A DNA stretch of 64,000 nt, taken from NCBI RefSeq assembly GCF_000799165.1, contig NZ_JUGF01000002.1, positions 248,001-312,000 of the forward strand, in the 5' to 3' direction. The notes below the pieces were generated by a model, which was not told where the DNA came from, did no database searches, and worked only from the letters and a program-made list of their open reading frames with translations. The first letter of the stretch is position 1. Every line of letters begins with the position of its first letter. Below, in pieces: positions 1-64,000 of this stretch. This stretch comes from Methylotenera versatilis 7. Lineage in GTDB: Bacteria; Pseudomonadota; Gammaproteobacteria; Burkholderiales; Methylophilaceae. The position numbers were made by a program, and so were the translations under genes.

Positions 1-303
1 AGGTAAACTGGTGGCCGCTATGCTATTTGAGCAAAACGGACAATGCTCTAAATGCATGGTCATGGTTTTAGGTGAGGCTTTACTTACCTCAAACTCTGTC
101 GCCAATTGTTTGCCCTTTGTCGTCACCACTTGAATCACTACTTTTTTACCAGTGCTGGTACAGACCTCTTGTGCAAAGCTATTACTGTTATTTTGAGCCG
201 CTAACGCATGCGAAATGCTAGGCGCGACAGACGCAAAAACGATTGCCAGTAACGCAACGTGATGAATAAACTGAAATAGTTTTTTCGATAGCATGTCGCG
301 CAT
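1..303 (-). CDS. DUF2946 family protein (3' end cut by window edge)
   Basis: The frame is open from an ATG at 303 to the left edge, 101 codons, so the C-terminus is missing. It has a basic start, a hydrophobic segment at about residues 10-25 and an Ala-rich probable signal cleavage region. Two cysteine features follow: a single Cys in EVCTSTG, then the EHCPFC motif typical of DUF2946. Members of that family are small, probably exported or membrane-associated proteins of unknown function, often found near copper or TonB-dependent receptor genes; that link is family knowledge and not visible here. A second ATG at 294 is an equally possible start. The gene is divergent from the DUF808 gene at 418. 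Confidence 0.7.
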   Translation of the reverse strand, partial: MRDMLSKKLFQFIHHVALLAIVFASVAPSISHALAAQNNSNSFAQEVCTSTGKKVVIQVVTTKGKQLATEFEVSKASPKTMTMHLEHCPFCSNSIAATSLP

Positions 304-417
304 TGTACTTTTGTGCGCTGCAGAATGCAATTTAGGTAGCTGGCTATCCGCACAATGCAAGCAAGAGATAATGCAAATGGGTTAAAATCACAGCAACTAA
401 ATACTTAGAGAATAAAC

Positions 418-1362
418 ATGGCAGCTGGCAGTTTACTTGCACTTTTAGACGATATTGCAACCATTTTGGATGATGTTTCGGTGATGACCAAAGTCGCGGC
501 TAAAAAAACGGCTGGTGTATTAGGCGATGATTTAGCATTGAATGCGCAACAGGTCTCTGGTGTAAGAGCAGACCGCGAATTACCGGTTGTTTGGGCTGTC
601 GCCAAAGGCTCTTTTGTTAACAAACTCATCTTAGTACCCTCGGCTTTGGCGATTAGCTACTTCGCGCCTTGGGCAATTACACCTTTATTGATGATAGGCG
701 GCGCGTATTTATGTTTTGAAGGTTTTGAAAAAATCGCCCATAAATTCTTACATAAACAGGACGATGAAACACATAAGACAGCTATCAAACAAGCAGTTGA
801 AGATCCTCAAGTAGATTTAGTAACTCTAGAAAAAGATAAAATCAAAGGTGCGATTCGTACCGACTTTATTTTATCTGCCGAAATTATCGTGATTGCCTTA
901 GGCACGGTTTCCACTGAAATATTCAGCAAGCAAGTAACCGTCGTTGCTGCGATTGCTCTCATTATGACCATTGGCGTATATGGTTTGGTGGCTGGCATTG
1001 TCAAACTGGACGATTTAGGTTTGCACTTAATGCTTAAAAAAGGCCAAAGTTTTTTCCAACAATTGCAACGAAAAATCGGTGCAAAAATATTAGCGTTCGC
1101 ACCATACTTAATGAGGATATTATCAATTGTGGGCACTGCTGCGATGTTTATGGTGGGTGGCAGTATTATCGGGCATGGCGCGCCAGCACTGCATCACTTT
1201 AGTGAGCATGTTGCCGGAATATTGCAGCAGTTACCGACAGTTGGTGGCATTTTAGCGGTTATTTCGCCGATTTTAATCGATGCGGTTATTGGTTTAATCG
1301 TTGGCGCAATTTGCGTGGCTGTTTTTGAAACAGCTAAAGCATTGCTACCAAAAAAGACTTAA
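418..1362 (+). CDS. DUF808 (YedI-like) inner membrane protein
   Basis: A 314-residue protein opening with [14 protein letters not shown], the conserved N-terminus of the DUF808/YedI family. It continues with the family motif [22 protein letters not shown] and several hydrophobic helices near residues 75-105, 150-195 and 235-305. The length matches the family. Members are integral inner membrane proteins of unknown biochemical role. The gene stands 18 bases before the ynfA-like gene on the same strand, so the two are probably cotranscribed. Confidence 0.85.
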
Positions 1363-1379
1363 GCCTCAAAAACACTCTG

Positions 1380-1712
1380 ATGGAAACAATCAAATTATTA
1401 GGACTTTTTATTGGCACCGCAATTGCCGAAATTGTGGGCTGCTATTTGCCCTATCTCTATCTTAAACAGGGTGGCTCTCCCTGGTTGATTGTACCAGCCG
1501 CACTGAGTTTAGGTTTATTTGTTTGGTTGCTATCGCTGCACCCTACAGCTGCTGGGCGCGTGTATGCGGCTTATGGCGGCATATACATTGGCGTGGCAAT
1601 TGTGTGGCTGTGGTTAATCGATTCGATTAAACCCAGCTTAACGGATTGGCTTGGCGTTTTTGTATGCCTGTTAGGCACCTTGATTATTATCTTGGGCGCT
1701 AAAAATAGTTAA
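1380..1712 (+). CDS. YnfA/UPF0060 family small membrane protein
   Basis: A 110-residue protein with four hydrophobic helices and the family signatures [13 protein letters not shown] near the N-terminus and [12 protein letters not shown] in the middle. UPF0060 proteins resemble small multidrug resistance transporters in size and topology, but a transport substrate is not established. The start ATG lies 18 bases after the DUF808 stop. The gene converges on lspA, with 48 bases between stops. Confidence 0.85.
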
Positions 1713-1724
1713 GCTAAAAACTGT

Positions 1725-1750
1725 TGATTTAAAGCATTTAACTTAAATCA
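1725..1750. terminator. weak inverted repeat between convergent ynfA-like gene and lspA
   Basis: TGATTTAA at 1725-1732 pairs with TTAAATCA at 1743-1750 around a 10-base loop, between two convergent stops. It is AT-rich with no strong T-run, so a terminator role is tentative. Confidence 0.3.
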
Positions 1751-1760
1751 TCGAGCCAAC

Positions 1761-2222
1761 TTATATGGTTGGGGGCTTTTTAAAGCTATCTATCAACAAA
1801 AGTGCAACACCAACACAAATCGCACTATCGGCTACATTAAAAGCCGGCCAAGCATAGGCTTGATAGTGGAAATGTAAAAAATCCACCACATAGCCCAATG
1901 TCAGCCTGTCATATAGATTACCAATCGCACCACCTAATACTAAAGCCAAACCCGTGCAAAAAAGCTTTTGGTTCTGGTGTTTTTTGAGCAAATAAGTAAT
2001 GACTAAAATCGCCACCAATGAAATGCCGCTAAAAAACCACTTTTGCCAGCCGCCTGCATCGGCTAAAAAGCTAAACGCTGCACCTTCATTGTGATAGCGC
2101 ACTACATCAAAGAAGCTGGTAACGGTTAAATGTTCAGCATATTGAAATGCGCTTTGCACTAAATGCTTAGTATATAAATCCAGCGCAATCACAATGGCGC
2201 TGATTGTTAACCACTTACGCAT
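1761..2222 (-). CDS. lspA: lipoprotein signal peptidase (signal peptidase II)
   Basis: LspA cleaves the signal peptide of diacylglyceryl-modified prolipoproteins within the inner membrane. The 153-residue protein has four membrane helices and all conserved blocks: [19 protein letters not shown], a catalytic Asp in VVDF and the second catalytic Asp in FNVADS. The length is normal. The start overlaps the end of ileS by 8 bases, so translation is probably coupled, and the gene is last in the murJ-ribF-ileS-lspA run. At least five lipoproteins encoded in this window (BamC, the efflux channel and others) would be its substrates. Confidence 0.97.
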
Positions 2223-5037
2223 ACTTTCTTACCTCGCCCGCACCAAACAGATTGCTCACACAACGCCCACAAATACTTGGGTGCTCGCTGTACGAACCGA
2301 CATCAGCGCGGTAATGCCAGCAACGGTCGCACTTGGTATATTTACTTGCTGTGACAGCTACTTTTTGCTCCGCTTCCGTCGCGACTTTAACCACGCTTGC
2401 TTGAGACGTAATCATCACAAAACGCAAATCATCCGCCAAACTATTCATTGCATCATAATCAGCTTCCGTCGCATAAAACGTTAGTTCGGCTTGCAACGAT
2501 GAACCTACTTGCCCACTTGAACGCAACAACTCGATTTCTTTTGCCGCTACTCCGCGCGCGCTAATAATAGCTTCCCAAGCTTGCAATTTTTCTGCGCTTA
2601 AACCATGTTTAGGCAATTCATACCACACATCCTCAAACACACTTTTGTCAGACTTAACCACCAAAACTTGCCAAATCTCATCTGCCGTAAAGCTTAAAAT
2701 CGGCGCGATCAATCGCATAAAAGTATGCGTAATATGGTGCAATGCGCTTTGCGCGGCACGTCGTGCGTGTGAATTCTCACCTGCGGTATAAAGTCTATCT
2801 TTCAGAATATCTAAGTAAAAACCGCCTAAATCTTCTGAACAGAAGCTGACGATCTTTTGTACCGCTAAATGGAATTCGTAACGGTCATAATCTGCCAACA
2901 CTTCTGTTTGCAGTTTTTCGGTTAAATACAGGGCGTATTGGTCGATTTCCAGCCATTCATTCACTGGCAGCAGGTCTTTATCCGCATCGAAATCAGCCAA
3001 ATTCGCCAATAAAAATTTCATGGTATTACGAATACGGCGATAGCTTTCTGCTACGCGTTTCAAAATCTCATCCGAAATCGTTAGTTCGCCAGAGTAGTCA
3101 GTTGAAGCGGTCCATAAACGCAAAATATCCGCGCCGTAGGTATCCATCACTTTTTGTGGCGCGACCACATTACCTTTAGATTTACTCATCTTATGGCCAG
3201 CGCCATCTACAACAAAACCATGCGTTAACAAGGCGCTGTAAGGCGCGCGGCCATCAATGGCGCAACCTGTTAACAGGCTGGATTGAAACCAACCGCGATG
3301 CTGGTCAGAGCCTTCCAGATATAAATCGGCAGGAAACTGCAACTCTGGACGACGCTTTAAAACCGCCGCATGTGTCGCACCAGAATCGAACCATACGTCT
3401 AATGTATAAGTGACTTTTTTATAATCGCCTGCATTTTCAGGAGCGTATTGCGCTAAAAAGGCTGCACCATCTAAACTAAACCAAGCTTCAACGCCCGTTT
3501 TTTCAACCAGCAAACAAGCTTGTTCCAACAAAACTGGTGTTTGCGGATGCGGCTCACCGGTTTCTTTATGCACAAAAAACGGCATCGGCACGCCCCAGTT
3601 ACGTTGGCGTGATACGCACCAGTCAGGACGATTTTTAATCATAGCCTCTAGACGTGCGCGACCCCAACTGGGGAAAAATTCGGTTGCATCCACTGCTTTA
3701 TTGGCATGTTCACGCAAACTGGTTCCAGCTTTGTCTTGCGAGTTCATCCCAATAAACCATTGATGTGTAGCCAATTGCATCAACGGCGTTTTATGGCGCC
3801 AGCAATGTGGAAAGCTGTGATTTAACCTTGCACTCGCCATTAAAGTGCCATTTTCCTGCATTTTAGCCAAAATCACTTTATTGGCTTCTTGGCGAGTTAA
3901 CCCTCTAATGGCCTCAAATTCCACCAGATCACTATTAAAGAACTTACCGTCACCGCCCATTAAAATACGTGGCTTTTCATTGGGGAAATTGGCTTTCATC
4001 ACCAGCCAGTCATCATTACCATGCGCGGCCGCGGTATGAACCAAGCCTGTACCTGCATCGGTTGTCACGTGTTCGCCCAAAATAACAGGCACTTGGCGAT
4101 TATCAAATGGGTGCTGCAGTTGCAATGCTTTAAGCGCTAGACCTTTGCAAGTCGCGATAATCTTAAAACTCTCTTCGCCATATCGTGCAAGCGTGCTCTG
4201 TGCCAAATCATGCGCCAGTATCAGCAAACCTTTAGTGGTTTGAATCAAATCATAATCAAGCTCAGGATGCACGCTCACCGCTTGATTTGCTGGTAATGTC
4301 CAAGGCGTTGTTGTCCAAATGACGGCATAAGTATCCCCTGCCACCTCTACGCCAAACGCTTTACTTAACGCTGCGTTATCAACAACTTTAAAGCCCACAT
4401 CAATCGCTGGTGAGTTGACATCCTCATATTCCACTTCAGCCTCGGCCAATGCAGAGCCGCAATCCACGCACCAATGCACAGGCTTACTACCTTGATATAG
4501 ATAGCCATTTTGATTAATTTCACCCAAAGCGCGCATGATATCGGCTTCGGTTTTAAAATCCATCGTCAGATAGGGATTATCCCAATCACCCAATACGCCT
4601 AAGCGAATAAAATCTTTCTTTTGGCGCGCGACTTGTTCAGCCGCGTATTCACGACACAACTCACGAAACTTGGCAGGGTCAATATTTTTGCCATGATTTT
4701 TCTCAACCACCAACTCAATCGGCAAACCGTGACAATCCCAGCCCGGCACATAAGGCGCATCAAAACCACTCATGGTTTTAGCTTTAATGATGATGTCTTT
4801 CAAGATTTTATTCACCGCGTGGCCAATATGAATATCGCCGTTCGCATACGGTGGGCCATCATGCAGAATGAATTTTTTTGCACCTTTGCGCGCTGTGCGA
4901 ATGCGCTCATATAGCTTCTTATCTTGCCATTGTTTTAACCAAGCGGGTTCACGTTTGGCCAAATCACCGCGCATGGGAAATGGCGTCTCAGGCTGGTTGA
5001 TAGGGTATTTGTTTTGGTCTTTATTTTCTTCAGTCAT
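2215..5037 (-). CDS. ileS: isoleucyl-tRNA synthetase
   Basis: This cytoplasmic class I aminoacyl-tRNA synthetase charges tRNA-Ile. The 940-residue length is typical of the bacterial enzyme. The HIGH signature is at residues 70-73 and KMSKS lies around residue 610. An editing (CP1) domain sits between them. A C-terminal zinc finger carries CDRC followed by CGRC. The start MTEENKD is followed by the expected [13 protein letters not shown] block. The gene lies between ribF and lspA, a common proteobacterial order. Confidence 0.98.
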
Positions 5038-5080
5038 CTCAAATCTCAGAAATCTCTTATGTCTTTCAAACTTTTGTCAT

Positions 5081-5998
5081 TCATGCACGGGCGGGAGTGG
5101 TCGTGCTAAAAAATTCTCTCGCATCAATTACATCTTTCGTAATCTGTGTTTTTAAGGCATCCAATCCGCTAAATTTCATTTCATCGCGTATTTTGTGCAG
5201 GAACTCCACATGCACATGCCTGCCGTATAAATTTTCATTAAAATCAAGAATATGCACTTCTAGTGATAGCTTTGGCACACCTGCAATCGTAGGACGCACA
5301 CCTAAATTTGCAACAGCATTCAAACCGTCTAATTTTACTGCATATACACCCGTTAAGGCAGGTCGCTCATGTTTGATGTGGATGTTGGCGGTGGGGAAAC
5401 CAAGCTCCCTGCCTCTTTTTGCGCCATGTACTACTTTTCCGCTGATACTATAGTGACGTCCAAGCAACCCTGAAGCCAACTGTAAGTTGCCATAAGACAA
5501 AGCGTCGCGTACGCGTGTACTGGATATGCGCTCATTCGCAAAATTAATAGGAGCAAAATCTATTAAATCAAATTGATTCGCTTTGAAATCGTCTATTGTG
5601 CCAGTGCGCCTTGCACCAAACCTAAAATCCTCGCCCACCAAAATAGTGCTAACGTGCATTTTTTCCCGCAATATTTCATCCATAAAGACTTGCGCACTTA
5701 TCGCTGAGAAGTGTTGATTAAAGGCACAGACAAAGGCCTGTTCCACGCCAGCAGCAATAAAATATTCCAGCTTTTCCCGTAAATTACAGAGTCGGCTTGG
5801 TGCATTCAATGGCGTAAAAAACTCACGCGGATGTGGCTCAAAAGTCATCACGGCTGGCGTTATATTTTTAGCTTTTGCGACTTCAATCAAACGCGCTAAC
5901 AAAGCCTGGTGGCCCAGATGCATGCCGTCGAAATTGCCAATCGCCAGTGCAATTGGTGACTGTAGCGTTGCAGGAATATGCCTGAACACTTGCATCAA
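5081..5998 (-). CDS. ribF: bifunctional riboflavin kinase / FAD synthetase
   Basis: RibF phosphorylates riboflavin to FMN and adenylates FMN to FAD. The 305-residue protein has an N-terminal nucleotidyltransferase domain with [14 protein letters not shown], then [10 protein letters not shown], and a C-terminal kinase domain starting near residue 180 with [20 protein letters not shown]. The start codon overlaps the murJ stop by 4 bases (ATGA), so the two are translationally coupled. Confidence 0.97.
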
Positions 5999-7539
5999 TG
6001 CTTCACTCTACGCATATAATCTCTAGGTCGAAAGCCAAGCAACAACAAGGTTGCAAAGTAACTTATCCCACCCAATGCGACCAAACCACTGATATAAGCC
6101 AAGCGCTTCATCAGTCCAAAATGCAACCATGCACGAGCATCGCCCATGGCAAAATACAGCACAATCGTCATCACGCCCAAAGCAGCAAATAATTTAGTTA
6201 AGAAAAGCAGCCAGCCCGCTTGTGGTTGATAAACTTGTGCTTTGCGTAAATGATAAAAAAGCAGTCCAGCGTTAATACAAGCACCTAAACCAATTGCCAG
6301 CGCCAAAGCAGCATGATTTAAATGCAAGCCAAAGATAAAAATCAGATTCATCAATTGCGTTGCTACCAAAGTGAATATCGCGATTTTTACGGGTGTTTTG
6401 ACATTTTGCCGCGCATAAAAACCGGGCGCTAGAATCTTAACCAAAATCAAACCCAGCAAGCCAATACTGTAAGCAACAAGTGCTTGCTGCGTCATCGCAA
6501 CATCAATCGCTGTAAATTTCCCATAGTGAAACAGTGTTACCACCAAAGGCGTCGCCAACACTGCCAACGCCACTGCGGCAGGCCCCGCTAAAATAAAAGT
6601 TAGCCGCAAACCCCAATCCAGTAATTGTGAGTATTCACTATCGTCACTTCCCGCATAAGCTTTAGATAAACTTGGCAGCAATATCGTGCCCAGCGCAACG
6701 CCTAACACACCTGTCGGAAACTCCATTAAACGGTCTGCGTAATACAGCCAACTGACGCTGCCAGTCGCTAAAAATGAGGCAAAAATGGTGTTAATAATCA
6801 GCGAAATTTGTGCAACTGAAACACCAAGAACCGCAGGGCCCATCAATTTTAATATGCGCCAAACGCCTTCATCATCGCGTTTAAAATCAAACTTAGGCAA
6901 TAAACCAATTTGCTTTAAAAAAGGAATCTGAAAGGTTAACTGTAAAAAACCACCAATAAATACCGCCCAAGCCAGCACTTTAATTGGCTCCGCGAAGTGG
7001 TCAGCAAAGAATAGTACTGCGGCAATCATGGAAACATTCAGCCAAACCGGCGTGAATGCTGGAATGCCAAAACGATTATAAGTATTGAGTACGCCGCCAG
7101 CCATTGAAACCAGCGAGATAAAGAAAATATAAGGGAATGTGATGCGTAGCAACTCAACCGTCAGTTGCATTTTGTCCGGCTCAGCTTGGAAACCAGGCGC
7201 GATTAACGCAACAATCCAAGGCGCGGACAGCATACCCAGCAGAGTGACACCGACCAAAATAATGCCCAGCCAAGTCGCCACACGGTTAATTAAATGATGC
7301 GTCTCATCGAATGTTCGCTGGCTTTTATATTCTGCTAAAATCGGCACAAATGCTTGGCTAAATGCACCCTCTGCTGATATGCGACGCAAGAAATTGGGGA
7401 TTTTAAAAGCAACAATAAAGGCATCCGTTAACATGCCAGCGCCAAACACCCGTGCAATAAGCGTATCGCGCACAAAACCCAATATGCGTGAGACAAACGT
7501 CATGCTACCAACTTTGGCTAAGGCTTTGAGTAAATTCAT
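5995..7539 (-). CDS. murJ: lipid II flippase MurJ
   Basis: MurJ moves the peptidoglycan precursor lipid II across the inner membrane. The 514-residue protein has about 14 hydrophobic helices and the family opening [19 protein letters not shown], followed by [15 protein letters not shown] and the [16 protein letters not shown] block near residue 55. Length and start are typical. It is the first gene of the leftward murJ-ribF-ileS-lspA operon and divergent from rpsT. The 247-base gap between them holds the rpsT promoter. Confidence 0.96.
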
Positions 7540-7710
7540 TTAATCGTGAATAAAGGGTGGCTCGGTTGAATAGCCAGTATTTTAACATGGCAACGTTGGT
7601 TTAAATATTCCACAGCTTCAATCTGCGCATTTAATAGCGATTAAATTCCTGTATTTAAACTGTCTTTAATAATGAAGGACATTGATCAGGTATTTTTTAG
7701 TGATTAGTTC

Positions 7711-7739
7711 TTGCCAAACAACTTAAAAAACACTATTAT
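7711..7739 (+). promoter_or_regulatory. sigma70-type promoter of rpsT
   Basis: TTGCCA at 7711-7716 and TATTAT at 7734-7739 are separated by exactly 17 bases. They lie about 48 bases before the rpsT start, in an AT-rich region. The match to the housekeeping consensus is good, but the promoter is predicted only. Confidence 0.6.
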
Positions 7740-7786
7740 GCACGGTTTCGTATTAACACCCGCTTAAGTATTAGGATAATCAACAC

Positions 7787-8179
7787 ATGGCAAATACCGC
7801 ACAAGCACGCAAACGCGCGCGTCAATCCGTAAAAGTAAACGCGCACAACTCTGCACTGCGCTCAACGCTACGTACTGCAATTAAAAAAGTACTTAAAGCG
7901 GTAGAAGCTGGTGACAAAGCTGCTGCAATGGTTACTTATCAAGAAAACGTAAGCGTGATCGATCGCATTGCGGACAAAAAAATCATCCACAAAAACAAAG
8001 CAGCTCGTCATAAAAGCCGTTTAACTGCGGCGATTAAAGCATTACCAGGTGATGCACCGGTAACGTTGGCAAAGAAAACCGTTGCAAAGCCAAAGGCAGC
8101 GCCTAAAGCTAAAGCGGCAACTGCAACTAAAGCAGCGGCAAAGCCAAAAGCTGCAGCTAAAACAAAAGCTGCTGAATAA
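7787..8179 (+). CDS. rpsT: 30S ribosomal protein S20 with Ala/Lys-rich tail
   Basis: S20 binds 16S rRNA early in 30S assembly. Residues 1 to about 85 are a normal S20, starting [16 protein letters not shown] and containing [24 protein letters not shown]. The protein continues to 130 residues with a tail of repeated Ala/Lys/Pro units ([11 protein letters not shown] type), roughly 40 residues beyond the E. coli protein. The tail keeps the frame and ends just before a strong terminator, so it is a genuine extension and not read-through. The gene is monocistronic and divergent from murJ. Confidence 0.95.
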
Positions 8180-8220
8180 TCTAGTTTTTAATCAGTACTA
8201 ATTTAAATAGTACAGAAGTT

Positions 8221-8248
8221 AAAAAAGCCTCGCATGCGAGGCTTTTTT
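8221..8248. terminator. bidirectional terminator between rpsT and purK
   Basis: A perfect 28-base palindrome, six A, GCCTCGC, its complement, then six T. It lies 41 bases after the rpsT stop and 63 bases after the purK stop on the other strand, so it can serve both converging genes. Confidence 0.9.
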
Positions 8249-8311
8249 ATTACAGGAACATTATTGAATAACTTAAGTTAAACCTCCCCATTAAATTCAA
8301 TTAATGGGCAA

Positions 8312-9511
8312 TTAACCAATATTCAATTCACTTCGTGCAATCAATGCGGCATTAAGTACGACTTGCTTATCTTGCCCGATTACCGTGAAATGCCCCATTT
8401 TTCTGGCTTTACGCGGCTCTTCCTTACTGTATAAGTGCAGTTTTAAATTGCTGTGCACCAATGCTGCATCCCAAGCAGGTTCAGTATTATTCACCCAACT
8501 GTCGCCCAAAATATTCACCATTACTGCACTGCTATGCAAATCAGGGTTACCTAAAGCCAAGCCGGTCATCACGCGCACTTGCTGCTCAAATTGATTAGTG
8601 ATGCAGGCATCAATGGTGTAATGGCCAGAGTTATGTGGGCGTGGCGCGATTTCATTCACCAGCAACCGAGTACCCACTACAAAAAATTCCACGCCCAATA
8701 CGCCAGCATAATCCAGCTGATTCGCCAACTTTTTGGCCAACTCCTGCGCGTTGGCTTTGATTACTTCTGAACATCTGGCTGGTGCAATACTAATGTCTAA
8801 AATACCATTAAGATGGGTATTTTCAACGGTAGGGAAAGCGGCAATATTGCCTTGCACGTCACGCGCCAAGACCACTGAAACTTCTAAATCCAGTGGCAGC
8901 ATTTGTTCCAACACGCAAACTTCCTGCTTAAATTCGACAAATGCTTGTTGCGCCTCCAACTGATTTCTTACTCGCGCCTGCCCTTTGCCATCGTAGCCAA
9001 AACGCGCCACCTTCAAAATCGCAGGGTATAACTCGCTGTCATCCCCAGGCAAATCAGTCACTGTATTGATGACGGCAAATGGTGCAACTGGCAATCCCGC
9101 TTGCTTAATGAAGTTTTTTTCTAGAACACGATTTTGTGCAATTGCCACACATTGCGCATTCGGACGCACAATCGTTGATTCAGCTAATTTTTCTAATGTA
9201 GCAGCCGGCACATTTTCAAACTCAGTCGTCACAGCTGCGCAAGTATCTGCCATTGCTTTAAGCGCTACAGCGTCATCGTAAGCTGCACACAAATGCACAT
9301 CAGCTATTTTACCTGCCGGACTATTTTTATCTGGATCAAGCACCGTTACTTTGTAGCCCATCTCATGTGCAGCGGTTACAAAAAAGCGCCCCAACTGCCC
9401 GCCACCTAGCATGCCTAACATCGCTGGCGGAGCAATGGCTTTAAGCGTTTTTTCTTGCGATAGATTTTTTTGGAGGTTGTTCAAATTCAGATTTACTTGG
9501 CCGTTACTCAT
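8312..9511 (-). CDS. purK: N5-carboxyaminoimidazole ribonucleotide synthase
   Basis: PurK makes N5-CAIR from AIR, bicarbonate and ATP in purine synthesis. The 399-residue protein is an ATP-grasp enzyme with [14 protein letters not shown] near residue 31, then the grasp domain containing [15 protein letters not shown] and [14 protein letters not shown]. The first 30 residues are an unusual polar extension ahead of the normal family start. The longer start is favoured because its ATG overlaps the purE stop by 4 bases. PurE, the next enzyme in the pathway, is encoded just upstream. Confidence 0.96.
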
Positions 9512-10020
9512 GGCTTCTCACTTAACTCCATGGCATGCACTTTATCGCTTTGTTTTACTCGGAACTCTGCTAACCTCTTCGCCAAATTCGCATCATGATT
9601 TGCCAAAATTGATACTGCAAACAAGCCAGCATTTGCTGCGCCGGCATCGCCAATTGCAAATGTAGCAACGGGGATACCTTTTGGCATCTGCACAATAGAG
9701 AGTAATGAGTCCTGCCCTTGCAAATGCTTACTTGGCACTGGCACACCCAACACCGGTAATGTCGTTTTAGCCGCAACCATTCCTGGCAAATGTGCAGCAC
9801 CGCCTGCACCAGCAATGATGATTTGGTAACCTTGTTTATGTGCATTTTCTGCAAACTCAAACATCAAATCAGGCGTGCGATGCGCAGAAACCACTTTAGC
9901 CTCATAAGGCACCCCAAAATCCGCCAACATTTGTGCGGCATTTTTCATTACAGGCCAATCACTGTCGGAACCCATAACAATGGCTACTAAAGGTTTACTC
10001 ATTCCAATACTCTCACTCAA
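9508..10020 (-). CDS. purE: N5-carboxyaminoimidazole ribonucleotide mutase
   Basis: PurE converts N5-CAIR to CAIR, the step after PurK. The 170-residue protein shows the class I PurE signature [14 protein letters not shown] near the N-terminus, then [10 protein letters not shown] and [14 protein letters not shown]. An internal ATG at residue 7 (10002) may be the true start, since the first six residues are not conserved in the family. It is first in the purE-purK pair and coupled to purK by an ATGA overlap. Confidence 0.96.
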
Positions 10021-10084
10021 TAATGATTAAATATGGCTTCGGCTACTCACTTCGTTCACTTAGCCTACACCGCAATAGGTATTG

Positions 10085-12272
<2,188 letters not shown>

Positions 12273-12277
12273 TTAGT

Positions 12278-12349
12278 GTGTACCGAGTGTAAGGTAGACC
12301 AAATATAAAGTGTACCTGATATAGGTATACCGAATATTTAGAGTGTACC
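12278..12349 (-). repeat. five imperfect ~16-bp direct repeats upstream of obgE
   Basis: A heptamer reading GGTACAC on the obgE strand (GTGTACC, GTAGACC or GTATACC on the plus strand) starts at 12278, 12294, 12310, 12325 and 12343. Spacings are 16, 16, 15 and 18 bases, with AT-rich filler between. The array fills the gap between the obgE start and the rpmA terminator. It could be a binding array, a promoter-region repeat or the remains of tandem duplication; nothing identifies the role. Confidence 0.55.
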
Positions 12350-12353
12350 AAAT

Positions 12354-12383
12354 AAAAAAGCCCCATCAAACGATGAGGCTTTA
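12354..12383 (-). terminator. terminator of the rplU-rpmA operon
   Basis: On the minus strand GCCTCATC and GATGGGGC (12379-12360) form an 8-bp stem with one G-T pair and a four-base loop, followed by six T. It lies 16 bases after the rpmA stop. Confidence 0.85.
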
Positions 12384-12399
12384 ATAAAGTTACTTAAAT

Positions 12400-12657
12400 T
12401 TAAACTGCAACAATGCTTACAGTGTGGCGTTTTAACGCACCTTTAATCGCAAAAGTCACTTTACCTTCAATTTTTGCAAATAGCGTGTGATCTTTACCCA
12501 TGCCAACATTTTCACCAGCGTGCATTTTAGTGCCGCGTTGACGCACGATAATGCTGCCTGCTGAAACAACTGTTTCACCAAATGCTTTAACGCCTAAACG
12601 TTGTGAGTGTGAGTCGCGACCGTTACGTGAACTACCGCCTGCTTTTTTGTGTGCCAT
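12400..12657 (-). CDS. rpmA: 50S ribosomal protein L27
   Basis: L27 lies near the peptidyl transferase centre. The 85-residue protein has the canonical start [20 protein letters not shown] and [13 protein letters not shown]. Length is normal. It follows rplU by 62 bases in the conserved rplU-rpmA-obgE order. Confidence 0.98.
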
Positions 12658-12719
12658 GATTTAATCCTTTAATTCTTCAGTGAATTTAATAAATTCACGG
12701 TTTTATATTCAAAGTTCAG

Positions 12720-13085
12720 TTATTCTGCCAATTTAGGCGCTTTGGCTTTTGCTGCTTTTGGAGCAGATGCACCAGCCGCTAAAATTTCACCAATTTGAAT
12801 CTCTGTAAAACTTTGGCGATGGCCTTGAGTTTTACGGTAATGTTTACGGCGGCGAAATTTAAAAATCATCACCTTGTCTGCACGGCCATGTGAAAGCACG
12901 GTTGCGCTCACAGTTGCACCAGCAATTAAAGGCGCACCAATCGTTGTGTTTGCTGCGTCAGAAATCATCAACACTTTGTCGATAACTACTGTACTGCCTA
13001 CATCACCAACGATTTTTTCTACTTTAAGTCTCTCACCGGCAACTACTTTGTATTGTTTGCCACCTGTTTTAATTACTGCGTACAT
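12720..13085 (-). CDS. rplU: 50S ribosomal protein L21
   Basis: L21 binds 23S rRNA. The family core is present in residues 1-103 ([31 protein letters not shown]). The protein then runs on to 121 residues with a short Ala/Lys/Pro tail, echoing the tail of S20 in this genome. It is first gene of the rplU-rpmA operon, with a good promoter at 13125-13152. Confidence 0.98.
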
Positions 13086-13124
13086 GGTTTTGACCTTGCT
13101 TCTACACGTTCAAATGAATCGCGC

Positions 13125-13152
13125 ATTATACTTAAATTAAGACACATTGCAA
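13125..13152 (-). promoter_or_regulatory. sigma70-type promoter of rplU
   Basis: On the minus strand TTGCAA (13152-13147), a 16-base spacer and TATAAT (13130-13125) lie about 40 bases before the rplU start. The perfect -10 box makes this a credible ribosomal protein promoter. Confidence 0.6.
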
Positions 13153-13256
13153 ACCTTAAATCACAATTATTCACGATGATGAATTCATTGAAAGTCTTGA
13201 AGATAGAGCGCGATTGCCTGTGTTAAAATAATCACAATTATATTGGCTTTTTATTA

Positions 13257-14237
13257 TTGGCGCATCGTGTGGCTTTAAACCCTATTCAATCTTCAATTTC
13301 GCTTGATATGCAAGCGGTCGACACTGTTATTCGCACCTCACTTTATTCTGAAGTTAGCTTGATTAACACTATTGGCGAACACATTATTAATGGTGGTGGC
13401 AAACGCTTGCGACCTTCACTGGTGCTACTATCGGCCGGCATTTTCGGCCCTATTCAACCGCATCACCATGAGCTTGCTGCCATCGTAGAGTTTATTCACA
13501 CCGCTACATTACTGCACGATGACGTGGTAGATGAATCAGCTATGCGTCGCGGCAAAAGCACTGCAAACCATCTTTTCGGCAACGCGGCGAGCGTATTAGT
13601 AGGCGACTTTTTATATTCACGCGCATTTCAAATGATGGTGCAATTAAAAAACATGCGTGTAATGGACATTCTGTCTCAGGCGACTAATGTGATTGCCGAA
13701 GGTGAAGTACTGCAACTGCTGAACATTCATAATGCAGACATTACCGAACAGCAATATATAAAAGTGATTCATTACAAAACGGCAAAGTTATTTGAAGCCG
13801 CCATGCGCTTAGGTGCGGTTATTAATAACGCCAGTCGTGAAGATGAGGATGCGCTTGCACTTTATGGCATGAAACTTGGCACTGCTTTTCAGCTAGTCGA
13901 TGATGTGCTGGACTTAAGCGGTGACGTGGAAAAAATTGGCAAAAATTTAGGTGACGACTTAAGTGAAGGCAAACCAACTTTGCCTTTGCTTTATGCTATG
14001 CACAAAAGCACACCAGAAAATGCCGCCATTGTGCGCAAAGCTATACAGCTGGGCGGCCTAGAAAGTTTGGATGCGGTACTTGCTGCGGTAAAGGCCACTA
14101 ACGCCAGCGAATATGTATTAAGTTTAGCCAGATCAGAGTCAGAAGAAGGATGTGCCGCAATCGCACATTTGCCAGATTCTATTTACAAAAAAGCGTTAAT
14201 GGATTTGGCGGCTTTTGCGGTTGAACGGAGTTTTTAA
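13257..14237 (+). CDS. ispB: polyprenyl diphosphate synthase (octaprenyl type)
   Basis: A trans-prenyltransferase that builds the quinone side chain from isopentenyl diphosphate. The 326-residue protein has both Asp-rich motifs: LLHDDVVDES near residue 90 and LVDDVLDLSGD near residue 215. GGGKRLRPSLVLL is also present. The start is uncertain: the frame opens with TTG at 13257, but GTG at 13269 is as likely and no clear ribosome binding site decides it. Next to rplU-rpmA, ispB is in its usual divergent position. Confidence 0.93.
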   Translation: MAHRVALNPIQSSISLDMQAVDTVIRTSLYSEVSLINTIGEHIINGGGKRLRPSLVLLSAGIFGPIQPHHHELAAIVEFIHTATLLHDDVVDESAMRRGKSTANHLFGNAASVLVGDFLYSRAFQMMVQLKNMRVMDILSQATNVIAEGEVLQLLNIHNADITEQQYIKVIHYKTAKLFEAAMRLGAVINNASREDEDALALYGMKLGTAFQLVDDVLDLSGDVEKIGKNLGDDLSEGKPTLPLLYAMHKSTPENAAIVRKAIQLGGLESLDAVLAAVKATNASEYVLSLARSESEEGCAAIAHLPDSIYKKALMDLAAFAVERSF

Positions 14238-14731
14238 TCGCAAATTAATCCACCTGTGTAATCAGGTCGGCATTGTAAACGTTGCTTTTGAGTTGGAGTT
14301 TGGCTAGCACGTCGAGCGTCCTCTGCAGCTATTTGCGCTCTTTCAGCTGCTATTCTTGCTTGTTTTGAAGCAATTACGCCTTGCTCAGCAGCAATCACTT
14401 GCCTTTCAAGCAGCTTCATTTTTTTATCTTCATTTGCTTTAGCTTCTTTTTGCAGTTGAAATTCTTTAGCCCTTTCTTGCCGGGCCAATCTCTCGCGTTC
14501 TTCATCTGCATTTTTTTGCCTTTCTCTTTCAAATACGGCATCTACTCTCCCCTGAGCTTTCAACCGATCTTCTTCAGAAACATCTGCATCCTTACGAACT
14601 TTACCTACAGTAGTTGTTGAGCAGGGATTATTTTGATATGAAATTTTGTTATTCGCATCTTTACATTTAAATATCTCAGCATTCACTTGCAATGCAATCA
14701 ACATTCCAAACAAAAATATCAAATTTTTCAT
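14234..14731 (-). CDS. DUF4124-type secreted protein with coiled coil
   Basis: A 165-residue protein with a signal peptide (MKNLIFLFGMLIALQVNA). Next comes a short DUF4124-like domain, EIFKCKDANNKISYQNNPC, with two cysteines. A long charged Glu/Lys/Arg/Ala helix, predicted coiled coil, spans residues 50-145, and two more cysteines sit near the C-terminus. The function is unknown; proteins of this kind are small periplasmic proteins common in betaproteobacteria. Its last 4 bases overlap the end of ispB on the other strand. Confidence 0.75.
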   Translation of the reverse strand: MKNLIFLFGMLIALQVNAEIFKCKDANNKISYQNNPCSTTTVGKVRKDADVSEEDRLKAQGRVDAVFERERQKNADEERERLARQERAKEFQLQKEAKANEDKKMKLLERQVIAAEQGVIASKQARIAAERAQIAAEDARRASQTPTQKQRLQCRPDYTGGLICD

Positions 14732-14746
14732 AATTACCCCTAAAAT

Positions 14747-15154
14747 CTAATTCAACGTAATCGGTTCGCCACTTTCCGCATGGAAATAGCTTAAATGGGC
14801 GCAATCGCTGGTGCCGTTGGTTAACGTGCCATCAAACAAGGCCGTTCCATCTACGTCCACCACCGCATAACCATTGTGATACAGCGTCACTTCTGCCAGC
14901 TTAGCTGTGATGACTTTGTCTTTTGCATGAGCAGATGCATGGTCATGCAATTCACGTAGCGCAAAGCTAATGCATGTTTCTTCCTCATCTTCTCCATACA
15001 CTTCCCACAGCTTGCCGCCAGTTAACTGCTTCAACCAGCCTGGCAAGTCGACTTCTACGCGACAAATAATCGGCTCATCCCAAGCGGGATGATTAATGGC
15101 ATTCAACTCAACGAGCTCTTTGATATTTAATTGTGATTCTTTTTGATTGGTCAT
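14747..15154 (-). CDS. unrecognised 135-residue soluble protein
   Basis: I do not recognise a family. The protein is acidic, has no signal peptide or membrane helix, and contains two cysteines and a WEVYGEDEEETCISFALREL stretch. The start is preceded by AGGAAAC on its strand, a fair ribosome binding site. It lies 15 bases before the DUF4124 gene on the same strand, so the two may be cotranscribed. Length and codon use are like the neighbours, so it is probably a real gene. Confidence 0.6.
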   Translation of the reverse strand: MTNQKESQLNIKELVELNAINHPAWDEPIICRVEVDLPGWLKQLTGGKLWEVYGEDEEETCISFALRELHDHASAHAKDKVITAKLAEVTLYHNGYAVVDVDGTALFDGTLTNGTSDCAHLSYFHAESGEPITLN

Positions 15155-15361
15155 ATTGTTTCCTAAACACTTACATCATCATTCCAACATTAAATGGTGC
15201 CAATTGACTCAAATTCAAGCTTGAATTTTATTAACCTTAACTCTCGTTATAAATATTTCAAGCAATATTAACGCCACAGTTCAGCCAAAGTTGCACAGTT
15301 TGTTTAACGATGCGATGATTGCACTAGTTTACATCAACTTTTAAGGGCCCCTGGGGTAAGT

Positions 15362-16264
15362 ATGTTTGATTTTTTAACGCCATTGTCTGATTTACTCCAT
15401 GCCGAACCGACTGTTTTTGTGACCTTTTCGGTCATATTCGGCCTAATGGTTGGCAGCTTTTTAAACGTAGTGATTCATCGACTGCCTATCATGATGGAGA
15501 ATACGGAAGAAGCGTACTTTCAACAACGACAAGCCTTAGCAGCCGATTTAAGCGAAGCTGAATTAAATGCATTACCTCAACCGCCAAAATATAACATCGT
15601 CACCCCGCGTTCTGCCTGCCCCAAATGTGGGCACAAAATTAGCGCAATGGAAAATATCCCTATCATCAGCTATTTAATATTGGGCGGAAAATGTAAAGGA
15701 TGTAAAACTAAAATCAGTATGCGCTACCCGTTAATAGAGGCATTAACTGGCACGCTAATTGGTGCAGCTGCTTATGTTTACGGCTATGGCGAGACAACGC
15801 CTTTTATATTTGTTTTTATCTTTGCGCTCATCGCTTTAACATTTATCGACTTAGACACTTTTTTACTGCCAGACGACATCGTTTTACCATTGCTATGGCT
15901 AGGGCTTTTATTTAATTTAAATACTGGATTTACAGATTTACAATCAGCCGTCATCGGCGCCATGGCTGGTTATATGATTTTATGGATTGTTTTTTGGCTA
16001 TTTAAGCTGATAAGAGGCAAAGAAGGCATGGGATATGGCGATTTTAAATTACTGGCCGCAATTGGTGCTTGGTTTGGCTGGCAAATGTTACCTGCGGTGA
16101 TTTTATTAAGCTCAGTTGCCGGCTCTTTAATTGGCATTTACTTTATGTTGTTCAAAGGTAAAAACAAAGATTACGCGATACCTTTTGGCCCATATTTAGC
16201 GCTTGGCGGCATTGCGGCACTATTTTTTGGGCAACAATTAGCCAGCTTTTATCTGCCGCATTGA
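15362..16264 (+). CDS. pilD: type IV prepilin peptidase / N-methyltransferase
   Basis: PilD cleaves the leader of type IV pilins and type II secretion pseudopilins and methylates the new N-terminus. The 300-residue membrane protein has the long-form cytoplasmic zinc loop CPKCGH and CKGCKT near residues 90-120. Active-site Asp residues lie in FIDLDTFLLPDD and GMGYGDFKLLAAIGAW. The start is preceded by GGGGTAAG. It opens the pilD-coaE-zapD-yacG cluster, a common betaproteobacterial order, usually with pilB-pilC upstream; these are absent here. Confidence 0.96.
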   Translation: MFDFLTPLSDLLHAEPTVFVTFSVIFGLMVGSFLNVVIHRLPIMMENTEEAYFQQRQALAADLSEAELNALPQPPKYNIVTPRSACPKCGHKISAMENIPIISYLILGGKCKGCKTKISMRYPLIEALTGTLIGAAAYVYGYGETTPFIFVFIFALIALTFIDLDTFLLPDDIVLPLLWLGLLFNLNTGFTDLQSAVIGAMAGYMILWIVFWLFKLIRGKEGMGYGDFKLLAAIGAWFGWQMLPAVILLSSVAGSLIGIYFMLFKGKNKDYAIPFGPYLALGGIAALFFGQQLASFYLPH

Positions 16265-16278
16265 ATATTGGTTAAACA

Positions 16279-16896
16279 ATGTTTGTTGTTGCTTTAACGG
16301 GTGGAATTGGTAGCGGTAAATCAGAAGCTGCAAAAATATTTGCAGAACTCGGTATACCAATTACTGATGTAGATGCTATTTCACACCAATTAACTTCGGC
16401 AAACCAGCCATTAATTCCTGTTTTAGCGGCTAACTTTGGTAATCAATACATTACATCAGATGGCACACTGAACCGTACAGCCATGCGTGACTTGGTCTTT
16501 TCTGACCAAAATGCGTTAGCAAAACTGAATGCCATTTTGCACCCAGCTATCTATGATGAAGCCATCAAGCAACTACAGCAAAATATACATGCACCGTATC
16601 AAATTTTAGTGATACCACTTTTATTTGAAAGCCCACGTTATTCACCCCATATTAGCCGTATTTTAGTCATCGATTGTGATGAACAAATACAGGTTGAACG
16701 GGTCAAAAAACGCAGCAGCTTGCCTGAATCACAAATCATGCAAATTATCAAAACGCAAACATCTCGAAAACAACGACTTGAGTTAGCAGATGATGTGATT
16801 GAAAATAACGGAAATGTGGATGAGTTACGCGAAAAAATAATCCTGATTCATAAAAAATACATTAATACTTGCATACTTAGCAAAACAATCTCATAA
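16279..16896 (+). CDS. coaE: dephospho-CoA kinase
   Basis: CoaE performs the last step of coenzyme A synthesis, phosphorylation of dephospho-CoA. The 205-residue protein has the Walker A motif GGIGSGKSEAAK at residues 8-19, DVDAISHQL and the lid region RVKKRS. It starts 14 bases after pilD. Confidence 0.96.
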   Translation: MFVVALTGGIGSGKSEAAKIFAELGIPITDVDAISHQLTSANQPLIPVLAANFGNQYITSDGTLNRTAMRDLVFSDQNALAKLNAILHPAIYDEAIKQLQQNIHAPYQILVIPLLFESPRYSPHISRILVIDCDEQIQVERVKKRSSLPESQIMQIIKTQTSRKQRLELADDVIENNGNVDELREKIILIHKKYINTCILSKTIS

Positions 16897-16944
16897 TTCA
16901 CCTCAATTTAATATTATAAGTAAGCAGACTTTTTATACGCTACG

Positions 16945-17703
16945 ATGTCTAGCTACGAATTTCCTTTTAATGAACGTATACGCACACTTTTGAGATTAGA
17001 AGACCTCTTCTCAAAAGTCCTGCTCAACGTTGATGCTGGCCATCAGCACAACCACCATAGCGCGCTCATTTCCCTGTTGCAAATGTTAGACATCATCGAT
17101 CGCGCTGATCTTAAAATGGATTTAGTGCAGGAATTAGATCGCCAAAGACTGGCCATGCAAAATCTGCGCGGCAATCCGGTCATTGCTGAAGCCGTGTTAG
17201 ATAAAATACTCAAACAGATTGGCGCCTGCTCCACTACCTTACGTAGCGACAGTCTAAAACTAGGCCAACACTTACGCGAAAATGAGTGGCTGATGAGCAT
17301 TAAGCAGCGCGTGAATATCCCTGGCGGCGTATGTCAATTTGATTTACCGTCCTATCATCACTGGTTGAATCTCGAAAGCACGCGTCGCAAACAAGATTTT
17401 GATGGCTGGCTGACCAAATTAATGCCCATGTACGATGCTATTAAAACCATACTGCATATATTGCGCGGCAGTGGCGCTGCTTCTAAGCATCATGCAGACC
17501 GTGGCTTTTTCCAGCAAATGCTGGGCGGTGCCAAGCCCGCACAAATGCTGATTATTCAAATGGATGATGATTGCCCTTGCTTTCCTGAAGTGAGCGCCAA
17601 CAAATACGCCATTAACGTACGTTTTAACGGTTTAGACTTTGTTCAAAAACCCAGACAATGCGACCACGCCATTGATTTTACGATGACCCTATGTAATCTT
17701 TAG
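16945..17703 (+). CDS. zapD: cell division protein ZapD
   Basis: ZapD (YacF) crosslinks FtsZ filaments at the division site. The 252-residue protein starts SSYEFPFNERIRTLLRLEDLF, the family signature, and has the helical N-terminal and beta-rich C-terminal layout (CPCFPEVSANKYAINVRF). It sits between coaE and yacG as in many proteobacteria. Confidence 0.95.
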   Translation: MSSYEFPFNERIRTLLRLEDLFSKVLLNVDAGHQHNHHSALISLLQMLDIIDRADLKMDLVQELDRQRLAMQNLRGNPVIAEAVLDKILKQIGACSTTLRSDSLKLGQHLRENEWLMSIKQRVNIPGGVCQFDLPSYHHWLNLESTRRKQDFDGWLTKLMPMYDAIKTILHILRGSGAASKHHADRGFFQQMLGGAKPAQMLIIQMDDDCPCFPEVSANKYAINVRFNGLDFVQKPRQCDHAIDFTMTLCNL

Positions 17704-17764
17704 GTTTGATATAATCTCTAGCTTCAATATCGATTTTGATATCAATTTTAAAAGTTAGCTCGAA

Positions 17765-17953
17765 ATGTCTGATGTAAAACCCCGTTTAGTTGCCTGCCCA
17801 CATTGCAAAAAACTCATCGAATATAGCCTTAACAACAAATTCCGTCCTTTCTGCTCCGAGCGATGCCAGATGATTGATTTAGGTGATTGGGCGAATGAAA
17901 ATTATAAAATCCCTGACAACTCGCCCCCGAGCCCTGAAGATGAACTCAACTGA
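17765..17953 (+). CDS. yacG: DNA gyrase inhibitor YacG (zinc protein)
   Basis: A 62-residue protein with the four zinc ligands CPHCKK and FCSERC, then the conserved [15 protein letters not shown]. YacG binds GyrB and inhibits gyrase in E. coli. It is last gene of the pilD-coaE-zapD-yacG cluster. Confidence 0.94.
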
Positions 17954-18051
17954 GCATGTCATTACTTTTCATTTGAATTTATCACCTTAAACACTTGTCA
18001 TAGTTCTTTGGCTTGCAATTTCGCAACATTTAAATTTACATAAAATATATC

Positions 18052-18486
18052 ATGATGAAAAATCTATTCAGAACAATAGCTTGTATATTTTTCTTGGCAA
18101 TAGGCAATGCTCAAGCCGAGGTTGTTATCAGTGATGCCTGGGTTCGGGCGAATGCACCTGGACAAAGTGTTGGCGCGGCCTACATGACACTTAAAAGCCC
18201 GCAAGACAGCAATTTATTTCACGTGGAAAGCCCAGCTGCTGGCTCGGTTGAAATTCACAGCATGAGCGTAACAAATGGTGTGATGAAAATGCGTGCGCTA
18301 GAAACTTTACCACTGCAAGCGGGGAAGCCGGAAAAACTGGCTCCAGGTGGATTTCATTTGATGTTATTTGACTTAAAGAAACCGCTTAAAGCAGGAGAGC
18401 AAGCGACGTTTACTTTAAGCTTTAAAGATAAGACGGGAAAAATCACACATCAAGACGTCGTTTTGCCAATTCAAGAGGCGAATTAA
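18052..18486 (+). CDS. periplasmic copper chaperone PCu(A)C
   Basis: A 144-residue exported protein with a signal peptide ending at about QAEA (MMKNLFRTIACIFF). The conserved copper site comes next: His and Met residues in EIHSMS, then MKMR, then GGFHLMLF. PCuAC proteins carry Cu(I) in the periplasm and help load the CuA site of cytochrome oxidase. No SCO partner is adjacent. The second ATG of the pair at 18052/18055 could equally be the start. Confidence 0.9.
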   Translation: MMKNLFRTIACIFFLAIGNAQAEVVISDAWVRANAPGQSVGAAYMTLKSPQDSNLFHVESPAAGSVEIHSMSVTNGVMKMRALETLPLQAGKPEKLAPGGFHLMLFDLKKPLKAGEQATFTLSFKDKTGKITHQDVVLPIQEAN

Positions 18487-18522
18487 CGTCTTTTTAATAA
18501 CATTAATCAGCTGGTTTTAATT

Positions 18523-19503
18523 CTAGATTTCCCATACTGCACGCTGCATGGCAATACCACGCGCGCCAGCCTGTAGAGCTAAAGGCAAATCGGGTTCCTG
18601 CATCCCGCCCAACGCATAAACGGGCACATTGCCATTTTGAATCCATTGTTCAAATAATTGCCAGCCCAAAGGCATTGCATTTTCATGGCTTTTTGTCTCA
18701 CTAACTGGTGATAACACCACAAAATCCAATCCTAGTTTTTCTGCATGTGCCAGCTCTGTCACATTGTGACAAGAGGCAGCAACCATTAACTTGCTGGGCT
18801 TTTTCTGGCAACTCATCAGCTTCTCACTGCTTAAGTGCACGCCATCTACACCTAGTTTCTGCGCCAATTCGATATCTGCATTTAACAGCACTTTTGCAGA
18901 ATATTGTTTAGCGAGATGTTGAACCTTAACCACAAAGCTGACCAAATGAGCCTGTTCAAGTTGCTTTTCACGCACCTGAATTAGGCTTAAACCTTGTTTT
19001 AATTGCAGTTCAAGCGCACTTAAAAAAGCCGCTTCTCCCATCTCCGCCACATTGGTAACGGCATAAATGGGCGGCAAAGCCAAGGCATGCATAATCGGTG
19101 CATTAGCTGGCAAAACGGGTGAAACTGGCGCATGAGAGGGCGACTGCCAGCTTAGTTGCTGACCTTCGCGCGGCATTAAGTCGCCTTGCCATTTGGTCAC
19201 AAAATAAAAATGTAATTTCACGGTTTTGGCAACCGCATCATGCGTGGCTGGGTAATCAAAATGGCGCGTCAACCAAGCTTGTATTTCTGTTGGTTTTATT
19301 CCCAATTCCTCTTGCAACTCGCGGCTTAAGGCTTGCTCTGGCGACTCCCCTGCTTCAACTTTTCCACCTGGAAATTCCCACCAGCCAGCCCAGCCTTTGC
19401 CATTAGGGCGACTTGCCATTAAAAACTCACCGCTAGAAAAAAGTGAAGTATTTCGCTGCACGATCCCAACGGCAACATTAACGATCTTTACATCCTTGCT
19501 CAC
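18523..19503 (-). CDS. Nudix hydrolase (MutT-like) fused to thiamine phosphate synthase-like domain
   Basis: A 326-residue fusion. The N-terminal half is a Nudix hydrolase with a complete box at residues 47-69 (GX5E, REL, EELGI), probably cleaning 8-oxo-dGTP as MutT does. The C-terminal half, from about residue 140, is a ThiE/TenI-like TIM barrel with SLIQVREKQLE, VDGVHLSSEKL and LGLDFVVLSPV. This fusion is known in beta- and gammaproteobacteria as a MutT/thiamine monophosphate synthase protein. The start overlaps the DUF815 stop by 4 bases. True thiamine synthesis activity is doubtful. Confidence 0.92.
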   Translation of the reverse strand: MSKDVKIVNVAVGIVQRNTSLFSSGEFLMASRPNGKGWAGWWEFPGGKVEAGESPEQALSRELQEELGIKPTEIQAWLTRHFDYPATHDAVAKTVKLHFYFVTKWQGDLMPREGQQLSWQSPSHAPVSPVLPANAPIMHALALPPIYAVTNVAEMGEAAFLSALELQLKQGLSLIQVREKQLEQAHLVSFVVKVQHLAKQYSAKVLLNADIELAQKLGVDGVHLSSEKLMSCQKKPSKLMVAASCHNVTELAHAEKLGLDFVVLSPVSETKSHENAMPLGWQLFEQWIQNGNVPVYALGGMQEPDLPLALQAGARGIAMQRAVWEI

Positions 19504-20369
19504 TTCAACTTACCCGCAAGACCCATTTTTCCTGAATAATCCCGCGCAAACTGGTAAGCGATACGTCCACTGCGTGCACCGCGCGTCAATGAAAAATCAA
19601 GTGCTGCTTTGCTCGCAGCTTCGTCAAAAGGTAATCCGAAAGTTTGCAGCCAATTTTGTGCTATCGACAAATATTCGTCCTGATCAAACGCATAAAAAGA
19701 TAACCATAAGCCAAAGCGTTCAGATAATGCTGTTTTTTCTTCAATTGTGTCGCTAGGTCTAATTTCTCCATCGAGATGCCTGGTTGCCAAATTATCCACC
19801 ATAAATTCAGGCATTAAATGCTTGCGATTGGATGTTGCATAAACCAGCACATTATCTGAATTATGTGCAATTGAACCATCCAGCACTACTTTTAAAGCTT
19901 TATAGCCTTCGTCACTGGCTTCAAATGTCAGATCATCACAAAAAATAATAAACTTTTCGGGTCGTTCACGAATCTGCTGAACGATATCTGCCAAGTGAAT
20001 TAAATCCTGTTTTTCAATCTCTATTAAGCGTAAACCTTGTGCAGAAAATTCCGTTAACAAAGCCTTAATCAAAGAAGATTTACCCGTGCCGCGCGCGCCT
20101 GTTAACAGCACATTATTGGCCGAAAAACCAGCTAAGAACTGGCGTGTATTACGCACAATCTCTGCCTTTTGTGTATCCACAAAATGTATATTCGCCAGCT
20201 GAATTTGATGCGGATGCGCGACCGCTTGTAAGTATCCTTTATTATTCGCCACCACCCAGCGCCATGCCGTAGCTGACCAATCTACGGTTGGTTGTGCGCT
20301 AGGCAATAAGGACTCCAACTTATCAATTAAGCCTTCGGCACGAGTGATTAGATCATTTAGATTTTGCAT
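19500..20369 (-). CDS. DUF815 family AAA-type ATPase
   Basis: A 289-residue cytoplasmic ATPase with Walker A GARGTGKSS at residues 91-99 and Walker B FIIFCDDLTFE. They are followed by the DUF815 block YATSNRKHLMPEFM and a sensor region with RGARSGRIAYQFARD. The function is unknown. It is coupled by a 4-base overlap to the downstream Nudix/ThiE gene, a pairing common in betaproteobacteria. Confidence 0.92.
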   Translation of the reverse strand: MQNLNDLITRAEGLIDKLESLLPSAQPTVDWSATAWRWVVANNKGYLQAVAHPHQIQLANIHFVDTQKAEIVRNTRQFLAGFSANNVLLTGARGTGKSSLIKALLTEFSAQGLRLIEIEKQDLIHLADIVQQIRERPEKFIIFCDDLTFEASDEGYKALKVVLDGSIAHNSDNVLVYATSNRKHLMPEFMVDNLATRHLDGEIRPSDTIEEKTALSERFGLWLSFYAFDQDEYLSIAQNWLQTFGLPFDEAASKAALDFSLTRGARSGRIAYQFARDYSGKMGLAGKLK

Positions 20370-20424
20370 AATGAGATTAACAATTCAGTGAGTGTTTGGG
20401 TAGCAAGGAACTTTCGCTAGATTC

Positions 20425-21666
20425 TTATGAGCGATAATCCGCATTAATCTTCACGTAGTCGTAGCTAAAATCGCAGGTCCAGATCGTGACATCCTCATTA
20501 CCGCGATTTAATACCACGCGGACCAAAATATCAGACTCTGCCATAATCGCTGCACCTTGTTCTTCTTTGTATGAAACGGCTCTCCCGCCTTTTTCTGCGA
20601 CTAATACATCGCCCAAATAGAGGTCTAGATTGTCGACGTCCAGATTCTCTACACCCGCATAACCAATGGCTGCCAGAATGCGTCCCAAGTTAGGATCGGA
20701 TGCGAAAAATGCAGTTTTAATCAAAGGTGAATGTGCAATTGCATAGGCTACTTTGCGACATTCTGCTGTATCTTTACCGCCCTCAACCGTGATTGTCATA
20801 AATTTGGTGGCACCTTCACCATCACGCACAATGGCTTGTGCAAGCTCAATCGCCACATCAGTTAATGCATCACGCAAGATAATAAAATCTCTGCTGGCTT
20901 TTGTAATATCCGCTTCAGTAATTTCTGTGTTGCCTGCTAAATTGGTCGCCACCATAATCAGGCTATCATTAGTTGATGTATCGCCATCCACCGTGATGCA
21001 ATTAAACGACTTATTTACCGCATATTGAATAATCGCTTCAAGCGCAACCTTGCTCACAACAGCATCCGTCGCAATATAACCCAACATGGTCGCCATGTTC
21101 GGGTGAATCATGCCGCTACCTTTGCTGATGCCGGTAATCGTAACGGTTTTACCACTCAGCTGAATTTGACGCGATGTGCCTTTGGCCACAATATCGGTTG
21201 TCATAATCGCTTCCGCAGCATTTAACCAGTTATCCTTCTGCAAATTTTCAATCGCAGCCGGCATACCTGCAATCACCTTTTCCACGGGCAAAGGCTCTAA
21301 AATCACGCCAGTGGAAAATGGTAATACTTGATTGGATTGAATATGTAATAACTCAGCCAATGCTGCACAAGTGAGCTTAGCGCGATTTAAACCATCTTCG
21401 CCCGTACCGGCATTAGCACAACCGGTATTCACCAGTAAAGCACGAATTTGTGATTGCCGGGCAAGGTAATCTTTACACAAAATCACCGGTGCCGCGCAAA
21501 AGCTATTTTGTGTAAACACACCCGCCACATGGCTACCTTCCGCCAAAGTCATCACTAACAGATCTTTACGATTAGGTTTGCGCACATGCGCCTGTGCAAA
21601 ACCTAAATTCACACCATTAACAGGCAATAAAGATAAAGCATCCGGGGCGGTTAACTTAACTGGCAT
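20425..21666 (-). CDS. argJ: bifunctional ornithine acetyltransferase / N-acetylglutamate synthase
   Basis: ArgJ transfers the acetyl group from N-acetylornithine to glutamate in the cyclic arginine pathway. The 413-residue precursor self-cleaves into two chains at the Thr in [11 protein letters not shown], near residue 192. The oxyanion region [15 protein letters not shown] is present, as is the normal C-terminus ending KINADYRS. It precedes the DUF815 gene by 55 bases. Confidence 0.97.
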
Positions 21667-21793
21667 AGGTTTGTTCCAATGAAATTGATTGCCCCTATTT
21701 TAACGCAATTAAAGCGAAGAATTTAAGCAATGCTGCCCTAACAGGTATCGTTTTTTTGGCACGACCCGCAACCATGTGATGATTGACTGCACA

Positions 21794-21826
21794 TAAAAGT
21801 TAACACCTAAAATGGGTTAACTTTTA
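21794..21826 (-). terminator. hairpin downstream of cysS
   Basis: TAAAAGTTAAC (21794-21804) and GTTAACTTTTA (21816-21826) form an 11-bp inverted repeat with an 11-base loop, 13 bases after the cysS stop. The run of T after the stem on the minus strand is short and AT-rich, so it may be a weak terminator or a protein site. Confidence 0.5.
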
Positions 21827-21838
21827 GTTCTTTTCATC

Positions 21839-23257
21839 TTAAGCTCTGCGCCAAGTGGTTCCTTGTGGCGTGTCTTCTAAGATAATGCCTGCATCGGCAA
21901 GCTCTTTACGGATGCGGTCTGCTTCTGCAAAGTTTTTGGATTTTTTGGCTTCAATCCTACTCAAAATTCTTGCCTCAATTGAAAGCGCTGAAAATACAAT
22001 ACTTGCGTCATTAGAATCCGCTGCATCAACAAACTCCTCAGCAGATGCATCCAATACTTTCCCTTGCAAAAATTCGTTCGGATTACGTTCCAGCAAACCA
22101 AGAACTTTACCTAAGTTTTTAAGCAAACTAGCAGTTTCTAGCGATTTGCTTTTATTCACTTCATTCGCCAAATCAAACAACACCGCCATCGCTTCTGATG
22201 TATTGAAATCATCGTCCATCGCAACTTTAAAACGAGCCGCCTGTGGATGTGCCCAGTCAACGGCTGACTCAGCTACATCATAGCCACGCAAGGCGGTATA
22301 TAAGCGAGTAAGCGCTAACTTTGCATCATCCAAATGCTGATCAGAATAATTCAGTGGACTGCGATAGTGCGCGCGCAGAATGAAAAAGCGCACCACTTCG
22401 GCATCGTATTTTTTCAGCACTTCGCGAATGGTGAAAAAATTGCCCAGCGATTTAGACATCTTCTCATCATCAACACGTACAAAGCCATTGTGCATCCAGT
22501 AACTTGCCATCTGGCAGCTATGTGTAGCTTCACTTTGTGCAATCTCATTTTCATGATGAGGAAACTGTAAGTCCTGCCCACCGCCATGAATATCAAAATG
22601 CGCACCTAAATGCTCCGCACTCATGACAGAGCATTCAATATGCCAGCCTGGACGCCCTTTCCCCCACGGAGAATCCCAGTTTGGTTCGTTTGGTTTAACC
22701 GATTTCCACAACACAAAATCCATCGGGTCTTTTTTAAACGTATCTACTTCTACACGTTCACCCGCGCGTAAGTCCTCTAAACTTTTACCTGATAATTTGC
22801 CGTAATCGTTAAAGCTACGGACGCTGTAAAATACGTCACCATTGGCAGCAGGGTAAGCATGGCCTTTTTCAATCAATGCCGCAATCATGTTAATCATGCC
22901 ATCTATATGCGCAGTGGCGCGTGGCTCAATACTCGGGCGAATAATGCCTAATTTGGCAGAGTCTTCATCCATCGCAGTAATAAATCGCTGTGTTAAATCA
23001 CCTATCGTTTCGCTGTTCTCATTTGCACGTTTGATGATTTTATCGTCAATATCGGTGATATTACGCACATAAGTCACCTCATAATCGGTGGCACGAAACC
23101 AGCGTGTCACCATATCAAAAACCACCATCACACGGGCATGACCCAAATGGCAAAAATCGTAAACTGTCATGCCGCATACATACATGCGCACTTTGTTTGG
23201 TTCTATTGGTGTAAATGTTTGCTTATCGCGACTGAGGGTGTTGTAGATTTTTAGCAT
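21839..23257 (-). CDS. cysS: cysteinyl-tRNA synthetase
   Basis: A class I synthetase that charges tRNA-Cys. The 472-residue protein opens with the family zinc ligand region [18 protein letters not shown], which includes the HIGH equivalent. [10 protein letters not shown] and [11 protein letters not shown] are present, and KMSKS occurs as [11 protein letters not shown] near residue 270. Length and start are typical. Confidence 0.98.
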
Positions 23258-23408
23258 GAATAAAAGTTAAGAATGAGCGTTTTGAAATTAAATCAATACA
23301 AATTTGCATTAAAAACCAACTTATCGCGCCTGTAGGGTAAATGGCTATTGGATGTTAGCTAGGCTATTGATAGAATGGCGCTTTTAATAATAAATTGAGT
23401 ATATCACA

Positions 23409-24410
23409 ATGAATAATCGCAGCCGCTCGCTATCTAAATTGCTCATTCAATTTTTACTTATGTTGAGCTTTGTAAGCACTTATGCGTTTGCGGATGAACT
23501 TAAAGATATCTCTCAATTGTCTGAACAAGGCAAACAAACCATAGCGCTTGAACGTGTGAATGCCTACTTAGCAGCAAACCCTAAAGACGCGCAGGCTTTG
23601 TTTATGAAAGGCATCATTTTAGTAGAAAGCGACAAACGCGATGACGCGATCAAAGCCTTTATCGACTTAACTGAAAAATATCCAAACCTGCCAGAGCCTT
23701 ACAATAACCTAGCGGTTCTATATGCAGATGCCGGTCAATTTGATAAAGCCAAAAAAGCACTGGAAACTGCCATAAAAACGCATCCAAGTTATGCCACAGC
23801 ACATGAGAACTTAGGCGATATTTATGCGCGCATGGCATCTGAAGCATACGACAAAGCCTTGCAACTGGATAACGGAAATTCACGCGCACAAAGCAAACTA
23901 TCGATGATTAAAGACTTGTTTGGCACAGGTAACAAAGTTGCGGCAAAACCTGCTGAAACCGCCAAACCAACTAAATCCGGCACGCTGCCAATCCGCCCTG
24001 CAGACAAAAAAGTGGAGCCTGCTAAAACAGTTGAAATAGATAAATCTGTCGAAATAGCAATCCCTGCCGACGAAAAAAATGTTTTAGAATCCGTAAACAA
24101 TTGGGCAAAAGCGTGGTCTAGCCAAGACGTAGATAAATATTTGGCCAGTTATGCGGATAGTTTTAAAACGCCAAAAGGTGAAGCGCGCAAAGCTTGGGAG
24201 AAAACGCGCCGTGATCGCATTAGCGCACCGAGTAGCATTAATGTTGAGTTAGCTAATCAAAAAGTAACGATTGTTGATAACAATAATGCAAAAGCAAGCT
24301 TTAAACAGACCTATAAAGCCAACGGCAAACCGATTCGTACCGACAAGACTTTGCTGCTTACAAAAGCAAATGGCATCTGGTTAATTGAACAAGAAATAGC
24401 ATCTAATTAA
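23409..24410 (+). CDS. exported TPR protein with C-terminal SnoaL/Cds6-like domain
   Basis: A 333-residue protein with a signal peptide (residues 1 to about 28, ending YAFADE). TPR repeats follow at about residues 35-165 (PYNNLAVLYADAGQFDKAKKALETAI), then a Lys/Pro/Thr-rich linker. The C-terminal domain from residue 225 (VNNWAKAWSSQDVDKYLASYADSF) has the cone-like SnoaL/NTF2 fold typical of Cds6 domains. The next gene, an L,D-transpeptidase, carries a homologous C-terminal domain, so the two probably act together at the cell wall. That joint role is inference. Confidence 0.82.
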   Translation: MNNRSRSLSKLLIQFLLMLSFVSTYAFADELKDISQLSEQGKQTIALERVNAYLAANPKDAQALFMKGIILVESDKRDDAIKAFIDLTEKYPNLPEPYNNLAVLYADAGQFDKAKKALETAIKTHPSYATAHENLGDIYARMASEAYDKALQLDNGNSRAQSKLSMIKDLFGTGNKVAAKPAETAKPTKSGTLPIRPADKKVEPAKTVEIDKSVEIAIPADEKNVLESVNNWAKAWSSQDVDKYLASYADSFKTPKGEARKAWEKTRRDRISAPSSINVELANQKVTIVDNNNAKASFKQTYKANGKPIRTDKTLLLTKANGIWLIEQEIASN

Positions 24411-24453
24411 GTTGTGGAATATAAACTTAAGCCACGGCAGCATTAATATTGAA

Positions 24454-25707
24454 ATGGTCATTAATTTAAAATTGAAACTTTTAAGAACACTCACTATTTT
24501 ATGTTGTGCAATACTGCCGTGGAACGCGACAGCTGTTAACCAAGGTGGCATCGCTGATATGCTGCTCACGCAGAAATTCGGTCAAACCTTAGTTGAAAGC
24601 TTGTTAGTTAAAAGCCTTTTAGAAATTACGCAAGGCAATACAAAGCAGGCTTTTGCAACCGTTAATGAGCTGATTCGTACTGCGCCTAATTTTAAATTGG
24701 CTTACTTAATACGCGGCGATTTACTCAGTGCACAAGGGCGTGGGCTTGAAACCTTAGGCAATGCAAACTTAGCTCTGGCTTCCAAAACCAATAGCGATCA
24801 AATTGAGGGCTTACGACAAGAAGCGCGTACTCGAATCGACTATTATTTGTCGGATAAGAAAAACCATCTATTACCTAATTTACTGGTTAAATTAAGCCCC
24901 GAACAAACGCATGTCATTGTAGTGGACACGGTAAAATCACGTTTATATGTATACAAAAATGCAGATAACAAGCTGCAATATGTAGCCGACTACTACGTCA
25001 CCATTGGTAAAAATGGTGCTGGCAAGCAAGTACAAGGCGACAAACGTACACCGCTGGGGGTTTATTTTGCAGGCAAAAAATTAACTCAGCCCTTAGCCGA
25101 TATGTATGGAGATGGTGCGTATCCACTTAACTATCCCAATGAGCTGGATCAGCACCAAAGTAAAAATGGCTATGGCATCTGGTTGCATGGCACGCCAACT
25201 GACACCTACAGCCGTCCACCACGCGCAAGCGATGGTTGCGTGGTGTTGAGTAATCCTGACTTAAAAGCGCTTGCGCCTATTTTACAAACTGGCAAAGTAC
25301 CCGTTATTATTTCTGACAACATCGAATGGCTAAACCAGGAAAAAACTGGTTTTCAAACTGCAGAACAAAAAGCACTGGCTGAAACCATTGAAAACTGGCG
25401 TAAAGACTGGATCTCGCAGGATGCAGATAAATACTTAAGCTATTATTCTGAGCAGTTTTTTTACAATGGCGGCAACTATCAAAAATGGGCCGATTACAAA
25501 CGTGTTGTACAATCAGCCAAACCGAAAGTATCGATTCATATTGATAATGTGAGTATGTTTAGCTATCCAAGCATGAAAGAAAATATTGTAGTGGTTAACT
25601 TTGAACAGGATTTCAAAAGCGCTTCCCTGCAAAACAAAATGCTTAAACGTCAATATTGGATCAATCAAAACAATCAATGGAAAATTATTTATGAAGGTGC
25701 AGTTTAA
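24454..25707 (+). CDS. L,D-transpeptidase (YkuD) with Cds6-like C-terminal domain
   Basis: A periplasmic enzyme that crosslinks peptidoglycan or anchors proteins to it. I place the start at ATG 24454, which gives a signal peptide (KLKLLRTLTILCCAILP) and 417 residues; an upstream TTG at 24412 extends the frame without support. Residues 150-300 form the YkuD domain with IVVDTVKSRLYVY and the catalytic block HGTP...RASDGCVVLSN with its Cys. The C-terminal domain (IENWRKDWISQDADKYLSYYS) resembles the end of the preceding TPR protein. It is followed by ppiA within 5 bases. Confidence 0.9.
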   Translation: MVINLKLKLLRTLTILCCAILPWNATAVNQGGIADMLLTQKFGQTLVESLLVKSLLEITQGNTKQAFATVNELIRTAPNFKLAYLIRGDLLSAQGRGLETLGNANLALASKTNSDQIEGLRQEARTRIDYYLSDKKNHLLPNLLVKLSPEQTHVIVVDTVKSRLYVYKNADNKLQYVADYYVTIGKNGAGKQVQGDKRTPLGVYFAGKKLTQPLADMYGDGAYPLNYPNELDQHQSKNGYGIWLHGTPTDTYSRPPRASDGCVVLSNPDLKALAPILQTGKVPVIISDNIEWLNQEKTGFQTAEQKALAETIENWRKDWISQDADKYLSYYSEQFFYNGGNYQKWADYKRVVQSAKPKVSIHIDNVSMFSYPSMKENIVVVNFEQDFKSASLQNKMLKRQYWINQNNQWKIIYEGAV

Positions 25708-25711
25708 CGTA

Positions 25712-26338
25712 ATGAAATCAAAATCAATCATCAATTTTTTTAGCGCAATGTGCATGTTTGCAGCGCTATCTGGCAATTTACAAGCAGCGACAACACTAGT
25801 TGAATTTCAAACCAGCCAAGGCAATTTTACGGTAGAACTGTACCCAGAAAAAGCACCTAAAACAGTGGCGAATTTTGTGCAATATGTGAAAGATGGTTTT
25901 TATGACAACACAATTTTTCATCGCGTGATTAATCGCTTCATGATTCAAGGCGGTGGTTTTGAACGTGATTTAACAGAAAAAAATACGCGTGCGCCGATTG
26001 TGAATGAGTCAAACAACGGCCTTTTAAACCAACTCGGCACACTCGCAATGGCGCGCACTGCCGACCCTGACTCTGCTACCGCACAATTTTTTGTTAATTT
26101 GGGTGATAACCAATTTTTAAATTACACTGGCCCAGATGCGGAATCTATTGGCTACTGCGTATTTGGCAAAGTCACCAGCGGCTTGGACGTTGTACAAAAA
26201 ATAGGTTTAAGTGCAACTGGCAATATGGGCAGACACTCGGATGTGCCGATTAAACCCATCACGATTAAAAGTGCAAAACTGGTTTCGGGCGAAGCTAAAA
26301 CAGATGTAAAGCCTGAAACGAAACCAGAAGCAAAATAG
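25712..26338 (+). CDS. ppiA: periplasmic peptidyl-prolyl isomerase (cyclophilin)
   Basis: A cyclophilin with a signal peptide (MKSKSIINFFSAMCMF, ending LQAA), so it acts on periplasmic folding. The catalytic block [17 protein letters not shown] is intact and a Lys/Glu/Pro tail closes the protein. I chose ATG 25712, 208 residues. Upstream in-frame starts lie inside the transpeptidase gene and would destroy the signal peptide; ATG 25691 is a lesser alternative. A second cyclophilin without signal peptide follows. Confidence 0.92.
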   Translation: MKSKSIINFFSAMCMFAALSGNLQAATTLVEFQTSQGNFTVELYPEKAPKTVANFVQYVKDGFYDNTIFHRVINRFMIQGGGFERDLTEKNTRAPIVNESNNGLLNQLGTLAMARTADPDSATAQFFVNLGDNQFLNYTGPDAESIGYCVFGKVTSGLDVVQKIGLSATGNMGRHSDVPIKPITIKSAKLVSGEAKTDVKPETKPEAK

Positions 26339-26406
26339 GCTGGCCTATTTAATACACTGACCTGCCTCAATCTATTCAATATTATTTATTTTTAAAGGAT
26401 CTACCC

Positions 26407-26898
26407 GTGGTTAAACTTTCTACCAATTTTGGCGATATTACACTTGAACTTAATGCTGAAAAAGCGCCGATTACAGTTGCAAACTTTTTACAATATGTAG
26501 AAAGTGGTTTTTACAATGATGTTATTTTTCATCGTGTGATTGATGGCTTTATGATTCAGGGTGGTGGTTTCGATACTACAATGAAACAAAAAAAGACTGT
26601 CGCTGAAATTAAAAATGAGGCGAATAACGGCTTAAGTAATGATAAATACACCATTGCGATGGCGCGTACTTCCATTCCAGATTCTGCCAGCAGTCAGTTT
26701 TTTATTAACGTTGGCAATAATGACTTTTTAAATCATACCGCGCCAACCTCAAGCGGCTGGGGCTACTGTGTATTTGGCAAAGTGATTGAAGGCATGGATG
26801 TGGTTGATAAAATCAAAGCGGTTAAAACAGGTAGTAAAGCTGGCCACCAAGACGTGCCTGTTGAGCCAGTTATTATCGAAAAAGCGACAGTCTGTTAA
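26407..26898 (+). CDS. ppiB: cytoplasmic peptidyl-prolyl isomerase (cyclophilin)
   Basis: A 163-residue cyclophilin without a signal peptide, starting [14 protein letters not shown] with GTG preceded by AAAGGA at good spacing. The active-site block [18 protein letters not shown] is conserved, as are [11 protein letters not shown] and the C-terminal GHQDVP motif. It closely resembles the preceding periplasmic enzyme. It starts 68 bases after ppiA and ends 4 bases before lpxH. Confidence 0.96.
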
Positions 26899-26902
26899 TT
26901 GA

Positions 26903-27637
26903 ATGAATCAACGGGCGCACAGTCTATTTATTTCTGATTTGCACCTGTGTGATTCGCGGCCAAATATCACCCAAGCTTTTATTGCTTTTTTACAGAAAAC
27001 GGCAATAAAAGCCCAAGCACTTTATATATTGGGGGATTTATTTGAGTATTGGCCAGGAGATGATGCGATTGATATTGGCCTGCATCAATCCACCATACAG
27101 GCGCTGAGGAATCTTAGTCAGCAAGGCGTCAGCACTTTTCTCATCCACGGCAATCGTGATTTCTTATTGGGCGATAGTTTTGCAAAAGCCGCTAATATCA
27201 CCCTATTGCCAGATCCAAGCTTGCTGCATCTTTACGGAAAACCAGTTTTGTTAAGCCATGGCGATGCGCTTTGTACGGATGATATCGCCTACCAGCAATT
27301 TCGACACGAAGTACGGTCACCTGCTTGGCAAAACCAGTTTTTGAGCCAAGCACTTAATAATCGTATTGCTTACATTGAACAATTACGCATCAAAAGCACA
27401 CAGGAAAAATCGCATAAAAGCATGCTGATTATGGATGTAAATACCGATGCTGTCGCAACACTGCTACGCGAAAATGCTTACCCGCCTTTATTTATTCATG
27501 GACACACGCACAGGCCGTATCAACATTTTATTGAGTTGGATGGCCATCAATGTGAGCGCTGGGTATTAGGTGATTGGTATGAGCAAGGCAGTTATTTGAG
27601 GTTAGATGCAGATGGCTGCCAATCGCAGCAATTATAG
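26903..27637 (+). CDS. lpxH: UDP-2,3-diacylglucosamine diphosphatase
   Basis: LpxH hydrolyses UDP-2,3-diacylglucosamine to lipid X in lipid A synthesis at the inner membrane surface. The 244-residue metallophosphoesterase has all metal motifs: SDLHL, GDLFEYW, HGNRDFLLG, LSHGD and HGHTHRP. It lies directly after ppiB, the usual neighbour in proteobacteria. Confidence 0.96.
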   Translation: MNQRAHSLFISDLHLCDSRPNITQAFIAFLQKTAIKAQALYILGDLFEYWPGDDAIDIGLHQSTIQALRNLSQQGVSTFLIHGNRDFLLGDSFAKAANITLLPDPSLLHLYGKPVLLSHGDALCTDDIAYQQFRHEVRSPAWQNQFLSQALNNRIAYIEQLRIKSTQEKSHKSMLIMDVNTDAVATLLRENAYPPLFIHGHTHRPYQHFIELDGHQCERWVLGDWYEQGSYLRLDADGCQSQQL

Positions 27638-27661
27638 TAAATTTAATTTGACTGATAGCGT

Positions 27662-29302
27662 TTAAATTACATAGCCTGGAATATTCGCCTCAACCACCTC
27701 ATCAATCTGTTCTGCCTCTAAAAACTTTTCGGCATAGCGTAAGTAGATTTTCTCGCGAATAAATAAATCAAAAATATCCGGGTCAATGTGATTATCTAAT
27801 TTCATTTTGCCTAGAATGTTTAATGTTTCCGAAAGTGATTTGGCACGTTTGTAAGGCCTGTCTTTCGCAGTAAGCGCTTCAAAGATATCGGCAATGCCCA
27901 TGATGCGTGCCGGTATTGACATCTGATCGCGCGTTAATCCTTTCGGGTAGCCCTTGCCATCCATTCGCTCATGATGCCCACCCGCATACTCCGGCACACG
28001 CTTTAAATCTTTGGGGTAAGGCAAAGCTTCCAGCATATTAATGGTCATCACAATATGATTATTAATAATTTTGCGCTCTTCAGGTGTTAACGTGCCACGC
28101 ACAACCGTCAGGTTATACACTTCATTTTCACTTAAAAATTTAAGCGAATGCCCTGAATCACTTAAATATTCATAATTGGCAATATCGCGTACGCGCTGCT
28201 GATCTTCCGGCTTCATGAACTCACTGCCAAAATTGATTTTACGAATAAAGTCCTTATCATCATCCAGCTGTTTTTTGATGCTATTAACGCTGTGCTCCAT
28301 ATATTTAGCATTTACCGTTTTACCGCTTCGCACCTCGTCCATTACTTTACGCAGATGGGCTATCTCGCGTTGTGCTTTTAACAATTCAAAGCGCTGATCA
28401 ATCAAATGAATACGGTCAAAAATCGTTTCTAATTTGGTCGCTTTATCCATCACCGATTCTGGTGTGGTGACTTTTCCGCAATCATGCAGCCATGCAGCGA
28501 TATTGAGCTCATAAATTTCTTTCTCAGTCATCGTAAAATCGCGCAACGGCCCACGATCTGTTTTAACGGCAGCCTCTGCCAGCATAATGGTCAGCTCAGG
28601 TACCCGCTGGCAATGCCCGCCTGTATAAGGGGATTTTTCATCAATGGCATCTGCAATCAATTTAATAAAAGACTCAAATAAATTTTTAAGTCCTGCAATT
28701 AGATTTTGGTTGGTTAATGCAACGGCAGCTTGAGAAGCAAGCGATTCGACTAAACGTTGGTGTGAGCCTGAAAATGCAATAATTTGATTGGTGACTGGAT
28801 CAGTCGCATTGATTAATTGCAGCACACCAATAATTTCATTTTCATGATTTTTCATTGGCACGGTTAAAAATGACTGTGAGCGATAACCCATTTTTGCATC
28901 AAACCTAGCCGTGCCTGAAAAATCAAAGCCCTCAGTCAAATAGGCGTCTGGGATATTCACGGTTTTAGCATTGGCAACGCTATATACCGCAACCATATTT
29001 AAATTGGGTTTACCGTCTTCGCTATAAATTGGCAGCGGTGGAAAAGCAATATCTTGGCCTGTGGTGCCGCCCATCGCTATGTCTAAACTTTTATTACGAA
29101 GAATCTCGAACTTCAATTTGGCATCATCGGTTACGGTATACAAAGTACCGCCATCCGCATTGGTCAGCTCTTGCGCGCCCAACAAAATAATCTCTAGCAA
29201 TCGCTGGTTATCATGCTCTGCAGAAAGCGCAACGCCAATAGAATTAAGCCGCTCAAGCTGATTAAGTACGTCCTGCTGATCAAGAGGGTCTGGTGATTGC
29301 AT
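27662..29302 (-). CDS. GAF - HD-GYP cyclic-di-GMP phosphodiesterase
   Basis: A 546-residue cytoplasmic protein. Residues 25-205 form a GAF sensor domain (ADGGTLYTVTDDAKLKFE, FLTVPMKNHENEIIGVLQLIN). Residues 225-525 form an HD-GYP domain with LHDCGKVTTPE and HHERMDGKGYPKGLT. An extra helical segment of about 100 residues lies between those motifs. The metal-binding and GYP residues are intact, so c-di-GMP hydrolysis is likely. It lies just downstream of the FHA-PP2C signalling genes on the same strand. Confidence 0.93.
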   Translation of the reverse strand: MQSPDPLDQQDVLNQLERLNSIGVALSAEHDNQRLLEIILLGAQELTNADGGTLYTVTDDAKLKFEILRNKSLDIAMGGTTGQDIAFPPLPIYSEDGKPNLNMVAVYSVANAKTVNIPDAYLTEGFDFSGTARFDAKMGYRSQSFLTVPMKNHENEIIGVLQLINATDPVTNQIIAFSGSHQRLVESLASQAAVALTNQNLIAGLKNLFESFIKLIADAIDEKSPYTGGHCQRVPELTIMLAEAAVKTDRGPLRDFTMTEKEIYELNIAAWLHDCGKVTTPESVMDKATKLETIFDRIHLIDQRFELLKAQREIAHLRKVMDEVRSGKTVNAKYMEHSVNSIKKQLDDDKDFIRKINFGSEFMKPEDQQRVRDIANYEYLSDSGHSLKFLSENEVYNLTVVRGTLTPEERKIINNHIVMTINMLEALPYPKDLKRVPEYAGGHHERMDGKGYPKGLTRDQMSIPARIMGIADIFEALTAKDRPYKRAKSLSETLNILGKMKLDNHIDPDIFDLFIREKIYLRYAEKFLEAEQIDEVVEANIPGYVI

Positions 29303-29375
29303 TATTGTTTGATTGATTAGTAAAATTAAATCATCAGTTATTAATATAAAGAAATATGCGCTAACCCAATAAAAA

Positions 29376-30188
29376 CTACTCTAGAAAAAACTCCATTTTC
29401 GTTCCCGCAAGCTCAACTACGTCGCGATCATTTAAAGCATGCGCTTGCACACCTATTGCCTGTCCATTCACAATCGGCATGCTATTACCACCTACATGCG
29501 TAATAAAATAACCATTGGGCCGCCTGTTTATAACCGCTACTTGCGAGCCAGGCTTGCCCAATGTGGTCATGCTTTTATTTAATACCAATTCGCGACCTAC
29601 ACTGGCGCCATTTAACACTTGTAGACGGCCTATATTTTCAATATTTGTAACAGCTGGTGAATCAAGTTTTATCGCCGGCTGATCAGCAACGTCATTAGGC
29701 TCTACTTGAGTTGAGTCGACTTTTTCAGTCAAGCTCTTTTCAACCAAGTCTTTTTCTATTAAACCACTCACCAATTCTTTGTCATTTAATGTTTCTTCAA
29801 CCTCTTGTTTCTTAATAGCAACTTCATTCGCAGGCTTCGCTTGTTTAACTGGCATCATCATGGTTTGTTCAAACCCATCATGATGCTTGATACCAATTTG
29901 ACTTGGGTTAATATACTTAAGCTGATACTTTCCAAATTCAATCACATCGCCATGCTGTAACACGTGCTTTTTAATAGTTTCACCATTCACCATCGTGCCA
30001 TTGGTGCTATTTAAATCCTCTAAAAAAGAGTCGTTACCAATGGTTACAATAACCGCATGCTCGCCACTCACGGTCAGATTATCAATGTGAATTTGATTGC
30101 TGGGGCGGCGGCCGATCGTCATGCGCTCTTTATCCAGTGCAAACTCGCCCAGCGAATTACCTTCTAACAAAAAATGTAACTTTGCCAT
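29376..30188 (-). CDS. twin FHA domain protein
   Basis: A 270-residue cytoplasmic protein with two forkhead-associated domains. The first, at residues 20-95, has the phosphothreonine-binding features GRRPSNQIHIDNLTVSGEHA and LNSTNGTMVNG. The second, at about residues 185-268, is weaker. Between them is a Glu/Val/Thr-rich linker that could carry phosphorylation sites. FHA domains read Ser/Thr kinase output, and the next genes upstream are a PP2C phosphatase and a decayed Ser/Thr kinase. Confidence 0.9.
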   Translation of the reverse strand: MAKLHFLLEGNSLGEFALDKERMTIGRRPSNQIHIDNLTVSGEHAVIVTIGNDSFLEDLNSTNGTMVNGETIKKHVLQHGDVIEFGKYQLKYINPSQIGIKHHDGFEQTMMMPVKQAKPANEVAIKKQEVEETLNDKELVSGLIEKDLVEKSLTEKVDSTQVEPNDVADQPAIKLDSPAVTNIENIGRLQVLNGASVGRELVLNKSMTTLGKPGSQVAVINRRPNGYFITHVGGNSMPIVNGQAIGVQAHALNDRDVVELAGTKMEFFLE

Positions 30189-30250
30189 AATGACCCTTAA
30201 TTTTAACTAACTAGCTTTTGCTTTAATTAATGTAATAAATTCCATCAAAC

Positions 30251-31084
30251 TCACTTGGTTTTTTTGTTTTTCACTCGTCCCAATAGACTTTTTACCCAAC
30301 CACCTTCAGCAGGAAAAGATTTTTCTATCAGTGCGATGATGACCGAGATATTATCTTTCCCACCCAAGTCATTAGCAGCTTGCACTAACTTGTTAGCGGC
30401 AAGCTCAATATTACCATTTGCTTCCAGCAATATTCTTTTTATCAATTCGTCTTCAACCATATCGTTTAAACCATCCGAACAGAGTAAAAACAAATCGCCC
30501 ACTTCCACGTCAAACACCTGTACTTCCAGCTCAACTTCCGGGTCTATGCCCAACGCGCGCGTCACCAGGTTTTTGTGGCTCGCCGTTTTCGCTTGCTCAA
30601 CTGTGATTAATCCGGCATTAAGCTGTTCTTGTAGCAATGAATGGTCTTCAGTGACTTGAATTAACGTTTCATCACGTAAGCAATACAATCGAGAATCACC
30701 AATGTGGCCTACCACCAGCTTATTATCGGTAAAAACTCCCACCACCAATGTGGTGCCCATACCCGCACACTGTGGCTGCTCTTGAGATATCTGATAAATA
30801 GTTGCATTGGCTTTATCAATCGCACTTATCAGCATTTGTGATTCTGGCAACAAGCCAGGCATAAATCTGATTGAGGCTTTATGCAACATGGCTTCTGTCA
30901 ATTCTGCGGTGAGCGTTAACACAGCGATTTCACTAGCCACTTCACCCGCTTTATAGCCGCCCATACCATCTGCCAATACTAATAAACCGATAGATAAATC
31001 ACTGGCAACCGCATCTTCGTTGTGATCGCGATGTAACCCAACATCGGTCAGTCGTGTTACTTTAATGGCATGCTCTACATTCAT
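30251..31084 (-). CDS. PP2C-type Ser/Thr protein phosphatase
   Basis: A manganese-dependent phosphatase that removes phosphate from Ser/Thr. The metal and catalytic motifs are complete: DVGLHRDHNEDA, LVLADGMGGYKAGE, GHIGDSRLY, LLCSDGLNDM and GGKDNISVIIA. I chose ATG 31084, 277 residues, with AAGG about 9 bases upstream. An in-frame GTG at 31105 would add seven residues. It lies between the kinase remnant and the FHA gene and would have been the kinase's counterpart. Confidence 0.94.
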   Translation of the reverse strand: MNVEHAIKVTRLTDVGLHRDHNEDAVASDLSIGLLVLADGMGGYKAGEVASEIAVLTLTAELTEAMLHKASIRFMPGLLPESQMLISAIDKANATIYQISQEQPQCAGMGTTLVVGVFTDNKLVVGHIGDSRLYCLRDETLIQVTEDHSLLQEQLNAGLITVEQAKTASHKNLVTRALGIDPEVELEVQVFDVEVGDLFLLCSDGLNDMVEDELIKRILLEANGNIELAANKLVQAANDLGGKDNISVIIALIEKSFPAEGGWVKSLLGRVKNKKTK

Positions 31085-31132
31085 ACCTTGCAACCTTGAC
31101 CACACACTTTTTTACGCATTGACATCTCACCA

Positions 31133-31849
31133 CTACTTTGATAGCACCATTGCCTCAATCGCAGCTACTCGACTGATTTCAGGGTCGTGTCCCAAATACA
31201 CCACACCCATCGCACCTTTTCCCAACTCTTTTTCAATCTGATAACGCCCCAACTTAAGCTTTTCGATATTTTGATTATCCAGTACTAATGCACATTCATT
31301 AATACATCCAGTGTATCCACCAAAAATCACGGTTTCAGACATTCGCTTAGAATATGTAATACGTTGTGCTAAATCTTTATATTTTAGGTCAAAATTAGAC
31401 ATGTAATCAAATAACACTTCGGCTTTGTTAAATCGACGTTTACGCTCAAAATCCAATCCGAAACTAGGTACAAACCAACCACTACACTGTAGTCGTCTGT
31501 TGGACACTTTCTAAATTAAAAGTGACATTATTAGCGGGCCTGATCTAGCCGCCACTTGCGTATCTGTATTTAAACCGGATGATGCTTTTAGAATAATGGG
31601 GCTTAACTGAGCCAACTCTGGCACGAGATTAAGAGTATTGGGCTGTGCCACAATGTCGGCAATTTGATTGATACGGGATAAGCTAGGGTGAGTTTGTGAC
31701 TCTGGGACAAATAGCGTATTACCAATAACTTTAGGTTTAGCTGCAGATAACTTAATCTGCATTTGCGCTTGCATATCGCTTAACAGCAAAAAGGCTAGCG
31801 ATACTATACTGGCTAAGAACCAGTTCGATTTCCAATACTTTTTCAGCAA
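31133..31849 (-). pseudogene. decayed CHASE2-domain Ser/Thr protein kinase
   Basis: One continuous reading frame of 239 codons interrupted by a TAG at 31513-31511. The first part has a membrane helix and resembles pieces of a CHASE2 sensor domain (AKPKVIGNT, INQIADIVAQPNTLNLVPELAQL) with internal sequence missing. The second part matches the linker (FERKRRFNKAEVLFDYM) and the kinase start with the glycine loop LGRYQIEKELGKGAMGVVYLG. The catalytic beta-3 lysine is replaced: VAAIEAM where VAIKTM is usual. The frame then stops, so the rest of the kinase is gone. PP2C follows directly. Family assignment rests on recognised sequence and no search was run. Confidence 0.8.
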
Positions 31850-31873
31850 ACCTTTAACTCCTCACCACAAGTT

Positions 31874-31907
31874 AAAAGGTGTTACTAATAAGCTAATAAC
31901 ACCTTTT
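31874..31907 (-). terminator. terminator of the ribH-nusB operon
   Basis: AAAAGGTGTTA (31874-31884) and TAACACCTTTT (31897-31907) form a perfect 11-bp stem with a 12-base loop, 95 bases past the nusB stop and just before the kinase pseudogene. Confidence 0.7.
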
Positions 31908-32001
31908 GTGCAAATACTCTTAAATACTACAAACCGGAGCAGTTAGTTTAAATCGAACTTAGCTAAGCAGAGCAGTGAACAATCGGCGTAAATCAGAAAA
32001 A

Positions 32002-32499
32002 TTACCGTCTAAATTCTTGCGGCCTCACTGCTGCGGCCACTTTATCCAAGACGCCATTAATATACTTATGCCCATCTATGCCGCCATAAATCTTGGCCAG
32101 CTCTACGCCTTCGTTAATCGCCACTCGATAAGGAATCGTGGAGTCAAACATCAGTTCGAACGATGAAATGCGTAAAATGGCGTGCTCTACAGGGCTTAAT
32201 TCTTCAATTTTTCTATCGATAAATGCTGCTATTTGGTTATCTAATTCGTCTAATTTACTCGTTACGCCTTCTAGCAACTGTCTGAAATACCCCTCATCTG
32301 CTTTTGCATAATCAGGATCTTCTTTGGCATCGGCAATAATTTGTTTTAATTCAGAAGCATTAATCATGCCACGGTAGACAGCCTTTAAAACCAGTTCACG
32401 AGATTTACGACGATTCTGACTGGTTCTTGGTTTTTTTGTGGCTTTAGCTGGCGCGTCATTTTTAGCGTCTTTAATTGCATCGGCGTTTGGGATAATCAT
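32002..32499 (-). CDS. nusB: transcription antitermination factor NusB
   Basis: NusB binds boxA RNA with S10 (NusE) for rRNA antitermination. The 165-residue protein has a charged N-terminal extension of about 25 residues, then [18 protein letters not shown]. The C-terminal NusB block is [32 protein letters not shown]. It overlaps the ribH stop by 4 bases, the standard ribH-nusB arrangement. Confidence 0.95.
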
Positions 32500-32945
32500 A
32501 ACGCACGGACCAAATTAGCCATTTCAATTGCCACTTGTGCGGCCTCTGCACCTTTAACCTGCATGCGTGCGATGGCTTGATCATCATCTTCAGTGGTTAA
32601 AACTGCGTTCGCAACAGGGATACCCGTGTTTAACTGAACCTCTGAAATACCGCGTGCAGACTCGTTTGAGACGACTTCAAAATGATAGGTTTCACCACGA
32701 ATGATTGCGCCAAGGGCAATCAGCGCATCGAAACGTTCGCTTAAAGCCATGTGTTGCAATATCAACGGTGTTTCTAATGCGCCAGGCACAGTGGCGATGC
32801 GGATATCCGCTGCAAGTACACCTAATTTTAAAAGTTCTGCGTGACAAGCAGCCAATAAGCCATCGCCAATATCGCTGTTAAAACGCGATAGTACAACGCC
32901 GATTTTTTTACCTCTGCCATCTAAGTTAATGCTAATTTTGTCCAC
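32496..32945 (-). CDS. ribH: 6,7-dimethyl-8-ribityllumazine synthase
   Basis: RibH makes lumazine from butanone phosphate and the pyrimidinedione intermediate in riboflavin synthesis. The 149-residue protein has [28 protein letters not shown], the block [20 protein letters not shown] and [17 protein letters not shown]. No FMN riboswitch is visible in the 93 bases ahead of it. ribF is located elsewhere in the window (5081-5998). Confidence 0.97.
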
Positions 32946-33038
32946 TTGAGTCTCGATTCATGCCTAAAACGTCTATTTTACCTTATCTTGGGTGACACAA
33001 ATCGTCACCTTTAGCAGTATTTGATTTTCAAATACTGC

Positions 33039-34736
33039 TTATGAAAATAATACCCAGGCTTTTTGTACAGTACTCCAGATACCGTAGCTAATCGGAATCA
33101 ATACCGCAGCCCATGCAAGCTTGACCAATAACGGATGCTGCTTGTCACCAGAAGTAACTTTTACTGCACTTACTCCATTCTTTGCACCATTTTTTGGAGA
33201 TTTTTCATGGCTTAATATACGCTCAGCTTCTAATTCTGCATCTGTCATAAAATATTGATCCGAAACAGGTTTGATCAAAAAATTGGCAATAAAACCGACC
33301 ACTAACAAACCGGCCAACACCATAAATATCGGTGCGTAGATTTGATCAAATGGAACACCAGACTCTAAACGCGTATCGTGCATATAGTTAACGACGACAG
33401 GTCCTAGAATTCCTGCTGTAGACCAAGCGGTAAGTAACCGCCCATGAATTGCGCCTACAAACTGCGTACCAAATAAATCGGCCAAATAAGCAGGAACTGT
33501 AGAAAAACTGCCACCGTACATTGATGCAATCACACAAAAACTGGCTACGAATAGTGCCAACGATTTAAAACCTGCAACATAGGTAGCCGTACAATATAAA
33601 GTTGCACCCAAAATAAAGAAAATAAAATAAGTGCGTTTGCGGCCTAGCTTATCAGATGCGCTTGCCCAGCCAATGCGACCAAAAATATTAAACAGTGAAA
33701 TTAGCCCGACAAAACCAGCTCCTACTGCTGCCGCAGCGGCGGTCATTGCCTCATCTTTTTTAATTTCAGCAAATCCTAAACTTTGATTTGCAGCGTCTAC
33801 TTGTCCAATCAACGCGCCACCAAATGTTTCTTGCAGCATGGGTGCCGCAGCACCGATAATGCCGATACCCGCAGAAACATTCATACATAACACCAACCAT
33901 AACAACCAGAATTGCGGCGTTTTATGTGCTTTGTTTAAATGCACATGACGCGTCGCGATCATACTGTTGTTTTGTGTTACTGGTGGTGTCCAGTTCGCTG
34001 GTTTCCAGCCTGTAGGAGGCACGCGATATCCCAAGCTGCCACACAGCATAAATACGGCATAAATAGCAGCCAACACAACAAAGGTTTGCCACACCCCCAC
34101 GCTATTTGGTGTTGCAAAATACGTCATCAATTTCGTCGCGAGTGGTGAACCTATCATGGCGCCACCACCAAACCCCATAATTGCCATGCCCGTGGCCATG
34201 CCACGTCTATCAGGGAACCATTTAATCAACGTGGAAACAGGTGAGATATAGCCTAAGCCAAGCCCAATGCCGCCAATTACGCCACTGCCCAGCCACATTA
34301 ACCAAAGTTGATGTGTATATACGCCGTAAGCTGAAATAAGCAACCCGCCACACCAGCATAATGTTGAGACCAAACCGGCCTTGCGAGGGCCTGCGCGCTC
34401 TAACCAGCCACCCCATAGTGCCGCTGAACAACCCAGCAAAACAAAAAACAAAGTGTACATCCACCCCAAGTCAAACTGCGTCCAATTACAATCGGTCGCG
34501 AATAACGCTTTTGCTGTACCAGCCAATTTCTCACTAAAGTGCGTCGCACCCACTGCACAAACCTCAAGTGGTTTCCCATCTACGTCTTTTAAAGCATTGC
34601 CAAGTGGTTTCCAAAACACGCTGAATCCATATGCCATGCCAATGGACAAATGCACAGCCAGTGCGGCTGGCGGCACTAGCCAGCGATTAAAACTAGCATT
34701 TGCGGTAATGTGTTCTTTTGATAAAAAATCGGCCAT
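33039..34736 (-). CDS. OFA-type major facilitator transporter
   Basis: A 565-residue integral membrane protein with about 12 helices. It belongs to the oxalate:formate antiporter group of the major facilitator superfamily, shown by GMAYGFSVFWKPL near residue 35, LGYISPVSTLIKWFPDRRGMATG and GRIGWASASDKLGRKRTYF. A 70-residue loop with two cysteines after helix 1 and a basic C-terminal extension are present. The substrate cannot be read from sequence; small carboxylates are the family habit. It is divergent from phoB, so the Pho box between them could affect both. Confidence 0.88.
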   Translation of the reverse strand: MADFLSKEHITANASFNRWLVPPAALAVHLSIGMAYGFSVFWKPLGNALKDVDGKPLEVCAVGATHFSEKLAGTAKALFATDCNWTQFDLGWMYTLFFVLLGCSAALWGGWLERAGPRKAGLVSTLCWCGGLLISAYGVYTHQLWLMWLGSGVIGGIGLGLGYISPVSTLIKWFPDRRGMATGMAIMGFGGGAMIGSPLATKLMTYFATPNSVGVWQTFVVLAAIYAVFMLCGSLGYRVPPTGWKPANWTPPVTQNNSMIATRHVHLNKAHKTPQFWLLWLVLCMNVSAGIGIIGAAAPMLQETFGGALIGQVDAANQSLGFAEIKKDEAMTAAAAAVGAGFVGLISLFNIFGRIGWASASDKLGRKRTYFIFFILGATLYCTATYVAGFKSLALFVASFCVIASMYGGSFSTVPAYLADLFGTQFVGAIHGRLLTAWSTAGILGPVVVNYMHDTRLESGVPFDQIYAPIFMVLAGLLVVGFIANFLIKPVSDQYFMTDAELEAERILSHEKSPKNGAKNGVSAVKVTSGDKQHPLLVKLAWAAVLIPISYGIWSTVQKAWVLFS

Positions 34737-34878
34737 GCTAACCCCTAAATTAGATGCGATATTCGATGTGGTATTTCGAGCTGATATATTAAGTATCGTT
34801 AATTAACTTAAACCAACATGTTACATAATGTTACAAATTATAAAAAATGGCAATTACCGCTCAAGACCGCTATTCGCA

Positions 34879-34929
34879 CTGTCAAAAAAATATTTAAAAT
34901 TTGTCATTAATCTGTCATATTAAAGTCAC
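34879..34929 (+). promoter_or_regulatory. Pho box (PhoB binding repeats) upstream of phoB
   Basis: Three heptamers TTGTCAT (34901), CTGTCAT (34912) and AAGTCAC (34923) sit exactly 11 bases apart with AT-rich 4-base spacers, the standard Pho box geometry. A further CTGTCAA at 34879 is in phase, 22 bases upstream. They end 47 bases before the phoB start, so PhoB autoregulation is likely. Confidence 0.8.
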
Positions 34930-34976
34930 AAAATAGCATCGTTATCTAAATCCATAAAAGTGATTGGAAATTAAGC

Positions 34977-35669
34977 ATGCCAGCAAATATTTTAGTAATA
35001 GAAGACGAACCAGCGATACAGGAACTACTTGCCCTTAACATTACCCAAGCAGGCCACAACGCACTGCGTGCACTGTCAGTTGAACATGCACAAGAGTTAT
35101 TACGTGAAACTCTGCCTGATTTAATTTTACTGGATTGGATGTTGCCAGGTATGAGCGGCATTGATTATGCACGTCGCTTAAAATCAGACAATCTCACCAA
35201 AGCGATTCCGATTATCATGCTAACCGCACGTGGCGATGAGTATGACAAAGTACGCGGCTTAGAAGTCGGCGCAGATGACTATGTCACCAAACCATTTAGC
35301 CCTCGCGAATTAAATGCGCGTATCAAAGCGGTATTACGTCGTCGCGCCCCACAAATGACAGACGATCCAATTGAGGTTCAAGGCTTATTACTTGACCCAA
35401 CCACACACCGCGTCACGGGTAATGCAGCCAACATTGATCTAGGTCCAACCGAATTTAGATTGCTGCATTACTTTATGAGCAATGCCGAACGCGTGCATAC
35501 GCGCAGTCAATTGCTGGATAAAGTATGGGGTGATCGCGTGTTTGTAGAAGACCGTACGGTCGATGTGCATATTCGCCGCCTACGTAATGCTTTAGCCGTA
35601 TCTGGACATCAGGATTTAATTCAAACCGTGCGCGGTTCCGGCTATCGATTTTCCTCACAAACAGATTAA
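34977..35669 (+). CDS. phoB: phosphate regulon response regulator PhoB
   Basis: A 230-residue OmpR/PhoB-type response regulator. The receiver domain has acidic residues in VIEDEPAIQELL, the phosphorylated Asp in LILLDWMLPGMSGIDY and the Lys in VTKPFSPREL. The winged-helix DNA-binding domain ends with VFVEDRTVDVHIRRLRNAL. The start has an upstream Pho box. phoR follows after a 142-base gap with its own promoter. Confidence 0.95.
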   Translation: MPANILVIEDEPAIQELLALNITQAGHNALRALSVEHAQELLRETLPDLILLDWMLPGMSGIDYARRLKSDNLTKAIPIIMLTARGDEYDKVRGLEVGADDYVTKPFSPRELNARIKAVLRRRAPQMTDDPIEVQGLLLDPTTHRVTGNAANIDLGPTEFRLLHYFMSNAERVHTRSQLLDKVWGDRVFVEDRTVDVHIRRLRNALAVSGHQDLIQTVRGSGYRFSSQTD

Positions 35670-35755
35670 TCCTGCATCATTTAATCTGTTTACCGCATTG
35701 GCTTATAGTGCATTTTAAAACTGCCTAAATGATGAATTGTTTGCGCTTTCAGAAG

Positions 35756-35783
35756 TTGAAGCTGTAAAAAAGCTCGTTATAAT
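35756..35783 (+). promoter_or_regulatory. sigma70-type promoter of phoR
   Basis: TTGAAG at 35756-35761, a 16-base spacer and a perfect TATAAT at 35778-35783 lie 29 bases before the phoR start. This would allow phoR expression independent of the Pho box. Confidence 0.55.
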
Positions 35784-35811
35784 AGGCAAACTCAATCGAT
35801 AGTGAGCAATT

Positions 35812-37143
35812 GTGCAAGATATTCGTTGGAACGCATTTTGGTTAGGATTGCTCTTAAGCTTGCTCTGCCTCATTATTTGGGCAGCGACTGATGCGGTTAC
35901 TGCGCTTATTACCCTGAGTGCTGGCTTATTTCTGTATCTTATTGGCCATATTTACTGGCTGCATCGGCTGCATACTTGGTTAAAAAAGCCTGTTCTTAAT
36001 CAAATGCCCAACGGAACTGGTGTTTGGGAAGATATATTCGCAGCACTCTATCAGGAACATCGCAGAAATTCACGTAGTAAAACCCAGCTAAGTTCGACTT
36101 TAGAGCGTTTCAGACACGCTGCCAGCGCACTGCCGGATGGCGTTGTGGTGTTGAATAGTGACAATGAAATTGAATGGTGCAATCCACCTGCTGAAAATCA
36201 ACTTGGCTTAAATTTAAAGCATGATGAAAACCAGCCCATCAGCTATTTGGTGCGCCATAGTGATTTTGTAGAGTATCTGCAAGCACAAGAACAAGATGAA
36301 TCATTCAACTCAGAGCCGATAAAATTAAAGTCGTGGCGCAACCCAGAAGTCACGCTAGAAATACAATTGATTCCTTTTGGTTCCAAGCAAAAACTGCTGA
36401 TTTGTCGTGATGTAACCGCGCTGGAAAAAACCGAAATCATGCGCCGTGATTTTATCGCCAACGTATCGCACGAATTACGCACGCCATTGACCGTTGTGGG
36501 TGGATTTTTAGAAACGCTAGTCGATATGGATGGCGCAGTACCGGAGAGTTTAAAAAACTATTTCGGTATGATGATGGACCAAACCAGTCGCATGCGGCGC
36601 ATCATTGAGGATTTGCTGACCTTATCGACCATTGAAAGCAATACGCAAAGCCCGGATAACAACGAAATCGATATGTCAAAACTGCTCCATCAAATACAAA
36701 ATGATGCCAATAGTTTGAGCAAAAGCCTGAATAAGACAACTCACAATATTCACTTGGACATGGATAAAAATCTGCACATTAAAGGCAGCCAAGAAGAGTT
36801 ATATAGTGCATTAAGCAACTTAACCAGCAACGCAATTCGCTATACGCCTGCTGGTGGTGATATTTTCATCGGCTGGAAATTACGCGATAACCAGGCGGTT
36901 TTCAGTGTGCGCGACACAGGCATTGGTATTGAACAACAGCACATTGACCGACTGACCGAACGCTTTTACCGTGTTGACCGTGGTCGCAGCCGCGAAACAG
37001 GCGGCACAGGTTTAGGTTTAGCCATTGTCAAACACATTCTAAACCGCCACCAAGCAAGACTGGAAATTGAGAGCCAACTGGGCGTTGGCAGTACATTTAG
37101 CATTGTCTTCCCTAAAGCCTGTGTTAAAACCAAGTTGAGTTAA
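35812..37143 (+). CDS. phoR: phosphate regulon sensor kinase PhoR
   Basis: A 443-residue membrane histidine kinase. Two N-terminal helices (residues 10-55) are followed by a DUF3329/PAS region (LPDGVVVLNSDNEIEWCNPPAENQLG). The dimerisation domain carries the phosphorylated His in FIANVSHELRTPLTVVGGF, and the ATP domain has SNAIRYTP, DTGIGIE and GGTGLGLAIV. The start is a GTG at 35812. The next gene begins 4 bases after the stop. Confidence 0.95.
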   Translation: MQDIRWNAFWLGLLLSLLCLIIWAATDAVTALITLSAGLFLYLIGHIYWLHRLHTWLKKPVLNQMPNGTGVWEDIFAALYQEHRRNSRSKTQLSSTLERFRHAASALPDGVVVLNSDNEIEWCNPPAENQLGLNLKHDENQPISYLVRHSDFVEYLQAQEQDESFNSEPIKLKSWRNPEVTLEIQLIPFGSKQKLLICRDVTALEKTEIMRRDFIANVSHELRTPLTVVGGFLETLVDMDGAVPESLKNYFGMMMDQTSRMRRIIEDLLTLSTIESNTQSPDNNEIDMSKLLHQIQNDANSLSKSLNKTTHNIHLDMDKNLHIKGSQEELYSALSNLTSNAIRYTPAGGDIFIGWKLRDNQAVFSVRDTGIGIEQQHIDRLTERFYRVDRGRSRETGGTGLGLAIVKHILNRHQARLEIESQLGVGSTFSIVFPKACVKTKLS

Positions 37144-37147
37144 TTGC

Positions 37148-37879
37148 GTGAAGCGCTTTTATTTATACATTTTTGGCCTATTAAGTTTTAGCGGTTTAAT
37201 CTGCGGATGCGCCACCAACACTACGATTGGCGGCAAATCCATTCCAGAACGTGTTGATAGAAGCTCTGCCAGCCAATTAATGAAGAATGATTTTGATCGC
37301 ATGGCGGATGTTGAGCTATATGAAAACTCACAAAGCTTGCGCACGCTGATGACAAAACTGTATAAGCGTAACCCGCATGAACTCGCCAAAAGCACCTCCG
37401 ATCCAGTTGAAAAAATGGTGAGTTGGGTATTTGATGGTGCATCGCAACATCAGTTTCAATTCAAAGAAATCGACAATAAACAAGATACAGATGCGATTTT
37501 TCTGGCCTTTAATGCCAATTATCAGGGTGACCGCGTATTGCCTTTTATTGTCGGCATTCATACCATGTTGCTTAAAGCGCATGGCAATAAATCTGAGTTT
37601 TATCTAACTGATAGTATCAACCCGCAGAGCATCTACAACGTGGCGCGCAATATTGAGATTGCTGCATGGAAACTTTCCACCAGTCGCGATCTGAGCGGAA
37701 AATTATATTTATTGAGTAACGAAATCAATACAACAGATCATAATTTAAGTTTCGAACGCGAGTTCGGCAAGATGATTGGTCGCACCGATTTATACGCAAT
37801 TAGCTTGGCCGAAAAATCGCAACGCTTGATTTCACGCGTGATGCAGAGCATTGCAACTGCGGTTTTCTTACCGTTTTAA
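37148..37879 (+). CDS. lipoprotein of unknown function downstream of phoR
   Basis: A 243-residue predicted lipoprotein: MKRF start (GTG codon), hydrophobic stretch and lipobox ending at Cys21 (ICGC). The mature part has no domain I recognise. It contains YENSQSLRTLMTKLYKRNP, then DRVLPFIVGIHTMLLKAHGNKSEFYL, and a Phe-rich end. It starts 4 bases after phoR, so it is almost certainly cotranscribed and perhaps phosphate controlled. A strong terminator follows. Confidence 0.75.
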   Translation: MKRFYLYIFGLLSFSGLICGCATNTTIGGKSIPERVDRSSASQLMKNDFDRMADVELYENSQSLRTLMTKLYKRNPHELAKSTSDPVEKMVSWVFDGASQHQFQFKEIDNKQDTDAIFLAFNANYQGDRVLPFIVGIHTMLLKAHGNKSEFYLTDSINPQSIYNVARNIEIAAWKLSTSRDLSGKLYLLSNEINTTDHNLSFEREFGKMIGRTDLYAISLAEKSQRLISRVMQSIATAVFLPF

Positions 37880-37904
37880 TGCGTTAATTATCCGATATTA
37901 AGAT

Positions 37905-37934
37905 AATAAAAAAGGGCTTAAAAGCCCTTTTTTA
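37905..37934. terminator. bidirectional terminator between the phoR-linked lipoprotein and the OmpA-like gene
   Basis: AAAAAAGGGCTT and AAGCCCTTTTTT form a near-perfect palindrome with a very short loop, between two convergent stops. Confidence 0.88.
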
Positions 37935-37963
37935 TTTAAAACTTAACTTAATAATTGAATCAA

Positions 37964-38635
37964 TTATTGCGCTGCAACTGGTGCTGGCTCTGCAACAAAA
38001 ATCTCTACGCGACGATTTTTCGCCTTATTCGCTGCAGTATCATTTGCCACTAATGGCTCACGTGAACCACGGCCTTCAACCGCAATACGGCTGGAAGATA
38101 CACTTCTAGCAGTTAAATAATCACGCACACTTGCAGCACGATTTAACGATAAAGGATTATTCACCGCATCGCTACCAGAGCTATCGGTATGGCCGATAAT
38201 CGTTACATTACTGTTTGGCGTGCTCGCTAAACTAGTTGCGAAAGTATCTAATATCGTTCTGAAATTTGGCTGAATATCTGCACGGCCGACAGCAAAAGAA
38301 ATATCACTTGGAATATCTAACTTCAAACGGTTATCCGCTGTTTGTGTTACTGCAACACCCGTACCAGCAGTCGCTTCTTCCATTTGACGTTTTTGCTCTT
38401 CTTGGCGCTTAGTCCAAACATTACCAGCCACTGCACCAACACCGGCACCCACCGCCGCACCAATTGCTGCACCCTTACCTTTGCCTGCGATAGCGCCAAC
38501 AACCGCGCCAACACCGGCACCAATACCTGCGCCCTTAGCCGTACCTTTTTGCGTCTCCGTCATATTGGCACAACCGCCCAGCACAAAAGCCACTAACACA
38601 GAACCGACTATCAATTTATTACGCATATTATTCAC
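37964..38635 (-). CDS. OmpA-family lipoprotein with glycine-zipper
   Basis: A 223-residue outer membrane lipoprotein. The signal ends at Cys22 (VLGGC). Residues 30-75 are a glycine-zipper segment (GAGIGAGVGAVVGAIAG repeats). Residues 105-215 form an OmpA-like peptidoglycan-binding domain with IIGHTDSSGSDAVNNPLSLNRA and NRRVEIF. It resembles YiaD-type proteins that tie the outer membrane to the wall. An ATG three codons in (38626) is an alternative start. Confidence 0.92.
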   Translation of the reverse strand: MNNMRNKLIVGSVLVAFVLGGCANMTETQKGTAKGAGIGAGVGAVVGAIAGKGKGAAIGAAVGAGVGAVAGNVWTKRQEEQKRQMEEATAGTGVAVTQTADNRLKLDIPSDISFAVGRADIQPNFRTILDTFATSLASTPNSNVTIIGHTDSSGSDAVNNPLSLNRAASVRDYLTARSVSSSRIAVEGRGSREPLVANDTAANKAKNRRVEIFVAEPAPVAAQ

Positions 38636-39150
38636 CTTTTTTTGAAATACATGGGGTTAACTGCAAACTTCTAAACGGCAAAAGCCAGCTTAAAACTTTG
38701 TTAAGAAAACTTGTTAATAATTAACTCAAACTATGCATTAACAAAGGTTTAAAGCTCTGTTAATTAACGCACATTAACATAAATAGTTTACCAATATTGT
38801 TTACAGAAAGATGTTAAGAAAAGTAAATATAGACTGAGATATACCTAAAAATAATGCAGTAATAACGTCGTAATTAACTAAATAGCAAAAGTAGAACATT
38901 GCTCAAATTTCCACTGGTTTTAAATTCCCCTGCTACCGCGCCTACGCTGCTTTAAAAAGCTGGGAGTTTTTGAGCAAGGACTGTTTGAGTCCAAAGATTT
39001 TATTGGGCGATTTCCGCAGCGTCCAACTTTTTATAGGAACGCAGGAAACAAGCGGTAGGGGGTAGCCTTTTCTTTGGTTTCTTTCTTTTGGTAAGCAAAA
39101 GAAACTCACTAGTCGCGCGAAAGCGACTATCTTATTAATTGAACAGCCGT
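38636..39150. other. 515-base gene-free region with structured repeat
   Basis: I see no protein gene. The left half is AT-rich and probably holds the promoter of the OmpA-like gene. The right half, from about 38928, holds the inverted-repeat element listed separately. It ends with a short inverted repeat (GTCGCGCGAAAGCGAC) at 39113-39128, just past the stop of the HsdR-N-like gene. Confidence 0.7.
38928..39062. repeat. structured repeat element with terminal inverted repeats
   Basis: The ends are imperfect inverted repeats: CCCCTGCTACCGC (38928-38940) and GCGGTAGGGGG (39052-39062). Inside are ACGCTGC (38944-38950) paired with GCAGCGT (39016-39022), and a hairpin GGACT-GTTTG-AGTCC (38978-38992). 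The composition is more GC-rich than the flanks. The following CTTTTCTTTGGTTTCTTTC stretch is reminiscent of a dispersed extragenic repeat seen in many proteobacterial genomes. It may be a non-autonomous mobile repeat; copies elsewhere were not checkable. Confidence 0.45.
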
Positions 39151-39921
39151 TTACTCTGCTTCTATTAATAATTTGGCTTTTTGCTTTGCTTGTAATTTAT
39201 TAGCCTTTTTAATAAGTTCTGAAGCACTTTTTGCTTCATCACTATCAACAAGTTCACGCTTCAAAACCTCATTTTGTAATGTAAACTTTAAAAAACCATC
39301 ATCAATTTTTATAGTAGGACTTAGTTTTTTTAACTCTTTTCTTAATGCTGATAGCACATTGTCACTTGTTAGCAAAGCTGCTAATGAAAATTTGCTAGTT
39401 GCCTGTTGTTGTTGAAAAAATGCAGTCATTGATGACTGGGTAAATCCTTCACGACTTAAAGTTCCAAAGCAGTCTAAAAGTTGAGAGTTTTTCGGGCTAG
39501 TATTTAATAGGTCTACTTCAAAAATCAATGATTTATCAATTGGTTGTCTAAAATGAATTTTATAAACTTGCCATATCGCTCCATTGGTTAGAACAATCCA
39601 TTCAATACCATGATTAGCGCCGTAATCAATAGCTTGTTTAATATGGTTATCTTTAAGGTCAACGTTTATTGCTTTAGCTTCAATAAGAAATCTAACGTCG
39701 TTCCCTACTTTTACCGCCAAATCAACGTACGTTCCACGTATCGCAAACTCCGTTGTAATTTCAATATATTTTTTATACCCAAGAAGCTCTGCAAGCATGT
39801 CGCCCAAAATGACAACAGTATCCGACTCGCTAATATCCCGGCTCTTTGCATCTGATAGTATGGCTTGAAAACGTTTAAGATTAAGACTAATCCTGTCACT
39901 TACTTTTTTTGGAATCGCCAT
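39151..39921 (-). CDS. orphan HsdR N-terminal-like (PD-(D/E)XK) protein
   Basis: A 256-residue cytoplasmic protein. Residues 35-130 match the type I restriction R-subunit N-terminal nuclease fold: YVDLAVKVGNDVRFLIEAKA contains the Asp and Glu-X-Lys of a PD-(D/E)XK site, followed by HIKQAIDYGANHGIEWIVLTNGAIWQVY. The C-terminal half is helical and Lys-rich. There is no helicase domain and no HsdM or HsdS nearby, so it is a stand-alone member of a widespread group of unclear role. It lies beside the structured repeat. Confidence 0.8.
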   Translation of the reverse strand: MAIPKKVSDRISLNLKRFQAILSDAKSRDISESDTVVILGDMLAELLGYKKYIEITTEFAIRGTYVDLAVKVGNDVRFLIEAKAINVDLKDNHIKQAIDYGANHGIEWIVLTNGAIWQVYKIHFRQPIDKSLIFEVDLLNTSPKNSQLLDCFGTLSREGFTQSSMTAFFQQQQATSKFSLAALLTSDNVLSALRKELKKLSPTIKIDDGFLKFTLQNEVLKRELVDSDEAKSASELIKKANKLQAKQKAKLLIEAE

Positions 39922-39967
39922 ACTTTATCCTCTTCAATTTTAATATTTGTATAAATTAGATATTAAG

Positions 39968-42130
39968 TCACCTCAACTCCACCTGCACCAAATTATCACT
40001 AAACGTAGTCGAATGTCCCATATCCCCAAACTCCGCTGAACTAATACAGTTCACCGTTCCTTTATTTAGCTGACGCCAATAGCCCAGCGTTGCCACCACA
40101 ATCCCAGGATTTACATCTTTAGTAATCCGCGCATCACCTTCAAACGCCCCACGTTCATTAAATACACGCACTTTTGCGCCGTCTTTAATACCGCGCATAT
40201 CTGCATCTGCGGCGTTAATCATCACAAATTGCTCACCTTGCCCTTTAATTTTTTCGGTCACATTTGCATAGCAAGAATTTAAAAAGCCGTGACTTTTTGG
40301 CGAGATAATATTGAGCGGATATTTTTTAGCCAGCGCGGGGTTACTATCCATACTTTCGCGATTAGCCACATAATCCGGTAGCGAATCTAAATCTTCCAAT
40401 GGCTGGAAGCCTTCATACATTTGACGGAATGGGCCAGCGACAAAGTTCTTTGCACCTTCTACCAAGAACATACATTTGCCTGTTGGTGTGGGGAATTTGC
40501 CTTCTTTATGCGGCGCGCGGTTGTCTTTTGTGCCCACATTTAAACGCGCAAAGCCATGTTCGCGCAAATAGGCTAAATCGATACCGTCACAAGCTGGCGA
40601 ATCCCAAGCGACATAATTTTCTAAACACTCGGAATCTGACCATTTAAAATTCTCCTCTTCAAAGCCTAATCGTTTAGCCAAGCGGCGGAAAATCTCGTTG
40701 TTGGAAATCGCCTCACCTGGTGCATCTACACATTTAGCGTTATAGGTCAGGTATAAGTGCCCCCATGAAAGAATCATATCTTCCATCTCCGCGCCCATCG
40801 TTGCTGGCAGCACGATGTCAGCATAGGCGGCGGTGTCCGTAATAAAATGGTCGGCCACAATGGTGAATAAATCTTCACGCTGCAAACCCGCGATAATCTT
40901 GTCGGTTTCAGGTGATTGCGTTACTGGATTGGTATTCCACACCATGATAGATTTAATCGGCACGTCTAGCTTGATTTCATTGGTGAGTACACGTCCGAGT
41001 TGCAGAATATTCACGACTGGCGTGCCTTCTGGAATCAAATCAGGTCGTGAAATCACATCAAATTTATATGGGTGCTCCCATACAGGGAATTGCAGCGCGC
41101 CACCTCCCACATGGCGCCACGCGCCAATTAATGCGGGCAAACAAGTAACAGCGCGAATGGCTTGACTGCCGCCATAACTACGCTCCAGCGCAACACCTAA
41201 ACGAATCGCCGCAGGTGGCGTAGTTGCATATTCTCTGGCAAATTTTCGGATATCTTCAGCAGGTATGCCTGTGATGCTTTCGGCCCATTCTGGTGTGCGG
41301 GTTTTGGCGCGCGCTGCCAGTTCTTTATAGCCAACGGTATAGTTATCCACATAATCCTGGTCAACCAAACCTTCTTCGATAATCACGTTCATCATCGCCA
41401 TCGCCAATGCACCATCTGTACCCGGTTTCGGCGCAATATGCCAATCAGCCTCTTTGGCGGTTTTAGATGCGTAAGAATCCACCACCACGACTTTTGTGCC
41501 TTTTTTCTGTGCTTCGTGAATGATATGCCAGTGATGCAAATTGGTAGAAACCGAATTACATGCCCAGATGACAATATATTTGGAATGAATAAAACTCTCT
41601 GGACAAACGCCTGCCGTTGGCCCAACAGTGAGTAACCATGCGGTGCACGAGCCTTCACCACAGAATGTACGCTCAGTGACGGTTGCGCCTAACCGATTAA
41701 AAAAAGCATCACCGCCATTTAAGCCATGTACCAAACCCTGGTTGCCCAAATAACTGGCCGGCATAATCGCGCGCGGACCATTTTCTTTAATAATAGCTTG
41801 CCATTTACTGACAATGGTATCCAGCGCTTCATCCCAGGTGATTCTTTCGAATTGCTTGCTGCCTTTTGGGCCCGTTCTTTTCATTGGATACAGCAAGCGA
41901 TCTGGGTGATAGTGCCGTTTTTCATAATCTTTGAGTTTGACGCATAAACCGCCACGCGTCATGGGGTGATTTGGATTACCCTTAACCGAAATAAGCTTGT
42001 CATCTTTAACCGTATAAACCATGGAGCAAGTATCAGGGCAATCGTGTGGACATCCACCGTGAAAGGTTTTAGTGTCGCTACCTTGTAAACTATCGGCTAA
42101 ATCTTTGGCAACTGGCGCATTCATATACAA
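39968..42130 (-). CDS. molybdopterin-dependent oxidoreductase (FdhA/NarG superfamily)
   Basis: A 720-residue protein of the DMSO reductase superfamily. The N-terminal cysteines CPHDCPDTC and GGLCVKL would bind a 4Fe-4S cluster. Later come WDEALDTIVSKW, the molybdopterin-binding regions AIMPASYLGNQGL and VVDSYASKTAKEADWH, and a C-terminal dinucleotide-binding domain from about residue 600. There is no twin-arginine leader, so it is probably cytoplasmic. No partner subunit is adjacent, and the substrate cannot be called. Confidence 0.88.
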   Translation of the reverse strand: MYMNAPVAKDLADSLQGSDTKTFHGGCPHDCPDTCSMVYTVKDDKLISVKGNPNHPMTRGGLCVKLKDYEKRHYHPDRLLYPMKRTGPKGSKQFERITWDEALDTIVSKWQAIIKENGPRAIMPASYLGNQGLVHGLNGGDAFFNRLGATVTERTFCGEGSCTAWLLTVGPTAGVCPESFIHSKYIVIWACNSVSTNLHHWHIIHEAQKKGTKVVVVDSYASKTAKEADWHIAPKPGTDGALAMAMMNVIIEEGLVDQDYVDNYTVGYKELAARAKTRTPEWAESITGIPAEDIRKFAREYATTPPAAIRLGVALERSYGGSQAIRAVTCLPALIGAWRHVGGGALQFPVWEHPYKFDVISRPDLIPEGTPVVNILQLGRVLTNEIKLDVPIKSIMVWNTNPVTQSPETDKIIAGLQREDLFTIVADHFITDTAAYADIVLPATMGAEMEDMILSWGHLYLTYNAKCVDAPGEAISNNEIFRRLAKRLGFEEENFKWSDSECLENYVAWDSPACDGIDLAYLREHGFARLNVGTKDNRAPHKEGKFPTPTGKCMFLVEGAKNFVAGPFRQMYEGFQPLEDLDSLPDYVANRESMDSNPALAKKYPLNIISPKSHGFLNSCYANVTEKIKGQGEQFVMINAADADMRGIKDGAKVRVFNERGAFEGDARITKDVNPGIVVATLGYWRQLNKGTVNCISSAEFGDMGHSTTFSDNLVQVELR

Positions 42131-42264
42131 CTCCTCAAAATTGATACGGACTTTGCTTATTTAAGTCTTTTATTTATATTTATTCGCCCAATATATACCT
42201 ATCTGTATAGCAGTGCAATGGCATAATTAGCCTCTTACTTACCAGCTTACTTAACACTTTATTT

Positions 42265-43428
42265 ATGGCAAAAAATCAGGCATTAACCTTACTCGGCGGA
42301 TTAACGCCTAGCGAATTTCTAGCAGAGTACTGGCAGAAAAAACCACTGCTGATTAAAAAAGCGATCCCCGATTTCACTGGATTATTAAGCCCAGATGATT
42401 TGGCTGGTTTGTCCTGTGAAGATGAAGTGCAATCTCGCATTGCACAAATAAAAGGTAAAAAATGGGTGCTTAGAAATGGGCCTTTTGATGACACTGACTT
42501 TAGTCAATTGCCGCATAAAGATTGGACATTGTTAGTACAAAGCGTGAATCATTATTTGCCGGAAGCGGCGGATTTACTGGCTCAATTTGATTTTATTCCA
42601 CATGCCAGATTAGATGATTTGATGGTAAGTTACGCACCGGATGGCGGTGGCATTGGTGCGCATGTGGATAGTTACGATGTTTTTTTGCTGCAAGGCAGCG
42701 GACGTAGGAACTGGAAAGTAAGCAACCAAAAAGACTTAACTTTAATTGAGGATGCACCTTTAAAAATACTGAAAAACTTTGAGTCTGAGCAAGAATGGAC
42801 ATTGGAAGCCGGTGATATGCTTTACCTACCGCCACAAATCGCGCATTGGGGAACAGCGGTGGGCGAAAATTGTATGACGTATTCGATTGGCTTTCGCGCA
42901 CCCAAAGTACAAGAGTTGACGCATGAATTTTTAAGCTATCTGCAAGATAACTTAAGTATAAAAAGTAGCTTAAAAAATACTGATAATCTTTTATACACTG
43001 ACCCTGATTTGCAACTGCAAAATCACCCCGCTGAAATAAGCGCTACCATGCTAAATCAAGTCAGCGACATGCTGCAAAAAATCACTTGGGATAAACAACA
43101 TGTTGCAGATTTCTTAGGGAAATATCTCACAGAACCCAAGCCAGTCGTGTTTTTTGAGCCAGCACGCAAGTTAAGTAAAAAACAATTTCTGGCGAATCTA
43201 CAACAAAAAACCTTGCGGCTGGATTTAAAATCGCAACTGTTATTCACCAATAATGTCTTTTATCTAAATGGTGAAAAATTGCCTATAGAAAATGGTTTAA
43301 TTGAAACAATGCAAGATTTTGCAGACAATCGTTACTTAAGCAAAACAGCATTGACAGAAAGTTTATGCATTTTGCTCGCAGATGCGTTGTTTGAGTATTA
43401 TTTGGCTGGATTCATTTACTTAGATTAA
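42265..43428 (+). CDS. cupin oxygenase, probable ribosomal protein L16 arginine hydroxylase
   Basis: A 387-residue Fe(II)/2-oxoglutarate oxygenase of the RoxA/YcfD (JmjC-like cupin) family, which hydroxylates an arginine of ribosomal protein L16. Seen are the N-terminal LTPSEFLAEYWQKKPLLIKKA, iron ligands His133 and Asp135 in GAHVDSYDVFLLQ, and a third His near residue 195 (QIAHWGTAV). A winged-helix C-terminal domain follows. Length and motif spacing fit the family. Confidence 0.9.
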   Translation: MAKNQALTLLGGLTPSEFLAEYWQKKPLLIKKAIPDFTGLLSPDDLAGLSCEDEVQSRIAQIKGKKWVLRNGPFDDTDFSQLPHKDWTLLVQSVNHYLPEAADLLAQFDFIPHARLDDLMVSYAPDGGGIGAHVDSYDVFLLQGSGRRNWKVSNQKDLTLIEDAPLKILKNFESEQEWTLEAGDMLYLPPQIAHWGTAVGENCMTYSIGFRAPKVQELTHEFLSYLQDNLSIKSSLKNTDNLLYTDPDLQLQNHPAEISATMLNQVSDMLQKITWDKQHVADFLGKYLTEPKPVVFFEPARKLSKKQFLANLQQKTLRLDLKSQLLFTNNVFYLNGEKLPIENGLIETMQDFADNRYLSKTALTESLCILLADALFEYYLAGFIYLD

Positions 43429-43452
43429 CGTTGTACAAATCTTACAGGAGTC

Positions 43453-43950
43453 ATGATGGATGAGCCTGAACTAATCGCAGATAGCGTAATAATGGGCGAA
43501 CGCAATTATGTTGCAGCACTGGATTTAGTGATTGCGCAGGCTGAGAATCATTTATTGATTTTTGATCAGGATTTCTCAAAAGGCGATTATGCAAGCCTGA
43601 AACGTTTTGCGTTAATACAGGATTTTTTGACTAAAAACACGCAGTCGCAACTCACCATCATTTTGCAAAACGCACAATTCTTTACAGTTAACTGCCCACG
43701 TTTATACGAATTATTAACTGTATATGCACACAAAATGCGCGTGTACGAAACCAATGATTTTGCCAAAATAGCCAAAGATTGTTTTGTGATTGCCGACAAA
43801 AAACATTACTGCCGCCGCTTTCATATTGACCAGGCGCGCTTTAAATTCGCACTCAACGATGTAGAAACATCGGCAAGCTTACTGTTACGTTACGATGAGT
43901 TATTGGCCGAAACAGCTGAAGTAATTTCAGCAATCAAATTGGGATTATGA
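43453..43950 (+). CDS. DUF7931-like protein of unknown function
   Basis: A 165-residue soluble protein with GERNYVAALDLVIAQAENHLLIFDQDF and YCRRFHIDQARFKFALND. It resembles a short conserved betaproteobacterial family that has PLD-like features but lacks an HKD site; the family name is from memory. AGGAG precedes the ATG. It lies 24 bases after the RoxA-type gene, so the two are likely cotranscribed. Confidence 0.65.
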   Translation: MMDEPELIADSVIMGERNYVAALDLVIAQAENHLLIFDQDFSKGDYASLKRFALIQDFLTKNTQSQLTIILQNAQFFTVNCPRLYELLTVYAHKMRVYETNDFAKIAKDCFVIADKKHYCRRFHIDQARFKFALNDVETSASLLLRYDELLAETAEVISAIKLGL

Positions 43951-43996
43951 TTTCTAATCGCAATTGCGTTTTTAAATGACTGTTTTAGGAATAGGC

Positions 43997-44857
43997 ATGA
44001 AAAAATCCGGATTACTGAATATTAGCGTAGCTAAATTAAGCGTAATGCTTGCGGCAATCAACCTCGTGTTTCTTGGTTTAATATCCTTCAGCTTGATTGC
44101 GCATGCCGAAACCGAATTTAAAATCATCACGCTACAACATCGTTTTGCCAGTGACGTGCTGCCGACAATAGCTCCAATGGTCGGATTGGATGGCACCGCA
44201 ACTGGCATGCAGAATCAATTGATCTTGCGGGCATCTCCAGAACGTATGCATGAAATTGAAGCGATTGTTGAATCATTAGACGTTGCACGTATTAATCGCA
44301 GAATTACCGTGAATAACAGCAATCAGATGGAAAGCCAGCAAGAAAGAACTCAGGCAAGCGGGACGATTAGGAGAGGCAACGTTACTATATCAAACGACAG
44401 GCGCACAGCACCAAATACTGGGCGAATCGATATTGAGCGTAATACTTCCAGCACATATCGCAACAGCAACCAGTTTATCAATGTGTTAGATGGCGAGCGG
44501 GCATATATCAGCAATGGCCAAATTGTACCTTTTACCCAAGAATGGATTAACCTAACCAGGCGTTATGTACAGATTGAACGTTTTACGGATTGGCGTGAAA
44601 TTACCACTGGGTTTGCGGTAAGGCCGCGTACGATTGGCAATCAAGTTGAATTAGAAATTACGCCGCGCATCTCTCGCCTGAATAATCAAGGTTTTATTGA
44701 TTTTGAATCGCTTAGCACCATCGTTAGAGTTGGCTTGGGTGATTGGGTTAACATCGGCGGCACCATGCAAAATAATGATGAGGTAAGTCGCAAAATTTTG
44801 GGCTTACAATCAACCTCAAACAGTCAAAATAGCAACATAAACATCAAAGTCGAATAG
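43997..44857 (+). CDS. short secretin-like protein
   Basis: A 286-residue exported protein. I chose ATG 43997 because AGGA lies 6 bases upstream; the frame opens earlier at 43976 without support. A signal peptide ends near AHAET. A secretin N-type domain follows (FKIITLQHRFASDVLPTIAPM, IEAIVESLDVARI). After a polar linker comes a stretch like the secretin pore domain: EITTGFAVRPRTIGNQVELEITPRIS and DWVNIGGTMQ. Full secretins exceed 400 residues, so this is a minimal form that may not form a pore. No secretion or pilus genes adjoin it. Confidence 0.7.
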   Translation: MKKSGLLNISVAKLSVMLAAINLVFLGLISFSLIAHAETEFKIITLQHRFASDVLPTIAPMVGLDGTATGMQNQLILRASPERMHEIEAIVESLDVARINRRITVNNSNQMESQQERTQASGTIRRGNVTISNDRRTAPNTGRIDIERNTSSTYRNSNQFINVLDGERAYISNGQIVPFTQEWINLTRRYVQIERFTDWREITTGFAVRPRTIGNQVELEITPRISRLNNQGFIDFESLSTIVRVGLGDWVNIGGTMQNNDEVSRKILGLQSTSNSQNSNINIKVE

Positions 44858-44959
44858 TTACTTTGGAATCTGAATGAGGTTTGCCACATAAATAATTGCA
44901 ATTTAACGAGTTTATCTCTCAAATATTTGTATAAGTTCAAAAAATCTAGTGGAATATTT

Positions 44960-44965
44960 TATAAT
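44960..44965 (+). promoter_or_regulatory. -10 element for the small lipoprotein transcript
   Basis: A perfect TATAAT, with TTCAAA as a weak -35 18 bases upstream. Transcription would begin near 44972, giving a leader of about 88 bases that contains the nested hairpin. Confidence 0.45.
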
Positions 44966-44991
44966 TGCTGGTAAAATTCTTTTCATCCGGT

Positions 44992-45034
44992 TGGACTAAA
45001 GGTGGTCCACCGTAATGGTTAAACTCTTAGTCCA
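44992..45034 (+). promoter_or_regulatory. nested hairpin in the 5' leader of the small lipoprotein gene
   Basis: TGGACTAA (44992-44999) pairs with TTAGTCCA (45027-45034), enclosing a smaller palindrome GGTGGTCCACC (45001-45011). An alternative pairing GGAC (44993) with GTCC (45005) is also possible. The ribosome binding site AAGG at 45047-45050 stays free. A regulatory or mRNA-stabilising role is inference. Confidence 0.45.
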
Positions 45035-45059
45035 CACACATTCGTTAAGGAATATATAA

Positions 45060-45284
45060 ATGACACGTTCTGCCCTATTAGCTGCATTATTAGCACTTGC
45101 ATTAACTGCTTGTGGCGAAAAACCTGCTGAAGAAGCTCCAGTTGTTGACGCTCCAGCTGTTGAAGCTCCTGCCGCTGAAACTCCGGCTGCTGAAACTCCA
45201 GTTGAAGCAGCTCCTGCTGAAGCTGCACCAGCTGAGGCTGCACCAGTTGAAGAAGCGCCTGCTGAGCCAGCTGCTGCACAATAA
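45060..45284 (+). CDS. small Ala/Pro/Glu-rich lipoprotein
   Basis: A 74-residue lipoprotein with a signal peptide ending at Cys18 (LTAC). The mature part is 56 residues of repeated Ala-Pro-Glu-Ala units, extended, acidic and without a fold. A good ribosome binding site (AAGGAATATATAA before ATG), a long leader and a strong terminator support a real and possibly highly expressed gene. The function is unknown; it may be a surface or periplasmic spacer. Confidence 0.8.
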   Translation: MTRSALLAALLALALTACGEKPAEEAPVVDAPAVEAPAAETPAAETPVEAAPAEAAPAEAAPVEEAPAEPAAAQ

Positions 45285-45331
45285 TTTAGTTAAAGACTGA
45301 ATCCGGTTAACGCTGGCATTTAGTCGTACTA

Positions 45332-45372
45332 GATAACAAAAAAGCCGACTTAATGTCGGCTTTTTTGTTATC
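45332..45372. terminator. strong bidirectional terminator after the small lipoprotein
   Basis: GATAACAAAAAAGCCGAC and its exact complement form an 18-bp stem with a 5-base TTAAT loop and T-runs in both directions, 47 bases after the lipoprotein stop. The MBL gene converges from the right. Confidence 0.93.
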
Positions 45373-45486
45373 TTTTTTGCACTCTTTTTAATTTTTAAAT
45401 GTAATGCATGCTTAAAATAGCGACAATTCAGTTAGCCATCACTAGCGAATACATCTAGTTAACCATTAAAAACATGTATTAATTGG

Positions 45487-46260
45487 CTAGCTAAAACTGC
45501 GCCATTCAAAACCGCTAGCCTGTTGTGCAATCCCAATCCAATCAACTTCACAATTTAAAGCGTTGCTCAAGGCGGCCTTAGCTAAGTCTTGCGTGTTATT
45601 TTTTGCGCTGAGATGCGCGGCGATGATATGTTTTAACTTTGTATTATCAAGTCTGGTTAAAAGCTGTGCCGCACTTGCATTATCCAAATGTCCAAGGCGA
45701 CTGCCAACACGTTTTTTAAGTGACCAAGCGTACGGCCCGTTTTCCAGCATATTTAAATCATGATTACATTCCAACACCAAGGCATCACAACCATTTAATA
45801 CTTGTTCGATATGATATGTTGATGAGCCTGCATCGGTTAACACGCCTAATTTATATTGGCCGTCATAAAAAGTGAATTGTGTTGGCTCGCGCGCATCATG
45901 TGGCACAGGATAAGGCGTTACTTGTAAATCTTGAATTTCAAAACAAGTGTGGCTATCAATAATATTCCATCGAATATGCGCACGCTCTGGCAAATAACGC
46001 TCAATCATTCTATGCGTACCATGCGATAGCCAAACAGGGATATCGTATTTTGCGGCTAGCTTAAACGCGCCTTTGGCATGATCATCATGCTCATGCGTAA
46101 TTAAAATACCGCTTATTTGCTCAGGCGTTAAAGCTAGCCTTTGTAATCTTGTAACGACTTCTTTTGTACTAAAGCCGCAATCGAGCAACAGTCGCGTTGA
46201 CTCTTGCTCGATAACCATGCAGTTGCCCGCGCTACCACTTCCAATAGATGCAAAACGCAT
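45487..46260 (-). CDS. metallo-beta-lactamase fold hydrolase (YycJ/WalJ type)
   Basis: A 257-residue cytoplasmic MBL-fold protein beginning MRFASIGSGSAGNCMVIE. It has the metal motif ITHEHDDHAKG near residue 55, DAG (TDAGSSTYH), ECNHD and a final AAHLSAKNN. Relatives are proposed nucleases (YycJ has 5'-3' exonuclease activity). It is third in the dapA-bamC-MBL order common in betaproteobacteria. Confidence 0.9.
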   Translation of the reverse strand: MRFASIGSGSAGNCMVIEQESTRLLLDCGFSTKEVVTRLQRLALTPEQISGILITHEHDDHAKGAFKLAAKYDIPVWLSHGTHRMIERYLPERAHIRWNIIDSHTCFEIQDLQVTPYPVPHDAREPTQFTFYDGQYKLGVLTDAGSSTYHIEQVLNGCDALVLECNHDLNMLENGPYAWSLKKRVGSRLGHLDNASAAQLLTRLDNTKLKHIIAAHLSAKNNTQDLAKAALSNALNCEVDWIGIAQQASGFEWRSFS

Positions 46261-46295
46261 TTAAATAATGACTAAGCGGAGCGAAATTAACCAAC

Positions 46296-47546
46296 TTACT
46301 TTAATTGATCATACAGCAATGAAATAATCCGATTGGCGGTAGTGCTGCGATTGCGATTACCTTCTGCATCCACAACATTCACGCGCGTTTCGCCATTTTC
46401 TGTCTCAACTAATTTGATATGATATTGTTTAGATGGATCTGTTTTTCCATCCTCACCTTTCCAGAATTTCATTTTATCTACAATGGTTTTCTCTTCTTTT
46501 GGCTTAGATTTATTTTCAATCTCATCATCATCTTTCCAGAATGCCAAAGTATCCAGCAAGCCTTTTTTCTTCTTCGGGCCAGTATCAATATCGACATCTG
46601 AATAGCGTACAAAAAACGTACCGGTCGAGCGATCTTTGTCTTCCGTCACAAAACCAATTCTGTCTAAAGCCAAACCAACCCTGCGCCAGCCGCGATCAAA
46701 TGGATCGTTCAGATTAAGCGTTACGCTACTATCCGCTTCTTTAACGACTTCAGCACGTTTTTCGGTCACTGGATTTGCAACAATTTCTTGGGCGCGTTTT
46801 TCTTCTATGCCCAGTTTCACCATCAAACGGCGCAATAATTCAGCATCTAAATCGCCATCTTTTTCTTCAGCAACTTTTTGAGTAGTATCGGCGCGATACC
46901 CAGTATCAATTTCACCTAATTGCGTTTGCACTCGATTTTTACCATCGTCAGGCGCACCACTCACGGTACGGTGTGTCATATAAATCTCGGTTGAGCCTTC
47001 TTTTTCGCCGCGTTCTAAGCGTGTGCGGAATTTACGTCTATCCGCTAAACCCGATAATTTATCCATCCATTTATCAAATTTTTCGCCGATATTCTTCTTA
47101 TCATCTTGCGCTTTAATCGCATCCGCTTCAATCCACTCAGTTTCCATCACGCCCGTTTGTGCATTTTCTACACGCACTGCGAACCCTTGCTCAATCCAGA
47201 ACTCACGTACTGCTGGCCAAATTTTCTCAGCTGGCGCATTCACTACCAGCCAACGTTGTGCACCCGCCTTTTCTAAACGCACACCATCTGAAGTGGGCAA
47301 TATCTTTTCAACACCAACTTCCTGGCCTTCTTGGCCCTGGTTATATGTGCTGTAACTGGTGCTGCCACCAGGCACATTATATGCATCACTGGTTTGTACG
47401 CTGGTTAAGTCTGGCGGCACTTCTAAAGGCTTGGCACGGCCTGCACCTTTGTAATCGGAAGATGTATCAATAAAAGGAATCGAATCACAAGCTGTCACTA
47501 GCACTGCCAATAAAACACCTGTCGTAAATTTTGCTGCTTGTTTCAT
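46296..47546 (-). CDS. bamC: outer membrane assembly lipoprotein BamC
   Basis: BamC is a lipoprotein of the BAM complex that inserts outer membrane beta barrels. I chose the start at 47546 (MKQAAKFTTG), giving 416 residues with the lipobox Cys at residue 20 (LVTAC); a start 15 bases earlier adds five residues. An unstructured N-terminal region (DYKGAGRAKPLEVPPDL) is followed by two helix-grip domains (WLVVNAPAEKIWPAVREFW; RRVGLALDRIGF). A Lys/Glu-rich insert near residues 325-350 is longer than in E. coli. It lies between dapA and the MBL gene. Confidence 0.93.
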   Translation of the reverse strand: MKQAAKFTTGVLLAVLVTACDSIPFIDTSSDYKGAGRAKPLEVPPDLTSVQTSDAYNVPGGSTSYSTYNQGQEGQEVGVEKILPTSDGVRLEKAGAQRWLVVNAPAEKIWPAVREFWIEQGFAVRVENAQTGVMETEWIEADAIKAQDDKKNIGEKFDKWMDKLSGLADRRKFRTRLERGEKEGSTEIYMTHRTVSGAPDDGKNRVQTQLGEIDTGYRADTTQKVAEEKDGDLDAELLRRLMVKLGIEEKRAQEIVANPVTEKRAEVVKEADSSVTLNLNDPFDRGWRRVGLALDRIGFVTEDKDRSTGTFFVRYSDVDIDTGPKKKKGLLDTLAFWKDDDEIENKSKPKEEKTIVDKMKFWKGEDGKTDPSKQYHIKLVETENGETRVNVVDAEGNRNRSTTANRIISLLYDQLK

Positions 47547-47627
47547 GTTAATAACCACCATTTATATTGCTAGTTTAAATAATTTAGACGCCATAATTTA
47601 GCGCTACAAATTCAACGTTTTATAATT

Positions 47628-48509
47628 TTAAAGCTTAATAATTTCAGCGCTTTTCATGGCGCCACGCAACACATCATGAAATTGCGACGAACAACTGACC
47701 ATCGGTAAGCGGATGCCTGATTGAATCAATCCCATTTGCTGCAAAATCCATTTAACTGGAATTGGATTTGCCTCAACAAATAGTTTCTGATGCAGAGGAA
47801 ATAGTTTTCCATTAATTTCGCACGCTTTGGCGACATTTCCCACCATTGCAGCTTCACACATATCATGCATTAATTTAGGCGCAACGTTAGCAGTTACTGA
47901 AATCACGCCACGCGCGCCCAGCAACATTAATGCCATTCCAGTGGCATCATCTCCGCTATAAATTGCAAAATCTTTGGATGCTCGCAATAGCAAATCAGTT
48001 CCACGCTCTATGCCGCCTGTCGCATCTTTAATGCCGACGATATTCGCAATGGCCGATAAACGGATGACCGTATCATTGCTAATATCACAGCCTGTACGGC
48101 CTGGCACGTTATACAAAATCTGCGGGATATCCACCGCAGCAGCAATCGCAGCAAAGTGTTGATACAAACCTTCCTGTGTCGGCTTATTGTAGTAAGGCGC
48201 CACCAAAAGACAGGCACTAGCACCTAAATCTTTAGCTTTTTTGGTTAACTCGATTGCTTCGCGCGTTGAATTAGCACCAGTGCCAGCAATCACTGGCACG
48301 CGCCCTGCCACTTGCTCAACCGTGGTTTTAATCAGCAAGCAATGCTCATCAACGTCTACCGTAGGCGATTCACCAGTCGTTCCCACAATCACAATACCAT
48401 CTGTACCAGCATCAATATGCCAGTCAATCAGCCTGCGTAGTGCACCTAAATCTAAACTACCGTCATCAAACATCGGCGTGACAATAGCGACCATACTACC
48501 TTGCAACAT
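47628..48509 (-). CDS. dapA: 4-hydroxy-tetrahydrodipicolinate synthase
   Basis: DapA condenses pyruvate with aspartate semialdehyde in lysine and diaminopimelate synthesis. The 293-residue TIM barrel has GTTGESPT, the Tyr in ILYNVPGRTGCD and the Schiff-base Lys in IVGIKDATG. Length is normal. It is first in dapA-bamC-MBL. Confidence 0.97.
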   Translation of the reverse strand: MLQGSMVAIVTPMFDDGSLDLGALRRLIDWHIDAGTDGIVIVGTTGESPTVDVDEHCLLIKTTVEQVAGRVPVIAGTGANSTREAIELTKKAKDLGASACLLVAPYYNKPTQEGLYQHFAAIAAAVDIPQILYNVPGRTGCDISNDTVIRLSAIANIVGIKDATGGIERGTDLLLRASKDFAIYSGDDATGMALMLLGARGVISVTANVAPKLMHDMCEAAMVGNVAKACEINGKLFPLHQKLFVEANPIPVKWILQQMGLIQSGIRLPMVSCSSQFHDVLRGAMKSAEIIKL

Positions 48510-48826
48510 AGTTAACCTTCACCTACAAAATTATCACTATTTTAACCGAAACTGACCGCTTAATGCGAATACGCTGCTGATTCAATTCGCATATGGTTTT
48601 ATCAAATAACTCTTACGCTTACATGCGATGATTGCATCAATGCCAAGCAACGCAGCACACCGGATTTTGGTTGATTTTCAGATGCATGACGATTGCCCAC
48701 ATAATAAGCAAGTGTATTAAGCGGTATAATCCTGTTTCAATATGCGTATTTTTATCTTTACGACAAAATCATGTTTCCCGCTTTCATCATTGGCGCAGCG
48801 CTAGTCTTGAGTAACGCTATCTCATT
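48510..48826. other. 317-base gap between divergent dapA and the RnfB-like gene
   Basis: I find no gene longer than 30 codons with support. The gap holds an 8-bp inverted repeat, ATGCGAAT (48563-48570) and ATTCGCAT (48585-48592), and a TATAAT at 48725-48730 that may be a -10 box for the RnfB-like gene, with no good -35. Confidence 0.5.
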
Positions 48827-49552
48827 ATGCTGATTCAATCCAAGATGGAGGCTAATCGCTTAATTACGCAAATCGATGCGATTTTGCCGCAAACACAATG
48901 TGCCAAATGTGGCTATCCCGGCTGTAAACCTTACGCTACTGCCATTGTAAATGGTGAAGCAGATATTAACCAATGCCCACCTGGTGGCGATACTGGCATA
49001 CGCATACTGGCCAATTTAACTCACATGGAATATAAGCCACTAAATGCTGAAAATGGGATAGAGAAATCCAAAGCATTGGCTTTTATTGACGAAGCAACTT
49101 GCATTGGCTGCACTTTATGCATTCAGGCTTGCCCGGTAGATGCAATACTGGGCGCATCAAAACAGATGCATACCGTGATTACAAATGAATGTACCGGCTG
49201 CGAATTATGTTTGGCACCTTGCCCTGTCGATTGCATCACGATGCAGCCAATTGAAACGGTTTCGGATAATTGGCAATTGAATTATTTCAGCATTGCAAAT
49301 AATAAAACCAAAGTAGCAGCCGATTTAGCACGTAAACGTTATGAATTTAGAATGTTTAGACTTGAGCGAGAAGAGGCTGAGTCTGCACAAAAACATGCTG
49401 ACCGCGCAATGCGCAATAAAGCAGAGAGTGCGAAAATGCCAACTGCGCAGACTGAAAACAATTCGTCTATGGTGAATAACGCAAAAAAAGCAGCTATTGC
49501 AGCAGCGATTGAGCGCGCTCACTTACTTAAAGCCGCCACTGCAAAAAACTAG
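48827..49552 (+). CDS. orphan RnfB-like iron-sulfur protein
   Basis: A 241-residue soluble protein. It has an RnfB-type Fe4S4 motif ([13 protein letters not shown] with a later QCPPGG) and two ferredoxin motifs ([15 protein letters not shown] and [15 protein letters not shown]). A charged C-terminal tail is Ala/Lys-rich. It lacks the N-terminal membrane helix of true RnfB and no other rnf gene is present. The stand-alone form just ahead of nth is common in betaproteobacteria and may supply clusters or electrons, possibly to the Fe-S enzyme Nth; that is inference. An in-frame ATG at 48845 is an alternative start. Confidence 0.88.
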
Positions 49553-49622
49553 TGCGAAACTAGATCCGCCAAAGACTAATGATCGCACTCTACTTATATT
49601 TTTTAATTAATAGTTACCTTAA

Positions 49623-50294
49623 ATGAACGCAGAAAAACGCTTAGAGATTTTTAAACGATTAAGTATTGCGATTCCGCATCCAACGACTGAGCTGGAACAT
49701 AACAGTACATTTGAATTGTTAATCGCCGTCATCTTATCGGCACAAGCCACTGATAAAGGCGTGAACATTGCCACACGCAAATTATTTGCAGTAGCCAATA
49801 CGCCAGAACTTATATTCGATTTAGGTATTGAGGGCTTAGAGCACTATATTAAAACCATTGGTTTGTATCACGCCAAAGCGAAAAATGTGATCGCTTGCTG
49901 CAAACAGTTAATGGATTTGCACAATAGCGAAGTGCCTAACACTAGAGAGGCGCTGGAAGCATTGCCTGGCGTGGGCCGAAAAACAGCAAACGTCATTTTA
50001 AATACGGCGTTTGACCAACCGACCATTGCAGTAGATACGCATTTGTTTCGTTTAGGTAATCGCACCAAATTAGCCACTGGCAAAAATGTATTCGCCGTTG
50101 AGCAAAAATATTTAAAAACCATTCCAAAAGCTTTCCTGAAGGACGCCCATCATTTGTTAATTTTGCATGGTCGCTACACTTGCACAGCGCGCAACCCAAA
50201 ATGCGGAGAATGTTGCATCGTTGATTTATGTGAATATCCGCATAAATCAATACCATCAAAGCACCTTATGGCCGGCGAAGATATAATAAGCTAA
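49623..50294 (+). CDS. nth: endonuclease III (DNA glycosylase/AP lyase)
   Basis: Nth removes oxidised pyrimidines and nicks the abasic site. The 223-residue protein has the helix-hairpin-helix LPGVGRKTANVILN with the catalytic Lys, the catalytic Asp in VDTHLFRLGNR and a 4Fe-4S cluster with Cys spacing 6-2-5 (CTARNPKCGECCIVDLC). It follows the RnfB-like gene, the usual order. Confidence 0.97.
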   Translation: MNAEKRLEIFKRLSIAIPHPTTELEHNSTFELLIAVILSAQATDKGVNIATRKLFAVANTPELIFDLGIEGLEHYIKTIGLYHAKAKNVIACCKQLMDLHNSEVPNTREALEALPGVGRKTANVILNTAFDQPTIAVDTHLFRLGNRTKLATGKNVFAVEQKYLKTIPKAFLKDAHHLLILHGRYTCTARNPKCGECCIVDLCEYPHKSIPSKHLMAGEDIIS

Positions 50295-50296
50295 TC

Positions 50297-51385
50297 ATGA
50301 AAGTAGCCACTGGATTAGCAATAGGTAATAAAGCTTTGCCAGAACTGGCAGCGCAGGCGGTTCTAGCCGCAATGGAAAAAGCGCAACTGGATTCACCGGC
50401 CTGTGTGTTGTTATTTTTAACTTCAGAATTTGCTTCCCAGCCACAATTGGCGATTAAAGCCGCCGCAAAAGCCGCGAGTTGTATGCAAATAATCGGCTGT
50501 TCTTCCATTGGCATTTTTACGGAAGAAGATTGGGTGATTGATAGTCCTGCCGCTGCCGCGATGGTTTTTTCTGAAAATATCTGGTTAAAACCACCCAAAA
50601 ACACATTATTAACAAAGGAGTCGACATTACTCACATTAACCGCGCCCAACGCAATCAATAGTTTATGGTTAGATTCAAATGCCGTTCGATTTGGCGGCGT
50701 TTCTGGCGATGCAATTGGCCACGGCTCTTTTTCTGTGTGGGAAAATGCAAAAGGCATTACGCAAGGTTTATGTGAAATGCAATTAAGTAACATGGATTGC
50801 GCAGTTGGCGCTACACACGGTTTAAAATTAATCACTAGCCCACGCAGAATTACTGCTTGCAATCAACATGACATCATTCATATTGCTAATTTGTCCGCAT
50901 TAAGCGTATTAAAATCTGCCTGGAACAAACATGCGCCAATTAATGAAACATCAATACCTTATCATCGGCTGATGGCTGTGCATGCCACACGCGCATCGCA
51001 TATTGAGCATGGCGATTATTCACTTACGACGATTATCACAGGAGATGAAGCCTCCGGTGCAGTGACACTCGCCAAACCATTGCAAGTCGGTGATTGGGTA
51101 AGCTGGGCGGTGCGCGATATTGATGCAGCACAAGTGGATTTAGTGAAAACAGCGACGCAACTTAAACAACAATTATCGGTAAAACCACGGTTTTCTTTAC
51201 TGTTTTCAAATCTGGGGCGTGGCCCTTATTTTTATGACGGCATCGATCAGGATTTAGCTTTGATTCGCACGTTATTTCCGCATTTACCGTTAATCGGTTT
51301 TTATGGCAATGGTGAGATTGCACCTATTTTAGGTAACAACACATTGTTGCAATACTCTGCAGTTTTAGGACTTTTCGGGCGTTAA
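50297..51385 (+). CDS. FIST domain sensory protein
   Basis: A 362-residue cytoplasmic protein with both FIST parts: an N-terminal domain (MKVATGLAIGNKALPELAAQA, MQIIGCSSIGIFTEE) and a C-terminal FIST_C domain (FSNLGRGPYFYDGIDQDLALI, LPLIGFYGNGEIAP). FIST domains are small-ligand sensors usually attached to signalling modules, but here the domain stands alone. It starts 2 bases after nth and runs into DUF1841, so a single transcript is likely. Confidence 0.9.
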   Translation: MKVATGLAIGNKALPELAAQAVLAAMEKAQLDSPACVLLFLTSEFASQPQLAIKAAAKAASCMQIIGCSSIGIFTEEDWVIDSPAAAAMVFSENIWLKPPKNTLLTKESTLLTLTAPNAINSLWLDSNAVRFGGVSGDAIGHGSFSVWENAKGITQGLCEMQLSNMDCAVGATHGLKLITSPRRITACNQHDIIHIANLSALSVLKSAWNKHAPINETSIPYHRLMAVHATRASHIEHGDYSLTTIITGDEASGAVTLAKPLQVGDWVSWAVRDIDAAQVDLVKTATQLKQQLSVKPRFSLLFSNLGRGPYFYDGIDQDLALIRTLFPHLPLIGFYGNGEIAPILGNNTLLQYSAVLGLFGR

Positions 51386-51386
51386 C

Positions 51387-51833
51387 ATGGCTTTATTCAA
51401 TCCTACTCGCGATGAAGTACGCGAATTCTTTTTTGGCACTTGGGCAAAACTCAAAGCGCAACAGACATTAACGGATTTAGAAAAACTCGGCTTAAACGTG
51501 ATGCAGATGCATCCTGAATATCATGCCATTCTAAATGCGCCAGAACACTATAAACAGGTCGCGTATTATCCGGAAATGGGTGAAACCAATCCGTTCCTGC
51601 ACATGAGTCTGCACCTATCTATATTGGAACAAATCAGCATAAATCAGCCCATTGGCATTGCGCCGATTTATGAACAGTTAAAAATCAAACATCAAAATGC
51701 ACACGATGCCTTGCATGATATTCTGGATTGCCTAGCTGAAACCATCTGGCTGGCGCAACGTAACAATACCGGTTTAGATAGCGCACATTATTTAAAATTA
51801 TTACAGCAAAAAGCAGGGCTTAATCATGTATAA
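51387..51833 (+). CDS. DUF1841 family protein
   Basis: A 148-residue helical soluble protein with the family start FNPTRDEVREFFFGTWAK and the block NPFLHMSLHLSILEQI. The function is unknown. It begins one base after the FIST stop, ending the RnfB-like/nth/FIST/DUF1841 run. Confidence 0.92.
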   Translation: MALFNPTRDEVREFFFGTWAKLKAQQTLTDLEKLGLNVMQMHPEYHAILNAPEHYKQVAYYPEMGETNPFLHMSLHLSILEQISINQPIGIAPIYEQLKIKHQNAHDALHDILDCLAETIWLAQRNNTGLDSAHYLKLLQQKAGLNHV

Positions 51834-51899
51834 GCTTAGCCATGAATAACTCAATGCTTCAAGTTGCTTAATTTTTATTGTCATGATTGAATATTAAGC

Positions 51900-52454
51900 A
51901 TGGAACCAAGCAATATGCATGATTGGCTTAGCCAGCACGGGGATTTTTTATACCGTTTTGCGTTGGCCCGTTTGCGTGACCCGCACTTGGCGGAAGACGT
52001 GGTACAGGAGACGTTTTTAGCGGCCATCAAAAGTCCTTCTTTTTCTGGCGACTCATCGCCTCGCACTTGGTTAACCGGCATTTTAAAACATAAGATTATT
52101 GATGTAATGCGCAAAAACAGTCGCGAAATCGCTGCCAGCGATTTGACGTCTGACGCTGACGCCAATATGGACGAATTTTTTGATGAGACAGGGCATTGGA
52201 TTGAAGAGCCAATGGCTTGGAATATGCCTGAAGATGCTTTGGAGCAAAAACAGTTTTTGCGTATATTGCAAAGCTGCATGGATAAATTGCCTGCCAAACT
52301 AGCTACGCTATTGATGCTACGCGATGTGCATGAAACCGATAATGCAGAAATCTGTAAGGAACTGAACATCACCACGACCAATGCTTGGGTGATGTTATAC
52401 AGGGCCAGAATGAGTATTCGAAAGTGTTTGGAAATCAATTGGTTAAGTGCTTAA
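51900..52454 (+). CDS. ECF-type RNA polymerase sigma factor
   Basis: A 184-residue sigma-70 family protein. Region 2 (LYRFALARLRDPHLAEDVVQETFLAAIKS; PRTWLTGILKHKIIDVMRKNSRE) and region 4 (KLATLLMLRDVHETDNAEICKELNITTTNAWVMLYRARMSIRKCL) are complete, joined by an acidic linker. A zinc-finger anti-sigma gene follows after 10 bases and a bufferin-type operon after that, so this factor probably controls the operon. Confidence 0.92.
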   Translation: MEPSNMHDWLSQHGDFLYRFALARLRDPHLAEDVVQETFLAAIKSPSFSGDSSPRTWLTGILKHKIIDVMRKNSREIAASDLTSDADANMDEFFDETGHWIEEPMAWNMPEDALEQKQFLRILQSCMDKLPAKLATLLMLRDVHETDNAEICKELNITTTNAWVMLYRARMSIRKCLEINWLSA

Positions 52455-52464
52455 TTAGTTAGAT

Positions 52465-52716
52465 ATGTTGAATTGTAGAGAAACCACTCAACTTGTTTCA
52501 AAATCGCTAGATCGCCATCTAACCTGGCGTGAACGTTTTGCGGTAAATCTACACTTAATCATATGTAAATACTGTAAGCGTTTTAGTCAGCAACTAATAG
52601 CGATGCGCTCGGCATTCAATCGCATATCCAAATTGATTGAAAACGATCACAATATTCAATTACCATCGGCAACTAAAACCCGTATCACCAACGCAATTGA
52701 ATCTATAAAAGACTAA
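52465..52716 (+). CDS. zinc-finger anti-sigma factor (zf-HC2 type)
   Basis: An 83-residue protein with a His-x3-Cys-x2-Cys core (HLIICKYC), the hallmark of ZAS/zf-HC2 anti-sigma domains, and an N-terminal Cys (MLNCRETT). It has no membrane helix, so it is a soluble regulator that would bind the sigma factor encoded just before it. Release by metal or thiol stress is typical of the family and is inferred here. Confidence 0.88.
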   Translation: MLNCRETTQLVSKSLDRHLTWRERFAVNLHLIICKYCKRFSQQLIAMRSAFNRISKLIENDHNIQLPSATKTRITNAIESIKD

Positions 52717-52861
52717 ATTGCGTATATAACTTGGCAGACAGCAAATAAATAGGCGCAATAATTAAGCAAAATTTATTGATTAAAACCTCATAAGATTTGT
52801 TTTATTGGGATTTATTTGACTTAATTTAATTTATCAACTGAAACTTAAAAGGATACAAACC

Positions 52862-53188
52862 ATGAAAACCTCAAACCAAACAGTCGCTTTAGCATTATCC
52901 AGTGCATTCGCTTTATCCATCGGCACAGCAACAGTTAACGCGGCAGAAAATCCTTTTGCAATTAAATCGCTATCAAACGGGTATCAGGTAGCCGACCACC
53001 ATGAGAAAACCAAAGATGGCAAATGTGGCGAAGGTAAATGTAGTGCGGAAATGAAAAATGAAGCGGCGAAAGCCAAAGATGGTAAATGCGGTGAAGGCAA
53101 ATGCAGTGCGGAAATGAAAAAAGATGCTGCAAAAGCGCATGATGGCAAATGTGGCGAAGGTAAATGCGGTGCAGAAAAAGCGAAGTAA
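52862..53188 (+). CDS. bufferin-type RiPP precursor (BufA/HvfA-like)
   Basis: A 108-residue precursor. Residues 1 to about 27 are a Sec-type signal (ALALSSAFALSIGTATVNAA), and a spacer includes ENPFAIKSLSNGYQVADHHEK. Residues 51-108 contain three copies of a 21-residue unit with core KCGEGKC, giving six cysteines, with Lys/Glu/Ala linkers (last copy shortened). EGKC motifs are the sites modified by MNIO enzymes in bufferins and HvfA, where they bind copper. AAAGGA is placed well before ATG. The modifying-enzyme genes follow at once. Confidence 0.85.
   Translation: MKTSNQTVALALSSAFALSIGTATVNAAENPFAIKSLSNGYQVADHHEKTKDGKCGEGKCSAEMKNEAAKAKDGKCGEGKCSAEMKKDAAKAHDGKCGEGKCGAEKAK
53012..53185 (+). 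repeat. 63-bp tandem repeats inside the precursor gene
   Basis: Copies start at 53012, 53075 and 53138, the last cut to 48 bases. Units are nearly identical, with differences mostly at synonymous third positions, so the repeats are under coding constraint and copy number could vary by slippage. Confidence 0.85.
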
Positions 53189-53226
53189 TTGTTCATAGAA
53201 TTGAATAAAGCTATAGCGCAATCATT

Positions 53227-54177
53227 GTGTCATCTTTAGCGGAAATTAAAGGCGCGGGTTTGGGGTTAAAGCGCGAGCTGATTCCTCAAATCCAAAACCT
53301 GTACCAAGAGCCTTACAATGCAGAGTCTTCCAATCAAGACGCATCTATCGCAAATATTCATTTTGTCGAAATCGCGCCTGAAAACTGGATCAATGCCGGC
53401 GGCAAAGCTGAGGCAGATTTAGCCTGGTTTATAGAACGCTATCCCATTGTCTGCCACGGTTTGTGTTTATCGCTGGGTGGCCCAGACCCGCTGAATACAG
53501 ATTTCTTAAAACAGGTTAAACAGTTTTTATCGGCTAATAAAATCCCGCTATATACCGAACATCTAAGTTATTGCAGCGATTACTATCAAAACCAGCCGGG
53601 CTATTTGTATGACTTACTGCCCATTCCCTTTACGGAAGAGGCGGTTAAATATGTCGCACAACGCATTCGCCAAACGCAAGATATTTTAGGCCAGCGCATT
53701 GCCATAGAAAATGCCTCTTTTTATGCCGCCGCGCCGATTTCAACCATGGATGAAATCACTTTTTTAAATGCCGTGCTGCAGGAAGCGGACTGCTGGCTGC
53801 ACTTAGACATTAATAATATTTACGTGAATAGCGTGAATTTTGCTCAACAACAAGACCCAATAAAACTCGCGCAGGATTTTTTACACCGCATACCTGCCGA
53901 ACGCATTATTTACAGCCATATTGCTGGCCATTACCAGCAATCGCCAAACTTATTAATTGATACACACGGCAAAGATGTGATTGACCCCGTGTGGGATTTA
54001 TTAGACACCGCCTATCGATTATTCGGCATTTTCCCGACTCTTTTAGAGCGCGACAATAATGTTCCGCCATTGCCAATACTGATGCGCGAAGTGAATAAAA
54101 TAGCCGCATACCAGGCAAATCACCAAAACAAGCAACCTGTTAATTTCCAACAAAACTTAACGCGCGTTATATGTTAG
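53227..54177 (+). CDS. DUF692 / MNIO-family peptide-modifying enzyme (BufB-like)
   Basis: A 316-residue TIM-barrel enzyme of the DUF692/multinuclear non-heme iron oxidative (MNIO) family, related to MbnB. Candidate metal ligands are visible in order: HFVEIAPENW, VCHGLCLSLGG, LYTEHLSY, IAIENASF, LHLDINNIYVNS, YSHIAGH, DTHGKDV and LERDN. Such enzymes oxidise precursor cysteines to thiazole/oxazolone-type groups. It starts with GTG 39 bases after the precursor gene and overlaps the partner gene by 7 bases. Confidence 0.9.
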   Translation: MSSLAEIKGAGLGLKRELIPQIQNLYQEPYNAESSNQDASIANIHFVEIAPENWINAGGKAEADLAWFIERYPIVCHGLCLSLGGPDPLNTDFLKQVKQFLSANKIPLYTEHLSYCSDYYQNQPGYLYDLLPIPFTEEAVKYVAQRIRQTQDILGQRIAIENASFYAAAPISTMDEITFLNAVLQEADCWLHLDINNIYVNSVNFAQQQDPIKLAQDFLHRIPAERIIYSHIAGHYQQSPNLLIDTHGKDVIDPVWDLLDTAYRLFGIFPTLLERDNNVPPLPILMREVNKIAAYQANHQNKQPVNFQQNLTRVIC

Positions 54178-54905
54178 ATTTCCAGCGCTATCAACTGGCA
54201 TTTACTGCGCATATTCGCAATCCTGAATTGCACCCCAAACCTGCCAACGTAATTGAAAATCGCATGGCGGTTTATCGCGAATCGGTATTTAACAATATCT
54301 TTGAGTCCGTTTCTGTTTGCTTTCCTGTGTGTCAAAACGTACTGGGTAAGCGTAAGTGGCATCATTTAATACGTAATTTTGTCGCTAATTATTCTGCCAA
54401 TAGCCCACTTTTTAGAGAAATTCCACAGCAGTTTTTAGCATTTTTAGAAAGCATTACGGATTTACCACCTTACCTTATACCGCTTGCGCATTACGAATGG
54501 GTAGAGCTGGCGATTAGCAGCCAACAAACCCGTGCGCAATCAATACAGCAAACGTTGAGTACAGAATCAAATTGTTTAGACAATGTGATTACCCTTACAC
54601 CCGCCAGCACGTTATTGGCTTACGATTACCCAGTACACAAAATATCAAAGCGCTTTAAACCCACCATCATTGAAAAAACTTATCTACTCGTCTTCAGGAA
54701 TACCAGTTTTGAAGTTAAATTTATTGCGCTTAACTCTGTCACGTTTAATCTTTTATTGCACATCCAGTCACAGCCATCAACTGGCAGGCTTGCATTAGCA
54801 GCTCTCGCCAATGAGTCACAATATCCAGATTTAGAGTTATTCATGCGATTCGGTGCAGAAATTCTGGATGACTTGTGCAAACAACAAGCAATCACATTAA
54901 GTTAA
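54171..54905 (+). CDS. DUF2063 partner protein (BufC/MbnC-like)
   Basis: A 244-residue protein whose N-terminal half matches DUF2063: MLDFQRYQLAFTAHIRNP, then ENRMAVYRESVFNNIFESVSVCFPV. The C-terminal half is a mixed domain (YDYPVHKISKRF, LERGD-like tail absent). Partners of this type bind the precursor leader and the MNIO enzyme. The 7-base overlap with the enzyme gene implies tight coupling. No DoxX-like gene follows; the next gene is a TetR regulator of an efflux operon. Confidence 0.88.
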   Translation: MLDFQRYQLAFTAHIRNPELHPKPANVIENRMAVYRESVFNNIFESVSVCFPVCQNVLGKRKWHHLIRNFVANYSANSPLFREIPQQFLAFLESITDLPPYLIPLAHYEWVELAISSQQTRAQSIQQTLSTESNCLDNVITLTPASTLLAYDYPVHKISKRFKPTIIEKTYLLVFRNTSFEVKFIALNSVTFNLLLHIQSQPSTGRLALAALANESQYPDLELFMRFGAEILDDLCKQQAITLS

Positions 54906-54989
54906 AACGCTCGCAATACACTCCACCCAGTCAACCCAGATTCAGCCTGCAAATTAAATCTAGCGCTTGCAATTGAAATAGCTATCTGA

Positions 54990-55021
54990 AATAATTAAAT
55001 CAATCGTTTGATTTAATTATT
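54990..55021. promoter_or_regulatory. 32-bp palindrome, candidate operator of the TetR/RND operon
   Basis: Two perfect 14-bp arms (54990-55003 and 55008-55021) flank a 4-base TCGT centre; the core is TCAATCGTTTGA. It overlaps the TTG start codon of the regulator gene, as a self-repressing operator would. Confidence 0.7.
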
Positions 55022-55739
55022 GGCTGATGCAGAATATCGGCTTAAAAATGGAGTAGTTAAAATAAAAATTTGTGAATTACTATCGCCTAAGCGTGCGGAT
55101 GGTGAGGAATCCAGAAAGCGCATGTTGATGGCTGGGCTTAAGTTGTTCGCTGAGCATGGCTATGCGCGTACGTCTACCAGACAAATAGCCAAAGAAGCGC
55201 AAGTGAATATATCAGCGATTGCCTACTATTTTGGCGACAAAGCGGGCTTATATCGCGTTGTATTTACAGAGTCCTATGGCAAAATGGCGAATGATATTAC
55301 TTTATTTAGCGATGTTAATTTAACCCTAGAACAAGCATTAAGTGCACTATTTCAGGGTTTTATTGGTCCGCTTAAATTAGGCAATATAGCAAAACTACAT
55401 ATCCGTTTGCATATGCGTGAAATGGTTGAGCCAACCGGTATATGGGAAGAAAAAGTTGATAATGGCATTGCGCCGTATCATCAAGCTTTGCTTGTGTTAC
55501 TGCAAAAACATTTAGGCATCACCAAAGTGGATGATGATTTACACCGTTTAGCACTCTGTATTGTGGCGATGGGCGTGCATCTTTTTACGGGTCGCGATGT
55601 AATAGAACGTATGACACCCTCTCTCACGGCAACACACGAAGCACTGGATGTGCTGCATGAAAGACTCACTTTTTTTGCGGTGAACATGGTGCATGCTGAA
55701 GCTGACAGGCGCAAAAATTTGCAGGAAATCGTTAAATAA
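55020..55739 (+). CDS. TetR/CecR-family regulator of the efflux operon
   Basis: A 239-residue regulator. The HTH is TRQIAKEAQVNISAIAYYFGDKAGLY at about residues 55-85, and the C-terminal part matches the DUF1956/CecR ligand domain (LHIRLHMREMVEPTGIWEE, LHRLALCIVAMGVHLFTGRD). The start is TTG at 55020, since no ATG precedes the HTH and the frame closes upstream; it lies inside the palindrome. It is first gene of the RND operon, two bases before the channel gene. Confidence 0.88.
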   Translation: MADAEYRLKNGVVKIKICELLSPKRADGEESRKRMLMAGLKLFAEHGYARTSTRQIAKEAQVNISAIAYYFGDKAGLYRVVFTESYGKMANDITLFSDVNLTLEQALSALFQGFIGPLKLGNIAKLHIRLHMREMVEPTGIWEEKVDNGIAPYHQALLVLLQKHLGITKVDDDLHRLALCIVAMGVHLFTGRDVIERMTPSLTATHEALDVLHERLTFFAVNMVHAEADRRKNLQEIVK

Positions 55740-55741
55740 AG

Positions 55742-57310
55742 ATGAATAAAATGCCCAAGCCATTTCCCCACATTATTTTTGCCAGCCTTTTGACTATTAC
55801 TCTATCAGGCTGTGCTTCTTTAGATTTTTTAAAAAATAAGGCCTCGCCCAAAGACACAATTGCTGCGACAAAAATCGCGCCGGCATGGCAAACCAGTTTG
55901 CCGCATGGCGGAGAGTTATCACAGTTACAGAAATTTTGGACACAATATAACGATGCGCTGTTACTGGAATTGATAGAAAAAGCGCAGACAGAATCCGTTA
56001 ATATCGCCACCGCAAGAACCAAAATTGCAGAAGCAAGAGCCAATCGAGTCAGTGCATATTCATCGTTACTGCCTACTTTAGATACCTCATTTTCGTCATC
56101 AAAAGCTGTGCAGCAACCAGCCATCGGCATGAGTGGCGCAAGTGCCATACCCATTGGAAGTGGGCAAGCAAGCGGTTTTGGCGCTGGCGCACAAGGTGGT
56201 CAAGCGATTACAACAAGCCAAGTCAATGCACAGGCGGCATGGGAACTGGATTTATTTGGCGCCAATCGTGGATTACTAAAAGCAGCACAAGCCCGTGAAA
56301 ACGCTGCCCAAGCAGGCTGGCATGATGCGCGTGTGGCCGTAGCAGCGGAGCTTGCCACGTCTTACTTTAATCAGCGTTTTTGCCAATTACAATTAAGCAT
56401 TAACCAGAACGATGCAAAATCGCGTGCAGAATCTGCACGTATCACCGAAATATCTTTCAAAGCCGGCTTTAGCGCCAGTGCCGATTATCAGTTGGCGCTT
56501 GCCAGCGCAGCCGATGCCGCGCAGCAGGTAAAAACACAACAGGCACAATGTGATTTAGGCATTAAAGAATTGGTTGCTCTGACCGATTTAGATGAAACCA
56601 CATTAAGGCAAAAACTTGCCGATACGACTTTTACGACCAATGAAAATAATCAAACGCTTTTTACCATTGCAGAAGTTCCTGCCACGATTATTAGTCAACG
56701 CCCAGATATTCTCAACGCGGAAGCCGACTTAATGACAGCCGCTGCGGAGGTGAAAAATACACAGGTACAACGTTTGCCGAAAGTCTCTCTTAACGGCTCA
56801 ATCGGCTGGATGCGACTTTCAGGTCCAGGCTTTAAGGGCGAAGGCGATATCTGGTCGTTAGGGCCAATTTCCATTACTTTGCCAATTTTTGATGCTGGGA
56901 AACGGAAAGCAAATGTAAATACTGCAGAAGCAAAATATGCAGAATCTGCAGCTAACTATCGTAGCAAAGTACGCTATGCAGTAAAAGAAGTAGAAGATGC
57001 GCTAGTGAATTTACACGCCAGCACAGATCGGCAAATGGATGTGCAAACAGCATTAAGTGGCTATCAAGCATCATTACTGGCGACAGAGCAAAAAGTTAGT
57101 GCAGGCTTTGCCAACTTAATCGAGCTAGAAGAAAACCGCCGTTATGCTCTGCAAGCGCAAACCAATCAAGTTAACGTATTAAAAGACCGTAATAATGCCT
57201 GGATAGCCTTGTACCGCGCGGCTGGCGGTGGCTGGCAGAATACAGGGTCTAAAGCTCAAGACAAAAATAGCACCGAAATTAACACTAAAAATACTCAAGA
57301 AAACAGGTAA
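55742..57310 (+). CDS. RND outer membrane channel lipoprotein (NodT family)
   Basis: A 522-residue TolC-like outer membrane factor with a lipobox ending at Cys24 (LSGC). OEP repeats are seen in YNDALLLELIEKAQTESVNIATARTKI and VPATIISQRPDILNAEADLM. A Gly/Ala/Gln-rich insert near residues 125-160 is unusual but in frame. It forms the exit channel for the pump encoded by the next two genes. Confidence 0.92.
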   Translation: MNKMPKPFPHIIFASLLTITLSGCASLDFLKNKASPKDTIAATKIAPAWQTSLPHGGELSQLQKFWTQYNDALLLELIEKAQTESVNIATARTKIAEARANRVSAYSSLLPTLDTSFSSSKAVQQPAIGMSGASAIPIGSGQASGFGAGAQGGQAITTSQVNAQAAWELDLFGANRGLLKAAQARENAAQAGWHDARVAVAAELATSYFNQRFCQLQLSINQNDAKSRAESARITEISFKAGFSASADYQLALASAADAAQQVKTQQAQCDLGIKELVALTDLDETTLRQKLADTTFTTNENNQTLFTIAEVPATIISQRPDILNAEADLMTAAAEVKNTQVQRLPKVSLNGSIGWMRLSGPGFKGEGDIWSLGPISITLPIFDAGKRKANVNTAEAKYAESAANYRSKVRYAVKEVEDALVNLHASTDRQMDVQTALSGYQASLLATEQKVSAGFANLIELEENRRYALQAQTNQVNVLKDRNNAWIALYRAAGGGWQNTGSKAQDKNSTEINTKNTQENR

Positions 57311-57315
57311 GTATC

Positions 57316-58521
57316 ATGTTTAAAAAAAATCGTATCCTTTGGATTATCTTGGCAATTGCGATTGCCTTGGCTGTCTATTTTTTGGTAATCAAACAAAAAT
57401 CGCCCGATTCTGAAGATGCATCTGCCGAAACACTTAAAGCTCAAGTATCAAATACTAATGCGGCGCTTACGGTAAATACCGTCAAAATAAAACGCACCAT
57501 GCTGAACTTAACCATCCCAGCCAACGGCAATATCGCAGCATGGCAAGAAGCAGTCGTGGGGGCAGAAGTAAATGGCTTATTGCTGAATGAGGTGTTGGTG
57601 AATGTGGGTGATTCGGTTAAACGCGGGCAAATACTGGCACGTTTTGCATCGGACACTATTTCAGCCGATTTAGCTCAAGCCAGTGCAAACCTTGCAGAAG
57701 CAAAAGCCGCAGCAATCGAAGCCGCTGGCAACGCTAGTCGTGCTAAAAGCATACAAAATTCAGGCGCATTAAGTACGCAACAGATCGAGCAATACTTAAG
57801 TGCAGAAGCCAGCACCAAAGCACGGGTTGAAGCCGCTGAAGCCACACTTAATCTACAGAATATCAAGCTAAAACAAACCACAGTCAATGCACCAGATGAC
57901 GGCATTATCTCATCGCGGACCGCAACCGTTGGCTCTGTTGCGGCGGCGGGGCAAGAGCTATTTAAACTGGTGCGCAAAGGTCGTTTAGAGTGGCGCGCAG
58001 AACTGACATCAGCAGATATCAATAAAATACATATCGGCATGAAAACGGACTTAACACTTCCCGATGGGCACATTTTAACGGGAAAAGTACGCGCAATTGC
58101 GCCGAGTATTGATAGCCAAACACGTAATGCCTTGGTGTATGTGGATATCCCTGCAGATACAGCCAAAGCTGGCATGTATGCGCGAGGAGTATTTGTACTG
58201 GAAAATACAGAAGCTTATACCTTGCCTGCCGATGCGATTGTGCTGCGAGATGGCTTCGCCTACGCGATGCAGGTGATAGCCAAGCCAGTTGATAAAAATA
58301 GCCCTGCGCAAACTGACGGATTGAATCCAATCGCCCAAATCAAACAAATAAAGGTAAACACAGGAAGGCGCAGTGGTGACTTAGTTGAGCTATTAGATGT
58401 TGAAGACCAAACATTGAAAAATAACTTTGTTGCCAGTGGCGGTGCATTTTTAGCCGATGGCGATACGGTTAGAGTCGTGCCTAAAAATGAGCGTGTTTCA
58501 ACTGAAAGTGTTGCAAGATGA
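57316..58521 (+). CDS. RND periplasmic adaptor (membrane fusion protein)
   Basis: A 401-residue adaptor with one N-terminal membrane helix (RILWIILAIAIALAVYFLVI) and no lipobox. A barrel-sandwich region (VVGAEVNGLLLNEVLVNVGDSVKRGQIL), an Ala-rich coiled hairpin (residues 115-180) and a beta-barrel with VRAIAPSIDSQTRNALVYVDI follow. It links the inner membrane pump and the outer membrane channel. Its stop overlaps the pump start (ATGATGA). Confidence 0.93.
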   Translation: MFKKNRILWIILAIAIALAVYFLVIKQKSPDSEDASAETLKAQVSNTNAALTVNTVKIKRTMLNLTIPANGNIAAWQEAVVGAEVNGLLLNEVLVNVGDSVKRGQILARFASDTISADLAQASANLAEAKAAAIEAAGNASRAKSIQNSGALSTQQIEQYLSAEASTKARVEAAEATLNLQNIKLKQTTVNAPDDGIISSRTATVGSVAAAGQELFKLVRKGRLEWRAELTSADINKIHIGMKTDLTLPDGHILTGKVRAIAPSIDSQTRNALVYVDIPADTAKAGMYARGVFVLENTEAYTLPADAIVLRDGFAYAMQVIAKPVDKNSPAQTDGLNPIAQIKQIKVNTGRRSGDLVELLDVEDQTLKNNFVASGGAFLADGDTVRVVPKNERVSTESVAR

Positions 58522-61500
58522 TGAACGTCTCAAGCTGGTCGATTAAAAATCCTGTCCCTGCGCTCATTTTATTTATTCTATTAACGCTAGCAGGCTTCAT
58601 GAGCTTTAATGCCATGAAAGTACAAAACTTTCCCGATTTAGAGCTGCCAACTGTCACAGTTAGCGCTTCCTTACCAGGCGCCTCACCTGGGCAACTAGAA
58701 AACGAAGTGGCACGAAAACTGGAAAACTCTATCGCCAAACTGCAAGGTTTAAAGCACATTTACACCAAAATTCAAGATGGTAACGTCACGATTACCGCAG
58801 AGTTTCGTTTAGAAAAACCCACGCAGGAAGCCGTAGATGATGTGCGTTCTGCGGTAACTGAAGTGCGCGCAGACATGCCAGATGATTTACGTGACCCGAT
58901 TGTTTCCAAGGTCAATCTAGCTGGGTCTCCGATTTTAGCGTTTACGATTTACTCTGCCAGTTTAGATGATGAAGCGCTTTCCTGGTTTGTGGATGACACC
59001 GTTACACGCAAATTACTTAGCGTACAAGGCGTAGGAAGCATAAGCCGCGTAGGCGGTGTGAATCGCCAGATTTGGGTGGAACTGGATGCCGCTAAACTGC
59101 AGTCATTAAACGCCAGTGCAGCAGATATCTCACGCCAATTAAGACTCGCGCAAATTGAAGTGGCTGGCGGCGCAACTAAACTTGGTGGCAGTGACCAACC
59201 TATTCGTACGATTGCAACAGTGAAGTCTGCTGAAGCACTCGCACAATTAGAAATCATCTTAAATGACGGCAGAAAAATCCGCCTGGACCAAGTCGCCACC
59301 GTGAAAGACACCATTGCGGAACGTACATCTACAGCACTATTAAACGGCAAAACAGTGGTTGGCTTTGATGTCACGCGCAGCAAAGGCGCAAGCGAACTGG
59401 AAGTTGGTGCGGGCGTGCATAAAGCTCTAGATGAGCTAAAAGCGGCACATCCTGATATTGAAATCACCGAGGCGTTTAACTTTGTCACACCAGTACAGGA
59501 GGACTTTGATGCTTCTATCACGTTGTTGATTGAAGGTGCAGTGTTAGCGGTTCTGGTTGTTTGGTTATTTTTGGGCGATTTTCGGGCGACGTTTGTATCA
59601 GCGATTGCGTTACCACTATCGGTGATTCCAGCATTCATCGGCATGCACTATTTGGGATTTTCAATCAACGTTGTTACTTTGCTTGCACTCTCGCTGGTTG
59701 TGGGTGTGCTGGTGGACGATGCCATTGTAGAAGTAGAAAATATTGTACGCCATCTACGCATGGGCAAATCGCCCTATCAAGCAGCCATGGAAGCAGCTGA
59801 TGAAATTGGCTTGGCCGTTATCGCAACGACTTTCACTTTAATTGCCGTATTTTTGCCCACGGCTTTTATGAGTGGCGTTCCAGGAAAATTCTTCAAACAA
59901 TTCGGCTGGACAGCCTCTATCGCGGTTTTTGTTTCATTAGTGGTCGCACGCGTATTAACACCTATGATGGCGGCATATTTAATGAAGCCAATCAATAAAA
60001 GCCATGTAGAAGATGGGAAAATCATGACGCTGTATATGCGCGTCAGCAGTTGGTGCTTAAACCATCGCTTAGCAACCACCTTGGCGGCTATTACCTTTTT
60101 TGTAGCATCCCTGATGCTCATTCCATTTCTGCCCACAGGATTCATTCCCGCGGACGATAACTCGCAGACACAAGTACGATTAGAACTACCGCCGGGTGCA
60201 TCCTTGCAGCAAACGGTTGCATCATCAGAACAGGCGCGTTTAATTCTCGCTAAAATTCCTCACATCAAAAATATCTATACAACTATTGGTGGTGGCGCTG
60301 CTGGCACTGACCCTTTTGTCAGTTCTGGTGCGACTGAAACGCGAAAATCTACGTTAACCATCTTATTGGATGCGCGTGGAGAGCGCCCCAAAAAACAAGT
60401 GATTGAAAAACAAATACGCGAACAATTACAGCAATTACCAGGCGCCAGAATCAATGTTGGCTTGGGTGGCAGTGGCGAGAAATACATATTGGTACTTTCT
60501 GGCGAAGACAGCAACGCACTACAGGCAGCAGCTAATTCGGTTGAAAAAGATTTACGTACCATTGCAGGCTTGGGCAATATCGCTTCCAGCGCATCTTTAG
60601 TCAGGCCAGAAGTAATTGTAACGCCCGATTTCACTGCAGCAGCGGATTTAGGTGTGACCAGCTCAGCCATTGGCGAAACTTTGCGCATTGCCACGGTAGG
60701 TGATTATCAACAAGCATTAACCAAACTTAACCTGGAGAAGCGCCAAGTACCAATCTTGGTTAAACTCGACAACAGCGCTAAAACCGATTTAAGTGTATTG
60801 CAAAAGCTGGCGGTACCAGGCTCCCGCGGACCCGTGCCATTAGAGCAAGTCGCCAGCATGAAGATTGCCAGCGGCCCAGCCATGATTGACCGCTACGATC
60901 GCTCACGCAATATTCAATTTGATATTGAGACTTCAGGCATGCCACTGGGTGAGTTAGCAGAAGCGGTTAAAGCATTGCCCAGCATTCAAAACCTGCCTCT
61001 TGGTGTTGAGCAGCGTGAATTAGGCGATTCAGAAGCCATGGCGGAGTTATTTGCCAGCTTTAGTTTAGCCATGCTAACCGGCGTGGTTTGTATTTATTTT
61101 GTATTGGTGCTGTTATTTAAAGACTTTTTGCAACCAGTGACTATTCTTATTGCGCTTCCATTATCGCTGGGCGGTGCATTTTTAGGTATGTTGGTTGCGG
61201 GAAAAGCACTGTCAATGCCATCAATGATTGGGTTGATTATGCTGATGGGTATTGCGACCAAAAACTCAATCCTACTGGTGGAATACGCCATTGTTGCGCG
61301 TCGAGAATTACATTTAAGTCGGCTTGAAGCGATTAAAGACGCCTGTCATAAACGTGCACGTCCGATTATTATGACCACCATTGCGATGACCGCAGGCATG
61401 TTACCACTGGCCTTAGAATGGGGCACTGGAGATGGTTCATTCAGAAGCCCGATGGCGGTTGCAGTAATTGGCGGCTTACTGACTTCTACAGTATTAAGCT

Positions 61501-61604
61501 TATTAGTGATTCCTGTGGCATTTACTTATGTGGATGATTTTGAGCAGTTTCTTGCAAGATTGTTTAAACGTGCAACAAAAAGTAAGGCGCAGAGCAGTGT
61601 TTAA
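58518..61604 (+). CDS. RND efflux pump inner membrane permease
   Basis: A 1028-residue permease with 12 helices and two large periplasmic loops. The TM4 Asp pair of proton relay is present (VVGVLVDDAIVEVENIVRHLR), as are LALSLVVGV and GIATKNSILLVEY. The length and sequence are of the HAE type (drugs/amphiphiles) rather than metal type; the substrate is unknown. It is controlled with its adaptor and channel by the TetR gene at the start. Confidence 0.94.
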   Translation: MMNVSSWSIKNPVPALILFILLTLAGFMSFNAMKVQNFPDLELPTVTVSASLPGASPGQLENEVARKLENSIAKLQGLKHIYTKIQDGNVTITAEFRLEKPTQEAVDDVRSAVTEVRADMPDDLRDPIVSKVNLAGSPILAFTIYSASLDDEALSWFVDDTVTRKLLSVQGVGSISRVGGVNRQIWVELDAAKLQSLNASAADISRQLRLAQIEVAGGATKLGGSDQPIRTIATVKSAEALAQLEIILNDGRKIRLDQVATVKDTIAERTSTALLNGKTVVGFDVTRSKGASELEVGAGVHKALDELKAAHPDIEITEAFNFVTPVQEDFDASITLLIEGAVLAVLVVWLFLGDFRATFVSAIALPLSVIPAFIGMHYLGFSINVVTLLALSLVVGVLVDDAIVEVENIVRHLRMGKSPYQAAMEAADEIGLAVIATTFTLIAVFLPTAFMSGVPGKFFKQFGWTASIAVFVSLVVARVLTPMMAAYLMKPINKSHVEDGKIMTLYMRVSSWCLNHRLATTLAAITFFVASLMLIPFLPTGFIPADDNSQTQVRLELPPGASLQQTVASSEQARLILAKIPHIKNIYTTIGGGAAGTDPFVSSGATETRKSTLTILLDARGERPKKQVIEKQIREQLQQLPGARINVGLGGSGEKYILVLSGEDSNALQAAANSVEKDLRTIAGLGNIASSASLVRPEVIVTPDFTAAADLGVTSSAIGETLRIATVGDYQQALTKLNLEKRQVPILVKLDNSAKTDLSVLQKLAVPGSRGPVPLEQVASMKIASGPAMIDRYDRSRNIQFDIETSGMPLGELAEAVKALPSIQNLPLGVEQRELGDSEAMAELFASFSLAMLTGVVCIYFVLVLLFKDFLQPVTILIALPLSLGGAFLGMLVAGKALSMPSMIGLIMLMGIATKNSILLVEYAIVARRELHLSRLEAIKDACHKRARPIIMTTIAMTAGMLPLALEWGTGDGSFRSPMAVAVIGGLLTSTVLSLLVIPVAFTYVDDFEQFLARLFKRATKSKAQSSV

Positions 61605-61637
61605 ATCATTTAATAATTAAAACAAGGTAGAAAATAC

Positions 61638-61820
61638 TTAATCAAACAGCTGTGCTTCGCGCTCAGTGGCTCTGTGCATAACCTCTTGTTTTTGTTGATT
61701 GGTGAAATCCCACCAAGCTTGAATCTCATCCATTGTTCGATAACAGCCTTGACACAATCCGCTTAAGTCATCCATGCTACATACACCTATACAAGGCGAT
61801 TGAATTTCAATTTCTGACAT
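61638..61820 (-). CDS. DUF1289 family Cys-rich protein
   Basis: A 60-residue protein with the four-cysteine family motif SPCIGVCSMDDLSGLCQGCYRT, then EIQAWW. Probably metal binding, function unknown. It lies between the convergent RND gene and secA and may be the tail of the secA transcript, though a terminator separates them. Confidence 0.88.
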   Translation of the reverse strand: MSEIEIQSPCIGVCSMDDLSGLCQGCYRTMDEIQAWWDFTNQQKQEVMHRATEREAQLFD

Positions 61821-61863
61821 TTACCTATTCCAAATATTCAATTAACATTTAAGCCACATATAA

Positions 61864-61892
61864 AAATGCGCGATTTTTGAAATCGCGCATTT
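61864..61892. terminator. terminator downstream of secA
   Basis: AAATGCGCGATTT and AAATCGCGCATTT form a perfect 13-bp stem with a 3-base loop, 48 bases past the secA stop. T-runs on both sides allow use from either direction. Confidence 0.85.
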
Positions 61893-61940
61893 ATTTAACA
61901 CTTAAAACAACCTCACTTTAAAGTTAATGGTTTTAAACAG

Positions 61941-64000
61941 TTAACTTAAAGTGCCATGGCACTGTTTATATTTTTTACCAGAACCACACGGGCAAGGGTC
62001 GTTACGTCCAACTTTCACACCTTCGCGCACCAATGGTTCACCACCAGCAATCTGTGCACTTTCGGCATCGGCAGAATCACCCGCTGGATTAGCCAAGGCC
62101 TCATCAAAATCAGCGTGCTGGTATTGTACATTTGCAACATCAGCAGGTTTTTCAACCGCTTCCACATCATCTTGCGTTTTTACCTGTACCAGCATCGTCA
62201 CTTTAGTCACTTCGCTTTTAACGGTATTTAGCAAACCTTCAAACAATGCAAACGCTTCACGCTTATATTCCTGCTTAGGATTTTTTTGCGCATATGAACG
62301 CAAATGAATACCTTGGCGTAAATGATCTAACGCTGCCAAATGCTCACGCCAATGGCTATCAATGCTTTGCAACATCACTGCACGCTCAAACTGGCGCATC
62401 GTGTCATTGCTGGCCAATGCTTCTTTAGCTTTGTATGACTCCTCTGCAGCATCAGAAATACGCTCGCGCAAGGTTTCTTCATGTAAATCAGGATTATCTT
62501 CCAGCATTTTCTGCAACGGCAAATCTAAACCAGTTTCGGCAATCAGATCTTTTTCCAGACCTGGGATGTCCCATTGCTCTTCCACGCTACCCGGCGGAAT
62601 ATGCGTACTGAAAATACTGGCAATCACATCTGCACGCATGGCACTGATGGTTTCACCAATATCATTGGCCTCTAATAACTCATTACGCTGTTCATAAATC
62701 ACTTTACGCTGGTCATTTGATACATCATCAAATTCTAGTAACTGTTTACGAATATCAAAGTTTCGGCCTTCCACCTTGCGCTGTGCATTTTCAATCGCAC
62801 GCGATACCATGGCGTGCTCAATCGCCTCGCCCTCTGGCATTTTTAAGCGTTCCATAATCGCCGAAACGCGATCGCCAGAAAATATGCGCAATAATTGGTC
62901 ATCCAAAGCCAAGTAGAAACGGCTTGAACCTGGGTCACCCTGACGGCCTGAACGACCACGGAGTTGGTTATCCACGCGACGTGACTCATGGCGTTCGGTA
63001 CCGATAATATGCAAGCCACCCGATGCTAATACGGCATCATGTCGCTGTTGCCATTCCGTTTTAAGTTGTGCGATTTTGGCGGCTTTTTGTGCATCATCCA
63101 ATTTTTCATCTAAATTAACCGCGTGAATTGCAGATTCCGGGTTACCACCCAATACAATATCCGTACCACGACCAGCCATATTGGTCGCGATAGTGATTGC
63201 ACCTGGCTGACCAGCTTCTGCCACAATATGTGCCTCACGCTCATGTTGCTTAGCATTTAACACTTCATGTTTTAAGTTCGCTTTGGTCAGCAAGCCAGAA
63301 ATAATTTCTGAGTTTTCAATCGACGTAGTACCTACCAGCACTGGCTGGCCAATGGCTTGGCACTGCTTAATATCCTCAATGACCGCATTATATTTTTCTG
63401 CGGAGGTGCGATACACCTTGTCCATCGCGTCTTTACGCAACATGCTTCGATGCGTTGGAATAACAACGGTTTCCAAGCCATAAATCTGATTAAATTCATA
63501 TGCTTCGGTATCGGCTGTACCCGTCATACCGCTTAACTTCTCATACATGCGGAAATAATTTTGGAAAGTGATGGATGCAAGTGTTTGATTTTCTTTTTGA
63601 ATCGCCACGCCCTCTTTGGCCTCAACTGCTTGATGTAAGCCATCTGACCAACGGCGACCTGGCATTTTACGACCGGAGAATTCATCCACGATCACAATTT
63701 CACCATCATCTACAACGTAATGCTGATCTATTTTGAATAAGTTTTGCGCACGCAACGACGCATAAAGGTGATGCACTAGCGTGATATTAGACGCCTCATA
63801 AAGACTGGAACCTTCAGCCATTAAGCCAGAGCTGGCTAAAATCGCTTCTGCGCGCTCATGCCCAGCTTCACTCATGGTAACTGTTTGAGCCTTTTCATCG
63901 ACCCAAAAATCGCCATCGCCATCTTCAACAGTTTGTGCAGTTAACTGTTTAGCGACTGCATCAATTTGATTATATAAATCGATGCTGTTTTCTGCTTGGC
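61941..64000 (-). CDS. secA: preprotein translocase ATPase SecA (5' end cut by window edge)
   Basis: SecA drives proteins through SecYEG. The frame runs unbroken to the right edge, about 685 residues of a usual 900, so the N-terminal Walker A part is missing. Upstream of the Met at 63875 the reading frame continues with [19 protein letters not shown], a SecA sequence, so that Met is internal. Present are [51 protein letters not shown] and the helical scaffold. The C-terminal zinc motif [19 protein letters not shown] ends the protein. Confidence 0.98.

Follow-up and report, generated by a model that had tools for sequence, protein, structure and literature searches.

What turns captophorins on has been left open in the literature, and a gene cluster of Methylotenera versatilis 7, in which a peptide operon directly follows a sigma/anti-sigma pair, raises the question with a regulatory layout that makes it cheaply testable. 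The stretch of DNA analysed here (the window) spans 64,000 nucleotides of contig NZ_JUGF01000002.1, and the relevant features are as follows.

50297-51385, + strand: FIST-domain sensor protein, its place beside the sigma gene conserved in the family (profile match, family neighbourhoods)
51387-51833, + strand: DUF1841 protein, likewise a conserved neighbour within the family (profile match, neighbourhoods)
51864-51892, + strand: putative housekeeping promoter for sigma, sigma-70-like with an extended -10 (inferred from a conserved block)
51900-52454, + strand: ECF sigma factor of the TIGR02943 family (ORF and profile matches)
52353-52382, + strand: promoter-like element within codons 152-161 (region 4) of the sigma gene (sigma-E resemblance, synonymous constraint)
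52465-52716, + strand: cytoplasmic zinc anti-sigma (ZAS) factor, zf-HC2 (ORF and profile matches)
52862-53188, + strand: HvfA-type precursor of 108 aa (ORF and NCBIfam; signal peptide by inspection)
53015-53167, + strand: precursor core repeats with six Cys, predicted 5-thiooxazole sites (sequence; motif rules of PMC13097082)
53227-54177, + strand: HvfB-type MNIO (DUF692) maturase with a GTG start (profile match and alignments)
54171-54905, + strand: HvfC-type partner, DUF2063 plus RRE-like NGO1945_C (ORF and profile matches)

The first-pass annotation had read five of these genes (ECF sigma, zf-HC2, precursor, DUF692 and DUF2063) as a bufferin-type RiPP cluster, and all five are open reading frames at the positions above whose families were matched in Pfam and NCBIfam profile searches. 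The sigma factor contains Sigma70_r2 and r4_2 and scores 204 bits with TIGR02943 (cut-off 162), the anti-sigma factor matches zf-HC2 and NF052368, and the precursor matches NF050137 (KCGExKCG_twice) at 57.6 bits (cut-off 19.5) while falling below the cut-off of the narrower HvfA equivalog model NF050188 (62.7 of 95). The MNIO gives 311.6 bits with MbnB_TglH_ChrH and 370.8 with the HvfB model NF003818 (cut-off 360); the partner, whose gene overlaps hvfB by 7 bases, is above cut-off for DUF2063 and NGO1945_C and scores 243.8 with the HvfC model NF050145 (cut-off 142). Because the NCBIfam names for the last three genes are HvfA, HvfB and HvfC, the cluster falls in the oxazolin/captophorin (EGKCG) branch: its description as an MNIO/DUF2063 RiPP cluster stands, while the bufferin label gives way to a precursor of the HvfA/EGKCG type without DUF2282. 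A bufferin 1 or bufferin 2 identity, which would call for a DUF2282 or 6/12-Cys precursor, was rejected since the DUF2282 match is absent and the precursor belongs to the HvfA family, as was a bufferin-type MNIO, the BufB model NF050167 scoring below cut-off (242 of 310). These profile matches make the cluster an HvfA-HvfB-HvfC (captophorin/oxazolin-type) RiPP operon, one more example from a class that is already very large. An Rfam search of 49500-55800 returned no RNA family matches, and no hvfB relatives were found in the viral contigs searched.

The precursor begins with a Sec signal peptide of about residues 1-27 (by inspection), followed by a conserved ENPFAIKSLSNGYQVAD segment and three DGKCGEGKC repeats of a 21-aa unit. 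The three KCGEGKC cores with six cysteines described earlier were confirmed, Cys 55, 60, 76, 81, 97 and 102 all lying within the repeats, in the contexts DGKCG (three), EGKCS (two) and EGKCG (one). In a panel of double variants FonBC tolerated only Gly or Ala after the Cys (PMC13097082), and since two of the six Cys here are in EGKCS, fewer than six may be modified. HvfB matches PDB 3bww (E 4.6e-67) via EIAPENW, HGLxLSLGG, LDxNNIYVN, HIAGH, DTHG and LLERD, with His77, Glu161, Asn196, Asn197, His231, Asp245, His247 and Glu274 invariant in an alignment of 13 homologues. Asn175, Asp242 and His244 of HvfB are required for activity (PMC13419390), and the DxNN and DTH motifs holding their equivalents are present, the N, D and H being invariant in the same homologues. 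The check on the DUF692 metal ligands, proposed earlier as able to overturn the annotation, was run, and the conserved MNIO residues are retained in the homologue alignment. An unexplained synonymous constraint was observed at hvfB codons 13-17 in the codon test described below for the sigma gene. We infer thiooxazole chemistry on the cysteines and copper binding of the product; characterised 5-thiooxazole peptides of the captophorin-type class mostly bind Cu (PMC13097082). It is possible, if rather doubtful, that the peptide serves another metal or a thiol/hypochlorite defence instead of copper buffering, which would fit an oxidant-linked regulon with msrA (see below): Neisseria sigma-E and Haemophilus RpoE2 are tied to the repair of oxidative damage (PMC2893595; PMC7907618) and such clusters are also induced by gold and oxidants, although the general preference of the characterised peptides for Cu speaks against it (PMC13097082).

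Of 37 genomes from the family of the host (relatives of Methylotenera), 27 share the gene set, and the order sigma, anti-sigma, precursor, hvfB, hvfC recurs in most of these 27 MNIO-bearing genomes, far beyond chance; the conserved order is also found in Thiobacillus-like and other genomes. The DUF1841 gene also lies beside hvf loci of several gammaproteobacteria which have no sigma pair. As first noted, no DoxX gene adjoins the cluster, and the genome's two DoxX proteins, encoded elsewhere, were rejected as the missing HvfX (47 and 19 bits against the NF050144 cut-off of 80). The suggestion that this absence is unusual does not hold, however: an HvfX gene adjoins hvfC in 4 of the 26 family relatives, precursor, hvfB and hvfC make up the whole set in 28 of 80 relatives, the characterised fon cluster is also without DoxX (PMC13097082), and HvfX is not required in the class.

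The 83-aa anti-sigma factor presents Cys4, His30, Cys34 and Cys37 (Hx3Cx2C), the positions of the ZAS residues in meningococcal MseR (PMC2893595), and these are kept in nearly all anti-sigma homologues among the matches listed; the pair thus appears to be related to sigma-E/MseR, an ECF sigma with a ZAS anti-sigma. Such a pair beside such genes is known from Neisseria NMB2140-2145 (PMC2893595) and is not in itself unusual, as had been supposed, while control of the cluster by it, first proposed from adjacency only, is now supported by the embedded element and by stand-alone promoters in relatives. Upstream of the sigma gene, TTGCTT and TTGAAT are separated by 17 bp, with TG preceding the second hexamer, in a block that the four relatives closest to the window share with it, at the same spacing; TGATTGAA also precedes sigma in several other relatives. 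TTGCTT shares three of six bases with the -35 consensus and a generic scan did not flag the block; across the cluster that sigma-70 and terminator scan gave sites no more numerous than in shuffles, and no terminator-like sites between the genes. The +1 of such a promoter would sit close to the ATG at 51900, the mRNA possibly being leaderless.

The switch of the cluster is probably a promoter within the coding sequence of its own sigma gene, nearly unchanged across the family. The element comprises a -35 TGTAAGG at 52353-52359 and a -10 CGACCAAT at 52375-52382, is written in the codons TGT AAG GAA CTG AAC ATC ACC ACG ACC AAT and lies 82 nt upstream of the anti-sigma start; no sigma-E-like promoter was found before sigma, precursor or hvfB in the window. 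It is bipartite and resembles, spacing included, the Neisseria sigma-E consensus (-35 GTMAGBWTT, -10 CGTCTAAH, spacer 12-13; PMC2893595). That consensus gave zero matches at 14/17 in the window's cluster, and the element surfaced only after the -10 was restated as CGACTAAT from relatives; as the consensus is thus partly post hoc, the independent checks are the synonymous-site test and msrA. The former used the best-scoring ORFs. Among the family relatives the third base is T at codon 152 (27/27, expected 12.6), G at codon 153 (27/27, expected 10.2) and G at codon 159 (27/27, expected 8.0), and register 152 ranks first of 1025 codon registers in six genes. The element is therefore a candidate promoter, and as it occupies the DNA for region 4, the -35-binding domain, with its silent sites fixed, the same DNA would be both the code for the promoter reader and the promoter that is read. 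We regard it as fairly likely that, in Methylophilaceae and related proteobacteria, the promoter of this ECF sigma is embedded in the DNA for its own region 4, with silent positions fixed by selection, the sigma output passing to the anti-sigma and copper-peptide RiPP operon with no sigma positive feedback.

Stand-alone copies occur in rearranged relatives. Where the divergent sigma gene of L141 has codons without the element (TGC CAG ...), a 17/17 copy stands directly before the anti-sigma gene; others precede the precursor (L155, L175, L195), sigma (L117) and hvfX (L091). The window's own element agrees with the stand-alone consensus at only 13 of 17 positions, and the relative L062, whose sigma gene is intact, has AAG at codon 159, so that the -10 loses its C. 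At 15/17 or better, six sense copies were found in 751 kb, with none antisense and none for the reversed motif. A genome-wide consensus scan at up to three mismatches gave 12 and 15 places, not above the reversed control, so that the scan alone cannot define a regulon; msrA was assessed on the single ground of a prior expectation. An element of at least 14/17 lies upstream of msrA in 11 of 19 family loci, this genome included, and in none of 11 order-level outgroups; G014 has the msrA element with no sigma gene detected in an 89% complete assembly.

Alternatively, transcription of the RiPP operon could start together with that of sigma at the upstream promoter, or at an unrecognised promoter in the 145 bp between anti-sigma and precursor. 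The embedded element would then drive the anti-sigma gene alone, like the SigH-dependent PrshA inside sigH of C. glutamicum, which yields an rshA-only transcript (PMC3489674). In two relatives, G009 and G015, the pair and the element are retained with no hvf genes alongside, which would fit an element whose main target is the anti-sigma gene, and the long gap in the window could hold another promoter. In many relatives, however, only tens of bases separate anti-sigma and precursor, the scan gave no terminator-like site between the genes of the window's cluster, and L155, L175 and L195, where the precursor is detached or the embedded element absent, bear their own copy before the precursor; we consider this alternative unlikely. 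That the fixed codons reflect something else than a promoter, for instance an RNA structure, a signal for translation from the adjacent anti-sigma start or an effect of codon pairs, is very improbable, for although hvfB codons 13-17 are likewise constrained and the window sequence alone folds to a hairpin (z = -3.15), 30 sequences together give a negligible consensus fold (-1.55 kcal/mol), the fixed positions fit the independently published bipartite sigma-E consensus and spacing, and in relatives intergenic copies lie at the genes where they would be expected, as well as before msrA.

We therefore favour, as quite likely, a model combining an HvfABC operon, a sigma/zinc anti-sigma pair and an embedded promoter driving anti-sigma, precursor and maturases, and also msrA. 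The sequence speaks directly to the gene families, their order, the catalytic and ZAS residues, the synonymous constraint and the stand-alone and msrA elements. In the cytoplasm HvfC would present the precursor to the di-iron MNIO HvfB, which would convert (D/E)GKC-repeat Cys to 5-thiooxazoles; the modified peptide would be exported via Sec and bind Cu(I) either within the periplasm or beyond it. The cluster would be controlled by the pair related to Neisseria sigma-E/MseR, its sigma gene transcribed at a low level from the housekeeping-type promoter. The presumed inducing signal, thiol oxidation or metal displacement, would release the anti-sigma, and free sigma would fire the promoter in its own 3' coding sequence, giving a single transcript of anti-sigma, precursor and maturases that would run through the 145-bp gap, and would also fire msrA. 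With sigma not self-amplified and the anti-sigma rising with output, the response would be induced but self-limiting.

In Neisseria, NMB2140-2145/NGO1948-1943 (gonophorin) form one sigma-controlled unit of DoxX, precursor, MNIO, DUF2063, sigma (NMB2144) and ZAS anti-sigma (MseR, NMB2145); the ZAS residue positions are identical, the putative promoter here is related in sequence and spacing, and sigma-E controls the homologous operon together with msrAB (PMC2893595). Here, by contrast, sigma and anti-sigma come first, DoxX is lacking and the putative sigma-type promoter sits within the sigma gene and not ahead of the entire operon, so that sigma would not be autoactivated. Haemophilus hvf (oxazolin) shares the HvfA, HvfB and HvfC families and six Cys in three double motifs, and RpoE2/HrsE shares the small cytoplasmic ZAS anti-sigma and controls msrAB, as the pair here may control msrA, but there the pair lies beside msrAB and hvf includes the DoxX protein HvfX, whereas in the window the pair adjoins hvf and each 21-aa repeat unit contains DGKCGEGKC(S/G). 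Fontiphorin (fon) of Fontimonas thermophila, of the captophorin class, has the same minimal precursor-MNIO-PME1 set without DoxX and EGKCG repeats, and FonBC fully modifies DGKCG, a motif also present here; the differences are the two of six Cys that precede Ser and the attached sigma/anti-sigma pair. Corynebacterium glutamicum sigH-rshA parallels the proposed layout, having a housekeeping-read sigma gene with a sigma-dependent promoter inside it driving the anti-sigma (starts 62 and 66 nt before rshA), but belongs to a distant phylum, uses another promoter sequence and serves the anti-sigma only, whereas the pair here is followed by a RiPP operon. Bufferin 1 (DUF2282) clusters also combine an MNIO/DUF2063 RiPP, a Sec leader and an ECF sigma system, but differ in precursor and anti-sigma family (NrsF there), DUF2282 being absent here.

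The RiPP cluster type, the absence of DoxX and the adjacent sigma/ZAS pair seem already known, while embedded-promoter control seems to be the part that went beyond the first-pass annotation. The element would provide an example of an intragenic promoter maintained by synonymous-site selection, a design reported for sigH-rshA in a distant phylum. If the model is true, silent changes in one 30-bp element would uncouple the peptide operon from sigma with the proteins unaltered, and a family of free-living methylotrophs would, like Neisseria, couple a copper peptide to methionine-sulfoxide repair (msrA).

The five-gene run described in the first-pass annotation is present in the window where it had been placed, and Pfam and NCBIfam place its products in known families:

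51900-52454, ECF sigma factor, family TIGR02943
52353-52382, sigma-E-like promoter candidate within the sigma gene (codons 152-161)
52465-52716, zf-HC2 anti-sigma factor
52862-53188, precursor, HvfA family
53227-54177, MNIO, HvfB family
54171-54905, DUF2063/RRE protein, HvfC family

The best named relatives of HvfB belong to Methylotenera genomes, so the host is a Methylotenera relative, and hvfB is the one MNIO gene in its 2.5-Mb genome. An MNIO of HvfB type is carried by 27 of the 37 family genomes, host counted, nearly all of which present the order FIST - DUF1841 - sigma - anti-sigma - precursor - hvfB - hvfC; Thiobacillus-like and other genomes also have a sigma/anti-sigma pair 5' of the cluster. 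The FIST-domain protein and DUF1841 (50297-51833), directly 5' of sigma throughout the family, are possible functional partners of the cluster, and DUF1841 adjoins hvf genes in several gammaproteobacteria that have no sigma pair. Three relatives (L050, L057, L061) have the sigma gene in pieces with hvfB and hvfC open, which could mean that the switch was lost or that the assemblies are faulty there. A further, more distant type of MNIO locus occurs in G001-G005, G007-G009, G014 and G016, mostly as well as the HvfB type. Directly 3' of hvfC (55020-58521) lies an efflux operon encoding a CecR/TetR-type regulator, an outer-membrane efflux protein and an HlyD/CusB-like adaptor.

The Neisseria sigma-E consensus is GTMAGBWTT, 12-13 bp, CGTCTAAH (PMC2893595). 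Relatives with differing gene order gave the variant GTAAGGTTT - 12/13 - CGACTAAT, scored over 17 positions. Copies lie 5' of the precursor (L155, L175, L195), of sigma (L117) and of hvfX (L091), while L141, with a divergent sigma, has a 17/17 copy immediately 5' of the anti-sigma gene. Across 751 kb there were six matches of at least 15/17, all on the sense strand, with none antisense and none to the reversed motif. The sole sense-strand match of at least 13/17 in the 64-kb window, at 52354, falls within the sigma gene, 82 nt 5' of the anti-sigma start, where it is encoded by the region-4 codons TGT AAG GAA CTG AAC ATC ACC ACG ACC AAT. In 27 sigma genes, third codon positions were compared with the codon usage of the respective genome: T at codon 152 (expected 12.6), G at 153 (expected 10.2) and G at 159 (expected 8.0) were each found in 27/27, and these are the three most constrained of the gene's 171 codons. 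Shared ancestry is controlled for because the element's register was ranked among 1025 registers in six genes, where it came first. GTAAGG and CGACCAAT are retained despite amino-acid changes (CKALNITATN, CKALEISATN, CKVLGITATN), and the element is lost from the sigma codons of L141 and L155, which have intergenic copies. Among other gammaproteobacteria, the sigma genes of L208 and L209 contain it and others do so in part. A consensus RNA fold over the element was negligible.

Two genomes (G009, G015) retain the pair and the element with no hvf genes beside them, which means that the anti-sigma gene, at the least, must be served by it. Neisseria and Haemophilus had pointed beforehand to msrA as a target: a match of 14/17 or better stands 5' of it in 11 of 19 family loci, the host genome among them (GTAATGTTTTGAGTGAAATGTTGACTAAC), and in 0/11 order-level outgroups. 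Genome-wide, consensus matches are at background level, so that targets beyond msrA cannot be named. Just 5' of the sigma start, the window and the four relatives nearest to it present TTGCTT - 17 - TTGAAT (TTACTT in one) with an extended -10; if real, this promoter would place sigma under the housekeeping RNA polymerase, with an mRNA that is perhaps leaderless and with no autoactivation. A conserved (A/G)TG(A/G)TTGAA in the same position (ATGATTGAATATTAA, 51884-51898) could be a tiny leader ORF or a -10 region.

PDB 3bww aligns to HvfB with an E value of 4.6e-67; this protein has a di-iron site and 72% identity to Haemophilus HvfB, in which replacement of Asn175, Asp242 or His244 by Ala abolishes activity (PMC13419390). 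The motifs holding all three equivalents are present in the window's HvfB, with no variation across 13 homologues at the Asp, the His or either Asn of DxNN; the MNIO therefore keeps the metal ligands whose loss the first-pass annotation had named as evidence against its reading. HvfC combines DUF2063 with an RRE-like domain. Codons 13-17 of hvfB (53263-53277) show a second strong synonymous constraint (GGG 21/27, AAG 27/27, GAG 23/26); a hairpin there was not significant in a local fold of the window sequence.

The 108-aa precursor has by inspection a Sec-type leader, a segment retained in most homologues (ENPFAIKSLSNGYQVAD) and three DGKCGEGKC motifs in a 21-aa repeat unit. All six Cys lie inside the repeats (DGKCG three times, EGKCS twice, EGKCG once), which makes the suggested 'up to six' modified Cys correct as an upper bound. 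The characterized FonBC fully modified a DGKCG variant, but in its double-variant panel no residue other than Gly or Ala was tolerated after Cys (PMC13097082). In 27 family precursors Cys is followed by Gly 86 and Ser 44 times, and preceded by Lys 100 and Ser 34 times; thus either the host-family HvfB takes Ser after Cys, or modification in this precursor is limited to about four of its six Cys. In several family precursors, L060, L087 and L089 included, the Cys motifs are scarce or altered (EGSC, EGNC, CH, CS; 2-8 Cys), so FonBC-derived rules may fail in this family.

The missing DoxX gene is a genuine absence beside the cluster, the host's two DoxX proteins reaching 47 and 19 bits with the HvfX model, whose cut-off is 80. 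It is not the unusual trait it had been taken for, since precursor-hvfB-hvfC stand alone in 28/80 loci from other genomes (with DoxX in 20/80), 4/26 family relatives have an HvfX-type gene directly 3' of hvfC, and the published fon cluster also lacks DoxX (PMC13097082).

The joining of a sigma/anti-sigma pair to hvf genes is already known, from Neisseria. Unnamed genes of the neisserial operon are taken here to be the precursor and MNIO. This equation draws in part on PMC13097082. Neisseria sigma-E (NMB2144) and MseR (NMB2145) are encoded in that operon together with DoxX, precursor, MNIO and NGO1945, and msrAB is under their control (PMC2893595); the anti-sigma here shares with MseR the residue numbers Cys4, His30, Cys34 and Cys37. 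In the circuit we propose, low constitutive sigma would be kept bound by the zinc anti-sigma until stress on the anti-sigma thiols freed it to fire the embedded promoter and msrA; anti-sigma would climb with output, closing the loop. The product of precursor, HvfB and HvfC would be a secreted thiooxazole peptide predicted to bind Cu(I). Transcription, chemistry and metal binding of the cluster are steps predicted from sequence. As regards the anti-sigma gene, C. glutamicum sigH-rshA works in the same way, with housekeeping promoters 5' of sigH and a SigH-dependent promoter inside it, starting 62 and 66 nt 5' of rshA (PMC3489674), but only in the cluster here does a RiPP operon come after the anti-sigma. 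We found no report in the open-access literature of such an intragenic promoter in TIGR02943 sigma genes. The cluster adds a member to an already known class, and its proposed control layout is a new variant.
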